Below are positions 1 through 64,000 of a stretch of 64,000 bases of DNA, piece after piece. Source of the DNA: a virus; IMG/VR virus record IMGVR_UViG_3300037541_000632, positions 37,265 through 101,264 of that record. One strand, written 5' to 3'. The translations under genes were made by a program, and so were the position numbers. Positions within the stretch are counted from its first letter, which is position 1; each line of letters begins with the position of its first letter. Under the pieces are notes generated by a model that saw nothing but the letters and a program-made list of their open reading frames with translations, searched no databases and was not told the DNA's origin.

Positions 1-70
1 CGACGTCTTCAGCGGTCTTCATTCCGCCATCCAACAACTTCTTGACGTAAGGTTCGAGTGTCTCATTCAT
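1..70 (-). CDS. Partial CDS, N-terminus only
   Basis: The first codons of a minus-strand gene that runs off the left edge. It starts at ATG 70-68 and reads MNETLEPYVKKLLDGGMKTA before the edge. The ATG overlaps the TGA of the upstream gene at 67 as ATGA, the junction style used throughout this phage, which supports a real translationally coupled start. Function cannot be judged from 23 residues. Confidence 0.6.
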   Translation of the reverse strand, partial: MNETLEPYVKKLLDGGMKTAEDV

Positions 71-600
71 GGTTTGTATAAGAGTTTAAGTACTTTAGCG
101 ATGTCTTTGAATGACAAATTTAAATCGTCATTCAACGCAGTTAGTGATTTAGCGTCGTCGTAATGGAACACAGGAGTACCGTCTATTTCAAGTTCTTTTT
201 TATTATAAACGTTTACAAATACGCCTTTAGGCAGGTCACCGGAACTTCCTAAAATATTAAAAACAGGATTGTCACTCGCAAGGTAGTGTTCATCAAAATA
301 ATATACATCTGTCCCATCGCCTTTTTTGTCTTTAGATGAAGAGTAAGTAATTAAACGTCCTTGCGTCTTACTCAAAACACCAAGGCAGCAGTATCCTAAT
401 TTACCAGTACTTAATTTTTCACATAGCGACCTATAATTCTGTCTGTAATTACCGCTATTCAAAGCTGTAACCCAAGCTGTTAACCCGGGCAGCTTGATCT
501 TTTTGTAATCACTTGGTAATGATACCAATACATTAATGTTTTTACCTTTAGTAGTGGATTTGAATACTATTTCTTTTGTTTTACTTTTTTTATTTTTCAT
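67..600 (-). CDS. Hypothetical phage protein with YCCLGVL motif
   Basis: 177 residues. The N-terminus is very lysine-rich (KNKKSKTKEIVFK). A W-x-x-ALNSGNYRQ segment at about 43-53 is followed by GYCCLGVLS near 69-77. This combination is a recurrent, functionally uncharacterised pattern in small phage proteins (recognised by eye). No membrane segment or catalytic motif is evident. It is the second-last gene of a run of small minus-strand genes and overlaps the next start by ATGA. Function unknown. Confidence 0.75.
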   Translation of the reverse strand: MKNKKSKTKEIVFKSTTKGKNINVLVSLPSDYKKIKLPGLTAWVTALNSGNYRQNYRSLCEKLSTGKLGYCCLGVLSKTQGRLITYSSSKDKKGDGTDVYYFDEHYLASDNPVFNILGSSGDLPKGVFVNVYNKKELEIDGTPVFHYDDAKSLTALNDDLNLSFKDIAKVLKLLYKP

Positions 601-648
601 AAGGCTGTCTTAATTTGTATTGTTTTTAACCAAGCGACTCATGTTATT

Positions 649-1104
649 TTATTCTAAGTTGAAAATATATTTACTTCTTCCAAAGCCAAAGGTGACAGCG
701 CTTATGCCTGTAGTTTCTCTTTTGGACGCCGGATCGCCTTTTACCATCTCTCTGCTAATGTATTCATAATCCAGAGTAAAGGTATTCTCTTTGATGAATT
801 GAAAATATTTATACCAGGATTTAAATCCATATTTAATTTTACAGTAAAAATGATTGCTCAACCATCTACCCCCGGGAAGGAAGGCGAACCAACCATAGCT
901 AGCAATACGGTAGCCCATGTAAGCAGCTAACGGCTGAAAAATAAGGTTACGTACACTGTGGTTTATGCACAACAGGTATAGACATATAGTGGACGAAACA
1001 ATAAATAGTATAAAGGCTGTTAAAAATTCTTTATCGCGCATTAAAGTTTTTATAACAGAAAGCAAATTTTTTATTTTGTCTTTAGTTTCTATCATGGAAA
1101 CCAT
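649..1104 (-). CDS. Small membrane protein
   Basis: 151 residues. A strong hydrophobic segment at about 29-48 (FLTAFILFIVSSTICLYLLC) is followed by a weaker one near 55-78, with a Lys/Tyr-rich tail after it, so one or two membrane spans are likely. The start could be M1 (1104) or M4 (1095); M1 lies only 5 bases after the upstream stop. It sits in a block of small unknown genes. Function unknown; a role in the host envelope would be a guess. Confidence 0.7.
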   Translation of the reverse strand: MVSMIETKDKIKNLLSVIKTLMRDKEFLTAFILFIVSSTICLYLLCINHSVRNLIFQPLAAYMGYRIASYGWFAFLPGGRWLSNHFYCKIKYGFKSWYKYFQFIKENTFTLDYEYISREMVKGDPASKRETTGISAVTFGFGRSKYIFNLE

Positions 1105-1109
1105 TGCGA

Positions 1110-1451
1110 CTATTCCTTTCTATTCTTCTGTAAAATTAAAAGTTTGTTGTTTAAATCAATTTCAAGCGCATGCCCCTTGTTTTCTTCAACTGCAATAGAA
1201 TGCTTATTAGCAAGTGCTAAAATAAATTGGTCCTTGAGAACAGAAACCGTTTTGATTTGCTCTTCAATCTGCTGCTCAATGTTAGCTACCATAGTAAAAA
1301 GAACTGTCTTTAGAGAACCTAACTGCAAATTGATAATGTTGATAAAAGCACATTCGTCATCTGTAAGAAGGAATTTTGTTTTATCATCAGGCTTGATCAA
1401 GGGTGTCAAATCTTCACCCATGTTAAAAATTTCTGTTGTGATGGGTTTCAT
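1110..1451 (-). CDS. Hypothetical coiled-coil protein
   Basis: 113 residues, mostly predicted helical. Residues from about 38 to the end carry heptad-like leucine/isoleucine spacing (LQLGSLKTVLFTMVANIEQQ and onward). There is no membrane segment, cysteine cluster or enzyme motif. It starts 1 base after the upstream gene and ends 5 bases before the membrane protein, so the three are probably co-translated. Function unknown. Confidence 0.7.
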   Translation of the reverse strand: MKPITTEIFNMGEDLTPLIKPDDKTKFLLTDDECAFINIINLQLGSLKTVLFTMVANIEQQIEEQIKTVSVLKDQFILALANKHSIAVEENKGHALEIDLNNKLLILQKNRKE

Positions 1452-1452
1452 G

Positions 1453-2358
1453 TTAGTTCATCCAGGGTGCGACTTCAGTAGTCTTTGTTAAATTATACGC
1501 AGGCTTGTTATCATCAACTTTATGTACCGAAACATTATCGTTTTCTACAATAATCATGCTCGCTTTGCTGACGTGACTCATCAAGGTTTTCATGACGTTT
1601 TGAGCTTTGTCCAGATCAAATTTTGGATTATTAAGATCAAGCTTTTCAAGCTCGATAATCATATTTCTGACTGTATTAATTTTATTCAAATCCGTACAAC
1701 CAGCCATTTTATACTTTGCTAAGTTGATCATTACAGATCTACCACAGTCAAAACAGAATTGTTTATTTTCATCTTTAACATTCTCTATATACTTAATCGC
1801 AGCAGCGGACGCATTAGGATGCCGCTCCATGTCAGGCACAAAGCACATAACACCACACGAAGTACAAGGCTCGCTTTCTTGAAAAACAATGGCTTTGGCA
1901 AGCAATGTAGCTTCAAACAACTTACTGGGATCGCTTTTGATTTTCTCATAAAGCTTATCCAGCTTAATTTTAGTCGGCATAAACATACCAATGCTAGACT
2001 TTTTATGAAAATTTAATTCAACGCCATTTAAAACAATCAACATTTCTGGCGTCACGCTTAAACTTTTATTTTCATATAAATTAATCAGCAGTTTATTTTT
2101 CATATAATTTTCACCGTTGAGTGCATAAAAATCACAGCCACTGTATGTTGCTGGATCTTTCTGCATTCTATTAACAAACTCTGCGTGAATCAGAGCACAA
2201 GAAGCATACCAAGTAAATTTACCGGTAGCTTCATCTTTAAGAATTGTCATTTGACCTTTTTTATTTAAACAAACACCAATAAAGGTGCGAGTAAAAACAA
2301 GTTGATCGTATATTTTGTCTAGAAGGATATTGAGGGGATTCTGTGTGGATGATGTCAT
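1453..2358 (-). CDS. Hypothetical protein with zinc-finger-like cysteines
   Basis: 301 residues. Two cysteine pairs, C165-x-x-C168 and C202-x-x-C205 (CTSC and CFDC), about 34 residues apart resemble a treble-clef or zinc-ribbon site. The rest has no motif I recognise. The start at 2358 follows an intrinsic terminator (2375-2401), so this gene probably has its own promoter or depends on read-through. Metal binding is inferred from cysteine spacing only. Confidence 0.75.
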   Translation of the reverse strand: MTSSTQNPLNILLDKIYDQLVFTRTFIGVCLNKKGQMTILKDEATGKFTWYASCALIHAEFVNRMQKDPATYSGCDFYALNGENYMKNKLLINLYENKSLSVTPEMLIVLNGVELNFHKKSSIGMFMPTKIKLDKLYEKIKSDPSKLFEATLLAKAIVFQESEPCTSCGVMCFVPDMERHPNASAAAIKYIENVKDENKQFCFDCGRSVMINLAKYKMAGCTDLNKINTVRNMIIELEKLDLNNPKFDLDKAQNVMKTLMSHVSKASMIIVENDNVSVHKVDDNKPAYNLTKTTEVAPWMN

Positions 2359-2374
2359 ATAACTAAAATAAAAG

Positions 2375-2401
2375 CCCCTGCCCGGAATTACCGGGCAGGG
2401 G
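2375..2401 (-). terminator. Intrinsic terminator with stop codon in loop
   Basis: A perfect 11-bp GC-rich stem (2375-2385 with 2391-2401) around a 5-base loop. On the minus strand it is followed by CTTTTATTTTAG. It ends the 55-residue gene, whose TAA (2388-2390) lies inside the loop. Confidence 0.85.
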
Positions 2402-2555
2402 TTTTGGGTTTGATGTCGAATTGGGCGACTAACTGACCTGTTAACCTTTTGACAATACTGCCTATAATATCAGGATCTACCTTTCCAGGATGCGCGCGGG
2501 CAGCGCATAACACGCTGCCCGCGATAGCCCTACGAAGCGCTTGCTGATTCTTCAT
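2388..2555 (-). CDS. Small basic protein, 55 aa
   Basis: An open frame of 55 codons from ATG 2555-2553 to TAA 2390-2388. Its start overlaps the TGA of the upstream gene as ATGA, which strongly supports expression. The protein is basic and alanine-rich (begins MKNQQALRRAIAGSVLCAAR), with no recognised domain. The gene contains a perfect 11-bp inverted repeat (2495-2505 with 2513-2523), and its stop codon falls in the loop of the downstream terminator, so RNA structure and coding are tightly merged. Function unknown. Confidence 0.65.
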   Translation of the reverse strand: MKNQQALRRAIAGSVLCAARAHPGKVDPDIIGSIVKRLTGQLVAQFDIKPKTPAR

Positions 2556-3178
2556 GCTTGAATACGTTGCGCTGCAAGTTCAAAATCTGAACGAGCACAT
2601 ACAACGCTTTCCTCCAGTGCTTCCCGCAGCAGTGTCCAGCCTGCTGCGGCCTTTCCTGTTTTGTAATCCATGAAGGTCACACCATATGCGTGCGTGTACG
2701 CAATGGTTCCATCCATCTCATTGACGACACGCTCATATGAACGTCCCGACATAGTAGCAGGAAGGTCCTCCCAGACCGAAAGAACAGCAATCTTTTTGAT
2801 AAGATTACGTACAATATCTCTGTCAGTATCTGACAAGGAGATTTCCCACAGATTCCTGTAGGCTCTAGCTCCCAGTTGCTGGGCCTTGACTACCAGTTGT
2901 TGGTGCTCATCAGTGGCTGACATCTTGCGACGTGCAATCACTTCATTAAGCTCCGTCGCTGCATCCTCGGCGTAATCTACCGAAGACATCGCCTGTTTGA
3001 AGATCTGCTGTTCTTTACCGCTCCCATGCTCAGGTAACCAAGCATAGATTGCTCTTACTCTTTGGACGCTCTTATGTGCATCCATATCTGTCAAAATCTG
3101 ACAGATTCTATTTCCAGTCTCCTGCCCTTCGTATGTCAAGGACAGGAGACTTTCAGTGTGGTGGTGTTGTATTTTCAT
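2552..3178 (-). CDS. Hypothetical helical protein
   Basis: 208 residues, rich in Ala/Glu/Arg and probably all-helical; the first residues are MKIQHHHTESLLS. No catalytic motif or membrane segment is seen. It is the first gene behind a well-formed sigma70-like promoter (3206-3235), with a 5' leader of only about 20 bases, and is coupled by ATGA to the 55-aa gene. The pair forms a two-gene transcript closed by the 2375-2401 terminator. Function unknown. Confidence 0.75.
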   Translation of the reverse strand: MKIQHHHTESLLSLTYEGQETGNRICQILTDMDAHKSVQRVRAIYAWLPEHGSGKEQQIFKQAMSSVDYAEDAATELNEVIARRKMSATDEHQQLVVKAQQLGARAYRNLWEISLSDTDRDIVRNLIKKIAVLSVWEDLPATMSGRSYERVVNEMDGTIAYTHAYGVTFMDYKTGKAAAGWTLLREALEESVVCARSDFELAAQRIQA

Positions 3179-3205
3179 GATAAATAGCGTGCTCCGCTAC
3201 AAATC

Positions 3206-3235
3206 TATATAACACAACAGCACCTTTTATATCAA
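3206..3235 (-). promoter_or_regulatory. Sigma70-like promoter, phage family
   Basis: On the minus strand: -35 TTGATA (3235-3230), an 18-base spacer ending TTGTGT, and -10 TATATA (3211-3206). Expected start is near 3199, about 20 bases before the gene at 3178. Six other sites in this window have the same architecture. Confidence 0.8.
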
Positions 3236-3804
3236 GGCATACAGAGAGACTTAACCATATCCACTTTATCCGGGGAAAGGTTGAACTGCCCTACATACTG
3301 ATTAATAGGTAGTTTAGATTTAATTAAACTCTTATAACGTGGCACGTTACCTTTCGGTAATTTCACTTCCTTATCAGGAGTATGATTGGTTGTAGAAAGC
3401 GCCTGTACATTTTTAATAATCACAGTCTGAATATCTCCTGATTCAAATTCAGATTGGTAAAAATGCATACCACCCTGTTTGACTGTAGGATTCTTAAACT
3501 GCATTTCCTTAACAGGCTTATCGTCGCTCATGCTTTTGGTAAAGCTATCAAGCTGCTCTGTAACAGCAGTAGCCCACTCAGTAATATCAGCATCTGCAGG
3601 TCTCAATTCACTCATGAAGAACTCAGTTTCTTTATTGAGTTTTTCATGACTGGTCTTAATCAGATTTTTATATCCATCATCAGGTAGTAAAAGAACTACA
3701 TAATCTTTTACTGAACCATCTGAACTTTTATAACCTTTCAACATTAGCGTTCTATCTCCAGCTAATGCTTTTTCAATTTCAGTTTTAATTTCGTCTGTTG
3801 TCAT
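3232..3804 (-). CDS. Hypothetical protein
   Basis: 190 residues, soluble, with mixed alpha/beta character and no motif I recognise. It begins MTTDEIKTEIEKALAGDRTL and ends in a short Lys/Pro-rich segment. It lies between a terminator upstream (3834-3863) and the promoter at 3206-3235 downstream, whose -35 overlaps its last codons. It is therefore a single-gene unit or is read from an upstream promoter I did not identify. Function unknown. Confidence 0.7.
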   Translation of the reverse strand: MTTDEIKTEIEKALAGDRTLMLKGYKSSDGSVKDYVVLLLPDDGYKNLIKTSHEKLNKETEFFMSELRPADADITEWATAVTEQLDSFTKSMSDDKPVKEMQFKNPTVKQGGMHFYQSEFESGDIQTVIIKNVQALSTTNHTPDKEVKLPKGNVPRYKSLIKSKLPINQYVGQFNLSPDKVDMVKSLCMP

Positions 3805-3833
3805 GGTGTTTGGGATTTAATAGCTAAATAAAA

Positions 3834-3863
3834 AGGGCTACCACACTTAAGTGTGGTAGCCCT
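3834..3863 (-). terminator. Intrinsic terminator
   Basis: A perfect 15-bp palindrome (3834-3848 with 3849-3863) followed on the minus strand by TTTTATTTAG. It terminates the gene at 3885-4169. Confidence 0.85.
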
Positions 3864-3884
3864 CAGATTTACTGACTTGCGTTA

Positions 3885-4169
3885 TTACGCGTCAACCGTT
3901 TCAGCGGTGTCCGTAGTGTCAGCAGTGTGAACTTGCGCCAAGACTTTGTTACCGTCAGTCTTCTTGTGGTGCAAATCAAAGCCATGCTTTTCAGCGTGTG
4001 CTTTGACAGTATTCACTTCCAATGCTTCGATCTCAAAGGAGTCTCCATGTGTAAGCGAACCAAAGAATTCGTCCCACAGGCTCTTACGAGGCTTGGTGCG
4101 AACGCGTTTGATGTTGGCTTCAAGTGGCTCAAGTCCCTTGATAATTTCAGGCAGTTCTTTTCTCTTCAT
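3885..4169 (-). CDS. Small hypothetical protein
   Basis: 94 residues. The N-terminal half is basic (MKRKELPEIIKG, then a KRVRTKPRKS segment at 21-30) and the tail is acidic and Thr-rich (VHTADTTDTAETVDA). No recognised domain. It ends 21 bases before a strong terminator. The 113 bases upstream (4170-4282) show no further gene. Function unknown. Confidence 0.7.
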   Translation of the reverse strand: MKRKELPEIIKGLEPLEANIKRVRTKPRKSLWDEFFGSLTHGDSFEIEALEVNTVKAHAEKHGFDLHHKKTDGNKVLAQVHTADTTDTAETVDA

Positions 4170-4282
4170 ATCTATTATGTGGTTTGTGGTTATTTATATT
4201 CTGGATTTGGCTCACACCGCTTCCAGGAATAATTTAATGATGCCGAGATTTCTAAAGTAAGCAAGAAGAAAAAATCAAATTT

Positions 4283-4492
4283 TCAATTTTCAGTAGCTAA
4301 AGCAATGTCAGCAGGTTCAAAGTATTTATGCGCTTTATCATCCATAGCGTAGAATTCACTATTGATAACTGTAACGTCGCGGCGAACAGAACCGTCTTTC
4401 AAAATAAAAGTCACCGGGCGGTAGACTTCTTTGACTGCAGGAAAGTTCTGAATGGATTCCACTATTTCACGAGGCAAACAAAAGTATCGCAT
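4283..4492 (-). CDS. Small hypothetical protein
   Basis: 69 residues beginning MRYFCLPREIVESI. The composition suggests a small beta-rich fold (VTFILKDGSVRRDVTVI at 27-43), with no catalytic motif. It starts 3 bases after the gene at 4496-4762, so the two are co-translated. Function unknown. Confidence 0.65.
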   Translation of the reverse strand: MRYFCLPREIVESIQNFPAVKEVYRPVTFILKDGSVRRDVTVINSEFYAMDDKAHKYFEPADIALATEN

Positions 4493-4495
4493 ACA

Positions 4496-4762
4496 TTATT
4501 TCTTAGCTAGTGCAGCGACTGGGAATTTAAAAGACACAGTTGCTACCCCGGCTTTACTTTTAACTTTAACATCCGAGAACTCGAGGCCTTTAGCAAAGGC
4601 ATCATTAATATTCTCGATAAGTCTAATACCAATTTCTTGGCGCTTATCAGGATCTTTGAGGTCAATGGCCAGTTGCGCCAATGTAAAATCGACAGCATTC
4701 AGCTGGTTAAAAATTGCCTCAACTTCAGGTACTTTGGTCGTGGAGTCTGTTTCGTCTGACAT
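4496..4762 (-). CDS. Small hypothetical protein
   Basis: 88 residues with an acidic N-terminus (MSDETDSTTKVPEVEAIFNQ) and a predicted helix, then a beta-like VSFKFPVAALAKK tail. It lies directly downstream of the tRNA-Leu gene and its terminator-like hairpin (4783-4809), with no promoter of the phage family in between. Function unknown. Confidence 0.65.
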   Translation of the reverse strand: MSDETDSTTKVPEVEAIFNQLNAVDFTLAQLAIDLKDPDKRQEIGIRLIENINDAFAKGLEFSDVKVKSKAGVATVSFKFPVAALAKK

Positions 4763-4782
4763 GATTTATTTGATAGTTAAAG

Positions 4783-4809
4783 AAATAACACGCACTATGT
4801 GTGTTATTT
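4783..4809 (-). terminator. Probable terminator after tRNA-Leu
   Basis: An inverted repeat (4783-4791 with 4801-4809, extendable inward with one G-U pair), followed on the minus strand by TCTTTAAC. The position immediately 3' of tRNA-Leu suggests it ends or processes the tRNA transcript. The T-tract is short. Confidence 0.5.
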
Positions 4810-4813
4810 CGAG

Positions 4814-4906
4814 TGGTAGCCCAGGCCGGACTCGAACCGGCAGTGTTTACCTCTTGGGTATCAGATTTTAAATCTGATGCGTTTCAACCAATTTCGCCAC
4901 TGGGCC
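4814..4906 (-). tRNA. tRNA-Leu (anticodon TAA)
   Basis: A class II cloverleaf of 93 nt with a long variable arm. The acceptor 5' GGCCCAG pairs with 3' CTGGGCT (one G-U at the end). The anticodon stem TCAGA/TCTGA holds loop TTTAAAA, giving anticodon TAA, which reads UUA. The T-arm has loop TTCGAGT. The CCA end is encoded. UUA suits this AT-rich genome. Confidence 0.9.
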
Positions 4907-4913
4907 GTTATTA

Positions 4914-5189
4914 TTACAGTTTACCAAACTGGCTTACTTTTACTTTGCTCACAAAGACTTTGAGATCGTGTGGTAGATCGACCTCATCGATGTCTTTGAC
5001 TGCATCGTAAATTGTTTCCAGATACTTCTCTTTATCGACAGCCTCCTCATATGCAAGTGCATATTTTGAAATACTGTCGAAAATTTCTTGCTGCGTAGGC
5101 TGCCTAGTCAGGAGGGACATAACCACCATAATAAGCATTGGCAGATTAATCAGAACGCAGAGGTGTGCGAATTTAGCTTTTGGTGACAT
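4914..5189 (-). CDS. Small membrane protein
   Basis: 91 residues. An N-terminal hydrophobic segment (about residues 8-26, AHLCVLINLPMLIMVVMSL) is followed by an acidic helical domain with repeated Lys/Asp/Glu. It is probably anchored by one helix with a soluble tail. It sits between the RNA region and tRNA-Leu and starts 1 base after the gene at 5191-5397. Function unknown. Confidence 0.65.
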   Translation of the reverse strand: MSPKAKFAHLCVLINLPMLIMVVMSLLTRQPTQQEIFDSISKYALAYEEAVDKEKYLETIYDAVKDIDEVDLPHDLKVFVSKVKVSQFGKL

Positions 5190-5190
5190 A

Positions 5191-5397
5191 TTAACTGTGC
5201 ATTAATTCTTGTTTTGCTTTGGTATAATCTAGAACATCTTTTTCTAGACTTTCAATATGCTGCGTCCAGAACTTTTGATTGTCTTCATTCTGTTCGCCTT
5301 CTTTCCACCATTTTTTCCAAAGATCTATTTTTTGCTTAATCGCTTCAATTTTATCTTCGATTGCTACTGCAGCTAATACTATAGTTTTGCTAGTCAT
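5191..5397 (-). CDS. Small coiled-coil protein
   Basis: 68 residues, almost entirely helical and highly charged (MTSKTIVLAAVAIEDKIEAI, then a KKWWKEGEQNED segment). The heptad pattern suggests a short coiled coil. Its ATG is 18 bases downstream of the last hairpin of the folded RNA region (5416-5446), so it may be carried on the same transcript. Function unknown. Confidence 0.6.
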   Translation of the reverse strand: MTSKTIVLAAVAIEDKIEAIKQKIDLWKKWWKEGEQNEDNQKFWTQHIESLEKDVLDYTKAKQELMHS

Positions 5398-5415
5398 GTT
5401 GTTGGTTTAAGTTGT

Positions 5416-5960
5416 GGGCGCGGCAGGAATCGAACCTGCCGCGCCCGTGGAATCCCAGCTAGGGTAAGTCTCAGGATTTCTCCCTTGATCGAGGCATGGA
5501 GCCTCTTGTCCCCTAGCCGAGAAAATTGTTTGCCTATCGCTGCAAGAGTCCCCGGATAAGGTCCGAAGCGTATACTCTCTTGCACTTCTACCGCATGTCG
5601 GCCCAGAGGGCTACGCTCGTCATGATATCGGTATCCGCCAGTACAGACACGATAGGCAAATTGGTCGGCCCAGAGGGATTCGAACCCCCAACCAAAGAAT
5701 TATGAGTTCTCTGCTCTAACCATTGAGCTATAGGCCGGAAAATTAATTAGCAGTGCAGCTTCTTATCCATCAACGATGTTCTATTAGATACTTACTAGCC
5801 TTGCAATCTCCACCGTAAAACGGAGGCAGTCTTCCCGGCATCGCTTTCTCGCTGCATTTTATTGTGATGAACTGCTAAAATTAATTTGTGTGGTACTACT
5901 GGTTACGGCTCTGTTTCGTACTTCTCCACGGCTAATATTATGGACGCACACAAAAATTGT
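5416..5960 (-). ncRNA. Large folded RNA region around tRNA-Met
   Basis: About 545 nt with no credible gene and unusually dense base pairing on the minus strand. In order: (1) 8-bp helix 5947-5954/5885-5892; (2) about 12-bp helix with a bulge, 5871-5884/5743-5754, enclosing about 115 nt; (3) the complete tRNA-Met 5662-5737; (4) perfect 11-bp helix 5650-5660/5529-5539, enclosing a further 8-bp hairpin 5577-5584/5541-5548; (5) 7-bp helix 5511-5517/5458-5464 with an inner hairpin 5491-5495/5501-5505; (6) perfect 12-bp hairpin 5416-5427/5435-5446 capped by a tRNA-like T-loop, TTCGATT. Size, ornate folding and tRNA neighbourhood recall phage large RNAs such as GOLLD and ROOL. I cannot match a consensus by eye, so the class is open. 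It could be one RNA with an embedded tRNA or several RNAs. No promoter was identified. Confidence 0.55.
5662..5737 (-). tRNA. tRNA-Met (anticodon CAT)
   Basis: A 76-nt cloverleaf. Acceptor CGGCCTA pairs with TGGGCCG (C1-G72, so elongator-like rather than initiator). D-stem GCTC/GAGC. Anticodon stem GAGAA/TTCTT with loop CTCATAA, anticodon CAT. T-stem GGGGG/CCCTC with loop TTCGAAT. CCA is encoded. It could be tRNA-Ile2 if modified to lysidine. It lies inside the folded RNA region, abutting long-range helices on both sides. Confidence 0.9.
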
Positions 5961-5974
5961 TTATGTCAAAGAAC

Positions 5975-6049
5975 TGGTACCCGGTGAGGGAATCGAACCC
6001 CCATTGAAGCTTTAGAAGAGCTCTGTCCTATCCATTAAACGAACCGGGC
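5975..6049 (-). tRNA. tRNA-Arg (anticodon TCT)
   Basis: A 75-nt cloverleaf. Acceptor GCCCGGT pairs with ACCGGGT (G1-U72 wobble). Anticodon stem GAGCT/AGCTT with loop CTTCTAA, anticodon TCT, reading AGA. T-arm GGGGG/CCCTC around TTCGATT. CCA is encoded. It is the first tRNA of the minus-strand RNA cluster. Confidence 0.9.
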
Positions 6050-6113
6050 GAAAAGGATTCCATGCATTAACCAACTTCACTCTAAGCGCAAGAGTTAATT
6101 TGATAAATACATG

Positions 6114-6154
6114 TCAACCTCACTCGAGGTTGAAGGACGCAAACGATACGTCCT
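6114..6154. other. Two abutting hairpins between HNH gene and tRNAs
   Basis: A perfect 8-bp stem with a 4-base loop (6114-6121/6126-6133) is followed with no gap by a 6-bp stem with a 9-base loop (6134-6139/6149-6154). They lie in the 147-base spacer between tRNA-Arg and the HNH start. They could be the leader of either transcript or the footprint of a mobile endonuclease insertion. No promoter is clear here; TTGACA occurs on the minus strand (6118-6113) without a good -10. Confidence 0.5.
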
Positions 6155-6196
6155 GAAGATGTCTTGCCGCATACACCATGTGTACTATATTACCCT

Positions 6197-6553
6197 ATGC
6201 CTTCACCCTCGTCTTCAAAAAGAAATAGAGTAATGCGTCTGGCAAGAAAATACAACCTCGTAAAAAAAGCCGGAGGTCAATGTGTGATATGCGGGTACAA
6301 AAAAAATTTATCTAGTTTGGCTTTTCATCATATATATGAAAAAAAAACAAGGTTGTCTGGAAATCATTTAATTAAAATGTCTTTGCGTGGAGCAGAAGAA
6401 GAACTCAATCAATGCGTTTTAGTATGTCATAACTGCCACAGCGAAATTCATAATCCTGAAATCTCGCTAAAAAAGATTGCTAAAATGTGTAAACTTATTG
6501 ATGAAAATAAATTAACACATAATCAAGCATACAAGCAGTTCTTCGACAGTTAA
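6197..6553 (+). CDS. HNH endonuclease
   Basis: 118 residues from ATG 6197. A TTG at 6164 would extend it, but the extension looks non-coding. It has the zinc-HNH pattern: CVIC (about residues 29-32), FHH (about 44-46), then a CHNCH segment (about 80-84). HNH enzymes cut DNA with a beta-beta-alpha metal fold, and free-standing copies beside phage tRNA genes are typically homing or mobile endonucleases. It is one of only four plus-strand genes and is convergent with the minus-strand transcript at 6655. No intron is evident, so it looks free-standing. The basic N-terminus (SKRNRVMRLARK) fits DNA binding. Confidence 0.85.
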   Translation: MPSPSSSKRNRVMRLARKYNLVKKAGGQCVICGYKKNLSSLAFHHIYEKKTRLSGNHLIKMSLRGAEEELNQCVLVCHNCHSEIHNPEISLKKIAKMCKLIDENKLTHNQAYKQFFDS

Positions 6554-6567
6554 GGAAAAAGAAAGTT

Positions 6568-6600
6568 AGACCCGCGTCGTGATGGCTACGACGCGGGTCT
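6568..6600. terminator. Strong bidirectional hairpin terminator
   Basis: A perfect 13-bp GC-rich stem (6568-6580/6588-6600) with a 7-base loop lies 15 bases after the HNH stop. On the minus strand it is followed by AACTTTCTTTTTCC, so it also ends the transcript carrying the gene at 6655-6861. Confidence 0.8.
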
Positions 6601-6654
6601 TGGTGCCATGAACCAAACAACAACACATGTGCCACCAGTGCTGTTGTTATCCCT

Positions 6655-6861
6655 TTACAGGGATATACTAGGCAGAGGATTGCCTAGCGCATTTTTAACC
6701 TGACTGCCCAGGTTTATTCCGTGCAAGCACGGCTGCCTAGCACGATGCGTGCCCAGCATTTGTATTTCCTGCAGAGTCTCATCTCCGGGATTACGGCTCA
6801 TGATATATTCCCGAGCTGCCAATATACCTACAATGCGTGGGTGATTATTGATGTGTGTCAT
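6655..6861 (-). CDS. Small protein under its own promoter
   Basis: 68 residues beginning MTHINNHPRIVGILAAREYI. The first half looks protein-like; the second half is encoded by sequence rich in short inverted repeats (for example 6668-6674/6681-6687 and CCGTGC/GCACGG at 6719-6732). A promoter of the phage family lies at 6944-6973 and the terminator at 6568-6600, so this is a one-gene transcript of about 370 nt. The first 20 or so nt match the start of the folded RNA at 49.9 kb. The gene could be real, or the transcript may act mainly as RNA. Confidence 0.55.
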   Translation of the reverse strand: MTHINNHPRIVGILAAREYIMSRNPGDETLQEIQMLGTHRARQPCLHGINLGSQVKNALGNPLPSISL

Positions 6862-6943
6862 ATTATTATTATTCTATTTGTTTTTGTTTTATACCCATAA
6901 AGTATAGGTATTTGTGTAACAGATATTACTATCCGTACAAATT

Positions 6944-6973
6944 TATATAACACAATAACAAGTGTTATTGCGC
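6944..6973 (-). promoter_or_regulatory. Sigma70-like promoter, phage family
   Basis: Minus strand: -35 GCGCAA (6973-6968), 18-base spacer ending TTGTGT, -10 TATATA (6949-6944). From the spacer end through the first transcribed bases, about 37 bases are identical to the promoter at 49917-49946. The -35 overlaps the last codons of the nuclease gene. Confidence 0.8.
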
Positions 6974-7435
6974 CTTATATAGATCAACAACTGCTGCTAC
7001 ATCTTTAGCAGACTTCACCTGATGAATAAGAGCTCTGTATTTATACATGAACATCTTATTCTTTATTTTAAATATGTCAGTAAGGTGTCCTTTGGAATCT
7101 ATCACAAAGGCATCTGAAGGAATTACATTCTCCTGTAACTCACTATCCCGGGTAATGACGAAGTCTGCAGAATACCTAATCTCGCGCACAGCTTTACCGT
7201 CTGGACCTTTAAACTTCTCCTGTAAAAGAAAATCCACCTGCCTATGTATAGTCACACCTTCAGGTAAAAGTCTAGCCAACAACTTATATGTCTCTGCTTC
7301 CCATTTAGAATCAAAGACAATACCTTCGTATGTCCTTGCCTCTTTGGGAGAGACTTTATATCGCCCATACTTTGCACTCTTGTTTATCAGAGCCGCTAGA
7401 TTAGCTGCGGATGTTTTGTTACGCGGTACACTCAT
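6965..7435 (-). CDS. DUF1064-type PD-(D/E)XK nuclease
   Basis: 156 residues. The GIVFDSKWEAETY segment (38-50, acidic E46/E48), ADFVI (D91) and VIDSKG (D113-x-K115) give the E...D...DxK order of a restriction/resolvase-fold nuclease. The pattern matches phage DUF1064 proteins, which are linked to resolution or repair of phage DNA. It overlaps the upstream gene by ATGA. Branched-DNA specificity is known for some relatives but is not shown here. Confidence 0.8.
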   Translation of the reverse strand: MSVPRNKTSAANLAALINKSAKYGRYKVSPKEARTYEGIVFDSKWEAETYKLLARLLPEGVTIHRQVDFLLQEKFKGPDGKAVREIRYSADFVITRDSELQENVIPSDAFVIDSKGHLTDIFKIKNKMFMYKYRALIHQVKSAKDVAAVVDLYKAQ

Positions 7436-8784
7436 TTATTTTCTGCTGCTACTGCTTTTGCAGGAGTAACAGGAGTAGACATTGCTTGGTCAATCAAGTC
7501 ATCATCTTCAGATAATTCATCAATTACATCAGGCGTAGCTCTACCCGTAGAAAAAGGTTTGCGATCATTAGTCTGCTTCTCTTCGCTAGAGTCAATGCTA
7601 TCTTCTGAATTTAAATCTTCATTCTGTTCGATGTCATCTTCTTCAGAAGTATGTTCCCCCTGGCCTTTCATTTTATTGACTAGTGCCAGAATATCTTCAA
7701 GAGACATTTCATTGGCTTCTTTACTAATAACAAAACCATCATTAAGTTTACCTACCATTTCAAATCTATTCATCGCACCAATGGTGCCTGCGATTTTAAT
7801 AAGAGTGTCTAAACATTCCTCATTTTGCAAGCTAGCAATCTTGGTAAACCTAGGAGCCATATCGTTATACTCGGCAGCTGCGAGCAAAGCTACAACAGGA
7901 TTTAATGACGCGCTTTTAACGCAGTAACTAATGGCACACTGCTTCTGTATAGGCGTGATATTAATTTCTGATGCACCTTTAATGGTGTCCATAGCAGAAT
8001 CAAAACCATACTCAAGAATGTGCGTTGCTAATTCCGGGCCTCTGCCTTGAGCAGTCGCATGCACAATATCTACTAACTCAGATTGTGCTGCGGACTTACT
8101 ACCCATGCATAAATGAACAAGAAATTCTAAAGCATCATCTGATTGCTCCACAGATGCTGATTTATTGTAAGCCGTATTTTCCTCTTCAGCTTCCTGTTCT
8201 TCTTTAGGATTCTTGCGAATGACAATACGCTTGGGCGCTGTGTTCTTTGGTTTCTTAACTCTAGGGAAAGTTTTATCCAAAGCTTTATTGGTTAAAGCAC
8301 CAGCGGCAATAGCGCTAAGCAAAGTAAAAGCCACGGGAGAAGACCAGATTAATTCTCTTAAACCCATGGGCTCGCCTGCTGCCGCCGCATTCTTAGCCTG
8401 CGCTTCTTGTTGCGCATTTTCAATAAATGCTTGCTGCGCTTGATCCAATTGTTCTTGTAATTGTTTGCGTTTAACATTCTGATAAAGCTTTCTCACTAAA
8501 GCATAAGTACCAAGTGTAGAAAGTAAACCGCCGGTTAAAGCCATACCTCCAGCCGCTAAATCTATAGGACCTGAACTTTCGTTTTCGTTAGCAGACTTAC
8601 CCACGTTAAGATAAAGCGTATCATCATCTTCTTTATCTGTATCGTCAGGAACTTGCTGTTTAAGTGTATTGATATAATTAATCAATGAGGTGAGCAAAGC
8701 ACCAGAACCACCAATAGCGGCACCGCCAATAAGGTAATTTTTGATTAGTTCTTTACTGCGGGGAGTTAAGGCTATCTTTTCCAT
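7432..8784 (-). CDS. Probable virion protein, membrane-segment N-terminus
   Basis: 450 residues. Glycine-rich hydrophobic segments occur at about 18-36, 75-94 and 148-165 (GGAAIGGSGALLTSL; GGMALTGGLLSTLG; SSPVAFTLLSAIAAG). A basic stretch, a globular middle and a very acidic tail (SEEDDIEQNEDLNSEDS) follow. K-x-A tripeptides recur (about nine by eye: KIA, KSA, KEA). It heads a run of similar proteins leading from the portal gene and is probably ejected with or packaged in the virion. No enzyme motif is seen. Confidence 0.7.
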   Translation of the reverse strand: MEKIALTPRSKELIKNYLIGGAAIGGSGALLTSLINYINTLKQQVPDDTDKEDDDTLYLNVGKSANENESSGPIDLAAGGMALTGGLLSTLGTYALVRKLYQNVKRKQLQEQLDQAQQAFIENAQQEAQAKNAAAAGEPMGLRELIWSSPVAFTLLSAIAAGALTNKALDKTFPRVKKPKNTAPKRIVIRKNPKEEQEAEEENTAYNKSASVEQSDDALEFLVHLCMGSKSAAQSELVDIVHATAQGRGPELATHILEYGFDSAMDTIKGASEINITPIQKQCAISYCVKSASLNPVVALLAAAEYNDMAPRFTKIASLQNEECLDTLIKIAGTIGAMNRFEMVGKLNDGFVISKEANEMSLEDILALVNKMKGQGEHTSEEDDIEQNEDLNSEDSIDSSEEKQTNDRKPFSTGRATPDVIDELSEDDDLIDQAMSTPVTPAKAVAAENK

Positions 8785-8785
8785 T

Positions 8786-9223
8786 TTAAGAAGTCGTAAT
8801 GAGTTGTTTGTATTCTACTCTAAAGTATTCCAAAAGCATCAACCATTTTCCTTCATGGAAATTTTCCTTGCGACTTGCAAGAATAATTGAAGGGGCATCC
8901 TCAGGTTGTTGCTTGGAAAGTAAAGCATTTAGTTCTTTGAGCTTATCAGGATTAGCAGCATCAAAAACAGCTACAACAGGTCCTATTAATCTAGTAGATT
9001 GAGGGAAACGTTTATACTGATCTTCAAATGTAGGAGTGGCTATCCAAATTGTTTTTCCTTTAGGGTCTCTCTCTTCTTTAAAATCAGAGTCATCCACTTT
9101 ATCTTTAGTAGTGACTTCTGGAGAAATAGAAGAAGGTTGAATTTTATTTGGATCAACCTTTACTCCAGACCCCGGGTCCATCATTTCTGCTAACATAACC
9201 GCCATCTCATCTGCTGTACTCAT
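8786..9223 (-). CDS. Hypothetical protein of virion module
   Basis: 145 residues. A disordered acidic N-terminus (MSTADEMAVMLAEMMDPGSG) precedes a compact alpha/beta domain (about 55-140) with WIATPTFEDQ and a hydrophobic core PSIILAS. No motif I recognise. It starts 6 bases after the preceding gene and ends 1 base before the next, so it belongs to the portal-linked operon. Function unknown. Confidence 0.7.
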   Translation of the reverse strand: MSTADEMAVMLAEMMDPGSGVKVDPNKIQPSSISPEVTTKDKVDDSDFKEERDPKGKTIWIATPTFEDQYKRFPQSTRLIGPVVAVFDAANPDKLKELNALLSKQQPEDAPSIILASRKENFHEGKWLMLLEYFRVEYKQLITTS

Positions 9224-9229
9224 AAATTA

Positions 9230-9877
9230 TTAAAATAAGTTTTCTCTTTCTGCTATTTCTTGGACTTGTGCTGCTAATTGTGCTGGTGCTAAATTTTTAG
9301 TTCCTAACTGTCTTTTGATCTCATCTGAAATCTTATTATAGTAATCAATTTTGGCTTTAACTACTTCAGCCTCATCTTCGTCTTCTTGCGCATGCCTATT
9401 AAGAAGCCAATACAAGCCTCCAGTTATACCACCTCCAACAGCACCGACACCGGCTATGGCTCTAACAACTTCAGGTGTAACTTTACCTGCTGTAGTCAGT
9501 ATATTAGGAAGAAAATTAGCGGCTTGTTTAACTATGGTATCATTAGAGGCTTCTTTAATCTGCTGTTCGTATTCATCGGCAATCTTACCAAGAGAGGCAA
9601 GCGCAGCGTCAGAATAAGCGTCGAATTCAGGATACCAAGATGGTGTGTGCGCAAGCTTTTCAAAAATGTGATACTCTATTTCAGTTTTACGCCCAGCTTC
9701 TGCGAAAGCATCAGCAGCAATTTTACATGCAAACTTTTGAATAAATCCATAGTTTGTTTCTTTGTAATTATCGATGGTAGAGACTAACCCAGATATAGTT
9801 ACAAGACTTTGTGGATCTCTGCCGCGAGCAGCAGAAGCTAATTTAACGCCTAAATTAAAAAATGATGAATCATTCAT
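9230..9877 (-). CDS. Probable virion protein with one membrane helix
   Basis: 215 residues. A glycine-rich hydrophobic segment near 139-159 (AIAGVGAVGGGITGGLYWLL) is followed by a charged coiled coil. Six K-x-A tripeptides are visible (KLA, KIA, KLA, KIA, KEA, KQA), more than chance would suggest. The N-terminus MNDSSFFNLGVKLASA resembles, but does not fully match, the 17-residue leader shared by other proteins of this module. Function unknown; ejected internal protein suspected. Confidence 0.7.
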   Translation of the reverse strand: MNDSSFFNLGVKLASAARGRDPQSLVTISGLVSTIDNYKETNYGFIQKFACKIAADAFAEAGRKTEIEYHIFEKLAHTPSWYPEFDAYSDAALASLGKIADEYEQQIKEASNDTIVKQAANFLPNILTTAGKVTPEVVRAIAGVGAVGGGITGGLYWLLNRHAQEDEDEAEVVKAKIDYYNKISDEIKRQLGTKNLAPAQLAAQVQEIAERENLF

Positions 9878-9878
9878 G

Positions 9879-10865
9879 TTAAAGATAATTTCCTAAAAGA
9901 GTTCTGCCTTGGAAAGATGGCTGACCTAAATCGTTCCTGGGAACAGGAGGACCAAACAAAGACCTAGCAACAGTACCGCCAAAAATAGCGCCTAATACTG
10001 TACCAATCAAACCCTTATTCATTAAAAATCTAGCTACGATGGCACCAACAGCAGCGCCTCCGAAACCAATTAAAGAATTAGATAATTGAGAAACTTCATT
10101 TCCTGCTAATTGCGATACACCAGCAATGAGCTGACTTTTTTCAGAAAAGGATAATCCCGGGGCGTCTTGGATAAGCTGTACAACTCTAGCCTGCGCGTCA
10201 GAAGCGCTTGTGAAAGCAGCTTTAACATTTGCTGGTTTATTCATACCAGCTAAGGCCTGCGATCTATTCAGGGCGTTTATTCTTTTAAGTTCTTCGGGTG
10301 TCCATTTTTCCCGTTCAAGATTAGGAGCGTCCCACTGCGGTTTATATTTACGCAGATAACCACTATAAGCACCCAGTGAACCTGTAGCTAAACCACCAAT
10401 TAAAGCATTACGAAGTAAATTATTAGATACTGAATTACCGGTTAGCAGATTCAAAATACCAGTACCTGCCGCACCAAGTAACAGCCCCGGAGCCATAGAC
10501 AGCAAACCGCCAGCAAGAGGACCTTTGTTTAAAACTTCACCAATAGCAGGCCCATAGCCTTTATAAAGCTGATTGATCTTATCACCCATCGCATAGCCAA
10601 ATGATCTATTACTTTGGAATGGATGGTAGTAAGCATTTAATGCTGCATATTCGGGATTCTGTTTTTTAAACTGGTCATCGTATGTTGACATCCACTGGAG
10701 AGGAGACATCTCCATGGTATCCTCTTTATAAGGAGAAAGAGGATTAGGTACAGTTATTGTTCCGGCGTCAGAGGTCGAAAAATCATGAATCTTGTTTTTA
10801 ATCTTGCCCTTTATGGCAGGATCCAAAGCATTATACAGTGCTGTTAATGAGGGATCTTGGGTCAT
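9879..10865 (-). CDS. Glycine-rich membrane-active virion protein
   Basis: 328 residues. Several Gly/Ala-rich hydrophobic segments at about 113-137, 150-167 and 269-305 (LAGGLLSMAPGLLLGAAGTG; GFGGAAVGAIVARF; GTVLGAIFGGTVA) resemble glycine-zipper membrane inserts. The first 100 residues are soluble and the C-terminus is Pro-rich. Internal virion proteins of many phages carry such segments to cross the host envelope during DNA ejection; that role is inferred from composition and position near the portal. Confidence 0.65.
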   Translation of the reverse strand: MTQDPSLTALYNALDPAIKGKIKNKIHDFSTSDAGTITVPNPLSPYKEDTMEMSPLQWMSTYDDQFKKQNPEYAALNAYYHPFQSNRSFGYAMGDKINQLYKGYGPAIGEVLNKGPLAGGLLSMAPGLLLGAAGTGILNLLTGNSVSNNLLRNALIGGLATGSLGAYSGYLRKYKPQWDAPNLEREKWTPEELKRINALNRSQALAGMNKPANVKAAFTSASDAQARVVQLIQDAPGLSFSEKSQLIAGVSQLAGNEVSQLSNSLIGFGGAAVGAIVARFLMNKGLIGTVLGAIFGGTVARSLFGPPVPRNDLGQPSFQGRTLLGNYL

Positions 10866-10866
10866 C

Positions 10867-11136
10867 TTATCTATCTCCGTTACGGTAACGACCGTAGATT
10901 AAAGCACCGCCTCCAGTGCCTGTGACCATTTGTTTATTGTTGATACCTATATCAATAGGCATATCATCAGGATTAGGTCTCCAAGGATCTGTATAGTTTT
11001 GATTACCCGCAGATCCAGGTATTCCCTTTACAGAATCCCACTGTTTGACGCTGGCAGGTTGTCCGTTGTCTATACAAGCTTGTTCTGCTTTTTTTAGCAG
11101 ATAAAAGCTTGCAGCTAATTTAGTCAAAACGTCCAT
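10867..11136 (-). CDS. Small virion-module protein with leader
   Basis: 89 residues from ATG 11136. A start at 11151 adds five residues (MLNCI), but the 11136 start aligns the shared leader exactly: MDVLTKLAASFYLLKKA with K15-x-A17. After the leader the protein is Pro/Gly/Asn-rich and probably extended. The start codon lies inside a 13-bp inverted repeat (11128-11140/11151-11163), which could mask translation. It lies between the MazG gene and the membrane-active protein. Function unknown; packaged or processed protein suspected. Confidence 0.65.
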   Translation of the reverse strand: MDVLTKLAASFYLLKKAEQACIDNGQPASVKQWDSVKGIPGSAGNQNYTDPWRPNPDDMPIDIGINNKQMVTGTGGGALIYGRYRNGDR

Positions 11137-11163
11137 GATACAGTTTAACATATCATGGACGTT
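11128..11163 (-). promoter_or_regulatory. Hairpin over a start codon
   Basis: A perfect 13-bp inverted repeat (11128-11140/11151-11163) with a 10-base loop in the 30-base gap after the MazG gene. The preferred ATG (11136-11134) is inside the 3' stem arm on the minus strand. It could control initiation, act as a weak terminator (followed by TTTTG), or bind a dimeric protein. Confidence 0.6.
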
Positions 11164-11181
11164 AAGACAAATACAAATATA

Positions 11182-11523
11182 CTAGAATTCTTTACCGTGC
11201 AGTCTTTCCCGGGTAGTGTTGTATTGAATCTTAGCTGCCATAGCTTCAAAGACCCTCCACTTCCGCCCAGCTGCCAAATCGCAAATGCGAATAATAGCAT
11301 CAGCTAGTTCAGCCTCAACACCAGTATATTCTTTTACCTTGTCATCAGGAGGATTGCCGTGTCTCAAAGCCTCGAGAGCTTCGGAAAGCTCTGAATGGAT
11401 AAGCGCTATAGCTTCACCATCATTACGTTCCTTGTCCCAGAACCCTTTGTTAACTGCATTCTGGTAAATAGCTACAGAAACAGTATTCATTACATCCACC
11501 CAGTCGATTTTAATTTCTTCCAT
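11182..11523 (-). CDS. MazG-like nucleotide pyrophosphohydrolase
   Basis: 113 residues. The helical signature IHSELSEALEALRHG (about 42-56), with paired glutamates, and EAELADAIIRICDLA (about 70-84) match the all-alpha NTP pyrophosphohydrolase family (MazG/dUTPase-2 type). These enzymes cleave NTPs or dNTPs to NMP and PPi, and phage copies are thought to adjust nucleotide pools or alarmone signalling. Size fits single-domain phage forms. It lies directly downstream of the portal gene, an unusual place for a metabolic enzyme. Substrate cannot be told from sequence. Confidence 0.8.
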   Translation of the reverse strand: MEEIKIDWVDVMNTVSVAIYQNAVNKGFWDKERNDGEAIALIHSELSEALEALRHGNPPDDKVKEYTGVEAELADAIIRICDLAAGRKWRVFEAMAAKIQYNTTRERLHGKEF

Positions 11524-11532
11524 TTGATTTAT

Positions 11533-13344
11533 TTACATTGGTTGTGATAAAGCCTGCCTGCCCTGACTTTCAGCTTGAGATCTCATTTCTTCCATCTTTT
11601 GCTTAGCCATTGCATGCAAGTTTGGATTTGACGTGCGAACAGCTGCCATTTGCTTCTGCCGTTCACCGACAGGCAACTGCAACCATTGCTGTGCCATTTC
11701 AGCAGCTTTATTCTGGATGTCAAGTGGATTCATATCCCCACCTCCAGCTGCGCCCTCCATGCCAGCAGGAGAGCTTCCTCCACCACCACCTTGCTGCGCT
11801 TGCTGCGCCAAGATACTGTCCATAGAACCCAGTTGTTGTTGCCTTTGGAAATCAGATTGAAGTTTCGCCTGCTCTTTCTGAATTTCAATATCTTCCTGAG
11901 CACGCTGTTTGGCCGCTTCAACAGGGTCTTTGATACCGAACGGACCATATGCAATGGAACGAGGAATTTCAGCACCAGCTGCAAGTTGCATGTATACGCG
12001 TTGACGTTCAAGATCATCAGCAAGACGAGGAAGCTGAAGAGAAGCTTCAAGACGCTGCTGCCCAATATAGTCACATATTCTTCCAGCCGCCCATTTTACA
12101 ATTCTTGCAAATCCTTGATGAATAAAATGAAATGAATTTTCAAATAAACGAACAGCAGTAGGGATCTGCTGCACCTGAAGAGAACCTTTAAACAGTTCCG
12201 CAGGATAACCCATAGAATCCAGCAGAACATTGTTATGATATTCCACAAGTTCCTTAGGCGCTAAACTTTTACCTTGAGCTCCAAATTCTTGATAGCTAAC
12301 AGGGAATGGCAAAGCGTGCATTGCAAAAGGATCAAGACGGCGACGCTTGATAACCTCTTTAATCTCAGAGCCCCACCGGTTCAGAAGCATGTAATTCATT
12401 GGGTCGCTAGCCTGCGAAGAAGCCACAGGATGGAACATACGGAAAGGAAGCATATAGTCTAAACCAACAGCTTCATCAATTTTACGCAAAACCTGAAGCT
12501 GATGAATATGCCGGAAGTTAGCTATGGTTTCAGGCAGTCCCCAACCATAGTTGGAAACACCTGAAATTGTAGGAGCCTTGAAATGAAACACCTGCCCTTC
12601 ATTAAACAAGAAATCCTGTTCAAGCGCGATAGCCTTGAGCATACTCATGGGCGTCTCATTCACCTGATACATAATACTATTTTTAATCATAGTAACCCAC
12701 TCAGGTTCAAAACGATAAATCATTTGTTGCTTGCCGCTCATGAATGAGTGCTGCAAAACAATCTGACGAGGATCTATTTTACGTAATCTAATTCTAGACT
12801 TGTCCCGGGAAGGGCGGTCAATGAAATCTAGTTTAACTCTAGCTCTTTTATCTTTAGGTCTGTCAAAGGTAGTAGGATCAGGCACATCATATTTCATGGC
12901 CTTATAATCATACTTTACATCCGCGCCGAACATAGGAAGCGCGTACTCTTTATATTTACCATCTCTATGATCAACAAGAACACGATCAAATGGAAGATGC
13001 AATCTAAGGAATGCATTACCGTAACACGCCCATTCCTGACCTACTTCAAGTAATGCCCCGAAAATGTCCAGATCATCAATAAGGAATTTCTTAAATTCAT
13101 CACGCTCATCTTGATCCCCGTCTTTGCCTACAAAATCAATATCCGTAACAAAGTGGCTAATTACTCTAGTAGAAGCGCGACGATAAAGAGGGTTTAAATA
13201 ATAAAGGAATAAACAGAAGTCTAAAGCAGACTGTAACTCTGTTGGAATAGCCGTGCTACTAGGAAGCAGGAAGGGGTCAGCAAAGACTCTGTTTTTACCT
13301 GTCCAAACTGCAAATGCGTCGTTGTCGCCGGGATAATTGACCAT
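11533..13344 (-). CDS. Portal protein
   Basis: 603 residues. It shows the layout of a phage portal: an N-terminal region with FLYYLNPLYRRASTRVI (about 47-63), a central alpha/beta body, the segment LAPKELVEYHNNVLLDSMGY ahead of a long C-terminal helix, and a Gln/Gly-rich tail (QQAQQGGGGGSSP). Portals form the dodecameric ring at one capsid vertex through which DNA is packaged and ejected. The assignment rests on overall pattern and position. The gene starts 2 bases after the small cysteine protein. The terminase lies 41 kb away on the opposite strand, an unusual separation. Confidence 0.8.
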   Translation of the reverse strand: MVNYPGDNDAFAVWTGKNRVFADPFLLPSSTAIPTELQSALDFCLFLYYLNPLYRRASTRVISHFVTDIDFVGKDGDQDERDEFKKFLIDDLDIFGALLEVGQEWACYGNAFLRLHLPFDRVLVDHRDGKYKEYALPMFGADVKYDYKAMKYDVPDPTTFDRPKDKRARVKLDFIDRPSRDKSRIRLRKIDPRQIVLQHSFMSGKQQMIYRFEPEWVTMIKNSIMYQVNETPMSMLKAIALEQDFLFNEGQVFHFKAPTISGVSNYGWGLPETIANFRHIHQLQVLRKIDEAVGLDYMLPFRMFHPVASSQASDPMNYMLLNRWGSEIKEVIKRRRLDPFAMHALPFPVSYQEFGAQGKSLAPKELVEYHNNVLLDSMGYPAELFKGSLQVQQIPTAVRLFENSFHFIHQGFARIVKWAAGRICDYIGQQRLEASLQLPRLADDLERQRVYMQLAAGAEIPRSIAYGPFGIKDPVEAAKQRAQEDIEIQKEQAKLQSDFQRQQQLGSMDSILAQQAQQGGGGGSSPAGMEGAAGGGDMNPLDIQNKAAEMAQQWLQLPVGERQKQMAAVRTSNPNLHAMAKQKMEEMRSQAESQGRQALSQPM

Positions 13345-13346
13345 AA

Positions 13347-13517
13347 TTAATATTTGATAAAATCTTCTTTGTCATCGAGTTCACTGCTGAGCTGCTGCAG
13401 CGACGCCTTTTTATAATTGTCTCTTTCGCATTCAACATTGGGATTATTACAATCACAAGGTTTTCCTGTGCTAGGACACAATGTTTTGTTTTTTATAACA
13501 ACTCCTTGTTTAATCAT
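13347..13517 (-). CDS. Small cysteine-rich protein, 56 aa
   Basis: 56 codons from ATG 13517-13515 to TAA 13349-13347, filling the gap between the portal and the gene at 13520. It carries four closely spaced cysteines (C14, C21, C23, C30 in LCPSTGKPCDCNNPNVEC), suggesting a small metal site, then a charged helix. Neighbours lie 2 bases away on each side, matching the spacing of the operon, which supports a real gene. Function unknown. Confidence 0.65.
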   Translation of the reverse strand: MIKQGVVIKNKTLCPSTGKPCDCNNPNVECERDNYKKASLQQLSSELDDKEDFIKY

Positions 13518-13519
13518 AA

Positions 13520-14107
13520 TTATTCAGGTTGAACTCGCAGGAAGGACACAAATGTAAAAGGTATTTTGGGAAAAGTAAAGAACCCTCCCGCATAAATTAC
13601 AGAATAGTCCTGCCCTAGGTATTGTATAGTTAATTCTGTATTTATGTTTGGCTCGAACTGTATAGCATCCTTTTTAATCATAAAGGCAACGCCAAAATCA
13701 GTGATACTAACATTTAAAGCTTTAAAGCCTATCTTGCCGAAAGGACTAACAATCTTTATTTCTTCGTGTGCAGTTGTTTGTTCAAGATAAGCAGAAAACA
13801 TCTGTACAGGATCTTTACTCACCATAACTCTTTCTTTGTACGCGCGTGTTTCTTCCATAGAACATAAAGCATCTGGATCTTGGAAACCAACATCAGAAAT
13901 TTCTTCTTCTGGATTGGTTGTAAAATCTGTATCATCGCCATCATCGGAAACGTAAGCCACGTTCTCTTGTATTGTCAGAACTGGCAGTTCAATACCAAAT
14001 TGCGAGGCTTTAACTTTATGTCCCTGTAAAAGCTTCTCTTTAAAGCTCTTCATAGCAGACACAGCCTGTGGCGTTCTTTCAACTCCCGTATCAATACTTT
14101 GCGACAT
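13520..14107 (-). CDS. Hypothetical protein of virion module
   Basis: 195 residues. A charged N-terminal helix (AMKSFKEKLLQGHKVKAS) is followed by an acidic linker (SDDGDDTDFTTNPEEEI) and a beta-rich C-terminal domain from about 105. No enzyme motif. It is 2 bases downstream of the HTH protein and 2 bases upstream of the cysteine protein. It could be a head-completion or scaffold-like factor given its position before the portal, but nothing in the sequence proves it. Confidence 0.7.
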   Translation of the reverse strand: MSQSIDTGVERTPQAVSAMKSFKEKLLQGHKVKASQFGIELPVLTIQENVAYVSDDGDDTDFTTNPEEEISDVGFQDPDALCSMEETRAYKERVMVSKDPVQMFSAYLEQTTAHEEIKIVSPFGKIGFKALNVSITDFGVAFMIKKDAIQFEPNINTELTIQYLGQDYSVIYAGGFFTFPKIPFTFVSFLRVQPE

Positions 14108-14109
14108 AA

Positions 14110-14808
14110 TTATATAGTATATTTCTTAGCATTGTCTGTGAACTTAGCAACGCTCTTTTGTGATTTATAGTGTTTTTTCTTTCCTGTGGTTACCTGATGT
14201 TTAATAGCACTAACTGCGTGTATATCCAAATCACCCTCCATGACTGGTATATTCATACTACCTACTTTTTTAGATAGTGTAAACATAACACATAGATGCC
14301 CTCCAAATACATCTATCTCATAAAAGTTATTTTCATCACCACAAACAATCTTGGCAGTCTCATATTCATTTTTTCTATTAACAAATTCTAAAGACAAAAT
14401 CATGTCTTTAGGCACAAGCGTTTCAAACAGAAACATAGCAGCTTTGCGTACAATCTGAGAAGCCTGATATTGGTTGCCTTGTCCTAGGCACTGCGCATAT
14501 GATTCCTTGAAGTCTGTAAATATGTTTCTGGCTTCAGAGAATTTAGCTTTAAAATCAAATATACCATTAATAAAATTAGCATCCAAACCTAACTGCTGAG
14601 TTGAAGAACGAATCAAAGCTAAGCGCGCTCTTTTATTTACACCCTGCAGTAAACGATACCACGCGGATCTGCTAGAGTACCCTAGCGTGTTGGATATATC
14701 TGTATGTGTTTTGTTATTAGCTTTAGCCCAACTGTTCAAACATTTAATCCACCTCTGTGTCTGTGCCGGGGTTGCGAAAGCGCCTAGCTTTGGTTTTTTG
14801 TATCCCAT
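14110..14808 (-). CDS. Protein with N-terminal helix-turn-helix
   Basis: 232 residues. Residues about 25-75 read as a Cro/C1-like helix-turn-helix: AKANNKTHTDISNTLGYSSR, then AWYRLLQG, with the TDISNTLG turn typical of XRE DNA-binding folds. The remaining 150 residues form an unknown domain with a Lys-rich end (TGKKKHYKSQKS). It may regulate the virion operon in which it sits. The gene starts 25 bases inside the upstream gene, indicating coupled translation. Confidence 0.7.
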   Translation of the reverse strand: MGYKKPKLGAFATPAQTQRWIKCLNSWAKANNKTHTDISNTLGYSSRSAWYRLLQGVNKRARLALIRSSTQQLGLDANFINGIFDFKAKFSEARNIFTDFKESYAQCLGQGNQYQASQIVRKAAMFLFETLVPKDMILSLEFVNRKNEYETAKIVCGDENNFYEIDVFGGHLCVMFTLSKKVGSMNIPVMEGDLDIHAVSAIKHQVTTGKKKHYKSQKSVAKFTDNAKKYTI

Positions 14809-15173
14809 ATTTCTTTATTTTTTAAAACATTCGATTTCTTATTTTTTATGGGAGTCTCATAACTAGGTTTAGCCTCCCCTAAATGATCGACATGTCTATA
14901 GTCACATTCCCACAGAACGCGAGCTAAAAATTCACTTACTGCTACGACTTTATCTTCTGTCCAATCTCGACATGACTCATGCAACGCTTCATGCAAGACA
15001 ATCAATAATCGCTGAAAACCTTTTAACCTTACATCAATAGATATAATTGACGTTTTGTCGCTTACCTTTTCCCATAAACCAAGAGACTGCCTGTGTCCTA
15101 GCTTGGTTTCTACCAGCTTAATCTTTTTTCTATTCTTGTTAGTTTTAGTATTTGCTGATTTCGATTTGGGCAT
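14784..15173 (-). CDS. HExxH metallopeptidase-like protein
   Basis: 129 residues. A very basic N-terminus (MPKSKSANTKTNKNRKKIKL) precedes a helix with H61-E62-A-L-H65 (LIVLHEALHESC), the zinc-peptidase HExxH signature. A third ligand is not obvious, though H95 and H98 in the YRHVDH segment are candidates. The pattern recalls short phage SprT- or ImmA-like zinc proteins, but the family is not certain. It is the first gene after terminator 15181-15209. Confidence 0.6.
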   Translation of the reverse strand: MPKSKSANTKTNKNRKKIKLVETKLGHRQSLGLWEKVSDKTSIISIDVRLKGFQRLLIVLHEALHESCRDWTEDKVVAVSEFLARVLWECDYRHVDHLGEAKPSYETPIKNKKSNVLKNKEIWDTKNQS

Positions 15174-15180
15174 AAAAAAA

Positions 15181-15209
15181 CTCCGTGGTAGATATACTCT
15201 ACCACGGAG
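15181..15209 (-). terminator. Intrinsic terminator
   Basis: A perfect 12-bp stem (15181-15192/15198-15209), 5-base loop, followed on the minus strand by seven T (15180-15174). It ends the transcript of the 61-aa gene and upstream virion genes. The downstream gene's ATG directly follows the T-run. Confidence 0.9.
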
Positions 15210-15231
15210 GCAAAAAGTTGCATCAAGATTA

Positions 15232-15417
15232 TTACTGTAGCCCTTCGAGGATGTTACCGCGAAGTTCTACGAATTTATTTTCTCTGGCTTTGTCTTGCTC
15301 GACATAGTCAGCAAACTTTTTAGACGTGGTGTTGTCATCGTATACTGCGGATGTATGACGGATAAAACCTTCATACTTAGCTTGGCGGATTAGTTCAGGA
15401 GTGATTTCTTGTGACAT
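15232..15417 (-). CDS. Small hypothetical protein
   Basis: 61 residues, charged and helical: MSQEITPELIRQAKYEGFIR, then a C-terminal helix with KARENKFVELRGNI. The terminator lies 22 bases after its stop. No recognised domain. It is the last gene of the transcript that carries the leader-bearing virion proteins. Function unknown. Confidence 0.65.
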   Translation of the reverse strand: MSQEITPELIRQAKYEGFIRHTSAVYDDNTTSKKFADYVEQDKARENKFVELRGNILEGLQ

Positions 15418-15463
15418 AGTGTTATGAGTTTAGAATGATGCTTAATTTTGTCAATACTTTTGT

Positions 15464-16147
15464 TTATAGTAAATGAAATTGCGGCTTATTAGCTTGCGAT
15501 GACGGCGGGCCAGCAGGCATTGCGTCCCGAAGCGCTCCTCTGTAGGCAGGTACACCAGACGGCGGGCGATAAGGCAGGCGACGAGCTCCTTGGTAGGAAG
15601 GCGTGCCAGACTGAGGGGCGAATCCTGGATCTTGCCCGTGCTGTGAATTTAAACTTTTTAAGTAATCTTGATACTGATTACCAGATGGTGGAATAAAATC
15701 TTTATCTGGTGTGTTCCAGTTATTAACAGACTCCAGTTTATTCTCAGGTAGATAACCAGGCGATGTCCGAGGTGTTAAATTTTTTATAGACTGCATAGGG
15801 TTACTATTGAATCCTTGATTTAATGCACCTAACCCTCTGTCTAATAAACCACCTATATTTTGCCCGACTTGACCGCCTAGGCTTTTACCCGCAATGTTAC
15901 CTAACTGCTGGCCTCCCATAATACTACCAGCGATACCACCTAAAGTATCACCAATACCATATTTATTACCTAGCATTTGACCCATGCGCTGACCGCCAAC
16001 AAGATTACCAACAAACCCGCCTGCAGCGCCTCCTAAAGTGGTACCAAGCTGCTGACCCATCTGACCTAGTGCGTTGGGAGCTAAAGCATTAAAGTTAGCC
16101 AGCTTAAATAAATAACTAGAAGCAATTAGTTTGTCTGCATTCTTCAT
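15464..16147 (-). CDS. Glycine/glutamine-rich virion protein with leader
   Basis: 227 residues. It begins with the shared leader MKNADKLIASSYLFKLA (K15-x-A17). Residues about 28-112 are repetitive and Gly/Gln/Leu-rich with GGxxG spacing (LGGAAGGFVGNLVGG; GGIAGSIMGGQQLG), typical of glycine-zipper membrane inserters. The last 100 residues are Pro/Ser/Gln-rich and disordered. Probably an internal virion protein that acts at the host envelope during ejection (inference). Confidence 0.7.
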   Translation of the reverse strand: MKNADKLIASSYLFKLANFNALAPNALGQMGQQLGTTLGGAAGGFVGNLVGGQRMGQMLGNKYGIGDTLGGIAGSIMGGQQLGNIAGKSLGGQVGQNIGGLLDRGLGALNQGFNSNPMQSIKNLTPRTSPGYLPENKLESVNNWNTPDKDFIPPSGNQYQDYLKSLNSQHGQDPGFAPQSGTPSYQGARRLPYRPPSGVPAYRGALRDAMPAGPPSSQANKPQFHLL

Positions 16148-16153
16148 AAGATA

Positions 16154-17110
16154 TTACCATTCACCGTAACCATACTCTGGATTGTATATGTCTTTAGCTC
16201 GCGGCTTCATCAAGTCAACACCTTGAGCTTGTAAGCCCTTCAGATAATTCATTTTAGCCTCATCCAGACGTGAGCCCTCGGTATAGTTACCCATGTATTG
16301 CCTGAATATTTGATTATAATCAGGCTGGGCAGCAGGAGGAGCAGCAGCAGGAGCAGCAGCAGGAGCAGCAGGAGGAGGAGGAGTGGAAGGCGGCGCAGCA
16401 GGTCGAAGTGCGGGCGGCTGACTGGAGGTGACCGGTGCAGGCATCGGTGCCGGTTGAGGAGTCAAAACAGGAGCGGGGCTGGGCAGGGCGGGAGTAGCAG
16501 TAGCTGCTGAGGTAGGGATCTGGTAAGGTTGAGGAGCGCCTCCTACACCCATAGCTCTATTAACACCATATGCGCCTAAAGCGCCAGCGCCTAAACCAAC
16601 AGCCCCAGCTTGAACTAATGGATTCTTAGCTGCAGATACTAAACCGCTACGAACGGCGGCGGCACTACTATTCAAACGATCGCGAGCGGCAGCAACGCCA
16701 CTACTCAAACGATTACGAGCTGCAGCAGCGCCACCTCTTATGGCTTGTCCCGTGCCAGTCATAACCTGCCCAAGCCCTTGCCTAGCTAAACCTAATCCTG
16801 TAGGCATAGCTGCGACAGCAGCTGGAGCAACTGCAGCTAAAGCAGGAGCAGCCGCTGTTTGCGTTAAAAAGGAAGGCAAAGGTAAAACAGCAGGAGCCGC
16901 TGGAACAACATCAGGCACATTACGTAAAATAGGCTTCCGTGAAGTACGTTTAGGCGCACGTTGGGTAGTAATTTTGGGTTTTATTTTCCTGGCTGAGCTG
17001 GTGGATGTCCGCGCCAAATTTTTGGCCATCGCAATACCTACGCGACCCGAACCTCCGCCAGCAGATTTAATTACGTACCCAGATAAAAAAAGTTTGTCTG
17101 AAAAATTCAT
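16154..17110 (-). CDS. Ala/Pro-rich virion protein with leader
   Basis: 318 residues from ATG 17110. An upstream start at 17125 adds MSPYF, but 17110 aligns the leader exactly: MNFSDKLFLSGYVIKSA (K15-x-A17). Basic Arg/Thr-rich residues follow, then an Ala-rich amphipathic helical stretch with a possible membrane insert (VQAGAVGLGAGALGAYG), then a long Pro/Ala low-complexity region and a compact C-terminus. Overall basic and disordered. It lies with the transglycosylase, so virion placement is likely; no enzyme motif. Confidence 0.7.
   Translation of the reverse strand: MNFSDKLFLSGYVIKSAGGGSGRVGIAMAKNLARTSTSSARKIKPKITTQRAPKRTSRKPILRNVPDVVPAAPAVLPLPSFLTQTAAAPALAAVAPAAVAAMPTGLGLARQGLGQVMTGTGQAIRGGAAAARNRLSSGVAAARDRLNSSAAAVRSGLVSAAKNPLVQAGAVGLGAGALGAYGVNRAMGVGGAPQPYQIPTSAATATPALPSPAPVLTPQPAPMPAPVTSSQPPALRPAAPPSTPPPPAAPAAAPAAAPPAAQPDYNQIFRQYMGNYTEGSRLDEAKMNYLKGLQAQGVDLMKPRAKDIYNPEYGYGEW
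16329..16383. repeat. GCAGCAGGA low-complexity tract
   Basis: About 55 bases of imperfect GCA/GGA triplet repeat inside the Ala/Pro-rich gene, encoding its Ala/Pro run. Such tracts change length by slippage; only the simple pattern is seen here. Confidence 0.8.
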
Positions 17111-17179
17111 AAAATAAGGTGACATAATAAAATGTATTTTAGTTTACAAGTCAAGAAAATTTGCCTAACTAGCTTTAAT

Positions 17180-17866
17180 TTACGGTATAGCTGCGGGCAT
17201 AGGTTTAGTTGCTTTTCTATGAAGTTCTAAAGCTTTTTGTAGGGCTGTATTTATGTCTTTAGAAGAAACTCGAGCAGCATTATTTCCTGTTCCGTGGTAG
17301 TATGACCGTTCGCCTTTAGCTGGAAGAGCTGCCCACTCTTTAGCGAGGTTAATTCTCATTTGATCGGCATTAATTTTACCTGCTAAATAATCTTTAAAAC
17401 CTCTTCTATCCATTAAACTTCTAGCGTAGGTATCCTGTGTGCCCTGATTAAACAAAGTTTTATTTAAATCATGTTTATGCTGCGCTGCCAGATTTCTTAA
17501 ATTCTTATTGAGAATCTGATACCCACCTGCGGCAGTTCCACCATAAGTTTTCAATCTTTCTTTTTGTATATCAAGAACTTGCTGTAGCGTTTTACCAGTC
17601 AAACCAAATGGTTTATTACTGCCCACCATGGTGTCGTAACCGGCCACATTAGCTTCACCTCTTCTTATAACATCCAGTATAGGCTGATAATATGCGAATG
17701 AATTAACAGCCTGGTTATTAACAACAGGCTTAGCTTTAGTTATAGGAATAGCTTTAGGCGCTGGAGTAGTCGCTGTAGCAGGCAGTCCGGTTATCACAGA
17801 GGAATAAGAAGAGCGTGCTCGCTTTATAATAAACGAACTTAAATTTAATTTGTCTAAACTATTCAT
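17180..17866 (-). CDS. Virion GH104-type lytic transglycosylase with leader
   Basis: 228 residues. Leader MNSLDKLNLSSFIIKRA (K15-x-A17), a Pro/Ala/Thr linker to about 52, then a catalytic domain matching lambda endolysin R in order: IRRGEAN (E71 as the probable catalytic acid), GYDTMVG, TAAGGYQIL, a Q-rich helix, LMDRRGFKDYLAG and AKEWAALP near the end. Lambda R-type enzymes cleave the MurNAc-GlcNAc bond with anhydro ring formation. The leader, linker and position in the virion module, with no holin beside it, suggest an ejected wall-piercing enzyme rather than the lysis endolysin. Confidence 0.8.
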   Translation of the reverse strand: MNSLDKLNLSSFIIKRARSSYSSVITGLPATATTPAPKAIPITKAKPVVNNQAVNSFAYYQPILDVIRRGEANVAGYDTMVGSNKPFGLTGKTLQQVLDIQKERLKTYGGTAAGGYQILNKNLRNLAAQHKHDLNKTLFNQGTQDTYARSLMDRRGFKDYLAGKINADQMRINLAKEWAALPAKGERSYYHGTGNNAARVSSKDINTALQKALELHRKATKPMPAAIP

Positions 17867-17867
17867 A

Positions 17868-18593
17868 TTAGTCTGGTAATTTTACAGTAAGTCCGTCAAG
17901 ATCTTCAGGACTCATCCATTGATATTTCTTGGTTCTGCGATTAAAGAATTTCTGATACGGTTTACCGTCAGATCCAATTTTTGAGCCCCACGCCATTCTG
18001 GTATCAATTCCTATCTTTTCACTCTCCGGGCCTTCTAGGGTCGATACGAATCCAAACTGATCTGTCCTGATAGCCTGCATATCTTCAGTAATGGCATTAT
18101 CAGTACCAATACCGCCCGGACCCATCTGGGTAGCTCTACGTGATTGCTCTAATAGATGTAGCGGATTAATTTCTTCCAAAGGCGAAGATAAAGGATTACC
18201 TATCAGGAACTTTTCCATATAGGAATCAAATGCAAAAGGACCCACAGCTTTAAGATTCTTATGCCGGGCAATTAGCGGCATCATTGATCCGCGCACTCTA
18301 TCACTATCTAAACGCACACGTTCAGATAACAGACGATCAGTAGTTAATATTCTTTTGAATAATAAACTATCTCGCTCATCAGGTTTATCCAGCCCACGAT
18401 TAATAGCGAGAAGTTTTTGAGAGGCGGAAAGTAACCCCTTAACTCCTACAGGAACATACTCTTCTTCATCATCCGGAATACCGTTGTCGTTTGAATCGAT
18501 TTTACGATTAGGCAGAATGGAGCGAACCTTAGCAACAGCTGAAGCTTGCTTCTGCACCTTGGAAAGTATCTCATCTATTTGGGATTTATTCAT
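17868..18593 (-). CDS. RNA polymerase beta subunit fragment (fork region)
   Basis: 241 residues that align by eye with the middle of bacterial RpoB. LLSASQKLLAINRG (about 54-67) and DERDSLLFKRIL match the region before the rifampicin pocket. Then INPLHLLEQSRRATQMGPGG corresponds to RpoB NPLSEITHKRRISALGPGG, and FGFVSTLEGPESEKIGI to YGRVCPIETPEGPNIGL. The protein stops before the catalytic C-terminal half. The N-terminus again has K15-x-A17 (VQKQAS) and a calcium-loop-like DSNDNGIPDDEE at 33-44. Together with 20516-21715 it indicates a split, probably virion-borne, phage RNA polymerase. The remaining beta and beta-prime parts are not in this window. Confidence 0.75.
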   Translation of the reverse strand: MNKSQIDEILSKVQKQASAVAKVRSILPNRKIDSNDNGIPDDEEEYVPVGVKGLLSASQKLLAINRGLDKPDERDSLLFKRILTTDRLLSERVRLDSDRVRGSMMPLIARHKNLKAVGPFAFDSYMEKFLIGNPLSSPLEEINPLHLLEQSRRATQMGPGGIGTDNAITEDMQAIRTDQFGFVSTLEGPESEKIGIDTRMAWGSKIGSDGKPYQKFFNRRTKKYQWMSPEDLDGLTVKLPD

Positions 18594-19792
18594 TAGCTCT
18601 CATAGCCTCCCGTATATTTCTTAGTGAGATGTGCAGCGCCTGGAGATAACGCAAGTGCCGCGTAAGTTGGCAAACCAACAAAAGGAGAAAGTCTTTGAAG
18701 CTTGGTTAGTTTACCTTTAGCTAATCTATTGAGTAAATTGGAACCACGCACAGAAGCATCTAATTCAGATGCTAATAAAGGCGAGGCTAATAAAGGCGAA
18801 GCTAATGCGGTGTTTCTACCTACTTCTTCGTTTTTAGTATGAATAATATTACCTGTAGCTAATGCTGGAGCCAGCATTGATAACTGGCGAGTTAAAGGTT
18901 TAGTATATATTTTTGGTCCCATCGCGTGGCCCATTTCGTGCGCTAAGATACCAGGACGAAGTGCCCCTTTGACGCCTCGCATATTATCTGAATAATAAAA
19001 CGAATCAGGATCTATAATAAAACCTTTGGCTTTGTCTTTACCCACGTCAGCGCCTGACAATTTTTTAATTAATCTAGAAATTAAAGAGTCGTTGTTATCA
19101 GTGTAAGCAGGTCCAGAAAATAAAGATCTGGTAAGTGTTTCTCCGACTGGGCCTAAATCCGGTTTTTTTATTCTATACGTGCCGTCAAAATTAGGATCAA
19201 CTATTTTTATTTTTTTACTTCTTAAAAATCTGTTGAAAAGACCATCTACCTCAGGACTAAGTGGCGGTGCAATATCTTTAAAAATCTTGGGAACCGCATG
19301 ATTAAAATAAAGAGATCCAAAAAAAGGTGGTATCATCGCGCTTATGCTGGCCGCTATATTAGCTCTAGACGCGTCTGATGAATCTTTAGGAGCGGTGCTG
19401 GCACTTTTATCTTGTAAAGATCTTCGTGTCATTTCTCCACTAACAATAGCTTGAGTTACTGGAATAGAAAGTCCCGCAGCAAGAAAAGCCTTGGCTTTAG
19501 GACCTAATATAGACACACCCGTTCTACCTATAAGCTGAGCCAGGTTACTTCTGAATTTTGCGCCAGGAAGCATGCCTGGTAATTTATGCCCTTGGGAAGC
19601 GATAGCCCCTGCAATTCCAAAAGGAATTAATTTAGAATAGCCATGCGAGTCTCCCCTCAACGCAGCATCATAGGCGTTAGTAAGAGAATTTTGACCAAAT
19701 GCTTTCCTTTTAAGAGACCACAATTCATTATTATAAAAAGGAGAAGACAATAATAAATAATCAGATAAATTAAAATCTTTACTTTCTTGCAT
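18593..19792 (-). CDS. Leader-bearing protein with HExxH motif
   Basis: 399 residues. The N-terminus MQESKDFNLSDYLLLSS follows the leader spacing but lacks K-x-A. Hydrophobic patches occur near 55-66, 103-117 and 146-165. A zinc-peptidase-like H285-E286-M-G-H289 sits in GILAHEMGHAMGP, followed by Ala/Leu-rich segments (SPLLASPLLASELDASV). Phage proteins with this layout may be ejected peptidases or membrane-active factors. It lies between the two RNA polymerase beta fragments and shares one base with the next gene. Enzyme activity is inferred from the motif only. Confidence 0.65.
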   Translation of the reverse strand: MQESKDFNLSDYLLLSSPFYNNELWSLKRKAFGQNSLTNAYDAALRGDSHGYSKLIPFGIAGAIASQGHKLPGMLPGAKFRSNLAQLIGRTGVSILGPKAKAFLAAGLSIPVTQAIVSGEMTRRSLQDKSASTAPKDSSDASRANIAASISAMIPPFFGSLYFNHAVPKIFKDIAPPLSPEVDGLFNRFLRSKKIKIVDPNFDGTYRIKKPDLGPVGETLTRSLFSGPAYTDNNDSLISRLIKKLSGADVGKDKAKGFIIDPDSFYYSDNMRGVKGALRPGILAHEMGHAMGPKIYTKPLTRQLSMLAPALATGNIIHTKNEEVGRNTALASPLLASPLLASELDASVRGSNLLNRLAKGKLTKLQRLSPFVGLPTYAALALSPGAAHLTKKYTGGYES

Positions 19793-19797
19793 ATATG

Positions 19798-20523
19798 TTA
19801 TTCATTTGATTTATGATACTTATTCCAAGCGTCTTCTTTATAATTTTCCATAGCTTCAGCTAATTGTCCACGCACTTCTTCGTCTTCAATCATTTTCAGA
19901 GGATCGATAGCCCAGTTACGTAAAGCGAAAGCACGACGCGGAGTTGGATTCTTTTTAAACTGAGAACCATGTCTAGCTTTAAAAGACTTCCACCGTTTAA
20001 TCTGTCTATCGTCATCTTCAGATCTACGGCCAGCTTTGTACTGCTCGTACCATTGCAACCAGCCCATAGGATCGACATCACTTTTGATCCATTCAGAAGG
20101 CCACTTATCCATGGATGCTAACCGGGGACCGTAGTGACCGTAGATAGCATTGTAAGCATCCTGAATTTCTTCAGGTTTATAGTCAGGAATAAAATCAGAT
20201 TCTGCCGCTTCTTTTTTATACTTATTCACTGACTTTTCTTTTTTTAATTTATGCTCGTAAGGGTTATCCAAATTATCTATGTCTTCAGCATCTAATTCCA
20301 ATTCATAAATAGTAGGCTCTCCTTTTGGTTCTTTTTTCCATTTTGGTTCAGTCCCAAGATAATGCACTTCTTCTAAATCGGAGTCATCCCAGGTTTTACC
20401 AGTATCTTCATGGTACAAACCCATCAATCTAGCAATAGCCATGTCAGGAGTAATATATGATCCCTCTCTTAACACTTCTATATCTTTATATGGCGAACCA
20501 TGGTAATACTTTTTTTTATTCAT
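19798..20523 (-). CDS. Two-domain protein, ADP-ribosyltransferase-like N-terminus
   Basis: 241 residues. The first 75 begin KYYHGSPYKDIEVLREGSYI followed by TPDMAIARLMG, a pattern (Y-HGS, then G-S-x-x-TP) reminiscent of small ADP-ribosyltransferase-fold domains. This is a weak, by-eye resemblance. The second half holds a distinctive block, GWLQWYEQYKAGRRSEDDDR, then QIKRWKSFKARHG, which I recognise as recurring in viral proteins but cannot name. It overlaps the beta N-terminal gene by 8 bases. It could be a virion-delivered modifier of host proteins, but this is not established. Confidence 0.6.
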   Translation of the reverse strand: MNKKKYYHGSPYKDIEVLREGSYITPDMAIARLMGLYHEDTGKTWDDSDLEEVHYLGTEPKWKKEPKGEPTIYELELDAEDIDNLDNPYEHKLKKEKSVNKYKKEAAESDFIPDYKPEEIQDAYNAIYGHYGPRLASMDKWPSEWIKSDVDPMGWLQWYEQYKAGRRSEDDDRQIKRWKSFKARHGSQFKKNPTPRRAFALRNWAIDPLKMIEDEEVRGQLAEAMENYKEDAWNKYHKSNE

Positions 20524-21715
20524 AGTCTAAATCCTCCTGGTATACGCGCTTTACATTTTTAGGAATTACTTCCCGAGGAACATGGATTCTAAATCCTGTA
20601 GGCATGTGTGTAATACCAGACATACGCCCATCCTGATCAACAATAAATTCATCAGGATACCTAGCCAAGGCTGCAGCCATAATAGCTGTCTTCTTTTTGT
20701 ACTCTTCTTTAGCTTGCGCGCTATGCGTTCTAGCCTGCATTAACGCATGCATATCTGCAGCAGATTTAATACCTTCGTCTTCGTCAAAATAATTATCGTA
20801 AACATGCGCAGGTTCAAAATCAGGATTAAAAGGCATTTCATCAATAACTTTTTCAGCTGCTTGTTTACCCTGCCATTGCGCTTCCCACTGCGAGGCTATC
20901 TTTGGATCAAACATGTTAGGCAGATTCTTCTGCGCTACCCGAGCATGAATCTGTGCCGCTTCTAAGGCGTTACGAACAGACGTCATTTTATCTTCTCTTG
21001 ATTTATCCAATTTCTTTTGACGTGCCGGAACAAGACGGTCATATGCTTTATCAAATACACGCGCGTCGTACTTCATTTGATTCGCACGAAAGATTTCAGG
21101 ACCCCAGGACTTTTCCAGTTCCTTATCACTTGTGCCTAAATCTTTTAGAAGACTGTACAGGTGCAAATTAGCTTGAGAAATCTTCACTCTATACTGTGTA
21201 GTCTCAGGTTCAAAACCAACACGGAAACCAATACCCGTACCAGGTTTAACATTGAACTGAGTTTCTAATTCTCCGTTAGCCTGTCTACGAGTGTAGACCC
21301 CGGGAAGAAGGCGTGATTGCATAATAGATGCGTACTCATTACCTCCATGAATAAATGTACCCCTGTTAGTAAGGTAAGGTACCTTCATTAATGATATGCG
21401 TTTCTCTTCTAACAACTGATCATTAGTGTTATCAAATAATTTTATTGTACCTCTTAATTTTTTAGTTATGTATTTATTTTCAAGCAGGTTTTTCTTCTGT
21501 TCTGATACAGGCACATCTTCTCTATCGTCGTAGTCTACATCTTGTAATTCCATTCTTACATTTCCATAATTAACAGGAAATGATTTGATCATGGAATTTT
21601 TTACACCATCAAAAATTTGATTGCGTAATGTAGTGAAGTCATCAAAGTCGCGAAGTATAACGCCTTTTGGTAATTCTTCTTCTGGCTCAATATTTTGCTG
21701 CATATGGTGAAACAT
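20516..21715 (-). CDS. RNA polymerase beta subunit N-terminal fragment
   Basis: 399 residues. The region ISLMKVPYLTNRGTFIHGGN, then EYASIMQSRLLPGVYTR (about 106-143), matches the RpoB protrusion (E. coli [20 protein letters not shown], then VIVSQLHRSPGVF). The following RVKISQANLHLYSLLKDLG fits the strand-helix that comes next in RpoB. The C-terminal part is lower in similarity. It lacks lobe-2-to-active-site parts, which begin again in the gene at 17868. A beta subunit split into separate genes is known in phiKZ-type phages, whose polymerase is packaged or made early. The start could be M1 (21715) or M5 (21703). Confidence 0.75.
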   Translation of the reverse strand: MFHHMQQNIEPEEELPKGVILRDFDDFTTLRNQIFDGVKNSMIKSFPVNYGNVRMELQDVDYDDREDVPVSEQKKNLLENKYITKKLRGTIKLFDNTNDQLLEEKRISLMKVPYLTNRGTFIHGGNEYASIMQSRLLPGVYTRRQANGELETQFNVKPGTGIGFRVGFEPETTQYRVKISQANLHLYSLLKDLGTSDKELEKSWGPEIFRANQMKYDARVFDKAYDRLVPARQKKLDKSREDKMTSVRNALEAAQIHARVAQKNLPNMFDPKIASQWEAQWQGKQAAEKVIDEMPFNPDFEPAHVYDNYFDEDEGIKSAADMHALMQARTHSAQAKEEYKKKTAIMAAALARYPDEFIVDQDGRMSGITHMPTGFRIHVPREVIPKNVKRVYQEDLDYE

Positions 21716-21760
21716 AATTTACTTGATAACTAAAAAAAAGCAAAACTTGATAGGTAAAAA

Positions 21761-21799
21761 AGAGACCCTAAGATCTCTCTCCGGCGTTATGGTGCCGGT
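21761..21799 (-). terminator. Intrinsic terminator
   Basis: Short stems CCGGC/GCCGG (21781-21799 region) and AGAGA/TCTCT, then CTCTTTTTTACCTATC on the minus strand. It ends the 66-aa membrane-protein gene. The tail sequence is repeated at the 22126 terminator. Confidence 0.7.
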
Positions 21800-21813
21800 A
21801 CCCTTTGGTTATT

Positions 21814-22014
21814 TTATTTTTTCTTGCGACTACTAGTAAGTGCGTACGCAACACCGATGCTATAGAACAGCACCGCTCCGCCCAGTACACATATGAGCTG
21901 ACGCTGCCAAAAGGCAACTGCCTGCTCATGGGTGATGCCGACCGCCAAGGCGTTATGGTACGCCATTACGTACACTAAGACAATCAACGACAAGAATAAT
22001 ATTACGTATTTCAT
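21814..22014 (-). CDS. Small two-helix membrane protein
   Basis: 66 residues. Two hydrophobic segments (about 3-18, YVILFLSLIVLVYVMA, and 41-59, ICVLGGAVLFYSIGVAYAL) are separated by a short polar loop, with a basic tail SSRKKK. Size and topology would fit a holin-like or host-membrane modifier protein, but no lysis partner adjoins. It is a single-gene transcript with promoter 22076-22105 and terminator 21761-21799. Function unknown. Confidence 0.7.
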   Translation of the reverse strand: MKYVILFLSLIVLVYVMAYHNALAVGITHEQAVAFWQRQLICVLGGAVLFYSIGVAYALTSSRKKK

Positions 22015-22075
22015 ATGTTATGTGTGTTAATTAGAGAACCCCAAATAATAGATTATTAACTAGGGGTTACAATTA

Positions 22076-22105
22076 TATATAGCACAATACGAATGGCTAT
22101 TGCAT
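22076..22105 (-). promoter_or_regulatory. Sigma70-like promoter, phage family
   Basis: Minus strand: -35 ATGCAA (22105-22100), 18-base spacer ending TTGTGC, -10 TATATA (22081-22076). Drives the 66-aa membrane protein; leader about 55 nt. Confidence 0.75.
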
Positions 22106-22125
22106 ACGAGGCTGATAGGTAAAAA

Positions 22126-22153
22126 AGAGGCGCGGTAGTTATCCGCGATCTCT
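22126..22153 (-). terminator. Intrinsic terminator
   Basis: Stem CGCGG/CCGCG (22131-22135/22143-22147), extended by AGAG/CTCT with small bulges, then CTCTTTTTTACCTATC on the minus strand. Terminates the gene at 22163. Confidence 0.75.
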
Positions 22154-22162
22154 TTAATAATA

Positions 22163-23080
22163 CTAAACTCCCATGAGTTCAGCATCGAATCGACCTGTAG
22201 CTAACGGCAGCATCCGTTCGTACAAGTCAGGATCCAGCGTGCTGAATCCCAAGTCTCCTTTGACGAAGACATTACGATAAACCTCTTGTGGTCTATCGCT
22301 GCTGATGTCCTCAACAGGTTCTTCCGTAGATGCTTTATACATGAGCCCCACCTCAGTTACACCGAGGTAGCTGAGCATGTCACGAAGGGCATTCGTCCAA
22401 TTTTGAGGATAGTCTTTTAGGACTACCTCCTCCTCGTTTGAGGAGATCATCGGAATAGGCAGGGCATACCCTAGGGTTGCCTCACCCTTACGCCCCAAAT
22501 CAAGCATGACTCGTTGCCAAGGCCGTGGAAGCTCCTTGGTTGTCTTGTCTGCTCGACAGACCAACTCAATAGGACACCCCTCATGGAGTGTCGCTTGAGA
22601 GAAACTGTCATGAAAAGCTCGAGCTGTAAAGGAGCGGCTTTCATAATTACCCGAATTGGCTGTAATCATAGGCGCATGGCCTAGGGTTACACGATGAACT
22701 CCACCAGGAAAGCGGAGTCCAGATGCTTGCCCCTTTACAGGGCTGCTGTTCTCCCAGTCCTGAATTTCAGGATGAGAACCCAGCTTACCGTCACCACCTC
22801 TTATCATATACCTGCCGTCCAAAACGTACGCAGATACAATGCTCAGTGTTACGTCTTCCGTTATAGCCTTCCACCTAGCGCCTGCGCGCTGCCAGAATGG
22901 AAGGAACTGTCCCGGTTGGAGGTACGCTTTACCATTCTGGGTCGGAAAACTCAACCCAAAGTTAGCCCAGCACTCTTGCTGAGCTTTGTCATCTGCCATC
23001 ATAGGACTGTGCTCAAGCACGGTCTCTATTATCGTTTGCGCTATGTTTGGCGCTTGTGCTGTTGTTGTTTTTGTCATCAT
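22163..23080 (-). CDS. Hypothetical protein
   Basis: 305 residues from ATG 23080 (a second ATG follows at 23077; a TTG at 23107 extends it further). Soluble, with mixed alpha/beta character. Short motifs include PTQNGKAYLQPGQFLPFW and an aromatic Gly-rich RGGDGKLGSHPEIQDW. No family recognised. The start overlaps the tail of the small membrane protein at 23013-23246 by 68 bases, so the two are probably translated from the same promoter (23252-23281). Function unknown. Confidence 0.7.
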   Translation of the reverse strand: MMTKTTTAQAPNIAQTIIETVLEHSPMMADDKAQQECWANFGLSFPTQNGKAYLQPGQFLPFWQRAGARWKAITEDVTLSIVSAYVLDGRYMIRGGDGKLGSHPEIQDWENSSPVKGQASGLRFPGGVHRVTLGHAPMITANSGNYESRSFTARAFHDSFSQATLHEGCPIELVCRADKTTKELPRPWQRVMLDLGRKGEATLGYALPIPMISSNEEEVVLKDYPQNWTNALRDMLSYLGVTEVGLMYKASTEEPVEDISSDRPQEVYRNVFVKGDLGFSTLDPDLYERMLPLATGRFDAELMGV

Positions 23081-23246
23081 GGCTATTTTCTTTTTTGTTA
23101 ACTGCAAACCATATTGAGCCTACAGTTAAAATTGGTATTACTGGCCAAGCTAAACTAATTAAGCTGACCATAGAAATTACAACGGGTGCAGCTACTGCAA
23201 GAGTAACTGCACCCGTGGCGGTGTTGATAATATGTGAACGGTCCAC
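23013..23246 (-). CDS. Small membrane protein, GTG start
   Basis: 77 residues. A long hydrophobic stretch (about 11-46, GAVTLAVAAPVVISMVSLIS, then LAWPVIPILTVGSIWF) can form one or two spans. The tail is polar and Asn/Lys-rich (KNNNSTSAKHSAND). It begins with GTG only a few bases after the promoter at 23252-23281, so its message is nearly leaderless. The tail overlaps the next gene in another frame. Function unknown. Confidence 0.55.
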   Translation of the reverse strand: MDRSHIINTATGAVTLAVAAPVVISMVSLISLAWPVIPILTVGSIWFAVNKKENSHDDKNNNSTSAKHSANDNRDRA

Positions 23247-23251
23247 AATTA

Positions 23252-23281
23252 TTTATAACACAACAAGAAGTTGTATTGCAA
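23252..23281 (-). promoter_or_regulatory. Sigma70-like promoter, phage family
   Basis: Minus strand: -35 TTGCAA (23281-23276), 18-base spacer ending TTGTGT, -10 TATAAA (23257-23252). The GTG start at 23246 lies 6 bases from the -10, at about the expected transcript start. Confidence 0.8.
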
Positions 23282-23282
23282 A

Positions 23283-23873
23283 TTAATTACGGGCAGTAGA
23301 AACAACGGAAATCTGATTACCGGATACATTCAAAACTTCAAATCCTCCAGGCAAAGTGTCACCTGTGGATACAGATGTCACAGCATCAAGAGAATTAATA
23401 AGCTTCAAGATTTTAGCTTTGTTAACACCAGCAGGACATTGCGTAACTTCTACACCGCCTGTCTTGCTGTTAACTTTCAAAACAATGTCTTCTTTTCCTT
23501 GCAGATTGTCAGGGAGCACTGCTTTGCTAGCATAATAAGTTTTAGGAATAACATCAATATCGATGACCTTATCCTCACTATCTTGAATAATTACAAAATC
23601 ATTATGAAGTCTAGAATCAAGGCCGTCGCGAACTTTGCCGGGGGTTTGTCTGCCTTCGCATCTTTTCCAGACATCAAATGTGCAAACTTGTTTTACCTCG
23701 CGGTAATTATTTGAAACAAATTTGCATAAATATTTATGATTATCTCCGCCTTCAGGGTCTGCCTCAACAAGAGGAGGCTTCATGCTAAATGCTTCTGTTT
23801 TCTTGATACGCTCACGCTTTGGTTTAATCAAAGCACCTGGTGCTGCTATACTGGATACTGTGGTGTTACTCAT
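23283..23873 (-). CDS. Hypothetical protein
   Basis: 196 residues. A disordered basic N-terminus (LIKPKRERIKKTEAFSMKPP) precedes an alpha/beta domain with VIIQDSEDKVIDIDVIPKTY and a C-terminal beta-like SGNQISVVSTARN. There are two to four scattered cysteines and no clear metal site. It overlaps the zinc-ribbon gene upstream by four bases (ATGA). Function unknown. Confidence 0.7.
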   Translation of the reverse strand: MSNTTVSSIAAPGALIKPKRERIKKTEAFSMKPPLVEADPEGGDNHKYLCKFVSNNYREVKQVCTFDVWKRCEGRQTPGKVRDGLDSRLHNDFVIIQDSEDKVIDIDVIPKTYYASKAVLPDNLQGKEDIVLKVNSKTGGVEVTQCPAGVNKAKILKLINSLDAVTSVSTGDTLPGGFEVLNVSGNQISVVSTARN

Positions 23874-24280
23874 ATAAGTCCTTTTTGTTTTCGTTGAAGA
23901 TAAATAATTTTTTCTATCAAGTCAGCTTTCAATAAGCCAGGAGTGCAGTTAGGGCAAGTTTGAATATGATAAGAATGTTTTTTTTCAAATACAAAACCAT
24001 CCTTATCTTTATGAGGATCTAACCAACCCATAACCATCTTACACTTACAGCATACAACTTTTGAGCACTCAACATATGTACCAGCACAAAGCTTACAAAG
24101 CGGCTCCATCACGTTATTGACAACGCCGGAATTGTAAATTTTAAAATCGGTAAAATGTTTCTGTCTGCCGCAGGCCACACAAGGAGAATGTGTAGTAGAA
24201 GTTATGACTTCAGTAGGAGGCGGTAGGCTACTCAATAGCCTAAATGCTTGTTGTGCTGCTGCAGGTAATTCCTGATTCAT
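23870..24280 (-). CDS. Multi-cysteine zinc-ribbon protein
   Basis: 136 residues with cysteine pairs C34-x-x-C37, C62-x-x-C65, C77/C78-x-C80 and C109-x-x-C112, enough for two zinc sites (CVACGR, CKLCAG, CCKCKM, CPNCTP). The layout resembles zinc-ribbon proteins that bind nucleic acid or partner proteins. It is 2 bases downstream of the RecQ-like helicase and may act with it, but that is only suggested by position. Confidence 0.75.
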   Translation of the reverse strand: MNQELPAAAQQAFRLLSSLPPPTEVITSTTHSPCVACGRQKHFTDFKIYNSGVVNNVMEPLCKLCAGTYVECSKVVCCKCKMVMGWLDPHKDKDGFVFEKKHSYHIQTCPNCTPGLLKADLIEKIIYLQRKQKGLI

Positions 24281-24282
24281 AT

Positions 24283-25953
24283 TTAATTATTAACTTGAAA
24301 GTATTTTTCTAAATAGCCATGCTTATCATTATCGGGAGTTTTAACATATCCCAATACTTGATCTAGCTTCGTATGCGCTCTAGCTGCTTTAATAGCCAGT
24401 CGCTCAAAGTCGATCTGATTAACAGAGCCTATAATTCTCGTAGCGGATCCACGGTAAGGTGGAATGAACCGGATAACAGATTGATCATCCCATTTTTTGA
24501 AGTGGTTGGTGATAGTCTGATAGCCCAAACCGATATGATCAGAGAACCAGTTCAGATCTATATTAAAGAAGCCATCTTCTTCTATACCGTATTCTAAAAT
24601 AGTATTCCACCACACCTCAAATCTGGAATCATCTTCTGGTGTATTCTCATCCAGTCTGATTTTAGCAATCTTCTCGCCGTTCTTTTCTCGTTCTATAATT
24701 CTATTAGATTTTAGAACTTCCAAAATAGCAGGCACTTTACGACTAAATAAATTAGTCTTCTTTGCTATGTCACTGATTGTGAGTTGCGATATTCCATTAC
24801 TATCTGCAGCTAAATTAAGAACACGCATTACAGCATTGATCTCAGACTTAGAAGGATAACTGCACTCTATAAAAAACTTCTGTGTATTATAACTATCAGG
24901 AGAATAGAATGTCATGCAAGTCGAGTCTTTACCATCACGACCAGCACGACCTACTTCCTGAGCAAGTGCTTCTAATGATCCCGGGATATCGCGGTGAACG
25001 ACACCACGAATGTTACCTTTGTCCACGCCCATACCAAACGCATTAGTAGCTACCATGACACGAATTTTATCATTCATGAACATGTCCTGATTAACACGCT
25101 TGTCTGTAGGCGATAGCTCGCCATGGAAAATAATTACATCTTCTCTGAGAGCGGACATTAATTGTTTAGCAGTCTGCTCAACTTTATTAATGGTTGCACA
25201 GTAAACAATAACAGGCCCATCTACACCAGAGATGAAATCAGCAAGCTGAGTCTCACTCAACATGTTGTCACTCTTAAGGTGTAGGTTAGTTCTACGTGGA
25301 TAGTATGAAAGCCGCTGTGCATTCTCTAAATGAAGCACACGACGGATGTCATGTTCGACTTCATCCGGACATGTGGCAGTAAATGCAGATACAACTTTAG
25401 GGTTCTTTTCACGAATGAAATCGCCCACGAGACAATAACTGGATCTAAAATTATCAGACCACTGCGACAAACAATGAGCCTCATCCATGACAACCATGTC
25501 AGGAGGCACGCGAGCCATAGCGTCTTTAAATGCCTCATTGTGTAAACGCTCAGGCGCTACATAAATAAATTGAAGTTCTCCTTCAGCCCAACGCTTGATA
25601 GCTGCTTGGTTTTCAGCTTCAGTTTGCATTGAGGAAATAGCCTGCGCTTTAATTCCTTTAGCCGTTAGACCTTGAACCTGATCGCGCATAAGCGCGACCA
25701 GGGGCGAGAAAACAATGGCTCGCCAACCAAGGCATAACGTCGGAATTACAAAGCAAGCGGTTTTACCCGTAGAGGTCGGAAGAATACACACGGTATCTCT
25801 TTGAGCCATAATATTAACAATCACCGGTTCTTGACCTGCGCGTAACTGAGAAAACCCCATTACGCTCAGAGCATTAGGCAACTGTGTATACCCGCTCTTC
25901 AAGACATCCATGTTAATCTTGGACTCTCTAGTCTGCTTTATAGTCTCTGACAT
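24283..25953 (-). CDS. RecQ-type DNA helicase
   Basis: 556 residues from ATG 25953 (a GTG at 25977 extends it). SF2 motifs in order: GFSQLRAGQEPVI (RecQ motif 0), PTSTGKT (59-65), DEAHCLSQW (157-165), FTAT, and ATNAFGMGVDKGNIRGVVH with EVGRAGRDG as motif VI. RecQ enzymes unwind DNA 3'-5' with ATP. The four-cysteine zinc subdomain of RecQ is not obvious, but a winged-helix-like region follows (QLTISDIAKKTNLFSRKV). It is likely to act in phage recombination or fork repair beside SbcCD, the RecA-like protein and UvsW. Confidence 0.85.
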   Translation of the reverse strand: MSETIKQTRESKINMDVLKSGYTQLPNALSVMGFSQLRAGQEPVIVNIMAQRDTVCILPTSTGKTACFVIPTLCLGWRAIVFSPLVALMRDQVQGLTAKGIKAQAISSMQTEAENQAAIKRWAEGELQFIYVAPERLHNEAFKDAMARVPPDMVVMDEAHCLSQWSDNFRSSYCLVGDFIREKNPKVVSAFTATCPDEVEHDIRRVLHLENAQRLSYYPRRTNLHLKSDNMLSETQLADFISGVDGPVIVYCATINKVEQTAKQLMSALREDVIIFHGELSPTDKRVNQDMFMNDKIRVMVATNAFGMGVDKGNIRGVVHRDIPGSLEALAQEVGRAGRDGKDSTCMTFYSPDSYNTQKFFIECSYPSKSEINAVMRVLNLAADSNGISQLTISDIAKKTNLFSRKVPAILEVLKSNRIIEREKNGEKIAKIRLDENTPEDDSRFEVWWNTILEYGIEEDGFFNIDLNWFSDHIGLGYQTITNHFKKWDDQSVIRFIPPYRGSATRIIGSVNQIDFERLAIKAARAHTKLDQVLGYVKTPDNDKHGYLEKYFQVNN

Positions 25954-26483
25954 ATATATTTTAAAGTACTCAAACACTGCTCCGTTTTAGACTCACCTTG
26001 CGGCGTAAGGTCTAACCATCTAGCTATGGTTTTATAATTAAAGTTCTGCCTGCGGTCAAGTGTCAAAATGGTTGGCTTATGGAAAGCCTCGCATATATCC
26101 ACTGTTACCCGGGATAGGCGTTGAACATATTCATCGACACTAGATATGGCAGTACCGTGCTTGAGCAAGTACCATCTATAAATAGGCAGTAAAATGTTAT
26201 TGGGGTGTACGGTAAATATACGTCGCCTCTCCATATTATCAGAATGGATAAGAGAGGCAATGATATTAGCTACACCACCATGTTTAGCAATTTCATAAGA
26301 AGATATATGAATTGTTTCATCACAATTACCAGCGCACGTACTAGCTATAGGACTAGCGGTGTCACAGTTAATGCAATAAATGTCATATGATTCATCCCAG
26401 ATTTGTTCTGGTAAAAAAGGAAAGGAAACTCCACCATCAGTTTCTTTTACGAAAGCGATGATGGAGTAATTTTGATTAAACAT
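25938..26483 (-). CDS. Hypothetical protein
   Basis: 181 residues, soluble. It contains a cysteine cluster near 37-54 (CINCDTASPIASTCAGNC) with spacing that could bind one metal ion. No other motif recognised. The stop overlaps the RecQ start region by 16 bases, and its first base is shared with the stop of the preceding gene, showing tight coupling. Function unknown. Confidence 0.7.
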   Translation of the reverse strand: MFNQNYSIIAFVKETDGGVSFPFLPEQIWDESYDIYCINCDTASPIASTCAGNCDETIHISSYEIAKHGGVANIIASLIHSDNMERRRIFTVHPNNILLPIYRWYLLKHGTAISSVDEYVQRLSRVTVDICEAFHKPTILTLDRRQNFNYKTIARWLDLTPQGESKTEQCLSTLKYICQRL

Positions 26484-26932
26484 CAGGAAAGATTTTCAGG
26501 TGTTCGAATGAAAGATCTAAATGGTTCTTTTCTAATTAATAAAACATGCGGATATTTAGGATGATACTGAATTCTTTGTTCTCTAAATTTAACACTGTGG
26601 TGTAAGCCTTTAGGATAAAATATAAATGTTAATAATTTCCTACCAAACTTAGGATCATGCATGCATAAATTCATAGCATCAAAATCACCCAAGGGTCTTG
26701 GTATGTTAAATTCTTTATCAATAGGTACAACAAATTGTTTGTACACTTCAATTGCGGAGTAGTATTCGCAAAGGGGAATATGGCTACCCACCATCTGATA
26801 ATGCTCCTCTTTGAAATTATCCAAAGAATCAGCGCTTTTAATAAGCGGTTTAGCTAAATGTATTTTATTTGGATCGGTCTTAAAATGTAATAACTCGATC
26901 CACCCATTGATACACTCCGTATTTGAAGACAT
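26483..26932 (-). CDS. Hypothetical protein
   Basis: 149 residues from ATG 26932; the longer frame to 26986 would overlap the upstream gene and its first residues look non-coding. Contains an aromatic/basic C-terminal half (LLTFIFYPKGLHHSVKFREQ). No recognised family. It lies between an unknown gene and the gene at 25938 in the recombination block. Function unknown. Confidence 0.7.
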   Translation of the reverse strand: MSSNTECINGWIELLHFKTDPNKIHLAKPLIKSADSLDNFKEEHYQMVGSHIPLCEYYSAIEVYKQFVVPIDKEFNIPRPLGDFDAMNLCMHDPKFGRKLLTFIFYPKGLHHSVKFREQRIQYHPKYPHVLLIRKEPFRSFIRTPENLS

Positions 26933-26940
26933 ATTACTCA

Positions 26941-27372
26941 CTATAGCGAAATTAAAGGATAAAGCAACGCAGTGACACCATGCCATTGATTAACGCATAG
27001 CGTAGGTTTTTGCAACCTATCTAGAATTCTTTGTGTTTCAGCACTTACAGTTTCTGGACCGACAGCCTGACAAATAAACAGGCCGTCTTTACCTGAAACA
27101 AGAGCATCAGTCAATAGCATAGGAGAATCAGTAGATTCAATCAGTTGCCATAAATGACTTTTGTTCTTTGGAAACATAAATTCACCAAATACAGGGAACG
27201 TCTCGTAGACGCACAGCAGGTCACGAAAAACCAAGGGCAAAGAAGAACACGAAGCATCGACCACAGAAAATAGATCCGACAGAGTTTCATAATCTGTCGG
27301 ATCTATTCTGAAGTGTTTAGCAACGTGAGTAATTAGCCTATGCTCATTCGTCTTGGGTTGTGAATTCCTCAC
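26941..27372 (-). CDS. Hypothetical protein
   Basis: 143 residues, alpha/beta, beginning MRNSQPKTNEHRLITHVAKH. Short hydrophobic strands (DGLFICQAVG; GVTALLYPLISL) suggest a small globular domain. No motif recognised. It starts 28 bases inside the end of the RecA-like gene, so it is translationally coupled to it. Function unknown; a recombination accessory is possible from position. Confidence 0.65.
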   Translation of the reverse strand: MRNSQPKTNEHRLITHVAKHFRIDPTDYETLSDLFSVVDASCSSLPLVFRDLLCVYETFPVFGEFMFPKNKSHLWQLIESTDSPMLLTDALVSGKDGLFICQAVGPETVSAETQRILDRLQKPTLCVNQWHGVTALLYPLISL

Positions 27373-28969
27373 TGGAATTTAATTCTTGATTATTATCTAT
27401 ATCTTCAATAATAGAATTCAGATGTGCATTTTCTTCTGGAGAAGAATCAGGTTGTTCAGCTACACTGAAACCATTTCCTTGCTCCATTTTCTGACGTAAA
27501 GCCTCGAGAGCTTCTTGGTCCATCTGTCTTCCTAACTCAATCTCAGATTCGATAGAGTCATCATGTTCAGTATGATAATTCTTTTCAATCGTAGATTTAA
27601 TATTATCAACAACATCAATATAACCATTGATGCCTAACTGCTTACCAAGATTAAACTTAACTTCCTGGTTATCATTAAATGCTTCACAGAATTCATCTGC
27701 AGATACTTCTGTAACTCCCAACACCGGGCTGGAGAATTTAGAACCTTTAACGGATGTACTCATCCATTTCTGCTCCGCACACATAGTAGCAAAACCAATA
27801 TTAAAATTGATTGCTGAATCCATGTGAGTCAAAGTATCGTTATAGAAACCTGTTCGCAGCTCATAGAAAAACTTAACATTGTCATGCCCAAGAGAATTCT
27901 TAGCGACACGACAAGTAATTAAGTTTCCAGTGACATCTCCGGAACCATTTTTAGCCAATCCTTTACGCGACAAAATCAAAGTCAGCGCGGTGTTTTGACG
28001 TAAAGCTTTACCACCAATACAAGTTTTATTAAATAGCGCGCTGGTCTCTGGCGACATGAATGTCGGACCGCTGCCACCCATATCAATCTTATCGTTTTGA
28101 TGATTTACTACAATCAGCACAACGTTGTATTGTTTAAGAAATGCTGGAAGAAGACGACACCACTTATGAGCCCACTTGGCATGGCCAAGGTTTGAGCCCT
28201 CGCTGATCTCTTTGAATTTCTTCTTCTTAGCATCAGACATATTATCCCCATAGTTATAAAAGCCTGCAGCTTCGTCAGGATTTAATAGCTTAGACCACGG
28301 GTCTACGGCAATAACAATAGGTACGTGCATAGGAACGCGTGGCGTATCCTTTGTACCTTTAGTTCCTCGGGCGATATAAACGAAGTCTTTCATCGCTTGC
28401 CACATATGGTCCAGTGAATTCACTGGCTCTACGCGTAAGCGCTCAAGCATTTTATAAGCTCGAGTAATGCTAGGATGTAACGCTCGCATTACTCGAGGTG
28501 GCGGAATCTGCTTTGACTCGCACTCTAGATAAAGGGCAGGACACCCAACATCCATAGCGCTACCAAGCATATGCATCACAAGAGTAGATTTACCGATACC
28601 TTCCGCACCGATAATATCTATAATTTTTTGAGGAGGTACACCGTATTGTCCTACTGCATATTGAAGTAAGAAATGTTTGAATGGGAAAGCAAAACCTTCC
28701 TGTATATCAGACATCTTCTTGAAGCTTACACTTTGATTCTTTCTAGAAGAAACAGCACCGTCTAAGGCAACTTTAAATTTGTCACCATAGTCTTCTTCGC
28801 TGTCTAGAAAGTGAAAGCCATAATCAATATTAATTCCCGGTACCGTAACTGGTGGACTTTCAATCGTATCATTATCTAATAAAGACTCTACAGCTGATTC
28901 GTGAGCTGTCTCTTTTTTGGCGGAGCCCGGTGGGCGACCTCTGCGTTTTTTAGGAATATCTGAAATCAT
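27344..28969 (-). CDS. RecA/UvsX-like recombinase with AT-hook-like N-terminus
   Basis: 541 residues from ATG 28969; the longer frame begins inside the upstream terminator and looks non-coding. N-terminus KKRRGRPPGS (7-16) is an AT-hook-like DNA-binding motif. The RecA-fold core has Walker A GAEGIGKST (121-129), a LYLECES strand, IVIAVDPWSKL as Walker B, and VLIVVNHQND. The tail is acidic. RecA/UvsX proteins form filaments on ssDNA and drive strand exchange. The length exceeds UvsX (about 390), due to the N- and C-terminal extensions. The probable ssDNA-binding protein lies directly upstream. Confidence 0.8.
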   Translation of the reverse strand: MISDIPKKRRGRPPGSAKKETAHESAVESLLDNDTIESPPVTVPGINIDYGFHFLDSEEDYGDKFKVALDGAVSSRKNQSVSFKKMSDIQEGFAFPFKHFLLQYAVGQYGVPPQKIIDIIGAEGIGKSTLVMHMLGSAMDVGCPALYLECESKQIPPPRVMRALHPSITRAYKMLERLRVEPVNSLDHMWQAMKDFVYIARGTKGTKDTPRVPMHVPIVIAVDPWSKLLNPDEAAGFYNYGDNMSDAKKKKFKEISEGSNLGHAKWAHKWCRLLPAFLKQYNVVLIVVNHQNDKIDMGGSGPTFMSPETSALFNKTCIGGKALRQNTALTLILSRKGLAKNGSGDVTGNLITCRVAKNSLGHDNVKFFYELRTGFYNDTLTHMDSAINFNIGFATMCAEQKWMSTSVKGSKFSSPVLGVTEVSADEFCEAFNDNQEVKFNLGKQLGINGYIDVVDNIKSTIEKNYHTEHDDSIESEIELGRQMDQEALEALRQKMEQGNGFSVAEQPDSSPEENAHLNSIIEDIDNNQELNSSEEFTTQDE

Positions 28970-28993
28970 AAAATATCTAGTATAGAAAATTAA

Positions 28994-29019
28994 CGCGCTG
29001 CATGTTTCCATGCAGCGCG
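28994..29019 (-). terminator. Intrinsic terminator
   Basis: A perfect 11-bp stem (28994-29004/29009-29019) with a GAAA tetraloop on the minus strand, then TTAATTTTCT. It lies between the gene at 29031 and the RecA-like gene, so it may only attenuate read-through. Confidence 0.75.
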
Positions 29020-29030
29020 CGGCGAACTAA

Positions 29031-30617
29031 CTAAGCTTTCTCGATGCGGGAGGCGTACTTTACAAACTTAGTTAAGTCTGGAGTTGAGAGCGAACCTTGA
29101 TCGAATGTAGCTTTTAGAGTATTATACTCCGCTAGCTCTTCTGCTGTTAAGGCAGAAGGGCTAGGAGCAGCCTGTTTAACCGGCAGTACGGGTGGAGGCG
29201 TACTAGGCATAGCAGGGATAGTAGGAACTGCAGCAGGTTGTGGCGCTGCAGCTATGTTTGCGCTAGGAAGCGGCGGAGGCATCGGCTTGTTTGGCGGAGT
29301 TGAGAACCCTGCTTCACCTGGTGATTGCCATGCGCTATTAGCGCCCGTAGAGCAGAACATAAATGTATGCCCTAGGTTCTTATTTATAAGATCTTGTACC
29401 TCAGGACGGGTATAAGTAGCATCGTCTATATTACCGTTCATAGAAACCCAGAACCTTTCTGCAGCAGGAGCTGGAGGAGGCGGAGGAGTACTCATAGAAG
29501 CAGGTATTTCCCACGGAGGAGCTTCCGTGGTGTGGACTGGAGTTGGTGCAGGTTTAATCGCAGGAGCTACAGGTTTCTGAACAAACGGATTTACTACCGG
29601 GGGACGGTAGGAATCCATGTCTTCGTCTTCAGCGGAAGCACCAGGGAACACCTTGGCTTTACTTGGACGAGCAGGAACATGTGCGTAATTACTGCAAACT
29701 TCCTCAATAATATTATAAGGAATTGCACCGTCTTCTACGAGGAATTCTACGATCTCCTGAGCCTCCATAATCTTGAATGAAGAGTTGTCACCGTAAAGAT
29801 GATAACGCCCAGCAAGAGCTTCTGCAGGCACAGGGGCCTGTCTAACACCCTTTAGAGATTTATGAGATCCTGTGGTAAACACGAAACCATTAAATGGCTG
29901 CGGATTAGATGGAATAGATGTGGTTTCCACAAATATACCAGTATTAGGATCGGTGATGTCACCATAAAGATAATGAGGCCAGTTAGGATCAATGGTCTGC
30001 TCATGCGCAGGACGCCATTCGGATAACTTACCAGACAGATCTTCAAACGCCTTTTGCGAAACATCGATCAAATAATTTCTAGGATTACGGTCAACTCCGT
30101 TTGTGCCGTAGAAATTAAATACATAACGACGCTGAGAATAAGGAATAACAATCTTGGCATCTTTCTTGTTTTCAGGACGCTCAGTCAAAGCGCGGATGCT
30201 AGGATCATCGTGTTTCTTGGCGTAATTACGAATATCCTGCACCGGATCAATGAGCTCAGGACCGCGCGATACACTATGAGTGAATCGCCGAGTGGCCGGG
30301 CTCAGGAAAGAAACCTGCTTATTACCGAACCAGGAGTAGGCAGCCACAACAGCAAAAAAAGCGTTGAGTACTGGCTGATTAGTTTCTGAATCGATGTTGT
30401 CTGCATTGCGATAAGGCATCCAAGAATTAAGGAATTCTGCGTCTGCCTGCGACAATGCGTAATTAAATGCTGGTAGAATTCTACCAGAATAAGCTTTCTT
30501 CTGTGTGGGAGTACCACCATAAACGCCTGTTTTAAAATAACCACCCCAGTAGCTATTTTCTTTTTCGGCTTTGAGTTGCTTTTGAATTTGTGAATAATCA
30601 GTAGGAATGAATGACAT
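29031..30617 (-). CDS. Probable ssDNA-binding/replication accessory protein
   Basis: 528 residues. The N-terminal 330 form a globular domain with no motif I can name (start MSFIPTDYSQIQKQLKAEKE). A Pro/Ala-rich linker follows, then a small domain near 390-440 (ERFWVSMNGNIDDATYTRPE and on to SAWQSPGE) that resembles a GYF_2 domain, a peptide-binding module. More Pro-rich sequence and a helical end follow. The place between the polymerase and the RecA-like gene, and the flexible tail, suggest an ssDNA-binding protein, but this is inference. Confidence 0.6.
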   Translation of the reverse strand: MSFIPTDYSQIQKQLKAEKENSYWGGYFKTGVYGGTPTQKKAYSGRILPAFNYALSQADAEFLNSWMPYRNADNIDSETNQPVLNAFFAVVAAYSWFGNKQVSFLSPATRRFTHSVSRGPELIDPVQDIRNYAKKHDDPSIRALTERPENKKDAKIVIPYSQRRYVFNFYGTNGVDRNPRNYLIDVSQKAFEDLSGKLSEWRPAHEQTIDPNWPHYLYGDITDPNTGIFVETTSIPSNPQPFNGFVFTTGSHKSLKGVRQAPVPAEALAGRYHLYGDNSSFKIMEAQEIVEFLVEDGAIPYNIIEEVCSNYAHVPARPSKAKVFPGASAEDEDMDSYRPPVVNPFVQKPVAPAIKPAPTPVHTTEAPPWEIPASMSTPPPPPAPAAERFWVSMNGNIDDATYTRPEVQDLINKNLGHTFMFCSTGANSAWQSPGEAGFSTPPNKPMPPPLPSANIAAAPQPAAVPTIPAMPSTPPPVLPVKQAAPSPSALTAEELAEYNTLKATFDQGSLSTPDLTKFVKYASRIEKA

Positions 30618-30618
30618 A

Positions 30619-33600
30619 TCAGTTGGTTTTGTAATTTTTATCTTCTAACAATTTAGTTTCATCTTTAGTAGGTTTCGCGGACCAGCGGTAACAAAACAGC
30701 TGATCAATAGGATAGTTCATTTTTCTTCCGTGGTACTCCCATGTGTTCTCATCCGTCATAAAGAGCTGGTGCAATTGTGCAACCTTAAATCGTTCTTCAA
30801 GAGGACAAAGAGTAACAACGGAATCATATAAAATAATCAATGGTCTAGCCTTCATGTTTAACTTGATGTAGGCATCTAGCAACCACTTACCTGCACGGGC
30901 AGCAGTGGCAGCTACACTTTCCTGCATCGGGAAGTTTCGGGCTTCTCGACCCATAGACTTAAACAGACCCATAGTCAAATGCTCATCGATATCGTCCAAG
31001 TATTTGGGGTCATGCGAAGAGAAGTGACGAATACGTCCTGAAGATGCCCGGTAATATCCAGGCTTCTCTGGAACGCGTTCCATCTTTATCAGAAAGTCCT
31101 GAGCAACTGGCTGCCGCTTTTCAAGAGCTTTAAGCAACCGCTGACCAGTACCTTCCTCGGGTTTCTTTCCTGTATCCTGTTCAATTTTACGCTCTAGAGT
31201 AGAAGCGGAGGCACCGTAAGCTGAGTTAGATATGAGTACACCATTAGCGGTAAACCTATGTCTAGGTCCTGCGTTAATTATATCGTAGACAGGCTCTTTT
31301 GTGAGCTTAAAACCCTTTTCTTCGAGTATGCTTCTAACTGCGCGTCCTCCATCCCCTGTCTCATCAATCTGTGAGTAGTAGCTACGCTGAGCTTTAAGCC
31401 AAGCCTCTCTATCTTCTGACTGATTGACTCTAACTTTGCGGATGATTTTTCCCAGGCGGCTACTAACTGCTCGTCGGATAAACCTGAGCGAATCAGTTTT
31501 CTTACAGTGCTGTCTGCAAAGCCTATACCTAAGCGAGAGGCGCGCTGTAAAGCAGACTCTTCGCGTTGCCTGGCTTTTCGAATACTCAGAGTTAACTCTT
31601 TGTGCTTGTTTACATGTGCTATTACATCCTGATCGGTTAATCCTTTCCGATACAATTTCATTATCTGTTTCTCGCCTACACTCAAGTCTAGATTCAATTT
31701 TATTAGATTTCTGGCTTGTAATACTTTCGCATTTGATAGTATTGCATTCCGACTTTTTAATTCTCCGGACTTTACTTTCTCGAATATCTCTTTTTCTGTT
31801 ACACCCATTTGAAGCATGTTCCAAATGGTCCGCATGGCCACTGGTAAATTCGGGTGCGTAGTTATTATAGCTTCTGCGCGCGTACGAAAGGACCATTTTG
31901 ATGCTCTTGTATTCCGTAGATTCATCAGCCGCGTTACAAGGCGCAAATTTTCTTTCGAGTAATGCCCGGAATTGTCTATACGATCGAAATCCAAACCTTT
32001 GAAGTTTGTAGTCGGCCATAGGTCTAAAGCCCATTGTACAAAGTCGCCTAGAGAAGTGAATAATACTTTTATCCCTCGACCTTTGTAATTTACAGAAGAT
32101 ACGTGCGTGTCTTTGTAGCAACGCTGAATCATTGCGTGATAACGGGCTCTTAACATTTTGGCTCTGGGGTCGGAACAGCGGAAGGGTTTGTTCCTCTTTG
32201 ATTTTCCAGCCGTTGATAGCGGCATCCCCGAAGCAACATTTATTTCCGTTAGCAAGCCAGATGACGTGATCTGGAGTTGCCGCCAGACCTTGATATCTGA
32301 TTGTGAATCTATTTCCTTGGTACTGTGTTCCTTCATGACTTACCCACTCTAAGCCATCCCACAGCATATCGTCAAGTGATATGTTAGTAACGAGTTTTGG
32401 CCCTGAAGGCGTGCGTACGTAGGAGTCTTTAGATATACACGAAAAATTTCCTACCTTAGCAGCACCACGGTCTTTTTTATCATCAAGCACTTCTCTTGGT
32501 TTAACATGAACCATCTCAGCTAGAGACCAGTGAAGGTCTTGCTTTGGATGTTTCAAAGAACCATCGTCTTTTCTTATTAAGGAGGGGTCATCCGGAGATA
32601 TGAGGAGGTGTTTGTATTCTTCCTGTGTGGAAGCAGGAAATACTTCATGAGGGAAAGACAGACGAACTTTCTTATCGTCTTTAGTCACTGCAAAATTTAG
32701 ATCAGGATTACAAACAATATCAATCAGGTTCTTATCGCCTGAGATAAATGCTAGTCCTCTAATTTCTGCAGTCTGATAGTCCGACTCAACGAAACACCAA
32801 CCTTCAGGTGCCTTAACACAGCTACGTATAGAAGGCACCTCAATCTTGTATTCGCCTTTAGCATCCTTAACAATAAATTTATCAAACTCTTCTGGTAATT
32901 CTCCGCGTTCTTTTATTTTACCGAACAGGTCGGATATACCATTGGAAATCATAGAGTTAACGTAGCTAGGCCAGTTTAGCGAGTTGGGCTTCCAACTGCG
33001 AGGCCGTCCAGTTTCCGTAGTACTCATCTGACCATGCACGCGATTATCGCTGCATAGATAAAAATGAAGACCGTTTTCTTTTACAACATTACCGTCAGCA
33101 TCTATGTCGGCTTCCTTGAGGAAAGCTTTGCAGATATTACCCACAGCATTCAGCTGTAGAAGTTTGCGTAAAATCCTATCGTTATTTTTTTCTGACAGAA
33201 TCTGTAGCGTTTGTTTATCTACAGCCGGATTATAATTCTTCTGCGCCTCAGGAGGCATAGACTTAATCTTCTCCCATGCCGTAGCAGGAAGTCCTTTCTC
33301 TTTGTTGCTAGTCGATTTAATCGGCTCATACCCTTTAACACTAAATAGCCAGCGTTTCAAATGTGCAGCAGATCTAATATTAAAATGGGCGCTATCAATG
33401 AAATGATCAAAGATAGCTTTCAGCTTGGGTACATCATCGGGCTTTTTGGCTGCTCCTTTGAGTACGGCCCAAGCTTGCGCATGCTCGGAATTAACAACTA
33501 AAGAAATGAACTCTAAATATTTTTCAGATGCAAGCTCAGGAGGTAGCCTGGTTGCAAATGCCATGAGAACAAAGTTCTTAGCTTCCGTATGAATATCTTC

Positions 33601-35019
33601 ACGTAGGATAACTTCCATTTTGTCTCTAGCAAATGTATATAACACTCTAAGCTCGTCCATTGTAGTGACATCCATCGGAAGTCCAACCAAGGCGAAGCTT
33701 ATAAACACATCCGTAACAAACGGATGGAAAATATCATTATAATAATCTACAAGATCTTGTATTTGCAGACTACGATAAATAAATGGCCAAGCACGGAATA
33801 CTGTGTCCACGTCCTTGCAAGCATATGGAATAAGTATGTCGTCAGGTATAGCACCGTAACCACCGTCTACCATTAAAGCTTTATTTTGCTTAACCCACAA
33901 AACAAGCTCCAGGTCATAGCGACCCAGGTCCGTGTATTTCATGGCTATACGTTCCAAGGAAAGGTCTTCAGATTCATTAGCTGTCTGCTGAGCAAACTCA
34001 GTATCGAATATACACTTCTCATACCAGTTTAGGCCTAGCACATGATGTAACCAAGGAGCATCCGCAGCAAAGTGATGCCCTATATATTTAACATGTTCCT
34101 GATCTAACCATTCAGAAAGTATAGCACCAGCTTCTTTATAAGATACATCAAATACATAGTTACCTTTGTCATCCATCCAGCGGACGTAACAAGCTTTTCC
34201 TGGAGCCCAGCAAAACTGGGTGCTACGCAGTTTACCATCGATATGATTGTTACCTGCCCACTCGCAGTCAACACTGATTACATTAAAACTATTTTGTTTC
34301 CAATTACTAACCACGCGTTTTAAATCTGCAGAGTTAGTAATTGTCTCGTAATCCAAAGCAACTCTATTTGTATTCAGATTGCATATGTCCCTATGCATTC
34401 TATTTATTTCCCGGGCCTCTGTGCGGAACTTCTCTATGTACTCGGGATTAGTTACAAGCTTATAAGTGTCGTCTATTAAATATAATTTAGCTTTATATTT
34501 TTTATTGTAAAACCAGCCACTCTTAGCATCGCTGAGAGATAGCTTAATGTCGGTAAGCAAATCAAAGATAGGCTTACCAATGCACACAATAATTTTAGGA
34601 CTAACGGCTTGTATTTCTTCCTCTAAAGATGGAAGTGCCCAGTTAACAATTTCCTTTGGTATCTTAACTCTTTCATTCTTTGGTAAAAGCCATTTAACCA
34701 AAGATGTGTAGTAGCACTTATATAAGTCTATACCCTCTTGATTAAAGATGTCAGAGAATATTACACCAGCATCTGAACGAAGGTAACGAGGCTGTACTCT
34801 AACACCCTCATTACCGTCCCTTCCTTTAATAAATCTACTAGCCTCCTGCGGTGAAATGCAAGAAGAGATAAACATTATATCTGCAGGACTTACACCCTGC
34901 CCCGCCACAAATGTTACACCATTATGCCCACGTATAGATCCAGTTTTTTCAACTAGAGATAATGGCGGTAAACTATAGTCAGGAACAGGTATTACCTTGT
35001 CCTTCTTTTGATTCTCCAT
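30619..35019 (-). CDS. Family A DNA polymerase fused to UDG-like domain, with intein
   Basis: 1466 codons. Residues about 25-200 look like a family-4 uracil-DNA glycosylase fold (ADIMFISS; LEEEIQAVSPKIIVCIGKP). A 3'-5' exonuclease follows: D251-x-E253 (ISVDCEWAG), HHFAADAPWL, and YACKDVD. The PolA palm has motif A D747 (ESDYQTAEIRGLAFISGD) and motif C as LYDSVV (D1399). Motif B is cut by an intein (861-1265): KVGNFS then, after splicing, SAYGAS. The ligated enzyme is about 1061 residues. It copies phage DNA with the primase and helicases encoded upstream. The intein is double-coded (see 31278-32336). Confidence 0.85.
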   Translation of the reverse strand: MENQKKDKVIPVPDYSLPPLSLVEKTGSIRGHNGVTFVAGQGVSPADIMFISSCISPQEASRFIKGRDGNEGVRVQPRYLRSDAGVIFSDIFNQEGIDLYKCYYTSLVKWLLPKNERVKIPKEIVNWALPSLEEEIQAVSPKIIVCIGKPIFDLLTDIKLSLSDAKSGWFYNKKYKAKLYLIDDTYKLVTNPEYIEKFRTEAREINRMHRDICNLNTNRVALDYETITNSADLKRVVSNWKQNSFNVISVDCEWAGNNHIDGKLRSTQFCWAPGKACYVRWMDDKGNYVFDVSYKEAGAILSEWLDQEHVKYIGHHFAADAPWLHHVLGLNWYEKCIFDTEFAQQTANESEDLSLERIAMKYTDLGRYDLELVLWVKQNKALMVDGGYGAIPDDILIPYACKDVDTVFRAWPFIYRSLQIQDLVDYYNDIFHPFVTDVFISFALVGLPMDVTTMDELRVLYTFARDKMEVILREDIHTEAKNFVLMAFATRLPPELASEKYLEFISLVVNSEHAQAWAVLKGAAKKPDDVPKLKAIFDHFIDSAHFNIRSAAHLKRWLFSVKGYEPIKSTSNKEKGLPATAWEKIKSMPPEAQKNYNPAVDKQTLQILSEKNNDRILRKLLQLNAVGNICKAFLKEADIDADGNVVKENGLHFYLCSDNRVHGQMSTTETGRPRSWKPNSLNWPSYVNSMISNGISDLFGKIKERGELPEEFDKFIVKDAKGEYKIEVPSIRSCVKAPEGWCFVESDYQTAEIRGLAFISGDKNLIDIVCNPDLNFAVTKDDKKVRLSFPHEVFPASTQEEYKHLLISPDDPSLIRKDDGSLKHPKQDLHWSLAEMVHVKPREVLDDKKDRGAAKVGNFSCISKDSYVRTPSGPKLVTNISLDDMLWDGLEWVSHEGTQYQGNRFTIRYQGLAATPDHVIWLANGNKCCFGDAAINGWKIKEEQTLPLFRPQSQNVKSPLSRNDSALLQRHARIFCKLQRSRDKSIIHFSRRLCTMGFRPMADYKLQRFGFRSYRQFRALLERKFAPCNAADESTEYKSIKMVLSYARRSYNNYAPEFTSGHADHLEHASNGCNRKRDIRESKVRRIKKSECNTIKCESITSQKSNKIESRLECRRETDNEIVSERINRSGCNSTCKQAQRVNSEYSKSQATRRVCFTARLSLRYRLCRQHCKKTDSLRFIRRAVSSRLGKIIRKVRVNQSEDREAWLKAQRSYYSQIDETGDGGRAVRSILEEKGFKLTKEPVYDIINAGPRHRFTANGVLISNSAYGASASTLERKIEQDTGKKPEEGTGQRLLKALEKRQPVAQDFLIKMERVPEKPGYYRASSGRIRHFSSHDPKYLDDIDEHLTMGLFKSMGREARNFPMQESVAATAARAGKWLLDAYIKLNMKARPLIILYDSVVTLCPLEERFKVAQLHQLFMTDENTWEYHGRKMNYPIDQLFCYRWSAKPTKDETKLLEDKNYKTN
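31225..32439 (-). other. Polymerase intein
   Basis: Intein of 405 codons from Cys861 to Asn1265, with Ser1266 as the +1 residue. Block A CISKDSYVRTPSG; block B includes TPDH (H918). The C-terminal block reads EPVYDIINAGPRHRFTANGV then LISN, so the penultimate residue is Ser rather than the usual His. Between about 945 and 1240 the frame is open, but its product is Ser/Arg/Cys-rich and unlike protein, because that DNA carries the HNH gene in another frame. Confidence 0.8.
31278..32336 (-). CDS. HNH homing endonuclease nested out of frame in intein
   Basis: 352 codons on the same strand as the polymerase but in the +1 frame. The true start may be M1 (32336), M38 (32225) or M61 (32156); the first 40-60 residues overlap real intein coding. 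Clear HNH-type signature: RYHAMIQRCYKD (65-76), NYKGRGIKV, LDFDRIDNSGHYSKENLRLV (115-134; D118, H125 and N130 as likely key residues). The tail has four HTH-like repeats: NMLQMGVTEKEIFEKV, KLYRKGLTDQDVIAHV, KLIRSGLSDEQLVAAW, RLMRQGMEDAQLEAYS. It ends at 31278, 12 bases inside intein block F. Probably cuts intein-less alleles. Confidence 0.85.
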   Translation of the reverse strand: MKEHSTKEIDSQSDIKVWRQLQITSSGLLTEINVASGMPLSTAGKSKRNKPFRCSDPRAKMLRARYHAMIQRCYKDTHVSSVNYKGRGIKVLFTSLGDFVQWALDLWPTTNFKGLDFDRIDNSGHYSKENLRLVTRLMNLRNTRASKWSFRTRAEAIITTHPNLPVAMRTIWNMLQMGVTEKEIFEKVKSGELKSRNAILSNAKVLQARNLIKLNLDLSVGEKQIMKLYRKGLTDQDVIAHVNKHKELTLSIRKARQREESALQRASRLGIGFADSTVRKLIRSGLSDEQLVAAWEKSSAKLESISQKIERLGLKLSVATTHRLMRQGMEDAQLEAYSKKRVLSSQKSLSTI

Positions 35020-35167
35020 ATTCTTTCAAAACCTCTTCTAGAAATACACACTCATCGTAACGACAGACCCGAAGGCCAGCGTCGAAATCTTCCATAACTG
35101 GCTCATCGTTTAATTTATAAAGATGAGCCAGTCTGGCTGTCAGTTTAAGCTTTAATTTCTTGTCCAC
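34979..35167 (-). CDS. Small protein ahead of polymerase, GTG start
   Basis: 62 residues from GTG 35167, charged, beginning MDKKLKLKLTARLAHLYKLN and ending in a Gly/Glu-rich tail. It fills the 125-base space between the gene at 35145 and the polymerase, overlapping both by 23 and 41 bases. Both overlaps are in different frames. No recognised domain. It could be non-coding spacing, but this phage leaves little intergenic DNA. Confidence 0.5.
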   Translation of the reverse strand: MDKKLKLKLTARLAHLYKLNDEPVMEDFDAGLRVCRYDECVFLEEVLKEYGESKEGQGNTCS

Positions 35168-36338
35168 TTGATGATTCAGCTAGCATGTACCAATTGATCT
35201 TCAAGTAGTCAATAGCTTTCGCTGTGTAGCGCGCCTGAAAACGAACACAGGGTTCAGGACTGTATAGATAGGCAGGATTGTCTAATTCAAGTTTGTTACC
35301 CTGCGCATCCGTAGGATTGGGCTTTTTCTTGCAGAACACCTGACACACAACAACCATATTGGCACGAGCCATTTCTGATTTGAGAATAGGCGTGCGATGC
35401 GTAGAATTTTTAGTATGAAACACATTGCGTAGCAGCTCCTGGAAATCACTTTTTCTAATAAGATTATTAGTAGAAGGATCAATCCATGAGTCAGAGAACA
35501 AAGAATAAAGCTGGTCACTGTTCAAAAGTCCCAGGCGTGTAAGCTGATCTGCCTTACACTGCTTATTACCTTTTCTGGAAATGTACTGGCTAAGACTTTC
35601 ATCAGTAGATATGTACACGCCATTATCTTTATTATTATCAATATTTAAGTAATTAACTTTAGCAGCAGGCTTTACAGTTGGCTGGGCTATTTTGGCGCGC
35701 AAAACTAATATTTCAGCCTCCAGCTCACGCCGCTTGTTACGTTCAATAAAAAGCTGATCAACAATATTAGTAATATGATGAACTGCATCAATAACATATT
35801 GTTTGTCATCCGAAGTAGGTGTAACCTGCGTGCTACGGGGAGCCTCTTTAATATTGCGTGAAGTGCTAGTCCGGATTGCTGCGGGCTGTGCTTGATAAAG
35901 CGGAAGATTAGAATGCATAGCCTTTTGCTGTGACAACCAAACGCGCATGTCTGCTTTAATAAGATCACTCAAACGAATATGTGCCTTATTAATAAGGTAA
36001 TCTACACCTTCAAGAGTCCACAGCAATTGACGTGTACGTTTGGTTGGTTTGATTTCCTCCGTAACAAAATGCGTTGGCGCGTCATCATGATAGACAGTAA
36101 AGTTATCACTGTAACATGTACCATAACTAGCCAAGTTCTTTGCGCTTACACAAATAAGTTTAGCAAAATTGCTATTAGTAATTAACCATTTTGGTTGCGT
36201 TGTGTCAGCAAGTTTAGCTTCAGCTGTAAAGTACCAAGCATCCTGCTTATTTCCAATCTTATACTGTTTCCAGTAAGTACCTCCGCTACGGACGCGGTGA
36301 TTAATTTCATTAGTAGTGTATGTAGTTTTTGTGCTCAT
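35145..36338 (-). CDS. Hypothetical protein with central coiled coil
   Basis: 397 residues. An N-terminal domain with VRSGGTYWKQYKIGNKQDAW, a Thr/Ser-rich linker, a short coiled coil near 190-215 (IERNKRRELEAEILVLRAKI) and an unknown C-terminal domain. No motif recognised. It is 1 base downstream of the primase gene and upstream of the polymerase, so it is likely a replication accessory. Function unknown. Confidence 0.7.
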   Translation of the reverse strand: MSTKTTYTTNEINHRVRSGGTYWKQYKIGNKQDAWYFTAEAKLADTTQPKWLITNSNFAKLICVSAKNLASYGTCYSDNFTVYHDDAPTHFVTEEIKPTKRTRQLLWTLEGVDYLINKAHIRLSDLIKADMRVWLSQQKAMHSNLPLYQAQPAAIRTSTSRNIKEAPRSTQVTPTSDDKQYVIDAVHHITNIVDQLFIERNKRRELEAEILVLRAKIAQPTVKPAAKVNYLNIDNNKDNGVYISTDESLSQYISRKGNKQCKADQLTRLGLLNSDQLYSLFSDSWIDPSTNNLIRKSDFQELLRNVFHTKNSTHRTPILKSEMARANMVVVCQVFCKKKPNPTDAQGNKLELDNPAYLYSPEPCVRFQARYTAKAIDYLKINWYMLAESSSGQEIKA

Positions 36339-36339
36339 G

Positions 36340-37617
36340 TCAGTTTATATGTTTGTATACCAAATGAAGTGCGTCGTCATAGTCCATTTCACCGACATCC
36401 TTGTATTGCGCAGGAATGTCAGCAAAGACAACTTCAACACTTCTCTCACTCATCAATTGTTTAATTCTATTAGCCATCTCTTGACCTGCTTTGTCGTTGT
36501 CGGCAACGACGATTAGTTTTTTGAATTTACTAACCAGCAAGTCAGCGTGACGCTCACTCATATACTTACCAAGAAGAGCAATACATCCTGGACCAATACG
36601 AGCAGCATCTAAAGGACCCTCCACAATACAAGCTGTAGGTTTTCTAAGCCCCAGCGTTTTATTGAAATTGATAGCAGCATCTAAACCCATCAGAGTTTCA
36701 TTACGCTGCATACCAAAAGCGGTCTTATATTTGGAAGGTTTCCACTCAATAGTGTAGCCCTCTAACTTAATTTCTATCCCGGGAATTGGTTCCCATTTAC
36801 CAGTCTCTGCATTCTTCTGTTCAGTGGCTACCCAGCTATTTTTATAAGGGTGAAGGTAGTATTTTAAATCACCTTCTACACGCTCAATAATACGAGCCTG
36901 CCATCCGACCTGCACGCCATTAATAAAAGAATAGAAAACTATTCTACCTTGTGGCGTGTCTTTGAAATCAAGTGGAAGACGCTTGTAGAAAATACCCTTT
37001 TCGGCACTCTCCGGACTTTCCCGTGTACAGAATGAACACTTGAATTGCTTATACAAAAGATCCAAGTCATACCTTCTGTCTTTTAAATAAACGACAGCAG
37101 GATGAAATGGTGGTAAATCAGTGATCGGAATCACCGCCCCTGGATCCATTGGAACCAGATTACCATTTCCATCATCAACCAAACTAGCGGCCCGCTGAGT
37201 AGCAGCCTGAATAATTTTAGAAGATATATTACGTAACCCTCTCTTTTCAAGAGTAGGATACTTTCTCTCATTCAGCAAATCAGATACCTTATACTTGGTA
37301 TTAGTTTTGTGACAGACGGCACTGTAATCTTTAGCTAGTTCATCTCTTAAGTAACCATGCTTTTGAATCCAGTCGTCCGTCTGCCTATATCTGGAAGCAT
37401 TTACAGTTAAATGCTTACTTTGTATTTCCTTTCTTCCGTCTGTTTTTAAACATTCAGGAGAAGGTAAATAAATATGAAAACCGTTGGACTCGTTACGAAT
37501 TACCGCAGGTCCGTGCAAGCGGCTCAAAGCTTCCGCAAGTATCAGAATGTCCCTCGGTATTGTGCTCGAGGAAAGACCCTGCGTCGTGTTGACTTCCGTG
37601 TGCATAAAGATGGTCAA
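36340..37617 (-). CDS. DNA primase with TOPRIM domain
   Basis: 425 residues. A two-cysteine hook KCSFC (193-197) precedes the catalytic TOPRIM: ACIVEGPLDAARIG (E333, D337) and VVADNDKAGQE (D373-N-D375), the acidic E and DxD pattern that binds Mg2+. TOPRIM primases make RNA primers. There is no helicase domain, as in T4 gp61; the helicase is encoded at 39015. The start overlaps the 3' end of the upstream gene by 125 bases in another frame. The N-terminal PRDILILAEALSRLHG looks genuine, so this overlap is probably real coding by the primase. Confidence 0.8.
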   Translation of the reverse strand: MTIFMHTEVNTTQGLSSSTIPRDILILAEALSRLHGPAVIRNESNGFHIYLPSPECLKTDGRKEIQSKHLTVNASRYRQTDDWIQKHGYLRDELAKDYSAVCHKTNTKYKVSDLLNERKYPTLEKRGLRNISSKIIQAATQRAASLVDDGNGNLVPMDPGAVIPITDLPPFHPAVVYLKDRRYDLDLLYKQFKCSFCTRESPESAEKGIFYKRLPLDFKDTPQGRIVFYSFINGVQVGWQARIIERVEGDLKYYLHPYKNSWVATEQKNAETGKWEPIPGIEIKLEGYTIEWKPSKYKTAFGMQRNETLMGLDAAINFNKTLGLRKPTACIVEGPLDAARIGPGCIALLGKYMSERHADLLVSKFKKLIVVADNDKAGQEMANRIKQLMSERSVEVVFADIPAQYKDVGEMDYDDALHLVYKHIN

Positions 37618-38959
37618 AGAAATTTAACTGGCTAGCAAATATATCAAGCTTCCTATTGCGGATTTTATTTATAAACAATGTGCATCTCAGATTATCAACA
37701 GCATCACGACGATAACTAGCGAAGGCAGACCAATCAATGAAATTAAACTTTTTAAAGTTAATTAGGAAGTCATGTACAGCTAGGTTAGCAGTAATTTCAG
37801 CAAAAAGAGTTTGTTCAAATTCGACAGCTAACAACTTAAGAATACTAGGTTTATAATATTTAGAAAGACTTAAAGCTACAAGTTTGGCATATACAGGAAT
37901 TGAATATGATTTAATAAAATTATAGTAATCAGTGTAAGTCAGTTTTTCAACATTCGAACCAAGCTCTTTTAGAATTTTAGAAGCTAGTGCGATTTCTTTG
38001 AAGACATAGCTCTCAGTAGTGCCCTCGGACATCTCATCGATCTGGTCCTTGATGTAGTCAAGTTCGCCGGGTCGAATAGTGTCGCAATGTTCTTTGAGAA
38101 TCTCATCAAAATTACGAATCAAGTCTAAAAGACTGAAAGCCAATTGTTTAGACTCAATAATTTTACAAATCTTAACGACGGATATTTTATTAATTACACC
38201 TGAATCAATCCTTCTAGCTGCACTTCTAGCTGCTGCCGGGGTAAGCATTTTGTCCTCTGATGCTTCTGCAAGTCTCTCGATAAGATCGTATTCCGTAGGG
38301 TTACGTTCCGGGTTTGATAGACGGTCAAAACATCCAGCCTCAGTGTAATGCGTTCCTTCCAAGCCATTTCCCGGAGCACCATCTTCATGGTTCCGGGAAA
38401 CTGCTTGATGTCGCAAAGATATTTTTTCTACAGGTTCGAATTCTTTTTTCAAGGCAGTCCCGGAATCAGAAATGGCTTGGTTTTCTTCTCTGATTTCCAG
38501 AGAACCTTCAGGAGAGTTAATACTCTCCAAAAGGGATGCGCGTCTAGCGCGTCGCATATTCGCATGTATGAGCTGCATCTTTCTGCGCGCCTTATCTCCT
38601 GCTACGCGCCAGTACGAACCATGATTGCGACCATGACGCACAGCTAGAAAGTCTTCGATCTTACCTTCTCTTTTAAGTTCAGCAAAGATGTCATCGGCTT
38701 TGCGTTCTCTAAAATTTAAACGATTACATACCCAGACTTTGGATACAAATTTACCAAGGTCATTCATGTGTTTAATTAACTCAAACACTTCACCTTTGGT
38801 TCTTTCTTCCAAACTAGCGTAACCAAGTTTTATGGTTAGCTCTGGTATATCCTTCTCGGATACAGTCACCATATGATCAGGTATATTGATCGTATTGTGA
38901 GCAACAGGACGACGTGGACGGCGCTCAGTCTTAACAAATTTCGCAGGTTTCCAAAGCAT
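37493..38959 (-). CDS. Hypothetical replication-module protein
   Basis: 488 residues from ATG 38959; a longer frame to 39136 overlaps the helicase and looks non-coding. A basic N-terminus (KFVKTERRPRRP) is followed by a winged-helix-like stretch (VFELIKHMNDLGKFVSKVWV), a charged linker and a long helical C-terminal domain. The last 40 residues (His/Gly/Cys-rich) lie inside the primase start and may be non-functional. It lies between the helicase and primase genes; a loader or initiator role is possible but unproven. Confidence 0.6.
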   Translation of the reverse strand: MLWKPAKFVKTERRPRRPVAHNTINIPDHMVTVSEKDIPELTIKLGYASLEERTKGEVFELIKHMNDLGKFVSKVWVCNRLNFRERKADDIFAELKREGKIEDFLAVRHGRNHGSYWRVAGDKARRKMQLIHANMRRARRASLLESINSPEGSLEIREENQAISDSGTALKKEFEPVEKISLRHQAVSRNHEDGAPGNGLEGTHYTEAGCFDRLSNPERNPTEYDLIERLAEASEDKMLTPAAARSAARRIDSGVINKISVVKICKIIESKQLAFSLLDLIRNFDEILKEHCDTIRPGELDYIKDQIDEMSEGTTESYVFKEIALASKILKELGSNVEKLTYTDYYNFIKSYSIPVYAKLVALSLSKYYKPSILKLLAVEFEQTLFAEITANLAVHDFLINFKKFNFIDWSAFASYRRDAVDNLRCTLFINKIRNRKLDIFASQLNFFDHLYAHGSQHDAGSFLEHNTEGHSDTCGSFEPLARTCGNS

Positions 38960-39014
38960 AAGGGTCCAGATGTTAGCAAGGCGCAATGGGTGCGCAACAC
39001 AAATTTGCGTTTTT

Positions 39015-40529
39015 TTACACCCAAGGCGACACTCGCTGATACTCGTACTCTCTCTTGTATGGAACAGCTTTTGCTTCGCTAAATCTAGACTTGGAAATGA
39101 AGAAGAATTGCTTGGTGGCGTACGTGGCAGTATCATCTAACTCTGATCCTACCCGGTAGTCTTTGCGCTTCTTATTCTTTTCTTGATCAATCTGTTTGGC
39201 ATACTCTTCCGAGTACAAGCTGGATATACCTATGATGGCAGAATAATTTCTGCCCATAGTTTTACACTCTGATAAATCTTGAGAATCTATTTTAACTTTG
39301 TTTACGGAAGCAGGTACTGCCTGAGCAAAAGCAATAGCCACAAAATTTCTTTTACGGCAAAGCTCTTCTAGAGCGTCTGCAGCGGCCTGGTATATGTGAC
39401 GTGTTTTATCGCCTGCCTCAGCCATAGAGCCAAGCGCGCCACCAATCCAGTCCAGTATTACGTAGTCTACTGTTTTTCCGCTACCCTTCTCATATGTATC
39501 AATTTCATCTTCAATCTTTTTTATCATATTTATATCAGCTTGTTTTTGGAAGTTACCCCAGTTAATGAACTGGGCGTCCCCCGAATTTAAGCTGAAAGCT
39601 TTGTCTCTGAATTCCAGATAACGTTGCAACTCATTGGGTGTGAGCTTGTCCTTAAAAATACCTTGGCTGATAGTTCTGTGTGGAATACTACACTTGTTGG
39701 CGACTATACGACGATACAGTTCATCATGCTTTTGCTCTGTTGAAATGTATAACCCGGAAGCTCCATTTATATAAGAGAATGCGCTAGCCAACTGGCATGC
39801 TACAATTGTTTTACCAGAGCCTGTACCTCCGATAAATAAATAGGCATGTCCTTTTCTAAACGATGAGATAGTTTCATTCAGTTTAGGAATGTCACAATCC
39901 AGTGTTTCAACTAGAGCTTTATTAGGATCATCGAACGCATCAATATCAGACAGTTCAATTCTGTCCGGGACATTGACTAGAAGCTTACCGCCGTCATCCA
40001 GCCTATTAATAAGCGTGACATCAGTTTCACATAATAAAGCCAAGTCGTCTAAATTAACACCGAGCAAAGAAGCGCTGTTGATAATCTTCTTAGCTCTGGT
40101 GTTCTTTAGATAATACGGTATGCCTGTATTGACCAGATATGCCGTATCTTCTCCGCTAGGAAAGGGTGCAATGACTTCTTCAAAGTATTTAATAATATCT
40201 GGAATTTCAGAAAACCCTACAACTTCGCCTTTACTAGCACGCTCGTTTAGAACTGTTTGTAACTGCGGAGTACCTATAGGTCTGAATATGCTTTCGCTAG
40301 CACCCTCGAATAAACTATTATATCCACGAATGGCGTCATAGATTATGTTGTGATAATGCTCTTCGAAGTCATCTGAATGTTTATCTTTAAACCCAGATTT
40401 TAAACACAGTACTGAGCTGAATTTTTTGAAACTTTGAAGGTTAGTTCTACAAATGGCTACAATAGCTTGTTCAAACCATTTATAATTCTTGTCTATATAA
40501 ACTTCTAATTGTTTCGGGCATTTAGCCAT
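39015..40529 (-). CDS. DnaB-like replicative helicase
   Basis: 504 residues. The helical N-terminal domain resembles DnaB/gp41-type collars. The RecA-fold motor has Walker A GGTGSGKT (234-241), a strand GLYISTEQKHDELYRRI, Walker B DYVILDWIGG, and the sensor-like FVAIAFAQAVPASV. DnaB-family rings unwind DNA 5'-3' ahead of the fork, partnered by the separate primase here. The start is 25 bases inside the upstream gene. Confidence 0.8.
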   Translation of the reverse strand: MAKCPKQLEVYIDKNYKWFEQAIVAICRTNLQSFKKFSSVLCLKSGFKDKHSDDFEEHYHNIIYDAIRGYNSLFEGASESIFRPIGTPQLQTVLNERASKGEVVGFSEIPDIIKYFEEVIAPFPSGEDTAYLVNTGIPYYLKNTRAKKIINSASLLGVNLDDLALLCETDVTLINRLDDGGKLLVNVPDRIELSDIDAFDDPNKALVETLDCDIPKLNETISSFRKGHAYLFIGGTGSGKTIVACQLASAFSYINGASGLYISTEQKHDELYRRIVANKCSIPHRTISQGIFKDKLTPNELQRYLEFRDKAFSLNSGDAQFINWGNFQKQADINMIKKIEDEIDTYEKGSGKTVDYVILDWIGGALGSMAEAGDKTRHIYQAAADALEELCRKRNFVAIAFAQAVPASVNKVKIDSQDLSECKTMGRNYSAIIGISSLYSEEYAKQIDQEKNKKRKDYRVGSELDDTATYATKQFFFISKSRFSEAKAVPYKREYEYQRVSPWV

Positions 40530-41143
40530 AGCAAAATATCTTTGATTGGATAACCAAGGGTTTGAGCTGCACGATACATATGCGGCCTCGTGTTGTAAAA
40601 ATCTAAGGCGTCTTTTCCGAAAAATAACTTTATCTTATCATTACCATGTCCTAGCAAAACGCGAACGTGCGGTGGATAGCTTGTAGTCAAACTGTTCAAG
40701 TATTCAATAGTAACAGCATTAATTTGTTTAGTGCCAGTCAATCTGGTTAAAGAGCGTTCAACAAAATCAATTTCATATTTTAAGTCTACAACATTACTAT
40801 CAGAGTCAGCATCAAACATAGGATCTCTCCCGGATAATTCTGCTGCATCTTTAGCTTGTCTATAAGCCTTCCGTGATGCGGTATATTCTACATACCATTT
40901 ACGGCACGCAGGTCCATACATTGCATTTGGGAAGGGACCAAGAGTATTTCGGCATTGAGAAAATGCAGCGTCTACAAACAATTCTGGAGAAGCATTTAAC
41001 TCTTCACAGACTAGCGCAGCTTTCTGCCAGTGAATAAAATCACCAGCTTTAGCTTTGTAGGTGTCGTTATATAACGAACGCTTTTTCTCTATGTAATGAT
41101 TCCGAATTTCTCTAGCAACAGCGTCTAGGCGATCATCGTTCAT
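40505..41143 (-). CDS. Hypothetical protein
   Basis: 212 residues, helical, beginning MNDDRLDAVAREIRNHYIEK. The C-terminal half holds TSYPPHVRVLLGHGNDKIKL. No family recognised. It overlaps the helicase start by 25 bases and shares its first base with the stop of the next gene. Coupling to the helicase suggests a loader or accessory role, but no sequence motif supports it. Confidence 0.7.
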   Translation of the reverse strand: MNDDRLDAVAREIRNHYIEKKRSLYNDTYKAKAGDFIHWQKAALVCEELNASPELFVDAAFSQCRNTLGPFPNAMYGPACRKWYVEYTASRKAYRQAKDAAELSGRDPMFDADSDSNVVDLKYEIDFVERSLTRLTGTKQINAVTIEYLNSLTTSYPPHVRVLLGHGNDKIKLFFGKDALDFYNTRPHMYRAAQTLGYPIKDILLWLNARNN

Positions 41144-41379
41144 TAACGTCGTAGTAGTGCGATGTAGTGCTTATCTATATCTAATTTACGCCTATAATTT
41201 TCAATAGGATAACGATAGTCTAAGTCAACGATGTTGTTGGGATCATTTACAAAGACAGCCATTTCCGTCTTGTTTCTAAAACGACGATAAATGAACCAAC
41301 CATCGTCATGATCCAATTCCTCGGGGGTCATTGCCCATCTTGGTTTTTCTTCTGATAACTTTTTAGAGATACGTCCCAT
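41143..41379 (-). CDS. Small hypothetical protein, two possible starts
   Basis: 78 residues from ATG 41379, or 62 from ATG 41331. The inner start overlaps the stop of an upstream start-less frame as ATGA. The protein from M17 reads MTPEELDHDDGWFIYRRF and looks globular. A short arginine-rich C-terminus ends LLRR. No domain recognised. It lies just downstream of the UvsW-like helicase. Function unknown. Confidence 0.65.
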   Translation of the reverse strand: MGRISKKLSEEKPRWAMTPEELDHDDGWFIYRRFRNKTEMAVFVNDPNNIVDLDYRYPIENYRRKLDIDKHYIALLRR

Positions 41380-41456
41380 TTATATATTTCCTCAGTTGAT
41401 AGTGGGTCACTTATTTCCCATGGATGACGACCTCCGTCAAGATAATCGTTGTTTAT
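41328..41456 (-). CDS. Possible 42-aa gene with no standard start codon
   Basis: The frame from ATA 41456 (overlapping the helicase TAA as ATATAA) to TGA 41330-41328 reads as a plausible protein (NNDYLDGGRHPWEISDPL, then STEEIYKWD). It fills a stretch otherwise without a gene and ends in an ATGA junction with the inner start of the next gene. No ATG, GTG or TTG precedes it. It may use AUA, be a -1 frameshift extension of the helicase, or be chance. Confidence 0.35.
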   Translation of the reverse strand: MNNDYLDGGRHPWEISDPLSTEEIYKWDVSLKSYQKKNQDGQ

Positions 41457-43936
41457 ATAGCTTTGGATTTAAACGAAGTCTCAAGCTCGTTATAGCTATT
41501 TACGTAAATAATTTCATAACCTTTTTCAGTGTAAGCTTTGACTCTAGCCATAGACTCTCTGTATAAAGCTTGTATCCCATTACCCGTACCAGATCCCGGT
41601 ATAAATAAGAAATCAAAAACAACGCCACATTTTTTGTTAGGACGGACCTCTGCAAGTCTTCCAGGTTTCTGGATTGTAGATGTATTTGCACCTCCACCAC
41701 TTAAATTAATAAGAGCGCGCACATGATTGAACGTAACGCCCTGTGCGTAGATTTCGCTAGCCAGGCATCGTTTAATTTCATCACCACGCATTCTTTCCAT
41801 GAGCTCTTCTCGTTCTGTTTTAGTCATGCGTTTAGCCATGGCAATAGTACCATCCTGCCCAACCCAGTCTAAAAAGTATTCAGCTTGTTCTTCATTTTTA
41901 ATAAAGAGCAGAGTCTGCCACTCTTGAGGAAGAAGCTCATGACAAATCCAACGTACAGCTTTTGCTACACGTTCTCCTTTAAATAGATGAGTCTTGTATG
42001 CGCGATCACGATCATCAGCATTACCTGCCAAAGGTATAACAATCATGTACACAATCAGAGGACACACAGCGCCTTCTGCTACAGCCTCTTGGAACGTTCG
42101 CTCCGCAATTACAGGACCAATCAGTGCTTCGATAAGAATGTCACGCTGATCAAACCTGCCTTTAAGTGTAGCACCAAATCCAATACGCCGGGCCTTATCA
42201 AATTTAGTCAGCTCAGGTAAACGACTGTCTGTGACACAGGCGTGAGGCTCATCAATCAATAATAATTTACAAGCGGATGCATCACATTTATGCAAGCTAT
42301 CCATACTCACGACATTGATGTCATCGCATGGACTCTTAGTAGAACCAGCGCCAATAAGTTTTACCTCTCTATGCGGGAGTGCTTCTTTAACATCCTCATA
42401 AAGCTGTTTAACTAGATCTGCACCGGGAGCAGTGACTACAGTGTGAACATTTGGAAATGCTCTCAATGTATTTTTAATTAATGTCGTATTATGCGTAACG
42501 GTGTAATCTCCTAGAAGAAATAGACCGTCAGGACCTTCTAATTCAAATCCATAGTAATCTCCACGACATAAATACTCTGTAGTAAAACCTGTTATTAAAG
42601 GATTTACTCTTAAATTTTTATTAATGGCTTTTTTCCTGTGTAACTTAACAGGTATATCTGATAAGTTACCGGATATATTTACATCGTAGTATGTTCTTAT
42701 AATTTTACTTTGCGCGCACTTGGATCTCTCTTTAACTGTTGCGCGAAAGCCTAATCCTCTACATAGGCTAGCTATATCATTTGCTAGGTTAAAAAGCTTA
42801 GTAGTAATAGAGTAGCAACCAACGCCTAAGCCAGGTCTGGGATTGTTAACACAACCGTCAGAATCTATTAAACCCGCTAATACCTGCAGCCGAACATCCC
42901 TGCTGTTAACAGCATAGACAGGTAGTAAAGTTTTACATTTATTTACTACTGAGCTTTTGAAAGTATGCCGCCATATATTTAAGATACTTTTATTTTTAGA
43001 CCTTACTGAATAGTATGAAGCTTTGTTGTTTTTAATTTCTTTTTTACTTACAACTAGTCCAACTTTATCGGCTTCTATCATCCAGGCCTTTGCACATATT
43101 TCATCTGCGGAAGTTAGGATGGGCGCACTTGTATGCCCATCGCCCAACCAAAGACCGTAGCAATAAGGATCTACATCTACTTTTTTTTCTGGATAACTAA
43201 CAGCTCTACGCACAAGCTTATGCAAGTGCTTAAATGTTTTGCTCTGTGTGTGATATTGCTGCGCTGTAATTATGAATTCTTTACCGTCTAAGTTGGGACT
43301 TTTATTACCGCCCTGTTTAGTTCTGTACACAAGCAATTTATGATCGCCAGTACATACAAAGCTTTCACCTTTATTGGGCGTTACACGGTATAGGTCATCT
43401 ATTCCGCTGACTACACCTACTACTTTACGAGGTTTAGAATCATGCCCCATTACCAAATCCCCATCTCTTATATCCTGAACAAATTTAACTGTTCCATCGA
43501 ACATAAGAACTTTAGTATTTTTCCCTAGGCACTTTCCGTACCGCGTGGGCGCACCAAGTAAGCCGCTGCAGTTGGTGCTTAGGAATGAAGTCAGCAGTTC
43601 TTGCTGCTTAAATCTAAATCCACACATTAAATCCAACCGAGGTTTAGGAAAGCCTATGCGCATGTCATAGAACTTTACATCCCAGCCGTTCTCTTCTAAA
43701 AATGTTTTTACCTTAAGCCACATACCCTGCATGGTCTGAATAACATTGTATCCATTCTGCTGGTTTATGACTTTATATAAAGTATTCACAGTTACCTTGG
43801 TAACTTTTTTCCATGGGCACTTCGGATCCTGCGCTAGCTTCTTTTCCCGATAAGTTAAAAACTTTTCCAATGCAGGACTGGACGGGGCAATAGTCAGCAC
43901 AGAGTCATCCCACATGAGATGTACTTCTTTACTCAT
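41453..43936 (-). CDS. UvsW-like SF2 helicase with intein
   Basis: 827 residues from ATG 43936, which sits next to the stop of the small membrane gene; a frame to 43975 is less likely. N-terminal domain, then Walker A GAPTRYGK (128-135), interrupted by an intein (136-483), resuming with TT. Motif II is LLIDEPHA (DEPH 562-565); then GFGATLKG and a C-terminal motor domain with LLFIKNEEQAEYFLDW. UvsW-type enzymes remodel forks and branched DNA. The P-loop site is a common intein refuge because it cannot be lost without killing the enzyme. Confidence 0.8.
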   Translation of the reverse strand: MSKEVHLMWDDSVLTIAPSSPALEKFLTYREKKLAQDPKCPWKKVTKVTVNTLYKVINQQNGYNVIQTMQGMWLKVKTFLEENGWDVKFYDMRIGFPKPRLDLMCGFRFKQQELLTSFLSTNCSGLLGAPTRYGKCLGKNTKVLMFDGTVKFVQDIRDGDLVMGHDSKPRKVVGVVSGIDDLYRVTPNKGESFVCTGDHKLLVYRTKQGGNKSPNLDGKEFIITAQQYHTQSKTFKHLHKLVRRAVSYPEKKVDVDPYCYGLWLGDGHTSAPILTSADEICAKAWMIEADKVGLVVSKKEIKNNKASYYSVRSKNKSILNIWRHTFKSSVVNKCKTLLPVYAVNSRDVRLQVLAGLIDSDGCVNNPRPGLGVGCYSITTKLFNLANDIASLCRGLGFRATVKERSKCAQSKIIRTYYDVNISGNLSDIPVKLHRKKAINKNLRVNPLITGFTTEYLCRGDYYGFELEGPDGLFLLGDYTVTHNTTLIKNTLRAFPNVHTVVTAPGADLVKQLYEDVKEALPHREVKLIGAGSTKSPCDDINVVSMDSLHKCDASACKLLLIDEPHACVTDSRLPELTKFDKARRIGFGATLKGRFDQRDILIEALIGPVIAERTFQEAVAEGAVCPLIVYMIVIPLAGNADDRDRAYKTHLFKGERVAKAVRWICHELLPQEWQTLLFIKNEEQAEYFLDWVGQDGTIAMAKRMTKTEREELMERMRGDEIKRCLASEIYAQGVTFNHVRALINLSGGGANTSTIQKPGRLAEVRPNKKCGVVFDFLFIPGSGTGNGIQALYRESMARVKAYTEKGYEIIYVNSYNELETSFKSKAI
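42488..43531 (-). other. Intein in helicase P-loop (LAGLIDADG)
   Basis: 348 codons from Cys136 to Asn483 of the helicase, +1 residue Thr. Block A CLGKNTKVLMFDGTV; block B CTGDHKLL; LAGLIDADG endonuclease motifs GLWLGDGH and VLAGLIDSDGCV; end block FLLGDYTVTHN with the normal His-Asn. A standard class 1 intein with its endonuclease in frame, in contrast to the polymerase intein. Confidence 0.9.
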
Positions 43937-43937
43937 A

Positions 43938-44081
43938 TTATAAACTTTTAATGCCTTCGTAAATAGCCCAAGCAATTGCGGCTAATGTAATCAAAATTAG
44001 AACCTGCACATACCAAGGAGGCGGTGGTTCTGGTTGGTCATCGTATCCCCATGGTGAACCTGTATCAAATCCTTCAAACAT
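43938..44081 (-). CDS. Tiny membrane protein, 47 aa
   Basis: 47 codons from ATG 44081-44079 to TAA 43940-43938. Polar, proline-rich N-terminus (MFEGFDTGSPWGYDDQPEPP) and one hydrophobic helix (about 25-41, VQVLILITLAAIAWAIY). It fills exactly the gap between the ABA-sandwich gene (44085) and the helicase start (43936), 1-3 bases from each, which supports a real gene. Function unknown. Confidence 0.7.
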   Translation of the reverse strand: MFEGFDTGSPWGYDDQPEPPPPWYVQVLILITLAAIAWAIYEGIKSL

Positions 44082-44084
44082 AGT

Positions 44085-44366
44085 TTACCATAGTCCGAGG
44101 GTTAGTCCGAGTGCTTCGGCGCGTTGGGTTGCGGTTGCTTGCAGTGCATCACTAACTGTAAGACCTCTATAGCCATGCAGAGGGTCAATGATTAAAGCCA
44201 AATGATCACAAAAATCGTCTCTCAGATTCCATTCTTTAGACCATGTTTGTTGCTCCAACTCATGCACCGCGTTGAGGTTTTTGAAATAGTCTGTGTGAGC
44301 GCAATTTACGCCATGTTTAATTCCAGCAGCTTCAGCCAGCTTGATTCGTTTTTGTTCTTGGGTCAT
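44085..44366 (-). CDS. Phage ABA-sandwich-domain-like protein
   Basis: 93 residues. The pattern NLNAVHELEQQTWSKEW near 30-46, with ATQRAEALGLTLGLW at the end, matches the small phage ABA-sandwich family, in which N-x-M/V-H-E-x-E and ATAxQRAEAxL recur. These proteins are common in phage early regions and have no proven role. Soluble, helical. Confidence 0.7.
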   Translation of the reverse strand: MTQEQKRIKLAEAAGIKHGVNCAHTDYFKNLNAVHELEQQTWSKEWNLRDDFCDHLALIIDPLHGYRGLTVSDALQATATQRAEALGLTLGLW

Positions 44367-44406
44367 TTGATTGTCTCATGCAAATTTATTATTTCTGATA
44401 CCTAAA

Positions 44407-44889
44407 TTAAAGAGGCGTGATTTCCTCTACATCAAAACGACCGTAGCCGTATTGACCTCCCCAAGGGCTTAGACCCAGAAACATACCAGTAAACCTGAAT
44501 ATGTCTCTGAGCCTAGCCAGATCGGGAGCGAACTTATCTTGTTTGTCTGTAGCCGTCACTAAAACTTTGATTGTTAAAACGCAGTTTTCGCGAATGGCTT
44601 CAAACATTTCATGCTGTTGTTTATTTTTGTGAGTGTAGTTACGCCTGTATAAAACTAATGAAGGCGGATCGATATTCATTTGTGGACGAATAGTATCCGT
44701 ATCAATATCTTCCATATGTAAGGCTTCGGCAGCTTGCTGAAAGGTCCAGCTCCATTGAGCCATATCTACCGCAAGTTTACCATCACGATCTCTTCGAAAA
44801 CGGCGCACGTTTTCTCTAGTTCGTTGGTTACCTAACCATGAAGAAGTTAGTTTGATCTTCACATTATACAGCGTAGCTACATCACTCAT
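44407..44889 (-). CDS. Hypothetical protein
   Basis: 160 residues. The N-terminal strand (LYNVKIKLTSSWLGNQR), a mid region with SLVLYRRNYTHK and a glycine-rich end (FLGLSPWGGQYGYGRFDVEE) suggest a ferredoxin-like or RAMP-like alpha/beta fold, but no family can be assigned. It ends 40 bases before the ABA-sandwich gene and overlaps the SbcC-like stop by 4 bases. Function unknown. Confidence 0.65.
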   Translation of the reverse strand: MSDVATLYNVKIKLTSSWLGNQRTRENVRRFRRDRDGKLAVDMAQWSWTFQQAAEALHMEDIDTDTIRPQMNIDPPSLVLYRRNYTHKNKQQHEMFEAIRENCVLTIKVLVTATDKQDKFAPDLARLRDIFRFTGMFLGLSPWGGQYGYGRFDVEEITPL

Positions 44890-47423
44890 AGTTGAATTAC
44901 ATTTACAAAAGCAGGTTCCAGTTCTCTTGCGTGGTCACAAACGAGAATTTGAGTATCCGTACTTTCTAACTGTTGATTCAGATTAAGCAAGAGTTCTTTT
45001 AAATTTTCTCTAGCCTCTTCATCTAAATGAGTAGAGGGCTCATCTAGTACTAAGAAACCTAACTCCGGGATAACTAGTTGTTGGACTGCTAGAAGGAAGG
45101 CAATAGATAGCCTTACCTTCTGCCCGCCTGACAGTTTGTCATGATCGAACAATACCTGACCCGGTTCATCTACGCGGTAGAACTGCAGACTCACTGGTTT
45201 TGCTGGATGCGGAATAATAGCAAAGTTCGCATCCATAATTTCCAGATTGTCCTGAGTCATACTAACAAGGCTATCAAACTTATGTTGTACATAAGCCATA
45301 GGAATACCTTGCCTTGAGAACGCATGTACCACACGCTGCAATTCTTGAATCACAGCGCGTTTTTCTTCATCCAGTTTAATTTTGTCCTCAATCTCACGTA
45401 ACCGTTTACGTATGCCATTGGCCTGGATTTTAAGCTGTGCTGCTTTTGCTTCTAGTTGATTATATAATTTATTGTTCTCTAATAGAGTGTCTTTTATCTC
45501 ACCCCCTTGCTCAACTAATTGTTTTAGTTGCGGCGGAAAAGAATTAAAGATTGCATCTCTTTTTAGAGCGAAGCTTTCACAGGCAACAGCAAATTCCTCG
45601 GAGCGTTTAAACTCCGTTTCTCTAGCTGAAATAAGTTGGTTGATAGTAATATAAGTTTTAGACAACTCATCCAGCTTAGAGCTCCAGTTTTCGACCTTAT
45701 CATTGAGCTCGTTTATTTCCTTATCCAAGACATTAATATCTAGCTCTTTAAAATTATCTGTTTCTTCTTTAGTATAACCTTGAATAGCAAATTCTAATTT
45801 CTTAATTTCCAATTCAATCTTATCTATATTTTTGATATCAGAAGCACGCTTAGCGTTGGTATTATTTAGACGTGTAAACTCAGCTTTTAGAGCCTGCGCA
45901 TCTTGATCTTCACCAGCATCAAGTAATGCTTTGTTATCTTTATATTGTTTAATATAAACAGTTAGTAGCGTCTGCCTCTGAGTAAGATCGTGCTGCATAT
46001 CGCGCAACTGTTTACTCGTCTGAGCATGGCTAGCGCTGATATCGCGTAGCTTATTGGACGCTTCTATTAGTTTTGTATTGTATGTTTCAAATCTGTACCT
46101 CAGTTTTTCATGAGACACATTTTCTCCGCATACAGGACAATCCGCAGTACAGCCACTGTCTAGCGCGAGCTTACAGGTATCGGTGATAGTTTTGAACAAT
46201 GATCTCTCATTAGATAAGATCTGTTCTTTATCTTCGACATCCTTTAACTCAGCGGATAGCTCATTAACAATTTCGGTAAGCCTATCAATTTTGTCTCGAG
46301 TTTCCTTACCTCTGGTAGTTGCATCAGCAAGCTGTGATCTGTAATGTTCTCGATTCTGTTGCTCTCGGATTCCTCTATCAAGGGCAGTGATCAGATTAGG
46401 ATCTACAGCCGCAGGACAGTCAGTCCTGAGTTGCGCCAGATCTACATTATAATTATCTATACGTTCAGTGATGCTCTTGTACTGCACAGCTTTACTTTTG
46501 GTATCCTGCAGCGTGGTCACCGTCTGGCGTGTAGCCTTAATTTTATCTTTAAGCTTCTCAATCCAGTATCCCAGATCATCAGGAGATTTTAAAGTTATTC
46601 CTAATTTATTAGCTTGCTCGTTTAAAGTATACACTGCCTTTTCATCATTAATACGCACGGCATTTTTGGCGCTCAATAAATGTGAAGAGTTAGATGTTAG
46701 CTCATTAACTGCGCGTTCCCAGTCTTCATACAGTTTAATTTCTGTATTGTAACTGCGCGTACGCATTAACTGCTCTTCAGCATTAGCGAGTTCCAATTCC
46801 GCGTTACTCCTAGACGCCTGTAACTCATCGTGCAAAGTCGAGAAGTCCTGAATCTCAGAGGCTAGTATTTTGATCTTACCTGCAGCTACATCTGCTACCT
46901 TCTGCATGTGACCAAGCAGGAGAAGTTTTACCAACAACTCCTCACGCTCTGCCTGGGAACCAAATAGGATTTTATCCAAAGCACCCTGTTCGGGAAACAC
47001 TGCATTATCAATAGCATATTTATCCGCGCCAAGAATATCAGTTAAAGTAGCCTGTATTTCATCAGCCCGGGTATAGGTATCTTCTTTGATTTCGATTCCC
47101 CTACTGTCAAGCTTAGCAAGCTTTCTAGAAGAGGGCGATCCAATCTTGCGACTAATCCTATACGTATTTCCTTGAGCAGAGAATTCCATTTCAGCAGAAC
47201 CATGGGCAGGTTCAACTTCAAGTTCTGGATCTACTTTACGAATGAATGATTCCTGTGTTTCTTTAGCTGGTGTCCAGCCTGTAACCAGGAAATGAATTAA
47301 TTTAAGAATGGTAGATTTACCTGAACCATTAGGTCCCATCAAGCCTACAACAGAACCATCTAGCTTTGCTTCTAGATGCTTGTGTTTACCCAAATTTTTT
47401 ATCAGTAGGTTTTTGATTCGCAT
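44886..47423 (-). CDS. SbcC/Rad50-like ATPase (gp46-type)
   Basis: 845 residues. Walker A GPNGSGKST (30-38) near the N-terminus, two long coiled-coil arms, a zinc hook C429-P-V-C432 in the middle, and C-terminal signature KLSGGQKVRLSIAFLLA, then FLVLDEPSTHLDEE as Walker B and D-loop. These SMC-family ATPases pair with an SbcD/Mre11 nuclease to process DNA ends; T4 gp46/47 does this for recombination-dependent replication. The partner gene lies directly upstream and overlaps it by 38 bases. Confidence 0.9.
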   Translation of the reverse strand: MRIKNLLIKNLGKHKHLEAKLDGSVVGLMGPNGSGKSTILKLIHFLVTGWTPAKETQESFIRKVDPELEVEPAHGSAEMEFSAQGNTYRISRKIGSPSSRKLAKLDSRGIEIKEDTYTRADEIQATLTDILGADKYAIDNAVFPEQGALDKILFGSQAEREELLVKLLLLGHMQKVADVAAGKIKILASEIQDFSTLHDELQASRSNAELELANAEEQLMRTRSYNTEIKLYEDWERAVNELTSNSSHLLSAKNAVRINDEKAVYTLNEQANKLGITLKSPDDLGYWIEKLKDKIKATRQTVTTLQDTKSKAVQYKSITERIDNYNVDLAQLRTDCPAAVDPNLITALDRGIREQQNREHYRSQLADATTRGKETRDKIDRLTEIVNELSAELKDVEDKEQILSNERSLFKTITDTCKLALDSGCTADCPVCGENVSHEKLRYRFETYNTKLIEASNKLRDISASHAQTSKQLRDMQHDLTQRQTLLTVYIKQYKDNKALLDAGEDQDAQALKAEFTRLNNTNAKRASDIKNIDKIELEIKKLEFAIQGYTKEETDNFKELDINVLDKEINELNDKVENWSSKLDELSKTYITINQLISARETEFKRSEEFAVACESFALKRDAIFNSFPPQLKQLVEQGGEIKDTLLENNKLYNQLEAKAAQLKIQANGIRKRLREIEDKIKLDEEKRAVIQELQRVVHAFSRQGIPMAYVQHKFDSLVSMTQDNLEIMDANFAIIPHPAKPVSLQFYRVDEPGQVLFDHDKLSGGQKVRLSIAFLLAVQQLVIPELGFLVLDEPSTHLDEEARENLKELLLNLNQQLESTDTQILVCDHARELEPAFVNVIQL

Positions 47424-48528
47424 ATAGTCGTTTGTCTATGAAGTTTTCAATCAGATGAGGAGCGGGAGCTTGAGGATCACACAAGGATTGGGCGAGCTCA
47501 AATATATCAGAACCGTTTGGGAAATAGTCCGAAACGAAATCAACGGGTTGTTTACCTACAGGATTATCAGTTCTACGATTTACAATATTAAGAAGTTTAA
47601 ATCCAGCTGGCTGTAGATTGGTGACACGGATAATACATTTACTTGTATCTACAATGCGCGCGATACGCATGTACAGATCTGTAAATGAAGGATCTTTGCG
47701 TACCAGAATAGTTGGATATTCATCCTTTAGTTCGTTAATTTTAATAAGCAAATTGTTAGCTTCTTCGATTGTACGAACGTCATCTGCAATGATCGGCTTA
47801 TTTAGTTTCAGAGGAATGGAATCCCACTCCAGCCTACCACTGTCATGCAAGGTTATTAAACTTACAAATTTATTAACATCTTCACTACGAGAACAAAGCT
47901 CAGTAGAGCCGGGATACCCGACTAGACAGTCATTCTTCTTGATATACTTATGCGTGTGAATATCGCCAAGTAGAATAGCTTTGTATTTATCTGTAGGTAA
48001 GTCGTCCACTTTCAAAACTTTGTCACCCGCATCAAATGCTGCAAAGTCCTTGATCAACGCATGGAACATCATGAAGTCAGCTTCAGGAAAATCCACGCTC
48101 TTCTCCCGGAAATCATCCGGAGCCATATCAGGTACGCCATAGATAGTGTACTCTTTACCATCTCTGGCTTTCATAGAGGTCATCTGGAAATCGATATCGT
48201 AAATAGCACACTGGCCATTCTCCTGCATTTCTTCCTGCAATACTTTAATCCAGGAAGGATGACATTTGTCGTGGTTACCAGTGATAACAAAAAGCTTAAC
48301 TTTATTTGTCAGCAGCTTTTGATTCAAACGAATCAAGTCAGCAATATTTCTACTACTTGGACGCTTGGAGTTTAGAATATCTCCAGCACATAAAATATAA
48401 TCAACTTTATTTTCAACTGCAATGTCCACGATACGGAACACTGAGTCAGTGAAGTCTTGAGCGCGAGCAGTTTTACCGAACTGCATATCGCGCAGATGCC
48501 AGTCGGCGGTGTGAATAATTTTAATCAT
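47386..48528 (-). CDS. SbcD/Mre11-like nuclease (gp47-type)
   Basis: 380 residues. Metallophosphoesterase motifs in order: HTADWHLRD (6-14), CAGDILN (about 47-53), TGNHD (about 81-85), and LLGDIHTHKYI with the metal-binding histidines (about 186-196). The family is Mn2+-dependent and has exonuclease and endonuclease activity on DNA ends, gated by the Rad50-like ATPase encoded next. It starts 1 base after the upstream gene. Likely recombination and end processing. Confidence 0.9.
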   Translation of the reverse strand: MIKIIHTADWHLRDMQFGKTARAQDFTDSVFRIVDIAVENKVDYILCAGDILNSKRPSSRNIADLIRLNQKLLTNKVKLFVITGNHDKCHPSWIKVLQEEMQENGQCAIYDIDFQMTSMKARDGKEYTIYGVPDMAPDDFREKSVDFPEADFMMFHALIKDFAAFDAGDKVLKVDDLPTDKYKAILLGDIHTHKYIKKNDCLVGYPGSTELCSRSEDVNKFVSLITLHDSGRLEWDSIPLKLNKPIIADDVRTIEEANNLLIKINELKDEYPTILVRKDPSFTDLYMRIARIVDTSKCIIRVTNLQPAGFKLLNIVNRRTDNPVGKQPVDFVSDYFPNGSDIFELAQSLCDPQAPAPHLIENFIDKRLYANQKPTDKKFG

Positions 48529-48529
48529 G

Positions 48530-48745
48530 TTAAGCCCTCAAATACGCTACATCTTTTTTGCTATACAGCCTGTTAGCCGCATCTCTTGTTAACCCCACAA
48601 ATTCAGAAGCATCAAACGAAATCTCATCTGGATAATATGAAAAGAGTTTCTCTTCTTCTCCATCTTCGTATGTAACCCATACCTCCGGCATTGGATCAAA
48701 CATAGATTTAGGTTGTTCGGTGATACGCGCTTTTACAATTGTCAT
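48530..48745 (-). CDS. Small conserved phage protein
   Basis: 71 residues. The motif SMFDPMPEVWVTYEDGEEE, followed by KLFSYYPDEISF and EFVGLT, is one I recognise from many phage proteins, yet no function is known. Beta-rich, acidic. It begins 21 bases from the kinase-like gene on the other strand and 1 base upstream of the SbcD-like gene, with which it is probably co-transcribed. Confidence 0.75.
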   Translation of the reverse strand: MTIVKARITEQPKSMFDPMPEVWVTYEDGEEEKLFSYYPDEISFDASEFVGLTRDAANRLYSKKDVAYLRA

Positions 48746-48766
48746 GTTGTTTTAATGGTTTATTGT

Positions 48767-49441
48767 ATGTGTGTGAATAAAAATAAAATAAATTTAATTA
48801 GTGGTATGACTAAACAGGCATCGCCTGCTTGGGTTCGTGCTCTAGCTAAAGGTATGTCTCCCAAGAGTATAGAAAAATTAACCGCTGCTCTTCCTGCTAA
48901 TAAAACAAGGTTATTAAAGGACATGGCCGGGAAACCGAAGTTGCTTGGGGCTGGTGGAGAAGGCAGGGTCTACGAAAGCTTTACTGGAGGTCAAGGTCCT
49001 TCAGCATTAAAATTAATTTCATCTAAAGCATCGCCTGCTAATGAGAAAAGAATTAAGGCTATTGAAAACCTATTTTCATCTTCAAGTATCTTCCCGAGTA
49101 TTTTGTCTACGGTTAGAGGAGGAAGAGGTTACGCTATTCCAAGATTGTTATCCAGCCCACCTCCCGGCAAAGCACTTCAAGAACTTTTAGGAACAGCATC
49201 CAGTAACAAAAAACAATGGTTGGATTTTGTTAACAGATTTCAAAAATCTACATTAGAACCTGGTCGTGTTTCTATATCTGATGCTAAGAGATTCGGAAAC
49301 TATAACGCAGGTGGTTTACCAAACTCTGCTGTTATGCAGACAGCTAAGGGACCAGTTGCTATAGGTGATATTAAAGGGTCTGGAAACATTATGTTTAACC
49401 AAACAGGCAGACCTTATCTGGTAGACCCTTTTATTACATAA
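48767..49441 (+). CDS. Kinase-like protein with leader
   Basis: 224 residues from ATG 48767, chosen because it aligns the leader: MCVNKNKINLISGMTKQA (K16-x-A18, one residue later than elsewhere). A protein-kinase-like fold follows: glycine-rich loop LLGAGGEGRVYE (59-70), invariant-type lysine K82 (ALKLIS), a degenerate catalytic loop IGDIKGSGNIMF (D201, N207) and LVDPF (D220) in place of DFG. Shorter than a typical kinase (about 260). It is a lone plus-strand gene and ends by converging with the folded RNA. It could phosphorylate a host or phage target on entry; inferred. Confidence 0.65.
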   Translation: MCVNKNKINLISGMTKQASPAWVRALAKGMSPKSIEKLTAALPANKTRLLKDMAGKPKLLGAGGEGRVYESFTGGQGPSALKLISSKASPANEKRIKAIENLFSSSSIFPSILSTVRGGRGYAIPRLLSSPPPGKALQELLGTASSNKKQWLDFVNRFQKSTLEPGRVSISDAKRFGNYNAGGLPNSAVMQTAKGPVAIGDIKGSGNIMFNQTGRPYLVDPFIT

Positions 49442-49446
49442 TATAT

Positions 49447-49911
49447 AAAAGAAAAGCGCCCAGGTATTTCTACCTGAACGCTCTCCTACAACTTAGGACA
49501 CAATCAACTTCTGCATGCCTGCGTACTGTTGATGTGCTGGGTGTTGTTTCATTGGAATGGTCGCGCGCCACAAGCTTTGCAGTACTTGTTCGCTGACTTA
49601 TATTATTACCAAGAAGTTACTCTAATAATATTATACGATATCATTCCAATATTGCTCTTACTCAACGTTCTCTGCAAAGGCGCAGAGCAGCACCGACTAT
49701 GTACCCAGTCGAGGCATTCGGCCTTGTAACCGTCACAGAATACCATTCGGTACGCCGTGGGCGCTTTAAGAGCAATTATCTAACTCCCTGAGGGATTGAA
49801 CCTCAGGGAGGAGTAATTGGTGTTGGTTTATTTACTTGAATGTACATTACACCTTTTTGTACATCTGCAGCAGCTTGCGCTGAATTATTGCACAGATATT
49901 ACTATCCGTAC
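49447..49911 (-). ncRNA. Folded RNA with its own promoter and terminator
   Basis: A transcript of about 460 nt from promoter 49917-49946 to terminator 49455-49482, with no credible long gene. Visible pairings: GNRA-capped CAGC-GCAA-GCTG (49871-49882); 10-bp hairpin 49784-49793/49801-49810 capped by a T-loop TTCAATC; 10-bp long-range helix 49767-49776/49651-49660 enclosing at least two hairpins (49670-49675/49682-49687; 49694-49698/49707-49711); directly stacked on it a 9-bp helix 49642-49650/49551-49559 enclosing a 9-bp helix 49623-49631/49600-49608. A 14-codon frame (MYIQVNKPTPITPP, 49846-49802) with AGGTG before it is the only plausible peptide. Resembles large phage RNAs (GOLLD/ROOL type) in style; class not assigned. 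Confidence 0.7.
49455..49482 (-). terminator. Intrinsic terminator of folded RNA
   Basis: A 12-bp stem with two G-U pairs (49455-49466/49471-49482), GAAA tetraloop, then TTTTCTTTTATATAT on the minus strand. On the plus strand it also faces the end of the kinase-like gene. Confidence 0.85.
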
Positions 49912-49916
49912 AAATT

Positions 49917-49946
49917 TATATAACACAACAATGTTAAGTATTGCAA
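49917..49946 (-). promoter_or_regulatory. Sigma70-like promoter of folded RNA
   Basis: Minus strand: -35 TTGCAA (49946-49941), 18-base spacer ending TTGTGT, -10 TATATA (49922-49917). The best member of the family. It overlaps the last codons of the 55-aa gene, and downstream of it there is no normal gene until the terminator. Confidence 0.85.
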
Positions 49947-50101
49947 CTGTTTTTAGATAAACATGAATCTGGAAATTGTTCTAGCAAATCTTCAAGAGCA
50001 CCCTCTGCTCCTTCTCTTCTAGCTTCTTCCCAATCAGTATATGTTTTCTGATTTTTGGTAAGCTGTAGTTGTTCTTTGATATAGTTTAAAATTTTATCCA
50101 T
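49934..50101 (-). CDS. Small hypothetical protein, 55 aa
   Basis: 55 codons from ATG 50101-50099 to TAA 49936-49934. Helical and acidic: MDKILNYIKEQLQLTKNQKT, then an EEARREGAEGALEDLLEQF segment. It follows the terminator of the 131-aa gene by a few bases, so it depends on read-through or an unseen promoter. Its 3' end contains the promoter of the folded RNA. Function unknown. Confidence 0.65.
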   Translation of the reverse strand: MDKILNYIKEQLQLTKNQKTYTDWEEARREGAEGALEDLLEQFPDSCLSKNSCNT

Positions 50102-50114
50102 AGATAAAAAGAAA

Positions 50115-50142
50115 GCCGCCAGGAGAATTAACTCCTGGCGGC
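50115..50142 (-). terminator. Intrinsic terminator
   Basis: A perfect 11-bp GC-rich stem (50115-50125/50132-50142), 6-base loop, then TTTCTTTTTATC on the minus strand. Terminates the gene at 50152-50547. Confidence 0.9.
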
Positions 50143-50151
50143 GTGGTTTAG

Positions 50152-50547
50152 TTACTCTTCTCCAAGCGCAGCAATCTGCTTATCGATCTCATCGAGAGAC
50201 AGGCCCTCGAGCGAAGCGATTTGCTTCTTCTTCTTGAGCTCCTCAAGGAATTCACGCTGGCCACGCTTAGCAGCGCGATCTTTAGCAGCATCATCCTCTG
50301 CCATCTTGGTTTCGATGACATAGCTTACAAGGTCAAACATGCCCTGTTCTTCGGTCATGCTTTCGGTACGCTTGGTGATGAAGGACTTGCGTCCTCCCTT
50401 CTGGATTTTCTCGTCCAGAGCGACGGCGATCTTATCGAGCGCCTCCAGGCTAAGATCCCAAAGATCCTCAAAGCTGAGGTGACCTTTGGTGGTTGTGAAG
50501 CGCCACTTCTTACGAGCGGCTTTGATTACGAGTGTTTCGAGTGCCAT
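50152..50547 (-). CDS. Hypothetical phage protein
   Basis: 131 residues, helical and highly charged: ALETLVIKAARKKWRFTTTK, then GHLSFEDLWDLSLEALDKIA and a Lys/Glu-rich C-terminus. The SFEDLWDLSLEALD segment is a pattern I recall from other large phages, function unknown. It lies 27 bases downstream of the DUF2135-like gene and ends at a terminator, so the two form one transcript. Confidence 0.7.
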   Translation of the reverse strand: MALETLVIKAARKKWRFTTTKGHLSFEDLWDLSLEALDKIAVALDEKIQKGGRKSFITKRTESMTEEQGMFDLVSYVIETKMAEDDAAKDRAAKRGQREFLEELKKKKQIASLEGLSLDEIDKQIAALGEE

Positions 50548-50574
50548 TGTTTTATTTGTGTGGGTTGTTTGGGA

Positions 50575-52572
50575 TTAGAACTTAACTTTGACGACACGTT
50601 TGAACGTGCCCTCGACTTCAACGAAAACATGATTCCGTAAGGTGTCGGAGAAACCGATACCAGACAGCTCATCTTCCGCCTTGTCTACATTTACCTTACT
50701 GCCCAGGATTTCGAAGACCTTACGATCCGCGTTAAGCTCAGGCTTAAGGAACTCATTGAAAAACGGACGAGTTTTCTCATCCGATTTACAGCCTTCCAGC
50801 AGGAACATATAATGTTTGTTTCCTGCTGTATCATTCCAGAAGTTAGGAGAAAGAGTGATAGCGCGAACAGGAACAAACTGCCCGGTCTTTACACCCCATT
50901 TCTCTCTGGAATTATATTTAGCGATGTTAGATTTACCGCTAGAATTAATAAACTGAACACCATCTTTCTTGGTGTAATTAAATTCAACAATGTTGAAATT
51001 TTTATCTGTGGCTGCATTGGTACTAGAAGTGAAAGTTTCAATTTCGCCGTTGTACTCAATCTCAACCTCAAAGCCACCATCTTTATTATCGCGGCGGCTG
51101 TAATTATTCACAACAACAGAATACTTACCTTCCATCTTTGGTTCTCCGGACCAAAAGATATTTTCTACAGGTGTACGCGTTGTACCTCCGCCTGCATTCA
51201 TGTCTACATCCAGCATACCGCCTGATGGAGACAGTGACATTTTGTTAGCAAAATAAATATGATAACCCTTAGGCTCATGAACATGCAGATCCAGATCATC
51301 ATGGTTATGCCATGACAAGCTAATACGCAGAACACCAGTGACATTACCACCGGCAGCTTTCACACGTTCTTTGATAGAGTCAGTCACATCCCCGGTGTAT
51401 GCCCAGGAATAATTATTTCCCCACTTGAACATGGTAGGATCATCCGGGTTCTTAGCTCCGACCAAAGTAACAAAGTTCGGCATGTGAATATTCTCCACAA
51501 GAACTTTAACAGATTTGGAGGTAGGTAGAACTTTATCCACAAAGTCCTGAATGCTGATCTCCTCAACTTTATTCAGACTCTTAGGATTGATAATGGTGTC
51601 TTTCTTCAGGTCTGCAAAGACGTCAGAAATACCACCACCAGACGGACGATGCACGAACAATGTATTATTAACATTGAGATCGCGGCTGTCCAGAATACGA
51701 CGTTCAAGTGAACCGAGCATACCCAGTTCAGTAAGACGTTCCTGCGCCTGCTCAATCATTCTGGGTGTAACCAGCGCGGTAGGTCGCTTGTAGTTAGCAG
51801 GAGCCACCACACGTTCAAATGCAGAGACAGCGCTATCCAGGTCACGACCTTCAGACAGATCTACCAGCAGCGTACCGATAGACGTATTACGAATACGGCA
51901 GACGGCAGCGTGAGTCTTGGTAGACTGCACCCAACAGAAGTTATCTCGAAGAGCATTAGGCACCTTCTTGTACTGCTCCTTAAGTTTAAGGAATTCAGTC
52001 AGTGTAGCTTTATGCTCATTACCCCGGTACAGGGAATTCTGACCAATCAGTTCAAGAACAGTATTCACTGCTTCATCAGTGATTTCATCAAGCGAGCGCT
52101 TAAGGACATTTTTATTGTCCCTAGCTGTACCTTGAGTTGGTCCGATTTTATCTTCCCGTACCAGCATGTTTCGCGGCAGCTCAATGTAATAATGTTCCCA
52201 AACCAGATTACGTTTTGTATCCGGTGTCTTATCCGTTCCCAGCTTGGCGAACGAATTAACATAAACTGAATCGATCTTACAGGAGAGAATATAATCCCTC
52301 ATTGCCTTAACCGAATTAGCGTACTCTGGATCATTGCATTCAAAGTCCCACAGAGTAAGAACCTTGTTATCTTTAATACCAACCAGTCCTGAGAACTGAC
52401 GGATAAACGATTTACAACAGTTACAGGTGTTCTCTTGTTTATATTGTGCTGGAAAAGCGTTGAGATAAATATCCCATATCTTTTCTTTGTCTACGGCTAC
52501 ATAAAAAATGGTGCCGTTGTTTTGCAGCTCAGTGAAGCGCTGCTGTACTTTGGTTTTGATGTCTTTGAACAT
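50575..52572 (-). CDS. DUF2135/YfaP-like domain protein
   Basis: 665 residues. The N-terminal half is of unknown fold with a cysteine trio CNCC near 50-53. Residues about 420-490 form a beta-sandwich recognised as DUF2135-like: LSWHNHDDLDLHVHEPKGYH, then a GGMLDVDMNAGG segment and TPVENIFW, where W...D-D-L-D-L-H-V and T-x-PVEN are family marks. The tail is beta-rich. It is the first gene after promoter 52614-52643 and is probably made early and abundantly. Role unknown; similar proteins in other phages are uncharacterised. Confidence 0.75.
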   Translation of the reverse strand: MFKDIKTKVQQRFTELQNNGTIFYVAVDKEKIWDIYLNAFPAQYKQENTCNCCKSFIRQFSGLVGIKDNKVLTLWDFECNDPEYANSVKAMRDYILSCKIDSVYVNSFAKLGTDKTPDTKRNLVWEHYYIELPRNMLVREDKIGPTQGTARDNKNVLKRSLDEITDEAVNTVLELIGQNSLYRGNEHKATLTEFLKLKEQYKKVPNALRDNFCWVQSTKTHAAVCRIRNTSIGTLLVDLSEGRDLDSAVSAFERVVAPANYKRPTALVTPRMIEQAQERLTELGMLGSLERRILDSRDLNVNNTLFVHRPSGGGISDVFADLKKDTIINPKSLNKVEEISIQDFVDKVLPTSKSVKVLVENIHMPNFVTLVGAKNPDDPTMFKWGNNYSWAYTGDVTDSIKERVKAAGGNVTGVLRISLSWHNHDDLDLHVHEPKGYHIYFANKMSLSPSGGMLDVDMNAGGGTTRTPVENIFWSGEPKMEGKYSVVVNNYSRRDNKDGGFEVEIEYNGEIETFTSSTNAATDKNFNIVEFNYTKKDGVQFINSSGKSNIAKYNSREKWGVKTGQFVPVRAITLSPNFWNDTAGNKHYMFLLEGCKSDEKTRPFFNEFLKPELNADRKVFEILGSKVNVDKAEDELSGIGFSDTLRNHVFVEVEGTFKRVVKVKF

Positions 52573-52613
52573 AACGTGAAGTACGTCCTAGATAATTCCG
52601 GTGCGTACAAATT

Positions 52614-52643
52614 TATATAACACAAAAGGGTGCCCAGTTACGA
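52614..52643 (-). promoter_or_regulatory. Sigma70-like promoter, phage family
   Basis: Minus strand: -35 TCGTAA (52643-52638, weak), 18-base spacer ending TTGTGT, -10 TATATA (52619-52614). The -35 is in the loop, and the spacer in the stem and T-run, of the thymidylate synthase terminator. Confidence 0.7.
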
Positions 52644-52649
52644 GCACCC
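52628..52649 (-). terminator. Short terminator of thymidylate synthase
   Basis: A 6-bp GC stem (52628-52633/52644-52649) with a 10-base loop, then CTTTTGTG on the minus strand. Overlaps the next promoter, so termination and initiation share DNA. Confidence 0.6.
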
Positions 52650-52672
52650 CTTCGATAAATATGTAATTTAAA

Positions 52673-53467
52673 TCAAACAGCAATCTCTGCTTTGATAGCA
52701 GGATAGTATATGTAATTCTCCAATTCAAAATCCTCATATTTGAAATCATCAATACTTTTAATATTAGGATTGATCTTCATAATAGGACCTTCCAAAGGTT
52801 CACGGGAAAGCTGCAGCTTAGCTTGCTCAATATGATTGGAATACAAATGAGCATCGCCAATCGTATGAATAAATTCATGCGCTGTATAGCCAGTAACCTG
52901 TGCTACCATCATTAGCAGTAGTGAGTAGCTGGCAATGTTAAATGGTACGCCAAGGAAGACGTCAGCGCTGCGCTGATACAACTGCAGGCTAAGGCGATCT
53001 TCGTCGTCCACAAAGAATTGAAAGAAAGCATGGCATGGAGGTATAGTCATGTTATCTACATCTGCAGGATTCCAAGCAGTAACAATATGCCTACGGCTAT
53101 GAGGATTGTTTTTCAGTCCTTCGATAACATTGAATAACTGGTCAATATTACCATCCCGGGTTTGCCAGCTTCTCCATTGTTTTCCATAGATAGGACCTAA
53201 ATCTCCTTTTTCATCGCACCATTCATCCCAGATGGTGACACCATTATCTTGAAGGTATTTAACATTTGTATCTCCTTTAACGAACCACAGAAGTTCATGG
53301 ATAATAGATTTCAAATGCAGCTTCTTTGTCGTCACTAGAGGGAAGCCCTCACTTACATTGTAACGACTCTGTGTACCGAATACGGATATAGCACCTGTGC
53401 CGGTCCTGTCCATTTTGTACACACCATTCTCTAACACATGCCTCATTAACTTTTGATACTCAATCAT
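52673..53467 (-). CDS. thyA: Thymidylate synthase
   Basis: 264 residues, the same length as E. coli ThyA. Hallmarks in order: [13 protein letters not shown] (19-31), [20 protein letters not shown] (42-61), GPIYGKQWR (91-99), the active-site region [13 protein letters not shown] with Cys145, [20 protein letters not shown], and [10 protein letters not shown]. The enzyme methylates dUMP to dTMP with methylene-tetrahydrofolate. Phage copies raise dTTP for replication. No dihydrofolate reductase or thioredoxin gene is adjacent. Confidence 0.97.
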
Positions 53468-53471
53468 AACT

Positions 53472-53930
53472 TTATTCCGATATGAAGTCTTGCTGTTCTG
53501 TAGTAGGTAACATTAACGATTGGGACAATGAAGTTGGTTTTTTATATTCTTCAATTTTATCCCGGGTATATTTCATGAACGCATTTAAAGCAGGGCGTAT
53601 GATACTTGAGTTAAATGCGTTTTCAAAATTGGTAGGTGCTTCTGGAAGCATCGATTCATCAAACAGTCTGGGTAGATTGTTTACTCCTTCGATATTAAAT
53701 ATTTCTCCATTCTTACTGTGCGCTATAATTTTGTATTCAATCAAGACATCGCTGTCTTTTAAAGACTTAATTAAGTAGGATACAGGGTCAAATGTTTTTT
53801 CAGTTTCTGGAAGTTTTTTAGCAATATCTTGAAGTACTGCAAGAACTTTCTGAAAATTCTCAGACAATTTATTTTCCGCATTATCAACTTTATCCGTTGT
53901 AGCGGTTTCTGATTCTTTCGCGTTTGGCAT
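53472..53930 (-). CDS. Hypothetical protein
   Basis: 152 residues. A polar, disordered N-terminus ([20 protein letters not shown]) precedes a helical domain ([20 protein letters not shown]) and a Ser/Thr-rich tail. No motif. It lies between thymidylate synthase and the 78-aa gene, overlapping the latter by 41 bases in another frame. Function unknown. Confidence 0.65.
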
Positions 53931-54126
53931 CTGTGTTATTCAGTGTGTTAATCAACTGCTCATTTACTACCTCTGGGTCTGTGGGTACGAATTTATTATC
54001 ATTGACAGGAGCACTGTCAACAACAATAGTATCGTCTCTATTCCATCTGATATTTCTAAATCTAGCTTTAAAAAAACGATTTGGACGGACGTGTCTTAAA
54101 GAATTAGCGGTGTAAGAGAAAGCCAT
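53890..54126 (-). CDS. Small basic protein, divergent from terminase
   Basis: 78 residues, very basic at both ends (RHVRPNRFFKARFRNIRWNR and [12 protein letters not shown]), with an acidic middle. Its ATG (54126-54124) and the terminase ATG (54129) are only 2 bases apart on opposite strands, so each gene's promoter must lie inside the other. No recognised domain. Function unknown. Confidence 0.55.
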   Translation of the reverse strand: MAFSYTANSLRHVRPNRFFKARFRNIRWNRDDTIVVDSAPVNDNKFVPTDPEVVNEQLINTLNNTDAKRERIRNRYNG

Positions 54127-54128
54127 AT

Positions 54129-57035
54129 ATGTACATTGATTTAAACTGGGAAGTCAAAACAAATGCGGAATTTAGGTATAAGCTTAAAGCTTTAACTGAT
54201 GATATCAAACGATTAGAAAAAGAAACTGACGGAGACCCGCACGGTAACGACAAGATTGCTAGTAGGATAATAGATATTTATAGACTTTGCAAATACAATG
54301 CAGGGCTGCTTGTTCCTTACTTCTTTCCTCAGTACCCATACGATAAGCCATTATCATGCACAGCAAGACCATATTCATTTGCAATGTTTCATATGCAGAT
54401 AGGTGGATTTTTAGCGATTAGAGCGGGCAGACAGATTGGGAAAGCGCTTGAAGAGAATGAGCCAGTTTTAACTCCGAGAGGTTATAGCCCCATCAAAGAT
54501 CTAGCTGTTGGTGACACAGTATTTGATGGCAAGGGCAAGCCGACAATTGTCACTGGAGTATTTCCGCAAGGACAGAGAGAAATATTCCGTGTAACTTTTA
54601 CAGACGGAGCATATGTAGACTGCGATGAAGAACACCTTTGGTTATGCGCGAAAGCTGGAAGAAAATTCAATGTGAAAACACTTAAAGAAATTCGGGCGCG
54701 TAAGGGAGGAGACAATCCCTCAAGTGATCAAGGAATGCGCATTCCTTTGACTGCGCCAGTAGAGTTCCCCGCTAAAGAACATTATATCAGACCGTACATA
54801 TTGGGGCTGCTTTTGGGCGATGGTGCGTTAACAATGGGACACACTGCCGGATTCACAACAGCAGATTCAGAGCTGGCAGAAGCTTTTGACTTGCAAGAAG
54901 GAGTTAATCTTGTGCATTATGCCAACTACGGTAAAAGATTAAATAAGGACAATAAACGACATGGCGTTAATCCATTTCGAGATGAATTGCTGCGGTTAGA
55001 TTTAATTCATACAGCCGAGCATAAGTTTGTCCCCAAAGAATATCTTTTTGATTCTGTCGAAAATCGCATAGAGCTACTTCGTGGGCTGTTGGATACAGAC
55101 GGTAGTATATATGGAAAGTGTCAAATTGAATTCTACTCTGTAAGTAAGCAGCTAGCAGAAGATGTGCAATTTTTAGTGCATTCGCTGGGCGGTACCGCAA
55201 GAATAAAAACAAAACAAGGCTACTACAAAAAAGATGGCGAGCGTATTAATTGTAAGATTTGCTATCGCGTAAAAATTAAAATCCAAGACATCAATCCTTT
55301 TAAATTAAAAAGGAAAGCCGACAAATTTTATAATATAAAATACAGTAGAACTAGAGTAATTGCAGCTATTCGCAGTTTAGGCTTTTCTAATGCTATTTGT
55401 ATTAGTGTCGCTTCTCCAGAAAAGACATTCTTAACGCGAGACTGTATTGTCACGCATAATTCCACTTCTTTAGGCGCGAGGCAATTGATATATTCGCATA
55501 TCATGGCAAAGAGACGCAGTATGTATGTAGTACCGCATCAATCATTCTTGGATACGTATGCAAACCGTGTCCGGGAAATGGAGAGATCGTTTAGATTTTA
55601 TCAGGTACATAAAGAGTATAGGCAGAATTTAAAATACAAAGAGTATCCAAATGAGTCTGTAATTCAGATGGTTAAATGCCTAACGGATACACAACAGGCC
55701 CGAGGCTCTACAGTAGATGAAGTTCTGTATGACGAAGCCCAACTCCTAGACCCAGACTTCCTTCCTGACATCGAGCAGTGCCAAAAGGCATCTAGAATGC
55801 CTACTACTATTTACGCAGGCACATCCACCACTACAGACTCATTATTGGAAACTAAATTTATAGATTCTAGTCAAGCAGCGTGGTTGATCAGAGCTCCCGG
55901 TTATAATTCAAATAGCGCAGGGGCTGGTTGGTTAAACTGTTCGGATAAAGATGACATTCTTAAAGCTATTCAGCCTCAAGGACTTACTAACCCGGCTACT
56001 GGTAAAGTAATCGATGTAACCGATGGTAGATTTGTACACCAGATTCAATCTAACTTTGATCAGGGATATTTAGGATTCCATATTCCTCAGATCATTATTC
56101 CTGAGTACGCCAATATTCCGCAGAAGTGGATGGAAATATGGAATGCTTTCCAGAGCTACGACATTAAAAAGTTCCTGCAGGAAATTCTAGGTATTCCTAC
56201 AGAGGAAGGTATGCGTGAAATTACAACACAGGATTTAAAGAACATATGCGTTCTTCCTGAAACACCAGAGACATTAAAAAGTTTATCAGGTCCTTCCCAC
56301 GGACGTTACAAATATACAGTTTCAGGATGTGACTGGGGTGGTTCTGATTACAACCCCGCCTCTAAAACTAAAGTGTCTTATACTGTACATGTTATCCTCG
56401 GTATTTGCTGGGATGGTAGTATAGAGATTATTCACATCAGGCAGTACTCCGGTATGGACTATAGGAGTATTGCTAACCAGATTTGTGAAGATCATAAGGC
56501 TTACAGTTGCGTGGGTATTGCTTCTGACTTTGGTGTCGGTGCTGCGTATAATATGCTACTGCGTGAGAATCCTATTATTCAACCAGAACGCCATTTCATC
56601 TTTGGTTATGTAGGGCCTCAGTCAGCTCTTATTAAAGCGCCTAGTGGTGGGCTTGGTTGGTTCAACCAGTACTCATTAAATAGAACCGAATCTATTACCA
56701 GTCTGTATCAGGCTATTAAAAGCAGGAGATTTAGATGTTACTCCTGGGAACTCGCACAAGAACGCCTTCTTGAATTACTAAACCTATATCGCGTACCGAC
56801 AGAAACAGTTGGGGGTAACTCAGGTTTCAGATATCAGCGTCATGGTTCTAAAGCAGATGATACATTGCACGCTATTAACTTTGCATTTTGTCTTGCCAGA
56901 ATCATTATAAATGAACCTATCATTGAAGACCCGGCCTTAACGCATATGTTCCGAGAAACGTTTAATCCTTCTCAACAGACTAAATTCTTTAATCCTCATG
57001 GAGGATTTGATTTAGGAGGAGCTATTTCAGGTTAA
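54129..57035 (+). CDS. Terminase large subunit with class 3-type intein
   Basis: 968 codons. N-terminal ATPase: IRAGRQIGK (97-105), interrupted by an intein (106-444), resuming STSLGAR, so the spliced P-loop is GRQIGKST. Walker B-like LYDEAQLLD, then a coupling TIYAGTSTTTDS. The RNase H-like nuclease begins with the acidic CDWGGSDYN, followed by GIASDFGVGAA and KADDTLHAINF. The ligated protein is about 629 residues. It pumps and cuts concatemeric DNA at the portal. It lies on the plus strand, opposite almost everything else, and its stop overlaps the convergent methyltransferase stop by TTAA. Confidence 0.9.
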   Translation: MYIDLNWEVKTNAEFRYKLKALTDDIKRLEKETDGDPHGNDKIASRIIDIYRLCKYNAGLLVPYFFPQYPYDKPLSCTARPYSFAMFHMQIGGFLAIRAGRQIGKALEENEPVLTPRGYSPIKDLAVGDTVFDGKGKPTIVTGVFPQGQREIFRVTFTDGAYVDCDEEHLWLCAKAGRKFNVKTLKEIRARKGGDNPSSDQGMRIPLTAPVEFPAKEHYIRPYILGLLLGDGALTMGHTAGFTTADSELAEAFDLQEGVNLVHYANYGKRLNKDNKRHGVNPFRDELLRLDLIHTAEHKFVPKEYLFDSVENRIELLRGLLDTDGSIYGKCQIEFYSVSKQLAEDVQFLVHSLGGTARIKTKQGYYKKDGERINCKICYRVKIKIQDINPFKLKRKADKFYNIKYSRTRVIAAIRSLGFSNAICISVASPEKTFLTRDCIVTHNSTSLGARQLIYSHIMAKRRSMYVVPHQSFLDTYANRVREMERSFRFYQVHKEYRQNLKYKEYPNESVIQMVKCLTDTQQARGSTVDEVLYDEAQLLDPDFLPDIEQCQKASRMPTTIYAGTSTTTDSLLETKFIDSSQAAWLIRAPGYNSNSAGAGWLNCSDKDDILKAIQPQGLTNPATGKVIDVTDGRFVHQIQSNFDQGYLGFHIPQIIIPEYANIPQKWMEIWNAFQSYDIKKFLQEILGIPTEEGMREITTQDLKNICVLPETPETLKSLSGPSHGRYKYTVSGCDWGGSDYNPASKTKVSYTVHVILGICWDGSIEIIHIRQYSGMDYRSIANQICEDHKAYSCVGIASDFGVGAAYNMLLRENPIIQPERHFIFGYVGPQSALIKAPSGGLGWFNQYSLNRTESITSLYQAIKSRRFRCYSWELAQERLLELLNLYRVPTETVGGNSGFRYQRHGSKADDTLHAINFAFCLARIIINEPIIEDPALTHMFRETFNPSQQTKFFNPHGGFDLGGAISG
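54444..55460 (+). other. Class 3-type intein in terminase P-loop
   Basis: 339 codons, Ala106 to Asn444, +1 Ser445. It lacks the usual Cys/Ser at position 1 (ALEENEPVLTPRG). It has the three residues that define class 3 inteins: Trp171 in block B (CDEEHLWLC), Cys424 in block F (NAICISVASPEKTFL) and Thr442 before His-Asn (IVTHN). LAGLIDADG motifs GLLLGDGAL and LLRGLLDTDGSIY are intact. Class 3 inteins start splicing from the internal Cys rather than residue 1. Confidence 0.85.
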
Positions 57036-57721
57036 GGTGTAACCCACCATGCCAATTCATAATCATCCTTACCCGGGCAATTCGGTGTGTCTAAACCTAC
57101 TGTAGGCGCTGGCTTATTAGAAAGCTTGATGTCTTCTGGTAGTATGTCAGAACGAACTAATGTAAGCTCCAATGTTACTGGCAGATCATCTATCATTTTT
57201 CCATAATTATTTGCATGTATATGCACTAGTTTGTGCGCAGCAAATAATGATGTTAATAAGTTAATGCACTTTTCATTTAGATTTTCTATAAAATGAATTT
57301 CTATAGTTATTTGATTGAACTGTTTGAAAACAGCTGGGTCTGCATTTTTAAATAATTCGTATTCAGCGCCCTCAGTATCAATCTTTAGTAAAAGATCATC
57401 TCTGCCTATATGATTATTTTCTTGTAGATGCTTTAAAATATTAGCGCTGCTCAATGCTTCTTTCTTAAATATGAAATTTGGATTTTTAACAGGAGTGTCA
57501 TTAATCGTGTGATCATATTGAAAAATAGGAAAGCTAAAGTTTTTAGCTAGATCGATGTCGAATTTGACATTGTTACCTATACCGTACGAATAAGCAGCGC
57601 TGGTTTTATTTAGAACTTTTGAAGACAGCACGTAACTACCATCGTTTTTACCCCCGTATAATTTAAGTGCCAGGTCTTCGCTATCAAACGGGTGTATCAG
57701 TGATTTTACACTTGGTTTCAT
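57032..57721 (-). CDS. FkbM-type methyltransferase
   Basis: 229 residues. A SAM-dependent fold of FkbM type: SYGIGNNVKFDIDLAKNF (45-62) as the cofactor loop, and DLLLKIDTEGAEYELFKNAD (about 108-127) with the D-x-E-G-x-E family signature. FkbM enzymes O-methylate sugars or small molecules. It ends over the terminase stop and is followed upstream by a glycosyltransferase, so the pair could modify glycans on phage or host surface; target unknown. Confidence 0.8.
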   Translation of the reverse strand: MKPSVKSLIHPFDSEDLALKLYGGKNDGSYVLSSKVLNKTSAAYSYGIGNNVKFDIDLAKNFSFPIFQYDHTINDTPVKNPNFIFKKEALSSANILKHLQENNHIGRDDLLLKIDTEGAEYELFKNADPAVFKQFNQITIEIHFIENLNEKCINLLTSLFAAHKLVHIHANNYGKMIDDLPVTLELTLVRSDILPEDIKLSNKPAPTVGLDTPNCPGKDDYELAWWVTP

Positions 57722-57734
57722 AAAAGTTAAATTT

Positions 57735-58739
57735 TTATGAGGAGCTATTTTGAGATAGTAACTCTTTAGCTATATTAATTATATTACTAATATCGATATG
57801 ATTGAAATCTAAACAAGGACAAGGGTCTTTTCCGTAGCATAGTAATTGTCTAGGATAATTTTCCGATAAATTTTTAATATGCGGAATATGATCTAAATGC
57901 TCAGCGCCTTTTTGTTCTAAAATTAACTGCGCTCTGCAATCTTTAAGGCATGCAGGTTTTATTTTTCTATAAACTTTACAAATATTTTTATATACTTTAG
58001 GTATTACTTGTTCAAACCTTTCGCGACTTTCAAAGAAAATCATTGGCGTATCATAACTTAAAGCTAAATGAGTGAATCCAGAATCAGGCCCTATTAACAA
58101 ATCTACACCGCTACTAAATAAATTTATTATTTTGTTTGCCGATTCTTCATCGTGCTTGTTTTGAATATAATTATAGTTTTCTAAAAAAGGCAGTTTAGAC
58201 CGACTGTCAGCTAAGCCTATTACAGTGAACTTATCTTTAAAATGATTATTTAAATTCTCAAGTAAGACGTTGAACACGCTATCATTCAATCTTCTCAATG
58301 GTTCGGCTGATCCTATATATAGTACTATTTTTTTTATGTTATCCGGATTTTTAGGTGTTAGCGAAAAATGTTTAACTGATTCGTAATCAAAATTATAGCC
58401 AAGACGTTTTATTACATTTTCAGAATAAGATAAATCACAAAAAATCTTTTTATGATAAATAGGTTTTAATTTTAAAAAATTATAATTATTTATAATATGT
58501 TCAAAATGTGAAGTGTAATATTCGCATTCAGATTGTGTAGCGAATAACTGAACTTCTGCGTCGGCTGTGTACCATAACGCATTTTCTACAAAATCATATT
58601 TGCTTAAAAAATGATAGAAATGTTTTTTGAAACAAAAATAAACATCATAGTCGTTGCATAGCAGATGCATGGCTGATGCGGAAAATATGTTCTCACCCAA
58701 CCCGGCTGAACCGATATATAATAACTTAGGCTTGCTCAT
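57735..58739 (-). CDS. Glycosyltransferase family 9-like protein
   Basis: 334 residues. A GT-B-like layout: KLLYIGSAGLGENIFSASAM at the N-terminus, KIVLYIGSAEPLRRLND near 137-153, and the family signature GVDLLIGPDSGFTHLALSYD (about 211-230), typical of ADP-heptose-type transferases. The C-terminal 60 residues carry a cysteine cluster (PACLKDCRAQ; CYGKDPCPCLDF). Likely transfers a sugar from a nucleotide donor; together with the FkbM gene it may build a decorated glycan. Codons are more A/T-rich than neighbours, hinting at transfer. Confidence 0.75.
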   Translation of the reverse strand: MSKPKLLYIGSAGLGENIFSASAMHLLCNDYDVYFCFKKHFYHFLSKYDFVENALWYTADAEVQLFATQSECEYYTSHFEHIINNYNFLKLKPIYHKKIFCDLSYSENVIKRLGYNFDYESVKHFSLTPKNPDNIKKIVLYIGSAEPLRRLNDSVFNVLLENLNNHFKDKFTVIGLADSRSKLPFLENYNYIQNKHDEESANKIINLFSSGVDLLIGPDSGFTHLALSYDTPMIFFESRERFEQVIPKVYKNICKVYRKIKPACLKDCRAQLILEQKGAEHLDHIPHIKNLSENYPRQLLCYGKDPCPCLDFNHIDISNIINIAKELLSQNSSS

Positions 58740-59364
58740 TTAATTCTTCTACCGGAGTCAAATCTTCTTTTAATATCTTTTTAATTACCATCTCATCTAC
58801 TCCCAGCATGCGCATTTGAATAAGCATATCATCGCGCATTTCAGCAACGAACTTCTCATAGTAAGGAACTACTTCTGTTTCTTCTAGTTCCTCATTATCT
58901 TCTGCTTCATTCTTTATGATCTCATCAATCAGACGGTCTATAGGTATAGCGAAGCCTTCTGAATCTCCACGGTTAAGTTCTACCTCGTAGATACCCCAGA
59001 GCATTTCAGGCATAGTCAAATCCTCGAGCGCACCATTAACGAGGTCACCAAGATCCCCGGAATACAAAGCGTTGCTTATACTGATAAAAGCCAAAGGATC
59101 ATCGTAAAAAGCTTCCGTGGACAAAGCTAGCATCAAAGCGTTTACTTTGTTTTCGTTAGACTCCGGGACATTGACGGAGAAGTCTTCTTTGATCCTCAGC
59201 CATAATTCTATTGGGTCCGCAGGTTCAATATTTTGTTCTAATGAACCATACACCTCATCGCCGTAAGCGGCCAAGATGATCATATGAAGAACCGTAGCCG
59301 TTGTTTCGGTATCGGCTAAGAGATCCGCAGCTAATCTTTTATCAAACGGAAATGTGTCGAGCAT
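58726..59364 (-). CDS. Acidic hypothetical protein
   Basis: 212 residues, strongly acidic and helical (TEVVPYYEKFVAEMRDDMLI, then a KKILKEDL tail). No motif recognised. It lies 6 bases downstream of the Lys/Ala-rich gene and overlaps the glycosyltransferase start by 14 bases. Being close to terminase, a head-assembly role is conceivable, but nothing in the sequence shows it. Confidence 0.7.
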   Translation of the reverse strand: MLDTFPFDKRLAADLLADTETTATVLHMIILAAYGDEVYGSLEQNIEPADPIELWLRIKEDFSVNVPESNENKVNALMLALSTEAFYDDPLAFISISNALYSGDLGDLVNGALEDLTMPEMLWGIYEVELNRGDSEGFAIPIDRLIDEIIKNEAEDNEELEETEVVPYYEKFVAEMRDDMLIQMRMLGVDEMVIKKILKEDLTPVEELNEQA

Positions 59365-59370
59365 ATGGCA

Positions 59371-60423
59371 TTATGCCACCTTTAAAAGTAAACTCAACAA
59401 TTGTTTCTGTTGATTACTTTCAAGGCTGGCAATTTTAGCCGTAGTTTTAGCAGCATCCTTTTCAGAAAGAATATTAATAATATTATCTGCGGCTTCTTTA
59501 CGGAAAGCCATTCTGACCAGCTTGTAGTTATCGCTGGCTAATTTATTAAATTCTTCCGCAGGAATCATTATGTCAGAAACAAAGATATTCTTTTCTGCCA
59601 GTTCCTGTAAATAAGCTACTTTAGCGCCCGAGTAGAAAGCCTCGTGTGGGGACGTGATACGTTTGTGACTGATGTTGTTGACGGCATCTAAACCCATCCA
59701 GGTATCGATTGCCTGCTCCACGCTGATAGTTCCAGCAGAAGCTTGCTTGAGCGCTTGAGTGTATTCAGAAACATCTGATACACCAGCGCGAGAACGTTCG
59801 CCTATAGCAAAGTCTACATTATCAAAATCTACAAGTCTTTCCTCGCCGAAACGCCATATCTTATCCGGGATCTCGTTGCGAGGAATATTAAGAGTAGAAG
59901 CGGCTTTAACAATATTACGAGCAGCATGGAAGAACCAGTCTGTAGGAATATATTCATCATTCCAGTCACGAACAACTTCAGTGGCTGCCTTAGTCACTTC
60001 AACTTCGTTATTAATAGCATAAGCCTTCCAAGTGTCTTCCTCTTCAACTTGGAAGCTAAGCGCATATTTTTCATGTGCTAGTTCATGCGCTGACTTTTCA
60101 GCTTGAGGTAAAAGCGCTACGGCATCTTCAATATCTTGCTCGATATCAAATAATGCTGCGGCTTCTTTAACGCTAGCAAATTCTTTAGAATCTATCTTAC
60201 CCTCACCGGCAAGATATACAGCGCTCATGTATGTAGCTGCCTTTGTATGAATAGGATGTAATCTATTTGCTTGGTCAGCAAACGCACAGTCATGTAAAGA
60301 TACCAAATCTTCAGCTTGAAGAATAGACGCTTCTTTGACATAGTCAGGTAAGCTGTCTCCAGCCTTAATGCCTACTTCGTAAAGTGCTGTGGGGTTTTGG
60401 TCTTTAGTGAAGTCCATAGTCAT
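59371..60423 (-). CDS. Lys/Ala-rich virion-like protein
   Basis: 350 residues, all-helical. By eye about a dozen K-x-A tripeptides occur (KEA, KAA, KSA, KYA, KQA, KVA, KLA, KIA), far more than the roughly three expected from composition. The same enrichment is seen in the portal-linked proteins at 9230 and 7432, so they may share a virion compartment or a protease. No membrane segment. M3 (60417) is an alternative start. Function unknown. Confidence 0.7.
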   Translation of the reverse strand: MTMDFTKDQNPTALYEVGIKAGDSLPDYVKEASILQAEDLVSLHDCAFADQANRLHPIHTKAATYMSAVYLAGEGKIDSKEFASVKEAAALFDIEQDIEDAVALLPQAEKSAHELAHEKYALSFQVEEEDTWKAYAINNEVEVTKAATEVVRDWNDEYIPTDWFFHAARNIVKAASTLNIPRNEIPDKIWRFGEERLVDFDNVDFAIGERSRAGVSDVSEYTQALKQASAGTISVEQAIDTWMGLDAVNNISHKRITSPHEAFYSGAKVAYLQELAEKNIFVSDIMIPAEEFNKLASDNYKLVRMAFRKEAADNIINILSEKDAAKTTAKIASLESNQQKQLLSLLLKVA

Positions 60424-60473
60424 AAGTAATTATCGCCGTAAATTTAAATGAGGTCAAGTGATTCTAAATTCTT

Positions 60474-60503
60474 TGTCGCGCAGGCTTTGTATTGTGTTAT
60501 ACT
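60474..60503 (+). promoter_or_regulatory. Plus-strand promoter of the phage family
   Basis: -10 TATACT (60498-60503) directly after TTGTGT, with a weak -35 (TGTCGC 60474-60479, or TTGTCG one base upstream). The expected start is about 60509-60512 and the gene starts at 60516, so the message is nearly leaderless. Confidence 0.65.
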
Positions 60504-60515
60504 GAAAACTGATGT

Positions 60516-62984
60516 ATGGAATTGAGTATTCAAACTTTGGATCAAATTATAAATCCCATCGAGTTAATAAACTTGTTGGGCGAGGAATTGCATATAGGTC
60601 TAAGTGGTGAATATACTACAAATTGCCCAAAATGCGAAAGCAAATTATTCATTTTGGATAAAGAATTTGTGTGCGAAAATAGTTTATGCACTTTTAGGGC
60701 CGGATCAGCTGTTGATTACTTAGTGGCCAAGGGCGTTTGCGGTTGGGATCAATCCATAGAAACGCTTAATAGTATACTTAATAATAAATTAAAGAATTCC
60801 ATTGTATATAAAAATCAAAAGATAATTACATCCCAGTTAAAAAACAAAAGAAAGATATTTGATTTCTTTTTAAAGAACGCATTCAATGGGTCTCAAAATA
60901 ATATTAAGCTTATTCAATACAGAAGTGCTTTGAGATCTCAGGGGTTAGACCCAGAGGCTTTACGTCATTCTGTTTTTATTGTTACAGCTCAAGAAACTGA
61001 AGTTCTAAAAGAATTAATAAAAAATGTTTATCCTGAAAAAAATATAAACATTACAGGGCCGCACATAATATTGCCTTACTTTGTTAATTATCATACCATC
61101 AGTCATTTACTGGTTTTAAAGACTCCGGATTCTAAACCTGAGAAAATAAACATAATGCCTTCTAGGACGGCTTTCTTTTCTCTTCTCCAGCGACACCCGG
61201 GATGTAAGAAGACTAAGGTTGCTTATACTTACGCGGAAGCTGCTAAACTGAATACTCAGTACAGCAGGGTTAATCCTGAGATGCTCTGTTTACATATGAT
61301 GGTAGATGCAAAAGCGTCTGGTGAATCATTTGTTCTTCCTTCCGCTACATACATTGCTATCGGAGAAAATCATTCTGACTTGCGCGTCGCAGGAACACTG
61401 CAGCGCTACATACCAGGTTTAACTGTGTCTGAAAATAAAGTAGGATTACATGCTGACTACGCAGCAATAGACGCAAACGAATTTATACTTAAATGTGTAG
61501 TTAAAGAATTAAAAAAGAATATACCTATTAGCAGCATTCTTCCTCTTGTTGAGCTCGACCATAAAAGTCGGCAGGCGCTGCTCGTTCAGCTACACGCTAA
61601 TCGGTATTTTGCAGAGGCAGATGAGGTACGTAACTTTTTCAAAACGCTGCCAGTATATAAGGACGATAAGATTACGCTGTTTAGTAACCCATACGGTTAT
61701 TCGATAAAGAAACACAATAATGATATTTATACTAATAATATTAGTAACTTCACAATTGAGTTAGAACAGAACATCGTATTCACTGAGTCTACAGATATAT
61801 TTCATGCCGGTAGTCTGCTCTTTAATAACGACAGATACCCGTTAATTTTGAAGCAAGAAGAAATCGACAAGATAACTGAATTAGAAAAAGCAGCACGGCG
61901 CGCGACCATGGGAGTATCTAATTCAGAAATTAACATTCCTACTGTGATGGAACGCAGTGGAGCTAAGTACTTAACTACTTATCTCCGGGAGCAGGTTTCT
62001 CAGCTGCCTAAGACAGAAGGTATTCCGATGCTGGGTTGGTCCCCTCGGAGATCTTCTTTTTACACGCCTTACTTCATTGCGGACCGTAAAGGATCCAGAG
62101 TAGGAAAGAAGTACTTACATCCTGTAATTCCGACGTTATCTAGTTTTACGACTGATATATCAGATGTGTGCGCGCTGCATCATGATCTACCGGAAGTGAT
62201 TGTAAACATACTTAACCAGGCTGCTGCTTTTATTGTGCGTACCTTTTTAAGTATGCAGACCAAGCCGCTGCCTATTTACAATAACTCAGAAGCTCGGCGC
62301 TTGCTGTCAGAAATTTTCTCAGCTCTAGGACAGACAACAGTACTGCAGCTGAACCAGAACATGCGAGGAGAAGAACTCCCAGGTGTTCGAGGATTTCCAT
62401 TTTACGCAGTCGGATATTCTTCTTCACAAATTAATAAAAGTAGCTTGTCTGCTTTTATTCTATGCGATGCTGGTGCTAACATCAATGAAAACTTTTCTCC
62501 TGATATAATTCATAAAGCGCAGACCACATTAAAATTCATTACAAAGAAGATAGCTGAATGGGCGCTACAAACTCAAGCAGAAAATTTCCAACAGGAACGC
62601 AGCGTGTCCCGGGCAAATGCTTATTCTAAAGAAGGTTCACAGGTAATTGTCGACGCTTGCGGTCTATTGTCTTGGCCATCCAGTAAGACGCCATTTGAAA
62701 ATTTAGACAATATACTCAGCCGTATTGGAATAGACGAAGTGAAAAATTACTTTATTAGCAACGTCAACATACATAAATTACAAATCAAAAATGAAATTTT
62801 TGATGTCGCTACAAATCGACAAGCATTAGAAGCTGAATTAAAATCCATATCTAAATCTGTATCATTTACAAAGGATACAGTTGATGTGGACTCTGAGAGT
62901 ATGCTGGAAGCTTTAAATTCCTACTACCATACGAACCCAGTACTAACTGAATATTTTGACGCAGATAAATTATTGAAATATTAA
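60516..62984 (+). CDS. Large protein with CHC2-like zinc ribbon
   Basis: 822 residues. The first 75 resemble a DnaG-type zinc ribbon: NPIELINLLGEE, then C37-P-K-C40, C53 and C58 (CPKCESK; FVCENSLC) and AVDYLVAKG. Then a large region with no TOPRIM or helicase motif I can identify. DnaG-like zinc domains bind DNA in primases, so this may be a second primase-related or replication protein. It is a single-gene plus-strand unit with its own promoter; its stop overlaps the convergent gene by TTAA. Confidence 0.65.
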   Translation: MELSIQTLDQIINPIELINLLGEELHIGLSGEYTTNCPKCESKLFILDKEFVCENSLCTFRAGSAVDYLVAKGVCGWDQSIETLNSILNNKLKNSIVYKNQKIITSQLKNKRKIFDFFLKNAFNGSQNNIKLIQYRSALRSQGLDPEALRHSVFIVTAQETEVLKELIKNVYPEKNINITGPHIILPYFVNYHTISHLLVLKTPDSKPEKINIMPSRTAFFSLLQRHPGCKKTKVAYTYAEAAKLNTQYSRVNPEMLCLHMMVDAKASGESFVLPSATYIAIGENHSDLRVAGTLQRYIPGLTVSENKVGLHADYAAIDANEFILKCVVKELKKNIPISSILPLVELDHKSRQALLVQLHANRYFAEADEVRNFFKTLPVYKDDKITLFSNPYGYSIKKHNNDIYTNNISNFTIELEQNIVFTESTDIFHAGSLLFNNDRYPLILKQEEIDKITELEKAARRATMGVSNSEINIPTVMERSGAKYLTTYLREQVSQLPKTEGIPMLGWSPRRSSFYTPYFIADRKGSRVGKKYLHPVIPTLSSFTTDISDVCALHHDLPEVIVNILNQAAAFIVRTFLSMQTKPLPIYNNSEARRLLSEIFSALGQTTVLQLNQNMRGEELPGVRGFPFYAVGYSSSQINKSSLSAFILCDAGANINENFSPDIIHKAQTTLKFITKKIAEWALQTQAENFQQERSVSRANAYSKEGSQVIVDACGLLSWPSSKTPFENLDNILSRIGIDEVKNYFISNVNIHKLQIKNEIFDVATNRQALEAELKSISKSVSFTKDTVDVDSESMLEALNSYYHTNPVLTEYFDADKLLKY

Positions 62985-63406
62985 TTTCTGTAACTGTAGC
63001 AGTGCAGCCCATAATCTACCATGATTTCTAAAAATCTTTGAACAGTTATGGTGCGTGGTTGTTTAACGCGGTCCCAAATTGTGATCTCTGTAGTCGGCAG
63101 CATTCTGTTTTGTTGCAACGCTAAACTCAAGAGCGTAATTAATTTATTAAATTCTGCCTCGTCTTCTCTATTTGCAGCGAGTTTATAATTCTCTGGCTGC
63201 ACATCAAAGGGATCAACTGATGCGTTCGAATTGCTGGCAAAGTAAGCGATTGCTGCATCTAAAGAATCAGCATAAACCCAACCGTCTATTGGGTATTCGT
63301 ATGAATCTTTGTCAGATACGACCAACATGTAATTAGGCCCATTCACTATATTTGGGGCAAATAAAATTTCTGTTTCTTCTTTTTTGTAAAATCCTGCGTT
63401 GTTCAT
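62981..63406 (-). CDS. Hypothetical protein next to tail-fibre-like gene
   Basis: 141 residues, soluble: ILFAPNIVNGPNYMLVVSDK, a mid helix (SLDAAIAYFASNSNA), and TEITIWDRVKQPRTITVQRF with a Trp. No family assigned. It lies 4 bases downstream of the tail-fibre-like gene, so it may be a chaperone or fibre accessory; this is only positional. Confidence 0.7.
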   Translation of the reverse strand: MNNAGFYKKEETEILFAPNIVNGPNYMLVVSDKDSYEYPIDGWVYADSLDAAIAYFASNSNASVDPFDVQPENYKLAANREDEAEFNKLITLLSLALQQNRMLPTTEITIWDRVKQPRTITVQRFLEIMVDYGLHCYSYRN

Positions 63407-63410
63407 AAAA

Positions 63411-64000
63411 TTATCCTGATATTGTGAACCCTTTAAGCACTGCTTTATATGTTTGAAGCAAGCGAAATGCTAGTGTCTGTGATGAACCACCAGCCATGGG
63501 TCTTGACATGGTAACACTTGTATTTGGCACTATGCTGACAATAGTTGAATTGTATCTAACTGTTCCATTACCATTGGTTGTTAATGGCAATGCTGCACCT
63601 CCTAATGTGCTAGCTACTTGAAAATTATCAGCAGCAGCATTAACCACAAAATAAATTGTATTAATTACAATGCCCGTTGTTGTGGTGATGACTGAGAAAG
63701 CAACTTCATCTCCATCGCTCAATCCATGTGCTGTAAGATTTACTAAATCACCTGCATCTATAAATGTTACTGCTCTTCCTGTTGTGAGGATAGTATTGGT
63801 TCCTGTGACTTGCATACCAGCAGATAAACCAGTGGTGTTAGCCATTGTGATGGTTGTAGAACCAGTAGCAGGCGTTCCAGTTAATGAGACTGGTGTTGGA
63901 GCACCCCAGGTATTTGATATAGTTAAGGTTCTTGTTGCTCCTACGAGTGCTGTTCCTAAATTTGTAAAGATTGTTTCAAGCGCATCTTTTGCAAGTTTGC
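63411..64000 (-). CDS. Tail-fibre-like beta-repeat protein, 5' end missing
   Basis: The frame is open from 63411 to the right edge, so the ATG at 63845 is internal and the gene continues outside the window. The readable 196 residues are Thr/Gly/Asn/Ala-rich with beta repeats (TTITMANTTGLSAGMQVTG; DLVNLTAHGLSDGDEVAF; TTNGNGTVRYNS), as in phage tail-fibre or virion decoration repeats. It probably recognises a surface glycan or forms a fibre shaft. Confidence 0.7.
   Translation of the reverse strand, partial: KLAKDALETIFTNLGTALVGATRTLTISNTWGAPTPVSLTGTPATGSTTITMANTTGLSAGMQVTGTNTILTTGRAVTFIDAGDLVNLTAHGLSDGDEVAFSVITTTTGIVINTIYFVVNAAADNFQVASTLGGAALPLTTNGNGTVRYNSTIVSIVPNTSVTMSRPMAGGSSQTLAFRLLQTYKAVLKGFTISG

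Follow-up and report, generated by a model that had tools for sequence, protein, structure and literature searches.

Genes and features at the locus

The window analysed here (64,000 nucleotides, positions 37,265 to 101,264 of the IMG/VR record IMGVR_UViG_3300037541_000632) carries a DNA polymerase I-like gene whose open frame includes a predicted intein, and within the intein lies a second gene in another frame (Table 1). The polymerase gene has Pfam matches to DNA_pol_A (7.9e-16), DNA_pol_A_exo1 (1.5e-13) and UDG (3.3e-8). Its UDG-like domain is N-terminal to the exonuclease (window 34500-34780, minus strand), an arrangement also present in L022 and L024 (L numbers designate the contigs and loci compared in this work). 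The HNH ORF occupies the +1 frame of the polymerase, and the two ORFs overlap by 1058 nt with both frames open; this overlap is unique at such size in the window, the runner-up being 362 nt. Conditioned on the HNH protein and on the codon use of the phage, the probability that the polymerase frame would be open by chance is 10^-20.6, and in the equivalent relative frame of the other window genes the longest open run is 78 codons, with ~12 stops per 100 codons. A chance open frame is rejected on both counts. The preliminary description of this DNA, made from the sequence alone, had taken the long stop-free polymerase frame to be improbable by chance and the +1 frame on the same strand to encode a convincing HNH protein, and both claims are borne out. 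Elsewhere in the window, a 547-codon ORF without a Pfam match (37493-39136, minus strand) overlaps the ends of both neighbouring genes by ~120 nt each.

Table 1. Features of the polymerase locus, in window coordinates
Feature	Position	Strand	Evidence or remarks
DNA polymerase I-like host gene, intein included	30619-35019	-	1466 codons, open
Polymerase domains: UDG-like, 3'-5' exonuclease, family A polymerase	30619-35019	-	Pfam
Predicted intein of 405 codons, read in the polymerase frame; interrupts the conserved motif B region of the polymerase between NFS and SAYG	31225-32439	-	Cys1 to Asn405
N-terminal splicing half, blocks A and B	32185-32439	-	Cys1 32437-32439; TPDH 32266-32277
C-terminal splicing half, blocks F and G	31225-31344	-	YDII from 31287; terminal Asn 31225-31227; then Ser
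Overprinted putative HNH endonuclease gene, +1 frame, 352 aa and stop	31278-32336	-	PHROG match, model, dN/dS (omega) 0.13 vs L004
HNH core, HNH residues ~58-145	31902-32165	-	Conserved residues
Four helical HTH-like repeats, HNH C-terminus, residues 164-352	31281-31847	-	Alignment, model helices
Likely HNH start: ATG in host codons CAT GAA, weak SD-like GAGTGGG upstream	32334-32356	-	

The intein

Conserved residues and a modelled fold identify the polymerase insert as a class 1-like Hint intein that is predicted to splice. It has a nucleophile at position 1, a TxxH motif in block B and a terminal Asn followed, in the window, by Ser. Across 34 inteins C1, T55, H58 (of TxxH), D386, G391 and the terminal N405 are invariant, and the residue that follows is C, S or T. 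In the AlphaFold model of the intein, residues 1-80 have pLDDT >90 and the C-half (~340-405) is mostly >85; confidence is confined to these two splicing halves, with pLDDT <50 for almost the entire middle. The best PDB matches of the model by Foldseek are themselves inteins (gp41-1, Npu DnaE and Ssp DnaB; lowest E 6e-4). The insert is absent from L002 and L003, where the site reads NFSSAYG, as for an in-frame insertion missing from some alleles. The window intein has no match to the intein models of Pfam or NCBIfam, curated models that form a non-exhaustive set, and TIGR01445 matches 2 of the 34 members, weakly. The assignment is kept because the splicing residues and the Hint fold outweigh this non-match.

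The splicing blocks flank the HNH gene on both sides in the polymerase frame, as had been described, within limits (31225-32439) slightly wider than those first proposed. Between the two halves the polymerase frame does read as the Ser/Arg/Cys-rich non-protein that the earlier reading had made of it (R 15%, S 12%, C 4.6%, all at the low model confidence given above). That reading was also correct in assigning in-frame endonucleases to the helicase and terminase genes: conventional inteins with in-frame LAGLIDADG domains are present in these genes (window 41453-43975, minus strand, and 54129-57035, plus strand).

The HNH reading

The product of the +1 ORF is a putative HNH homing endonuclease. 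Compared with HNH families, the 352-residue frame matches the PHROG HNH endonucleases phrog_3377 (the best, E 1.1e-21) and phrog_374 (7.9e-20), and its structure model has a mean pLDDT of 82, with the first 48 residues disordered. Conserved core residues are R65, R72, Y84, R87, G88, D118, R119, G124, Y126 and N130. The HNH motif reads DRIDN...GHY...N, in which D118, R119, Y126 and N130 are invariant, and the classical first His of the motif is Arg throughout the family. Foldseek comparison of the model with the PDB gave no meaningful match, and neither did the alignment profile match any PDB sequence.

The four HTH-like repeats noticed at the outset are supported by the alignment and by helices in the model. 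They begin at HNH residues 164, 218, 271 and 314 and are common to the window, L004 and L008; relatives beyond these have one such segment or fewer. An N-terminal zinc ribbon is present in most relatives, L008 included, and has been lost in the window and L004.

Distribution of the layout

The same layout is found in L004, a phage contig whose HNH is 88% identical to that of the window, and is common to the related phages L004, L006, L008 and L015. It also occurs in the records of three phage isolates, Gardnerella phage vB_Gva_AB1 and Streptococcus phages Javan113 and PhiSdyV1524, in which the gene is annotated as DNA polymerase and nothing more, and in bacterial genomes, with cultured bacteria, prophages and complete chromosomes among them. 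A scan anchored on the HNH alignment identified 61 distinct loci at which a longer open host frame encloses an HNH; the HNH is in the +1 frame at 58 and in the +2 frame at three. A second scan was anchored on the intein alignment so that selection was not on the HNH, and it parsed 74 loci, a count without de-duplication. Here the HNH is out of frame in 60 (57 in +1, three in +2), ten are mini-inteins of 122-168 residues and four are of neither type; an HNH in the intein's own frame was found in 0 of the 74 parsed inteins. Most of the host genes that were identified encode family A DNA polymerases; one encodes a DEAD/ResIII helicase.

A second, unrelated family, first seen in L008, has an HNH_3 nuclease in canonical inteins; of its 14 loci, 9 have the nuclease out of frame, every one of them in +1. 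Since this family has an equivalent layout, the layout arose more than once. An out-of-frame HNH is the rule in the intein family of the window and recurs in a second family. The preliminary description had an intein gaining an endonuclease in another frame; the intein is indeed real and its HNH does lie in another frame, but this is no one-off event, with ~60 loci and a second family now known. Related inteins with and without the insert can likewise be compared, as it had proposed, with L002 and L003 lacking the intein and the mini-inteins lacking the HNH.

Several members have further peculiarities. A single polymerase gene of L008 (L008:5995-12441) contains three inteins: an apparent in-frame LAGLIDADG-type intein, one with an out-of-frame HNH_3 and one of the window type. 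In L006 (8578-9534) and in L015, a related intein with an out-of-frame HNH is inserted one codon upstream of the insertion point in the window (NF|C...N|SSAYG). In the +2-frame minority (L237, L247, L256, L050, L070 and L109), the intein ends in ...IVHN or IAHN.

Selection on the two readings and the choice of frame

Comparison of the window with L004 separates the two readings of the shared DNA. In the HNH frame dN/dS is 0.13, as against 1.78 in the intein frame over that DNA, and within the intein frame it is 0.21 in the N-terminal and 0.11 in the C-terminal splicing half; the exteins have values of 0.03-0.05. Other close pairs agree in direction. The HNH reading is under purifying selection, and the value of 1.78 across the HNH implies that the host frame is selected for the absence of stops and not for its sequence. 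Selection for both readings, as originally suggested, therefore holds in that both are kept open, but over the shared DNA amino acids are conserved in the HNH reading only.

How the host frame is kept open can be read from the codons of the nuclease. In the +1 arrangement, host-frame stops arise only where an HNH codon ending in T stands before AA, AG or GA. At such risky junctions the pooled members, which are related sequences and not independent, have 0 T and 1058 C, whereas the other junctions of these genes have 2031 T and 1601 C; the zero is partly by construction, because members were chosen for an open host frame. The telling point of these counts is that T remains common away from the risky junctions. 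In the window alone the corresponding figures are 0/27 at risky junctions and 68/43 elsewhere (p=7e-10), and family relatives outside such inteins have no T/C bias and ~10 stops per 100 codons in that frame. A change from NNT to NNC is always synonymous, and thus stops can be removed from the host frame of a +1 HNH with the nuclease unchanged. The opposite phase has no such remedy for a Met codon that precedes K, N, T, I or M, where a stop is unavoidable; Met pairs of this kind are present in 45 of the 58 +1 members and in none of the three +2 members. We infer that +1 dominates because stops in this phase cost nothing to remove, whereas those of the opposite phase can be unavoidable.

Mobility and decay

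Comparisons with close relatives carry possible traces of movement. First, the window and L004 differ far less at synonymous sites in the N-terminal splicing domain (dS 0.14) than in the N-extein (1.49). Second, at third positions identity to L004 is 0.80 beside the insertion site and declines to ~0.5 further upstream. Third, the intein-free L002 has the reverse pattern, with third-position identity of 0.33 beside the site and 0.6-1.0 beyond it. The dS contrast and the identity gradient, which are based on small counts, match the trace expected of transfer with co-conversion and suggest that such a transfer took place.

Signs of decay are also present. In PhiSdyV1524 (L013) a stop replaces one Trp codon of the HNH, with the host frame still open, and in the mini-inteins the HNH is gone and the intein remains. 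Related phages with a broken HNH frame beside an open polymerase frame, which the preliminary description would have counted against its reading, do therefore occur, and the evidence from intact copies stands. Neither L013 nor the mini-inteins undo the overprinting, because ordinary decay of homing genes fits them.

These observations bear on the possibility that the HNH of this phage is itself a decaying passenger, inactive or untranslated, with the host frame open because the gene is essential. Homing genes often decay once fixed; the zinc ribbon and the strong Shine-Dalgarno (SD) start have been lost in the clade of the window, and the nonsense mutation of L013 provides a precedent with the host frame open. 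Nevertheless, the HNH has a dN/dS of 0.13 and a 352-codon frame intact between the window and L004, the core residues are retained, and there are the signs of recent transfer, all of which make a decaying passenger unlikely.

Start and translation of the HNH

In 40 of 57 members a conserved ATG lies within the host codons Tyr-x-Gly-Leu and is preceded by an SD-like sequence. Pairing of the SD at this ATG averages -9.7 kcal/mol, the best being AAGGAGGT, and the SD overlaps the (K/R)EV codons of the host. The host codons themselves are biased here: the Tyr codon at the start is TAT in 39/46 versus 189/352 in the exteins (p=5e-5), and the Glu codon at the SD site has GAG counts of 29/12 versus 1006/1023, a difference of moderate significance (p=0.011). 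The clade of the window has lost the conserved start and has instead an ATG 42 nt upstream, shared with L001/L004, L006, L008, L015 and L072, for which pairing in the window is -6.4 kcal/mol versus a gene median of -0.9 in this SD-poor phage. Among mini-inteins without an HNH the ATG is kept in five of nine, a small sample in which some resemble recent deletions.

Internal initiation at such an ATG appears from these sequence features to be the best-supported route to the HNH protein, with +1 frameshifting less likely. Programmed +1 ribosomal frameshifting would fuse the HNH to the polymerase N-terminus and the N-half of the intein, and the HNH is in the +1 frame of its host in ~95% of cases, just as a +1 shift would require. 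That phase bias is more simply explained by the genetic code, however, and many members have stops in the HNH frame shortly before the conserved ATG, which in most members has an SD-like sequence ahead of it. The HNH_3 family moreover has a different N-terminal context, and frameshifting is accordingly quite improbable.

Interpretation

Two other explanations have next to no probability. A pair of sequencing or assembly frameshifts, with the HNH truly in frame with the intein, had been foreseen as the obvious artefact, and two compensating errors would account for one locus, but the layout is shared by independent viral contigs, phage isolate records and bacterial genomes including complete chromosomes, with no in-frame member found, and the artefact is rejected. 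A self-splicing intron with an HNH gene in place of an intein, for which it can be said that phage group I introns frequently carry HNH genes, is rejected just as firmly, since no Rfam match exists over 30500-33200 even at an E of up to 1 for group I or II introns, and the host frame is open throughout with the splicing blocks and the Hint fold conserved in it.

The locus is probably a mobile intein on which a homing endonuclease, translated separately, is overprinted, a prediction founded on the architecture and its breadth, the selection pattern, the splicing residues and the modelled Hint fold. A single mRNA would have two readings. Translation in the polymerase frame would yield a precursor composed of the N-extein, one Hint half, ~250 residues of meaningless disordered filler, the other Hint half and the C-extein, from which the intein would be expected to excise itself by splicing. 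A second ribosome would initiate internally, at the ATG that lies between blocks A and B, and would produce, from the +1 frame, a free-standing HNH nuclease. This nuclease would be expected to cut intein-free polA alleles, leading to copying of the element. Selection on the one stretch of DNA would then be dual, acting on the amino acids of the HNH through homing and on the stop-free polymerase frame through the essential gene. It is likely, too, that the locus belongs to a widespread and unannotated intein class whose homing endonuclease is in every case overprinted, with its own ribosome-binding site in conserved intein codons, at least two origins and a phase set by the NNT/NNC equivalence.

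Inteins are usually seen as one polypeptide with splicing and homing domains, and here the two functions would share DNA and not protein; the dosing and the evolution of the nuclease would therefore be separable from the essential host protein. Predicted inteins with an out-of-frame HNH are widespread in phages and prophages and are unmarked in the databases checked. They are mostly missed by Pfam and NCBIfam models and lie hidden in genes of isolates labelled 'DNA polymerase'. The theory of overlapping genes gains a clean test-bed in this natural collection of >60 long overlaps on one strand, each pairing a conserved protein with a frame that needs only to be free of stops. Such inteins may also be natural cases of tolerance to arbitrary inserts of 150-250 residues, a property of use in protein engineering.

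Relation to known systems

A literature search for out-of-frame HNH genes returned only the ShiLan domain and papers citing it; a 2025 preprint by Gosselin et al. (10.1101/2025.01.02.630785) lay outside the scope of that search. The ShiLan domain, the closest case in print, and the Pacc40 insertion occur in actinobacteriophage DNA methylases (Arsenault, Gosselin, Gogarten 2025, PMC11855218). Like the polymerase insert, ShiLan has an out-of-frame HNH and leaves the host frame open, and its distribution is disjunct and homing-like. Unlike the polymerase insert, which is a full predicted intein, it lacks splicing domains, and its authors take it for neither an intein nor an intron; it also has a GTG start with no detectable RBS and a methylase host (PMC11855218). 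Most relatives of the polymerase intein have an SD and an ATG. The Gosselin et al. preprint, which comes from the same group and concerns actinobacteriophage inteins of 'non-canonical architecture', is cited in PMC11855218 for the frequent overlapping frames of actinobacteriophages and for HNH-like methylase insertions. As represented there, it may describe a similar layout, and it is the main prior-art risk.

Conventional homing inteins, with an in-frame LAGLIDADG or HNH endonuclease (Dalgaard et al. 1997), resemble the polymerase intein in that Hint halves flank the endonuclease and in that insertion is at conserved active-site motifs, in genes of DNA metabolism. In these inteins, however, the endonuclease is within the intein polypeptide, whereas here it is a separate reading of shared DNA.

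Fractured genes with split inteins, reportedly described by Dassa and colleagues in 2009, are said to have a free endonuclease gene between the two halves and to rely likewise on separate translation. In those systems the host gene is physically broken and splices in trans, whereas the polymerase of the window is encoded in one open frame and its intein would be expected to splice in cis.
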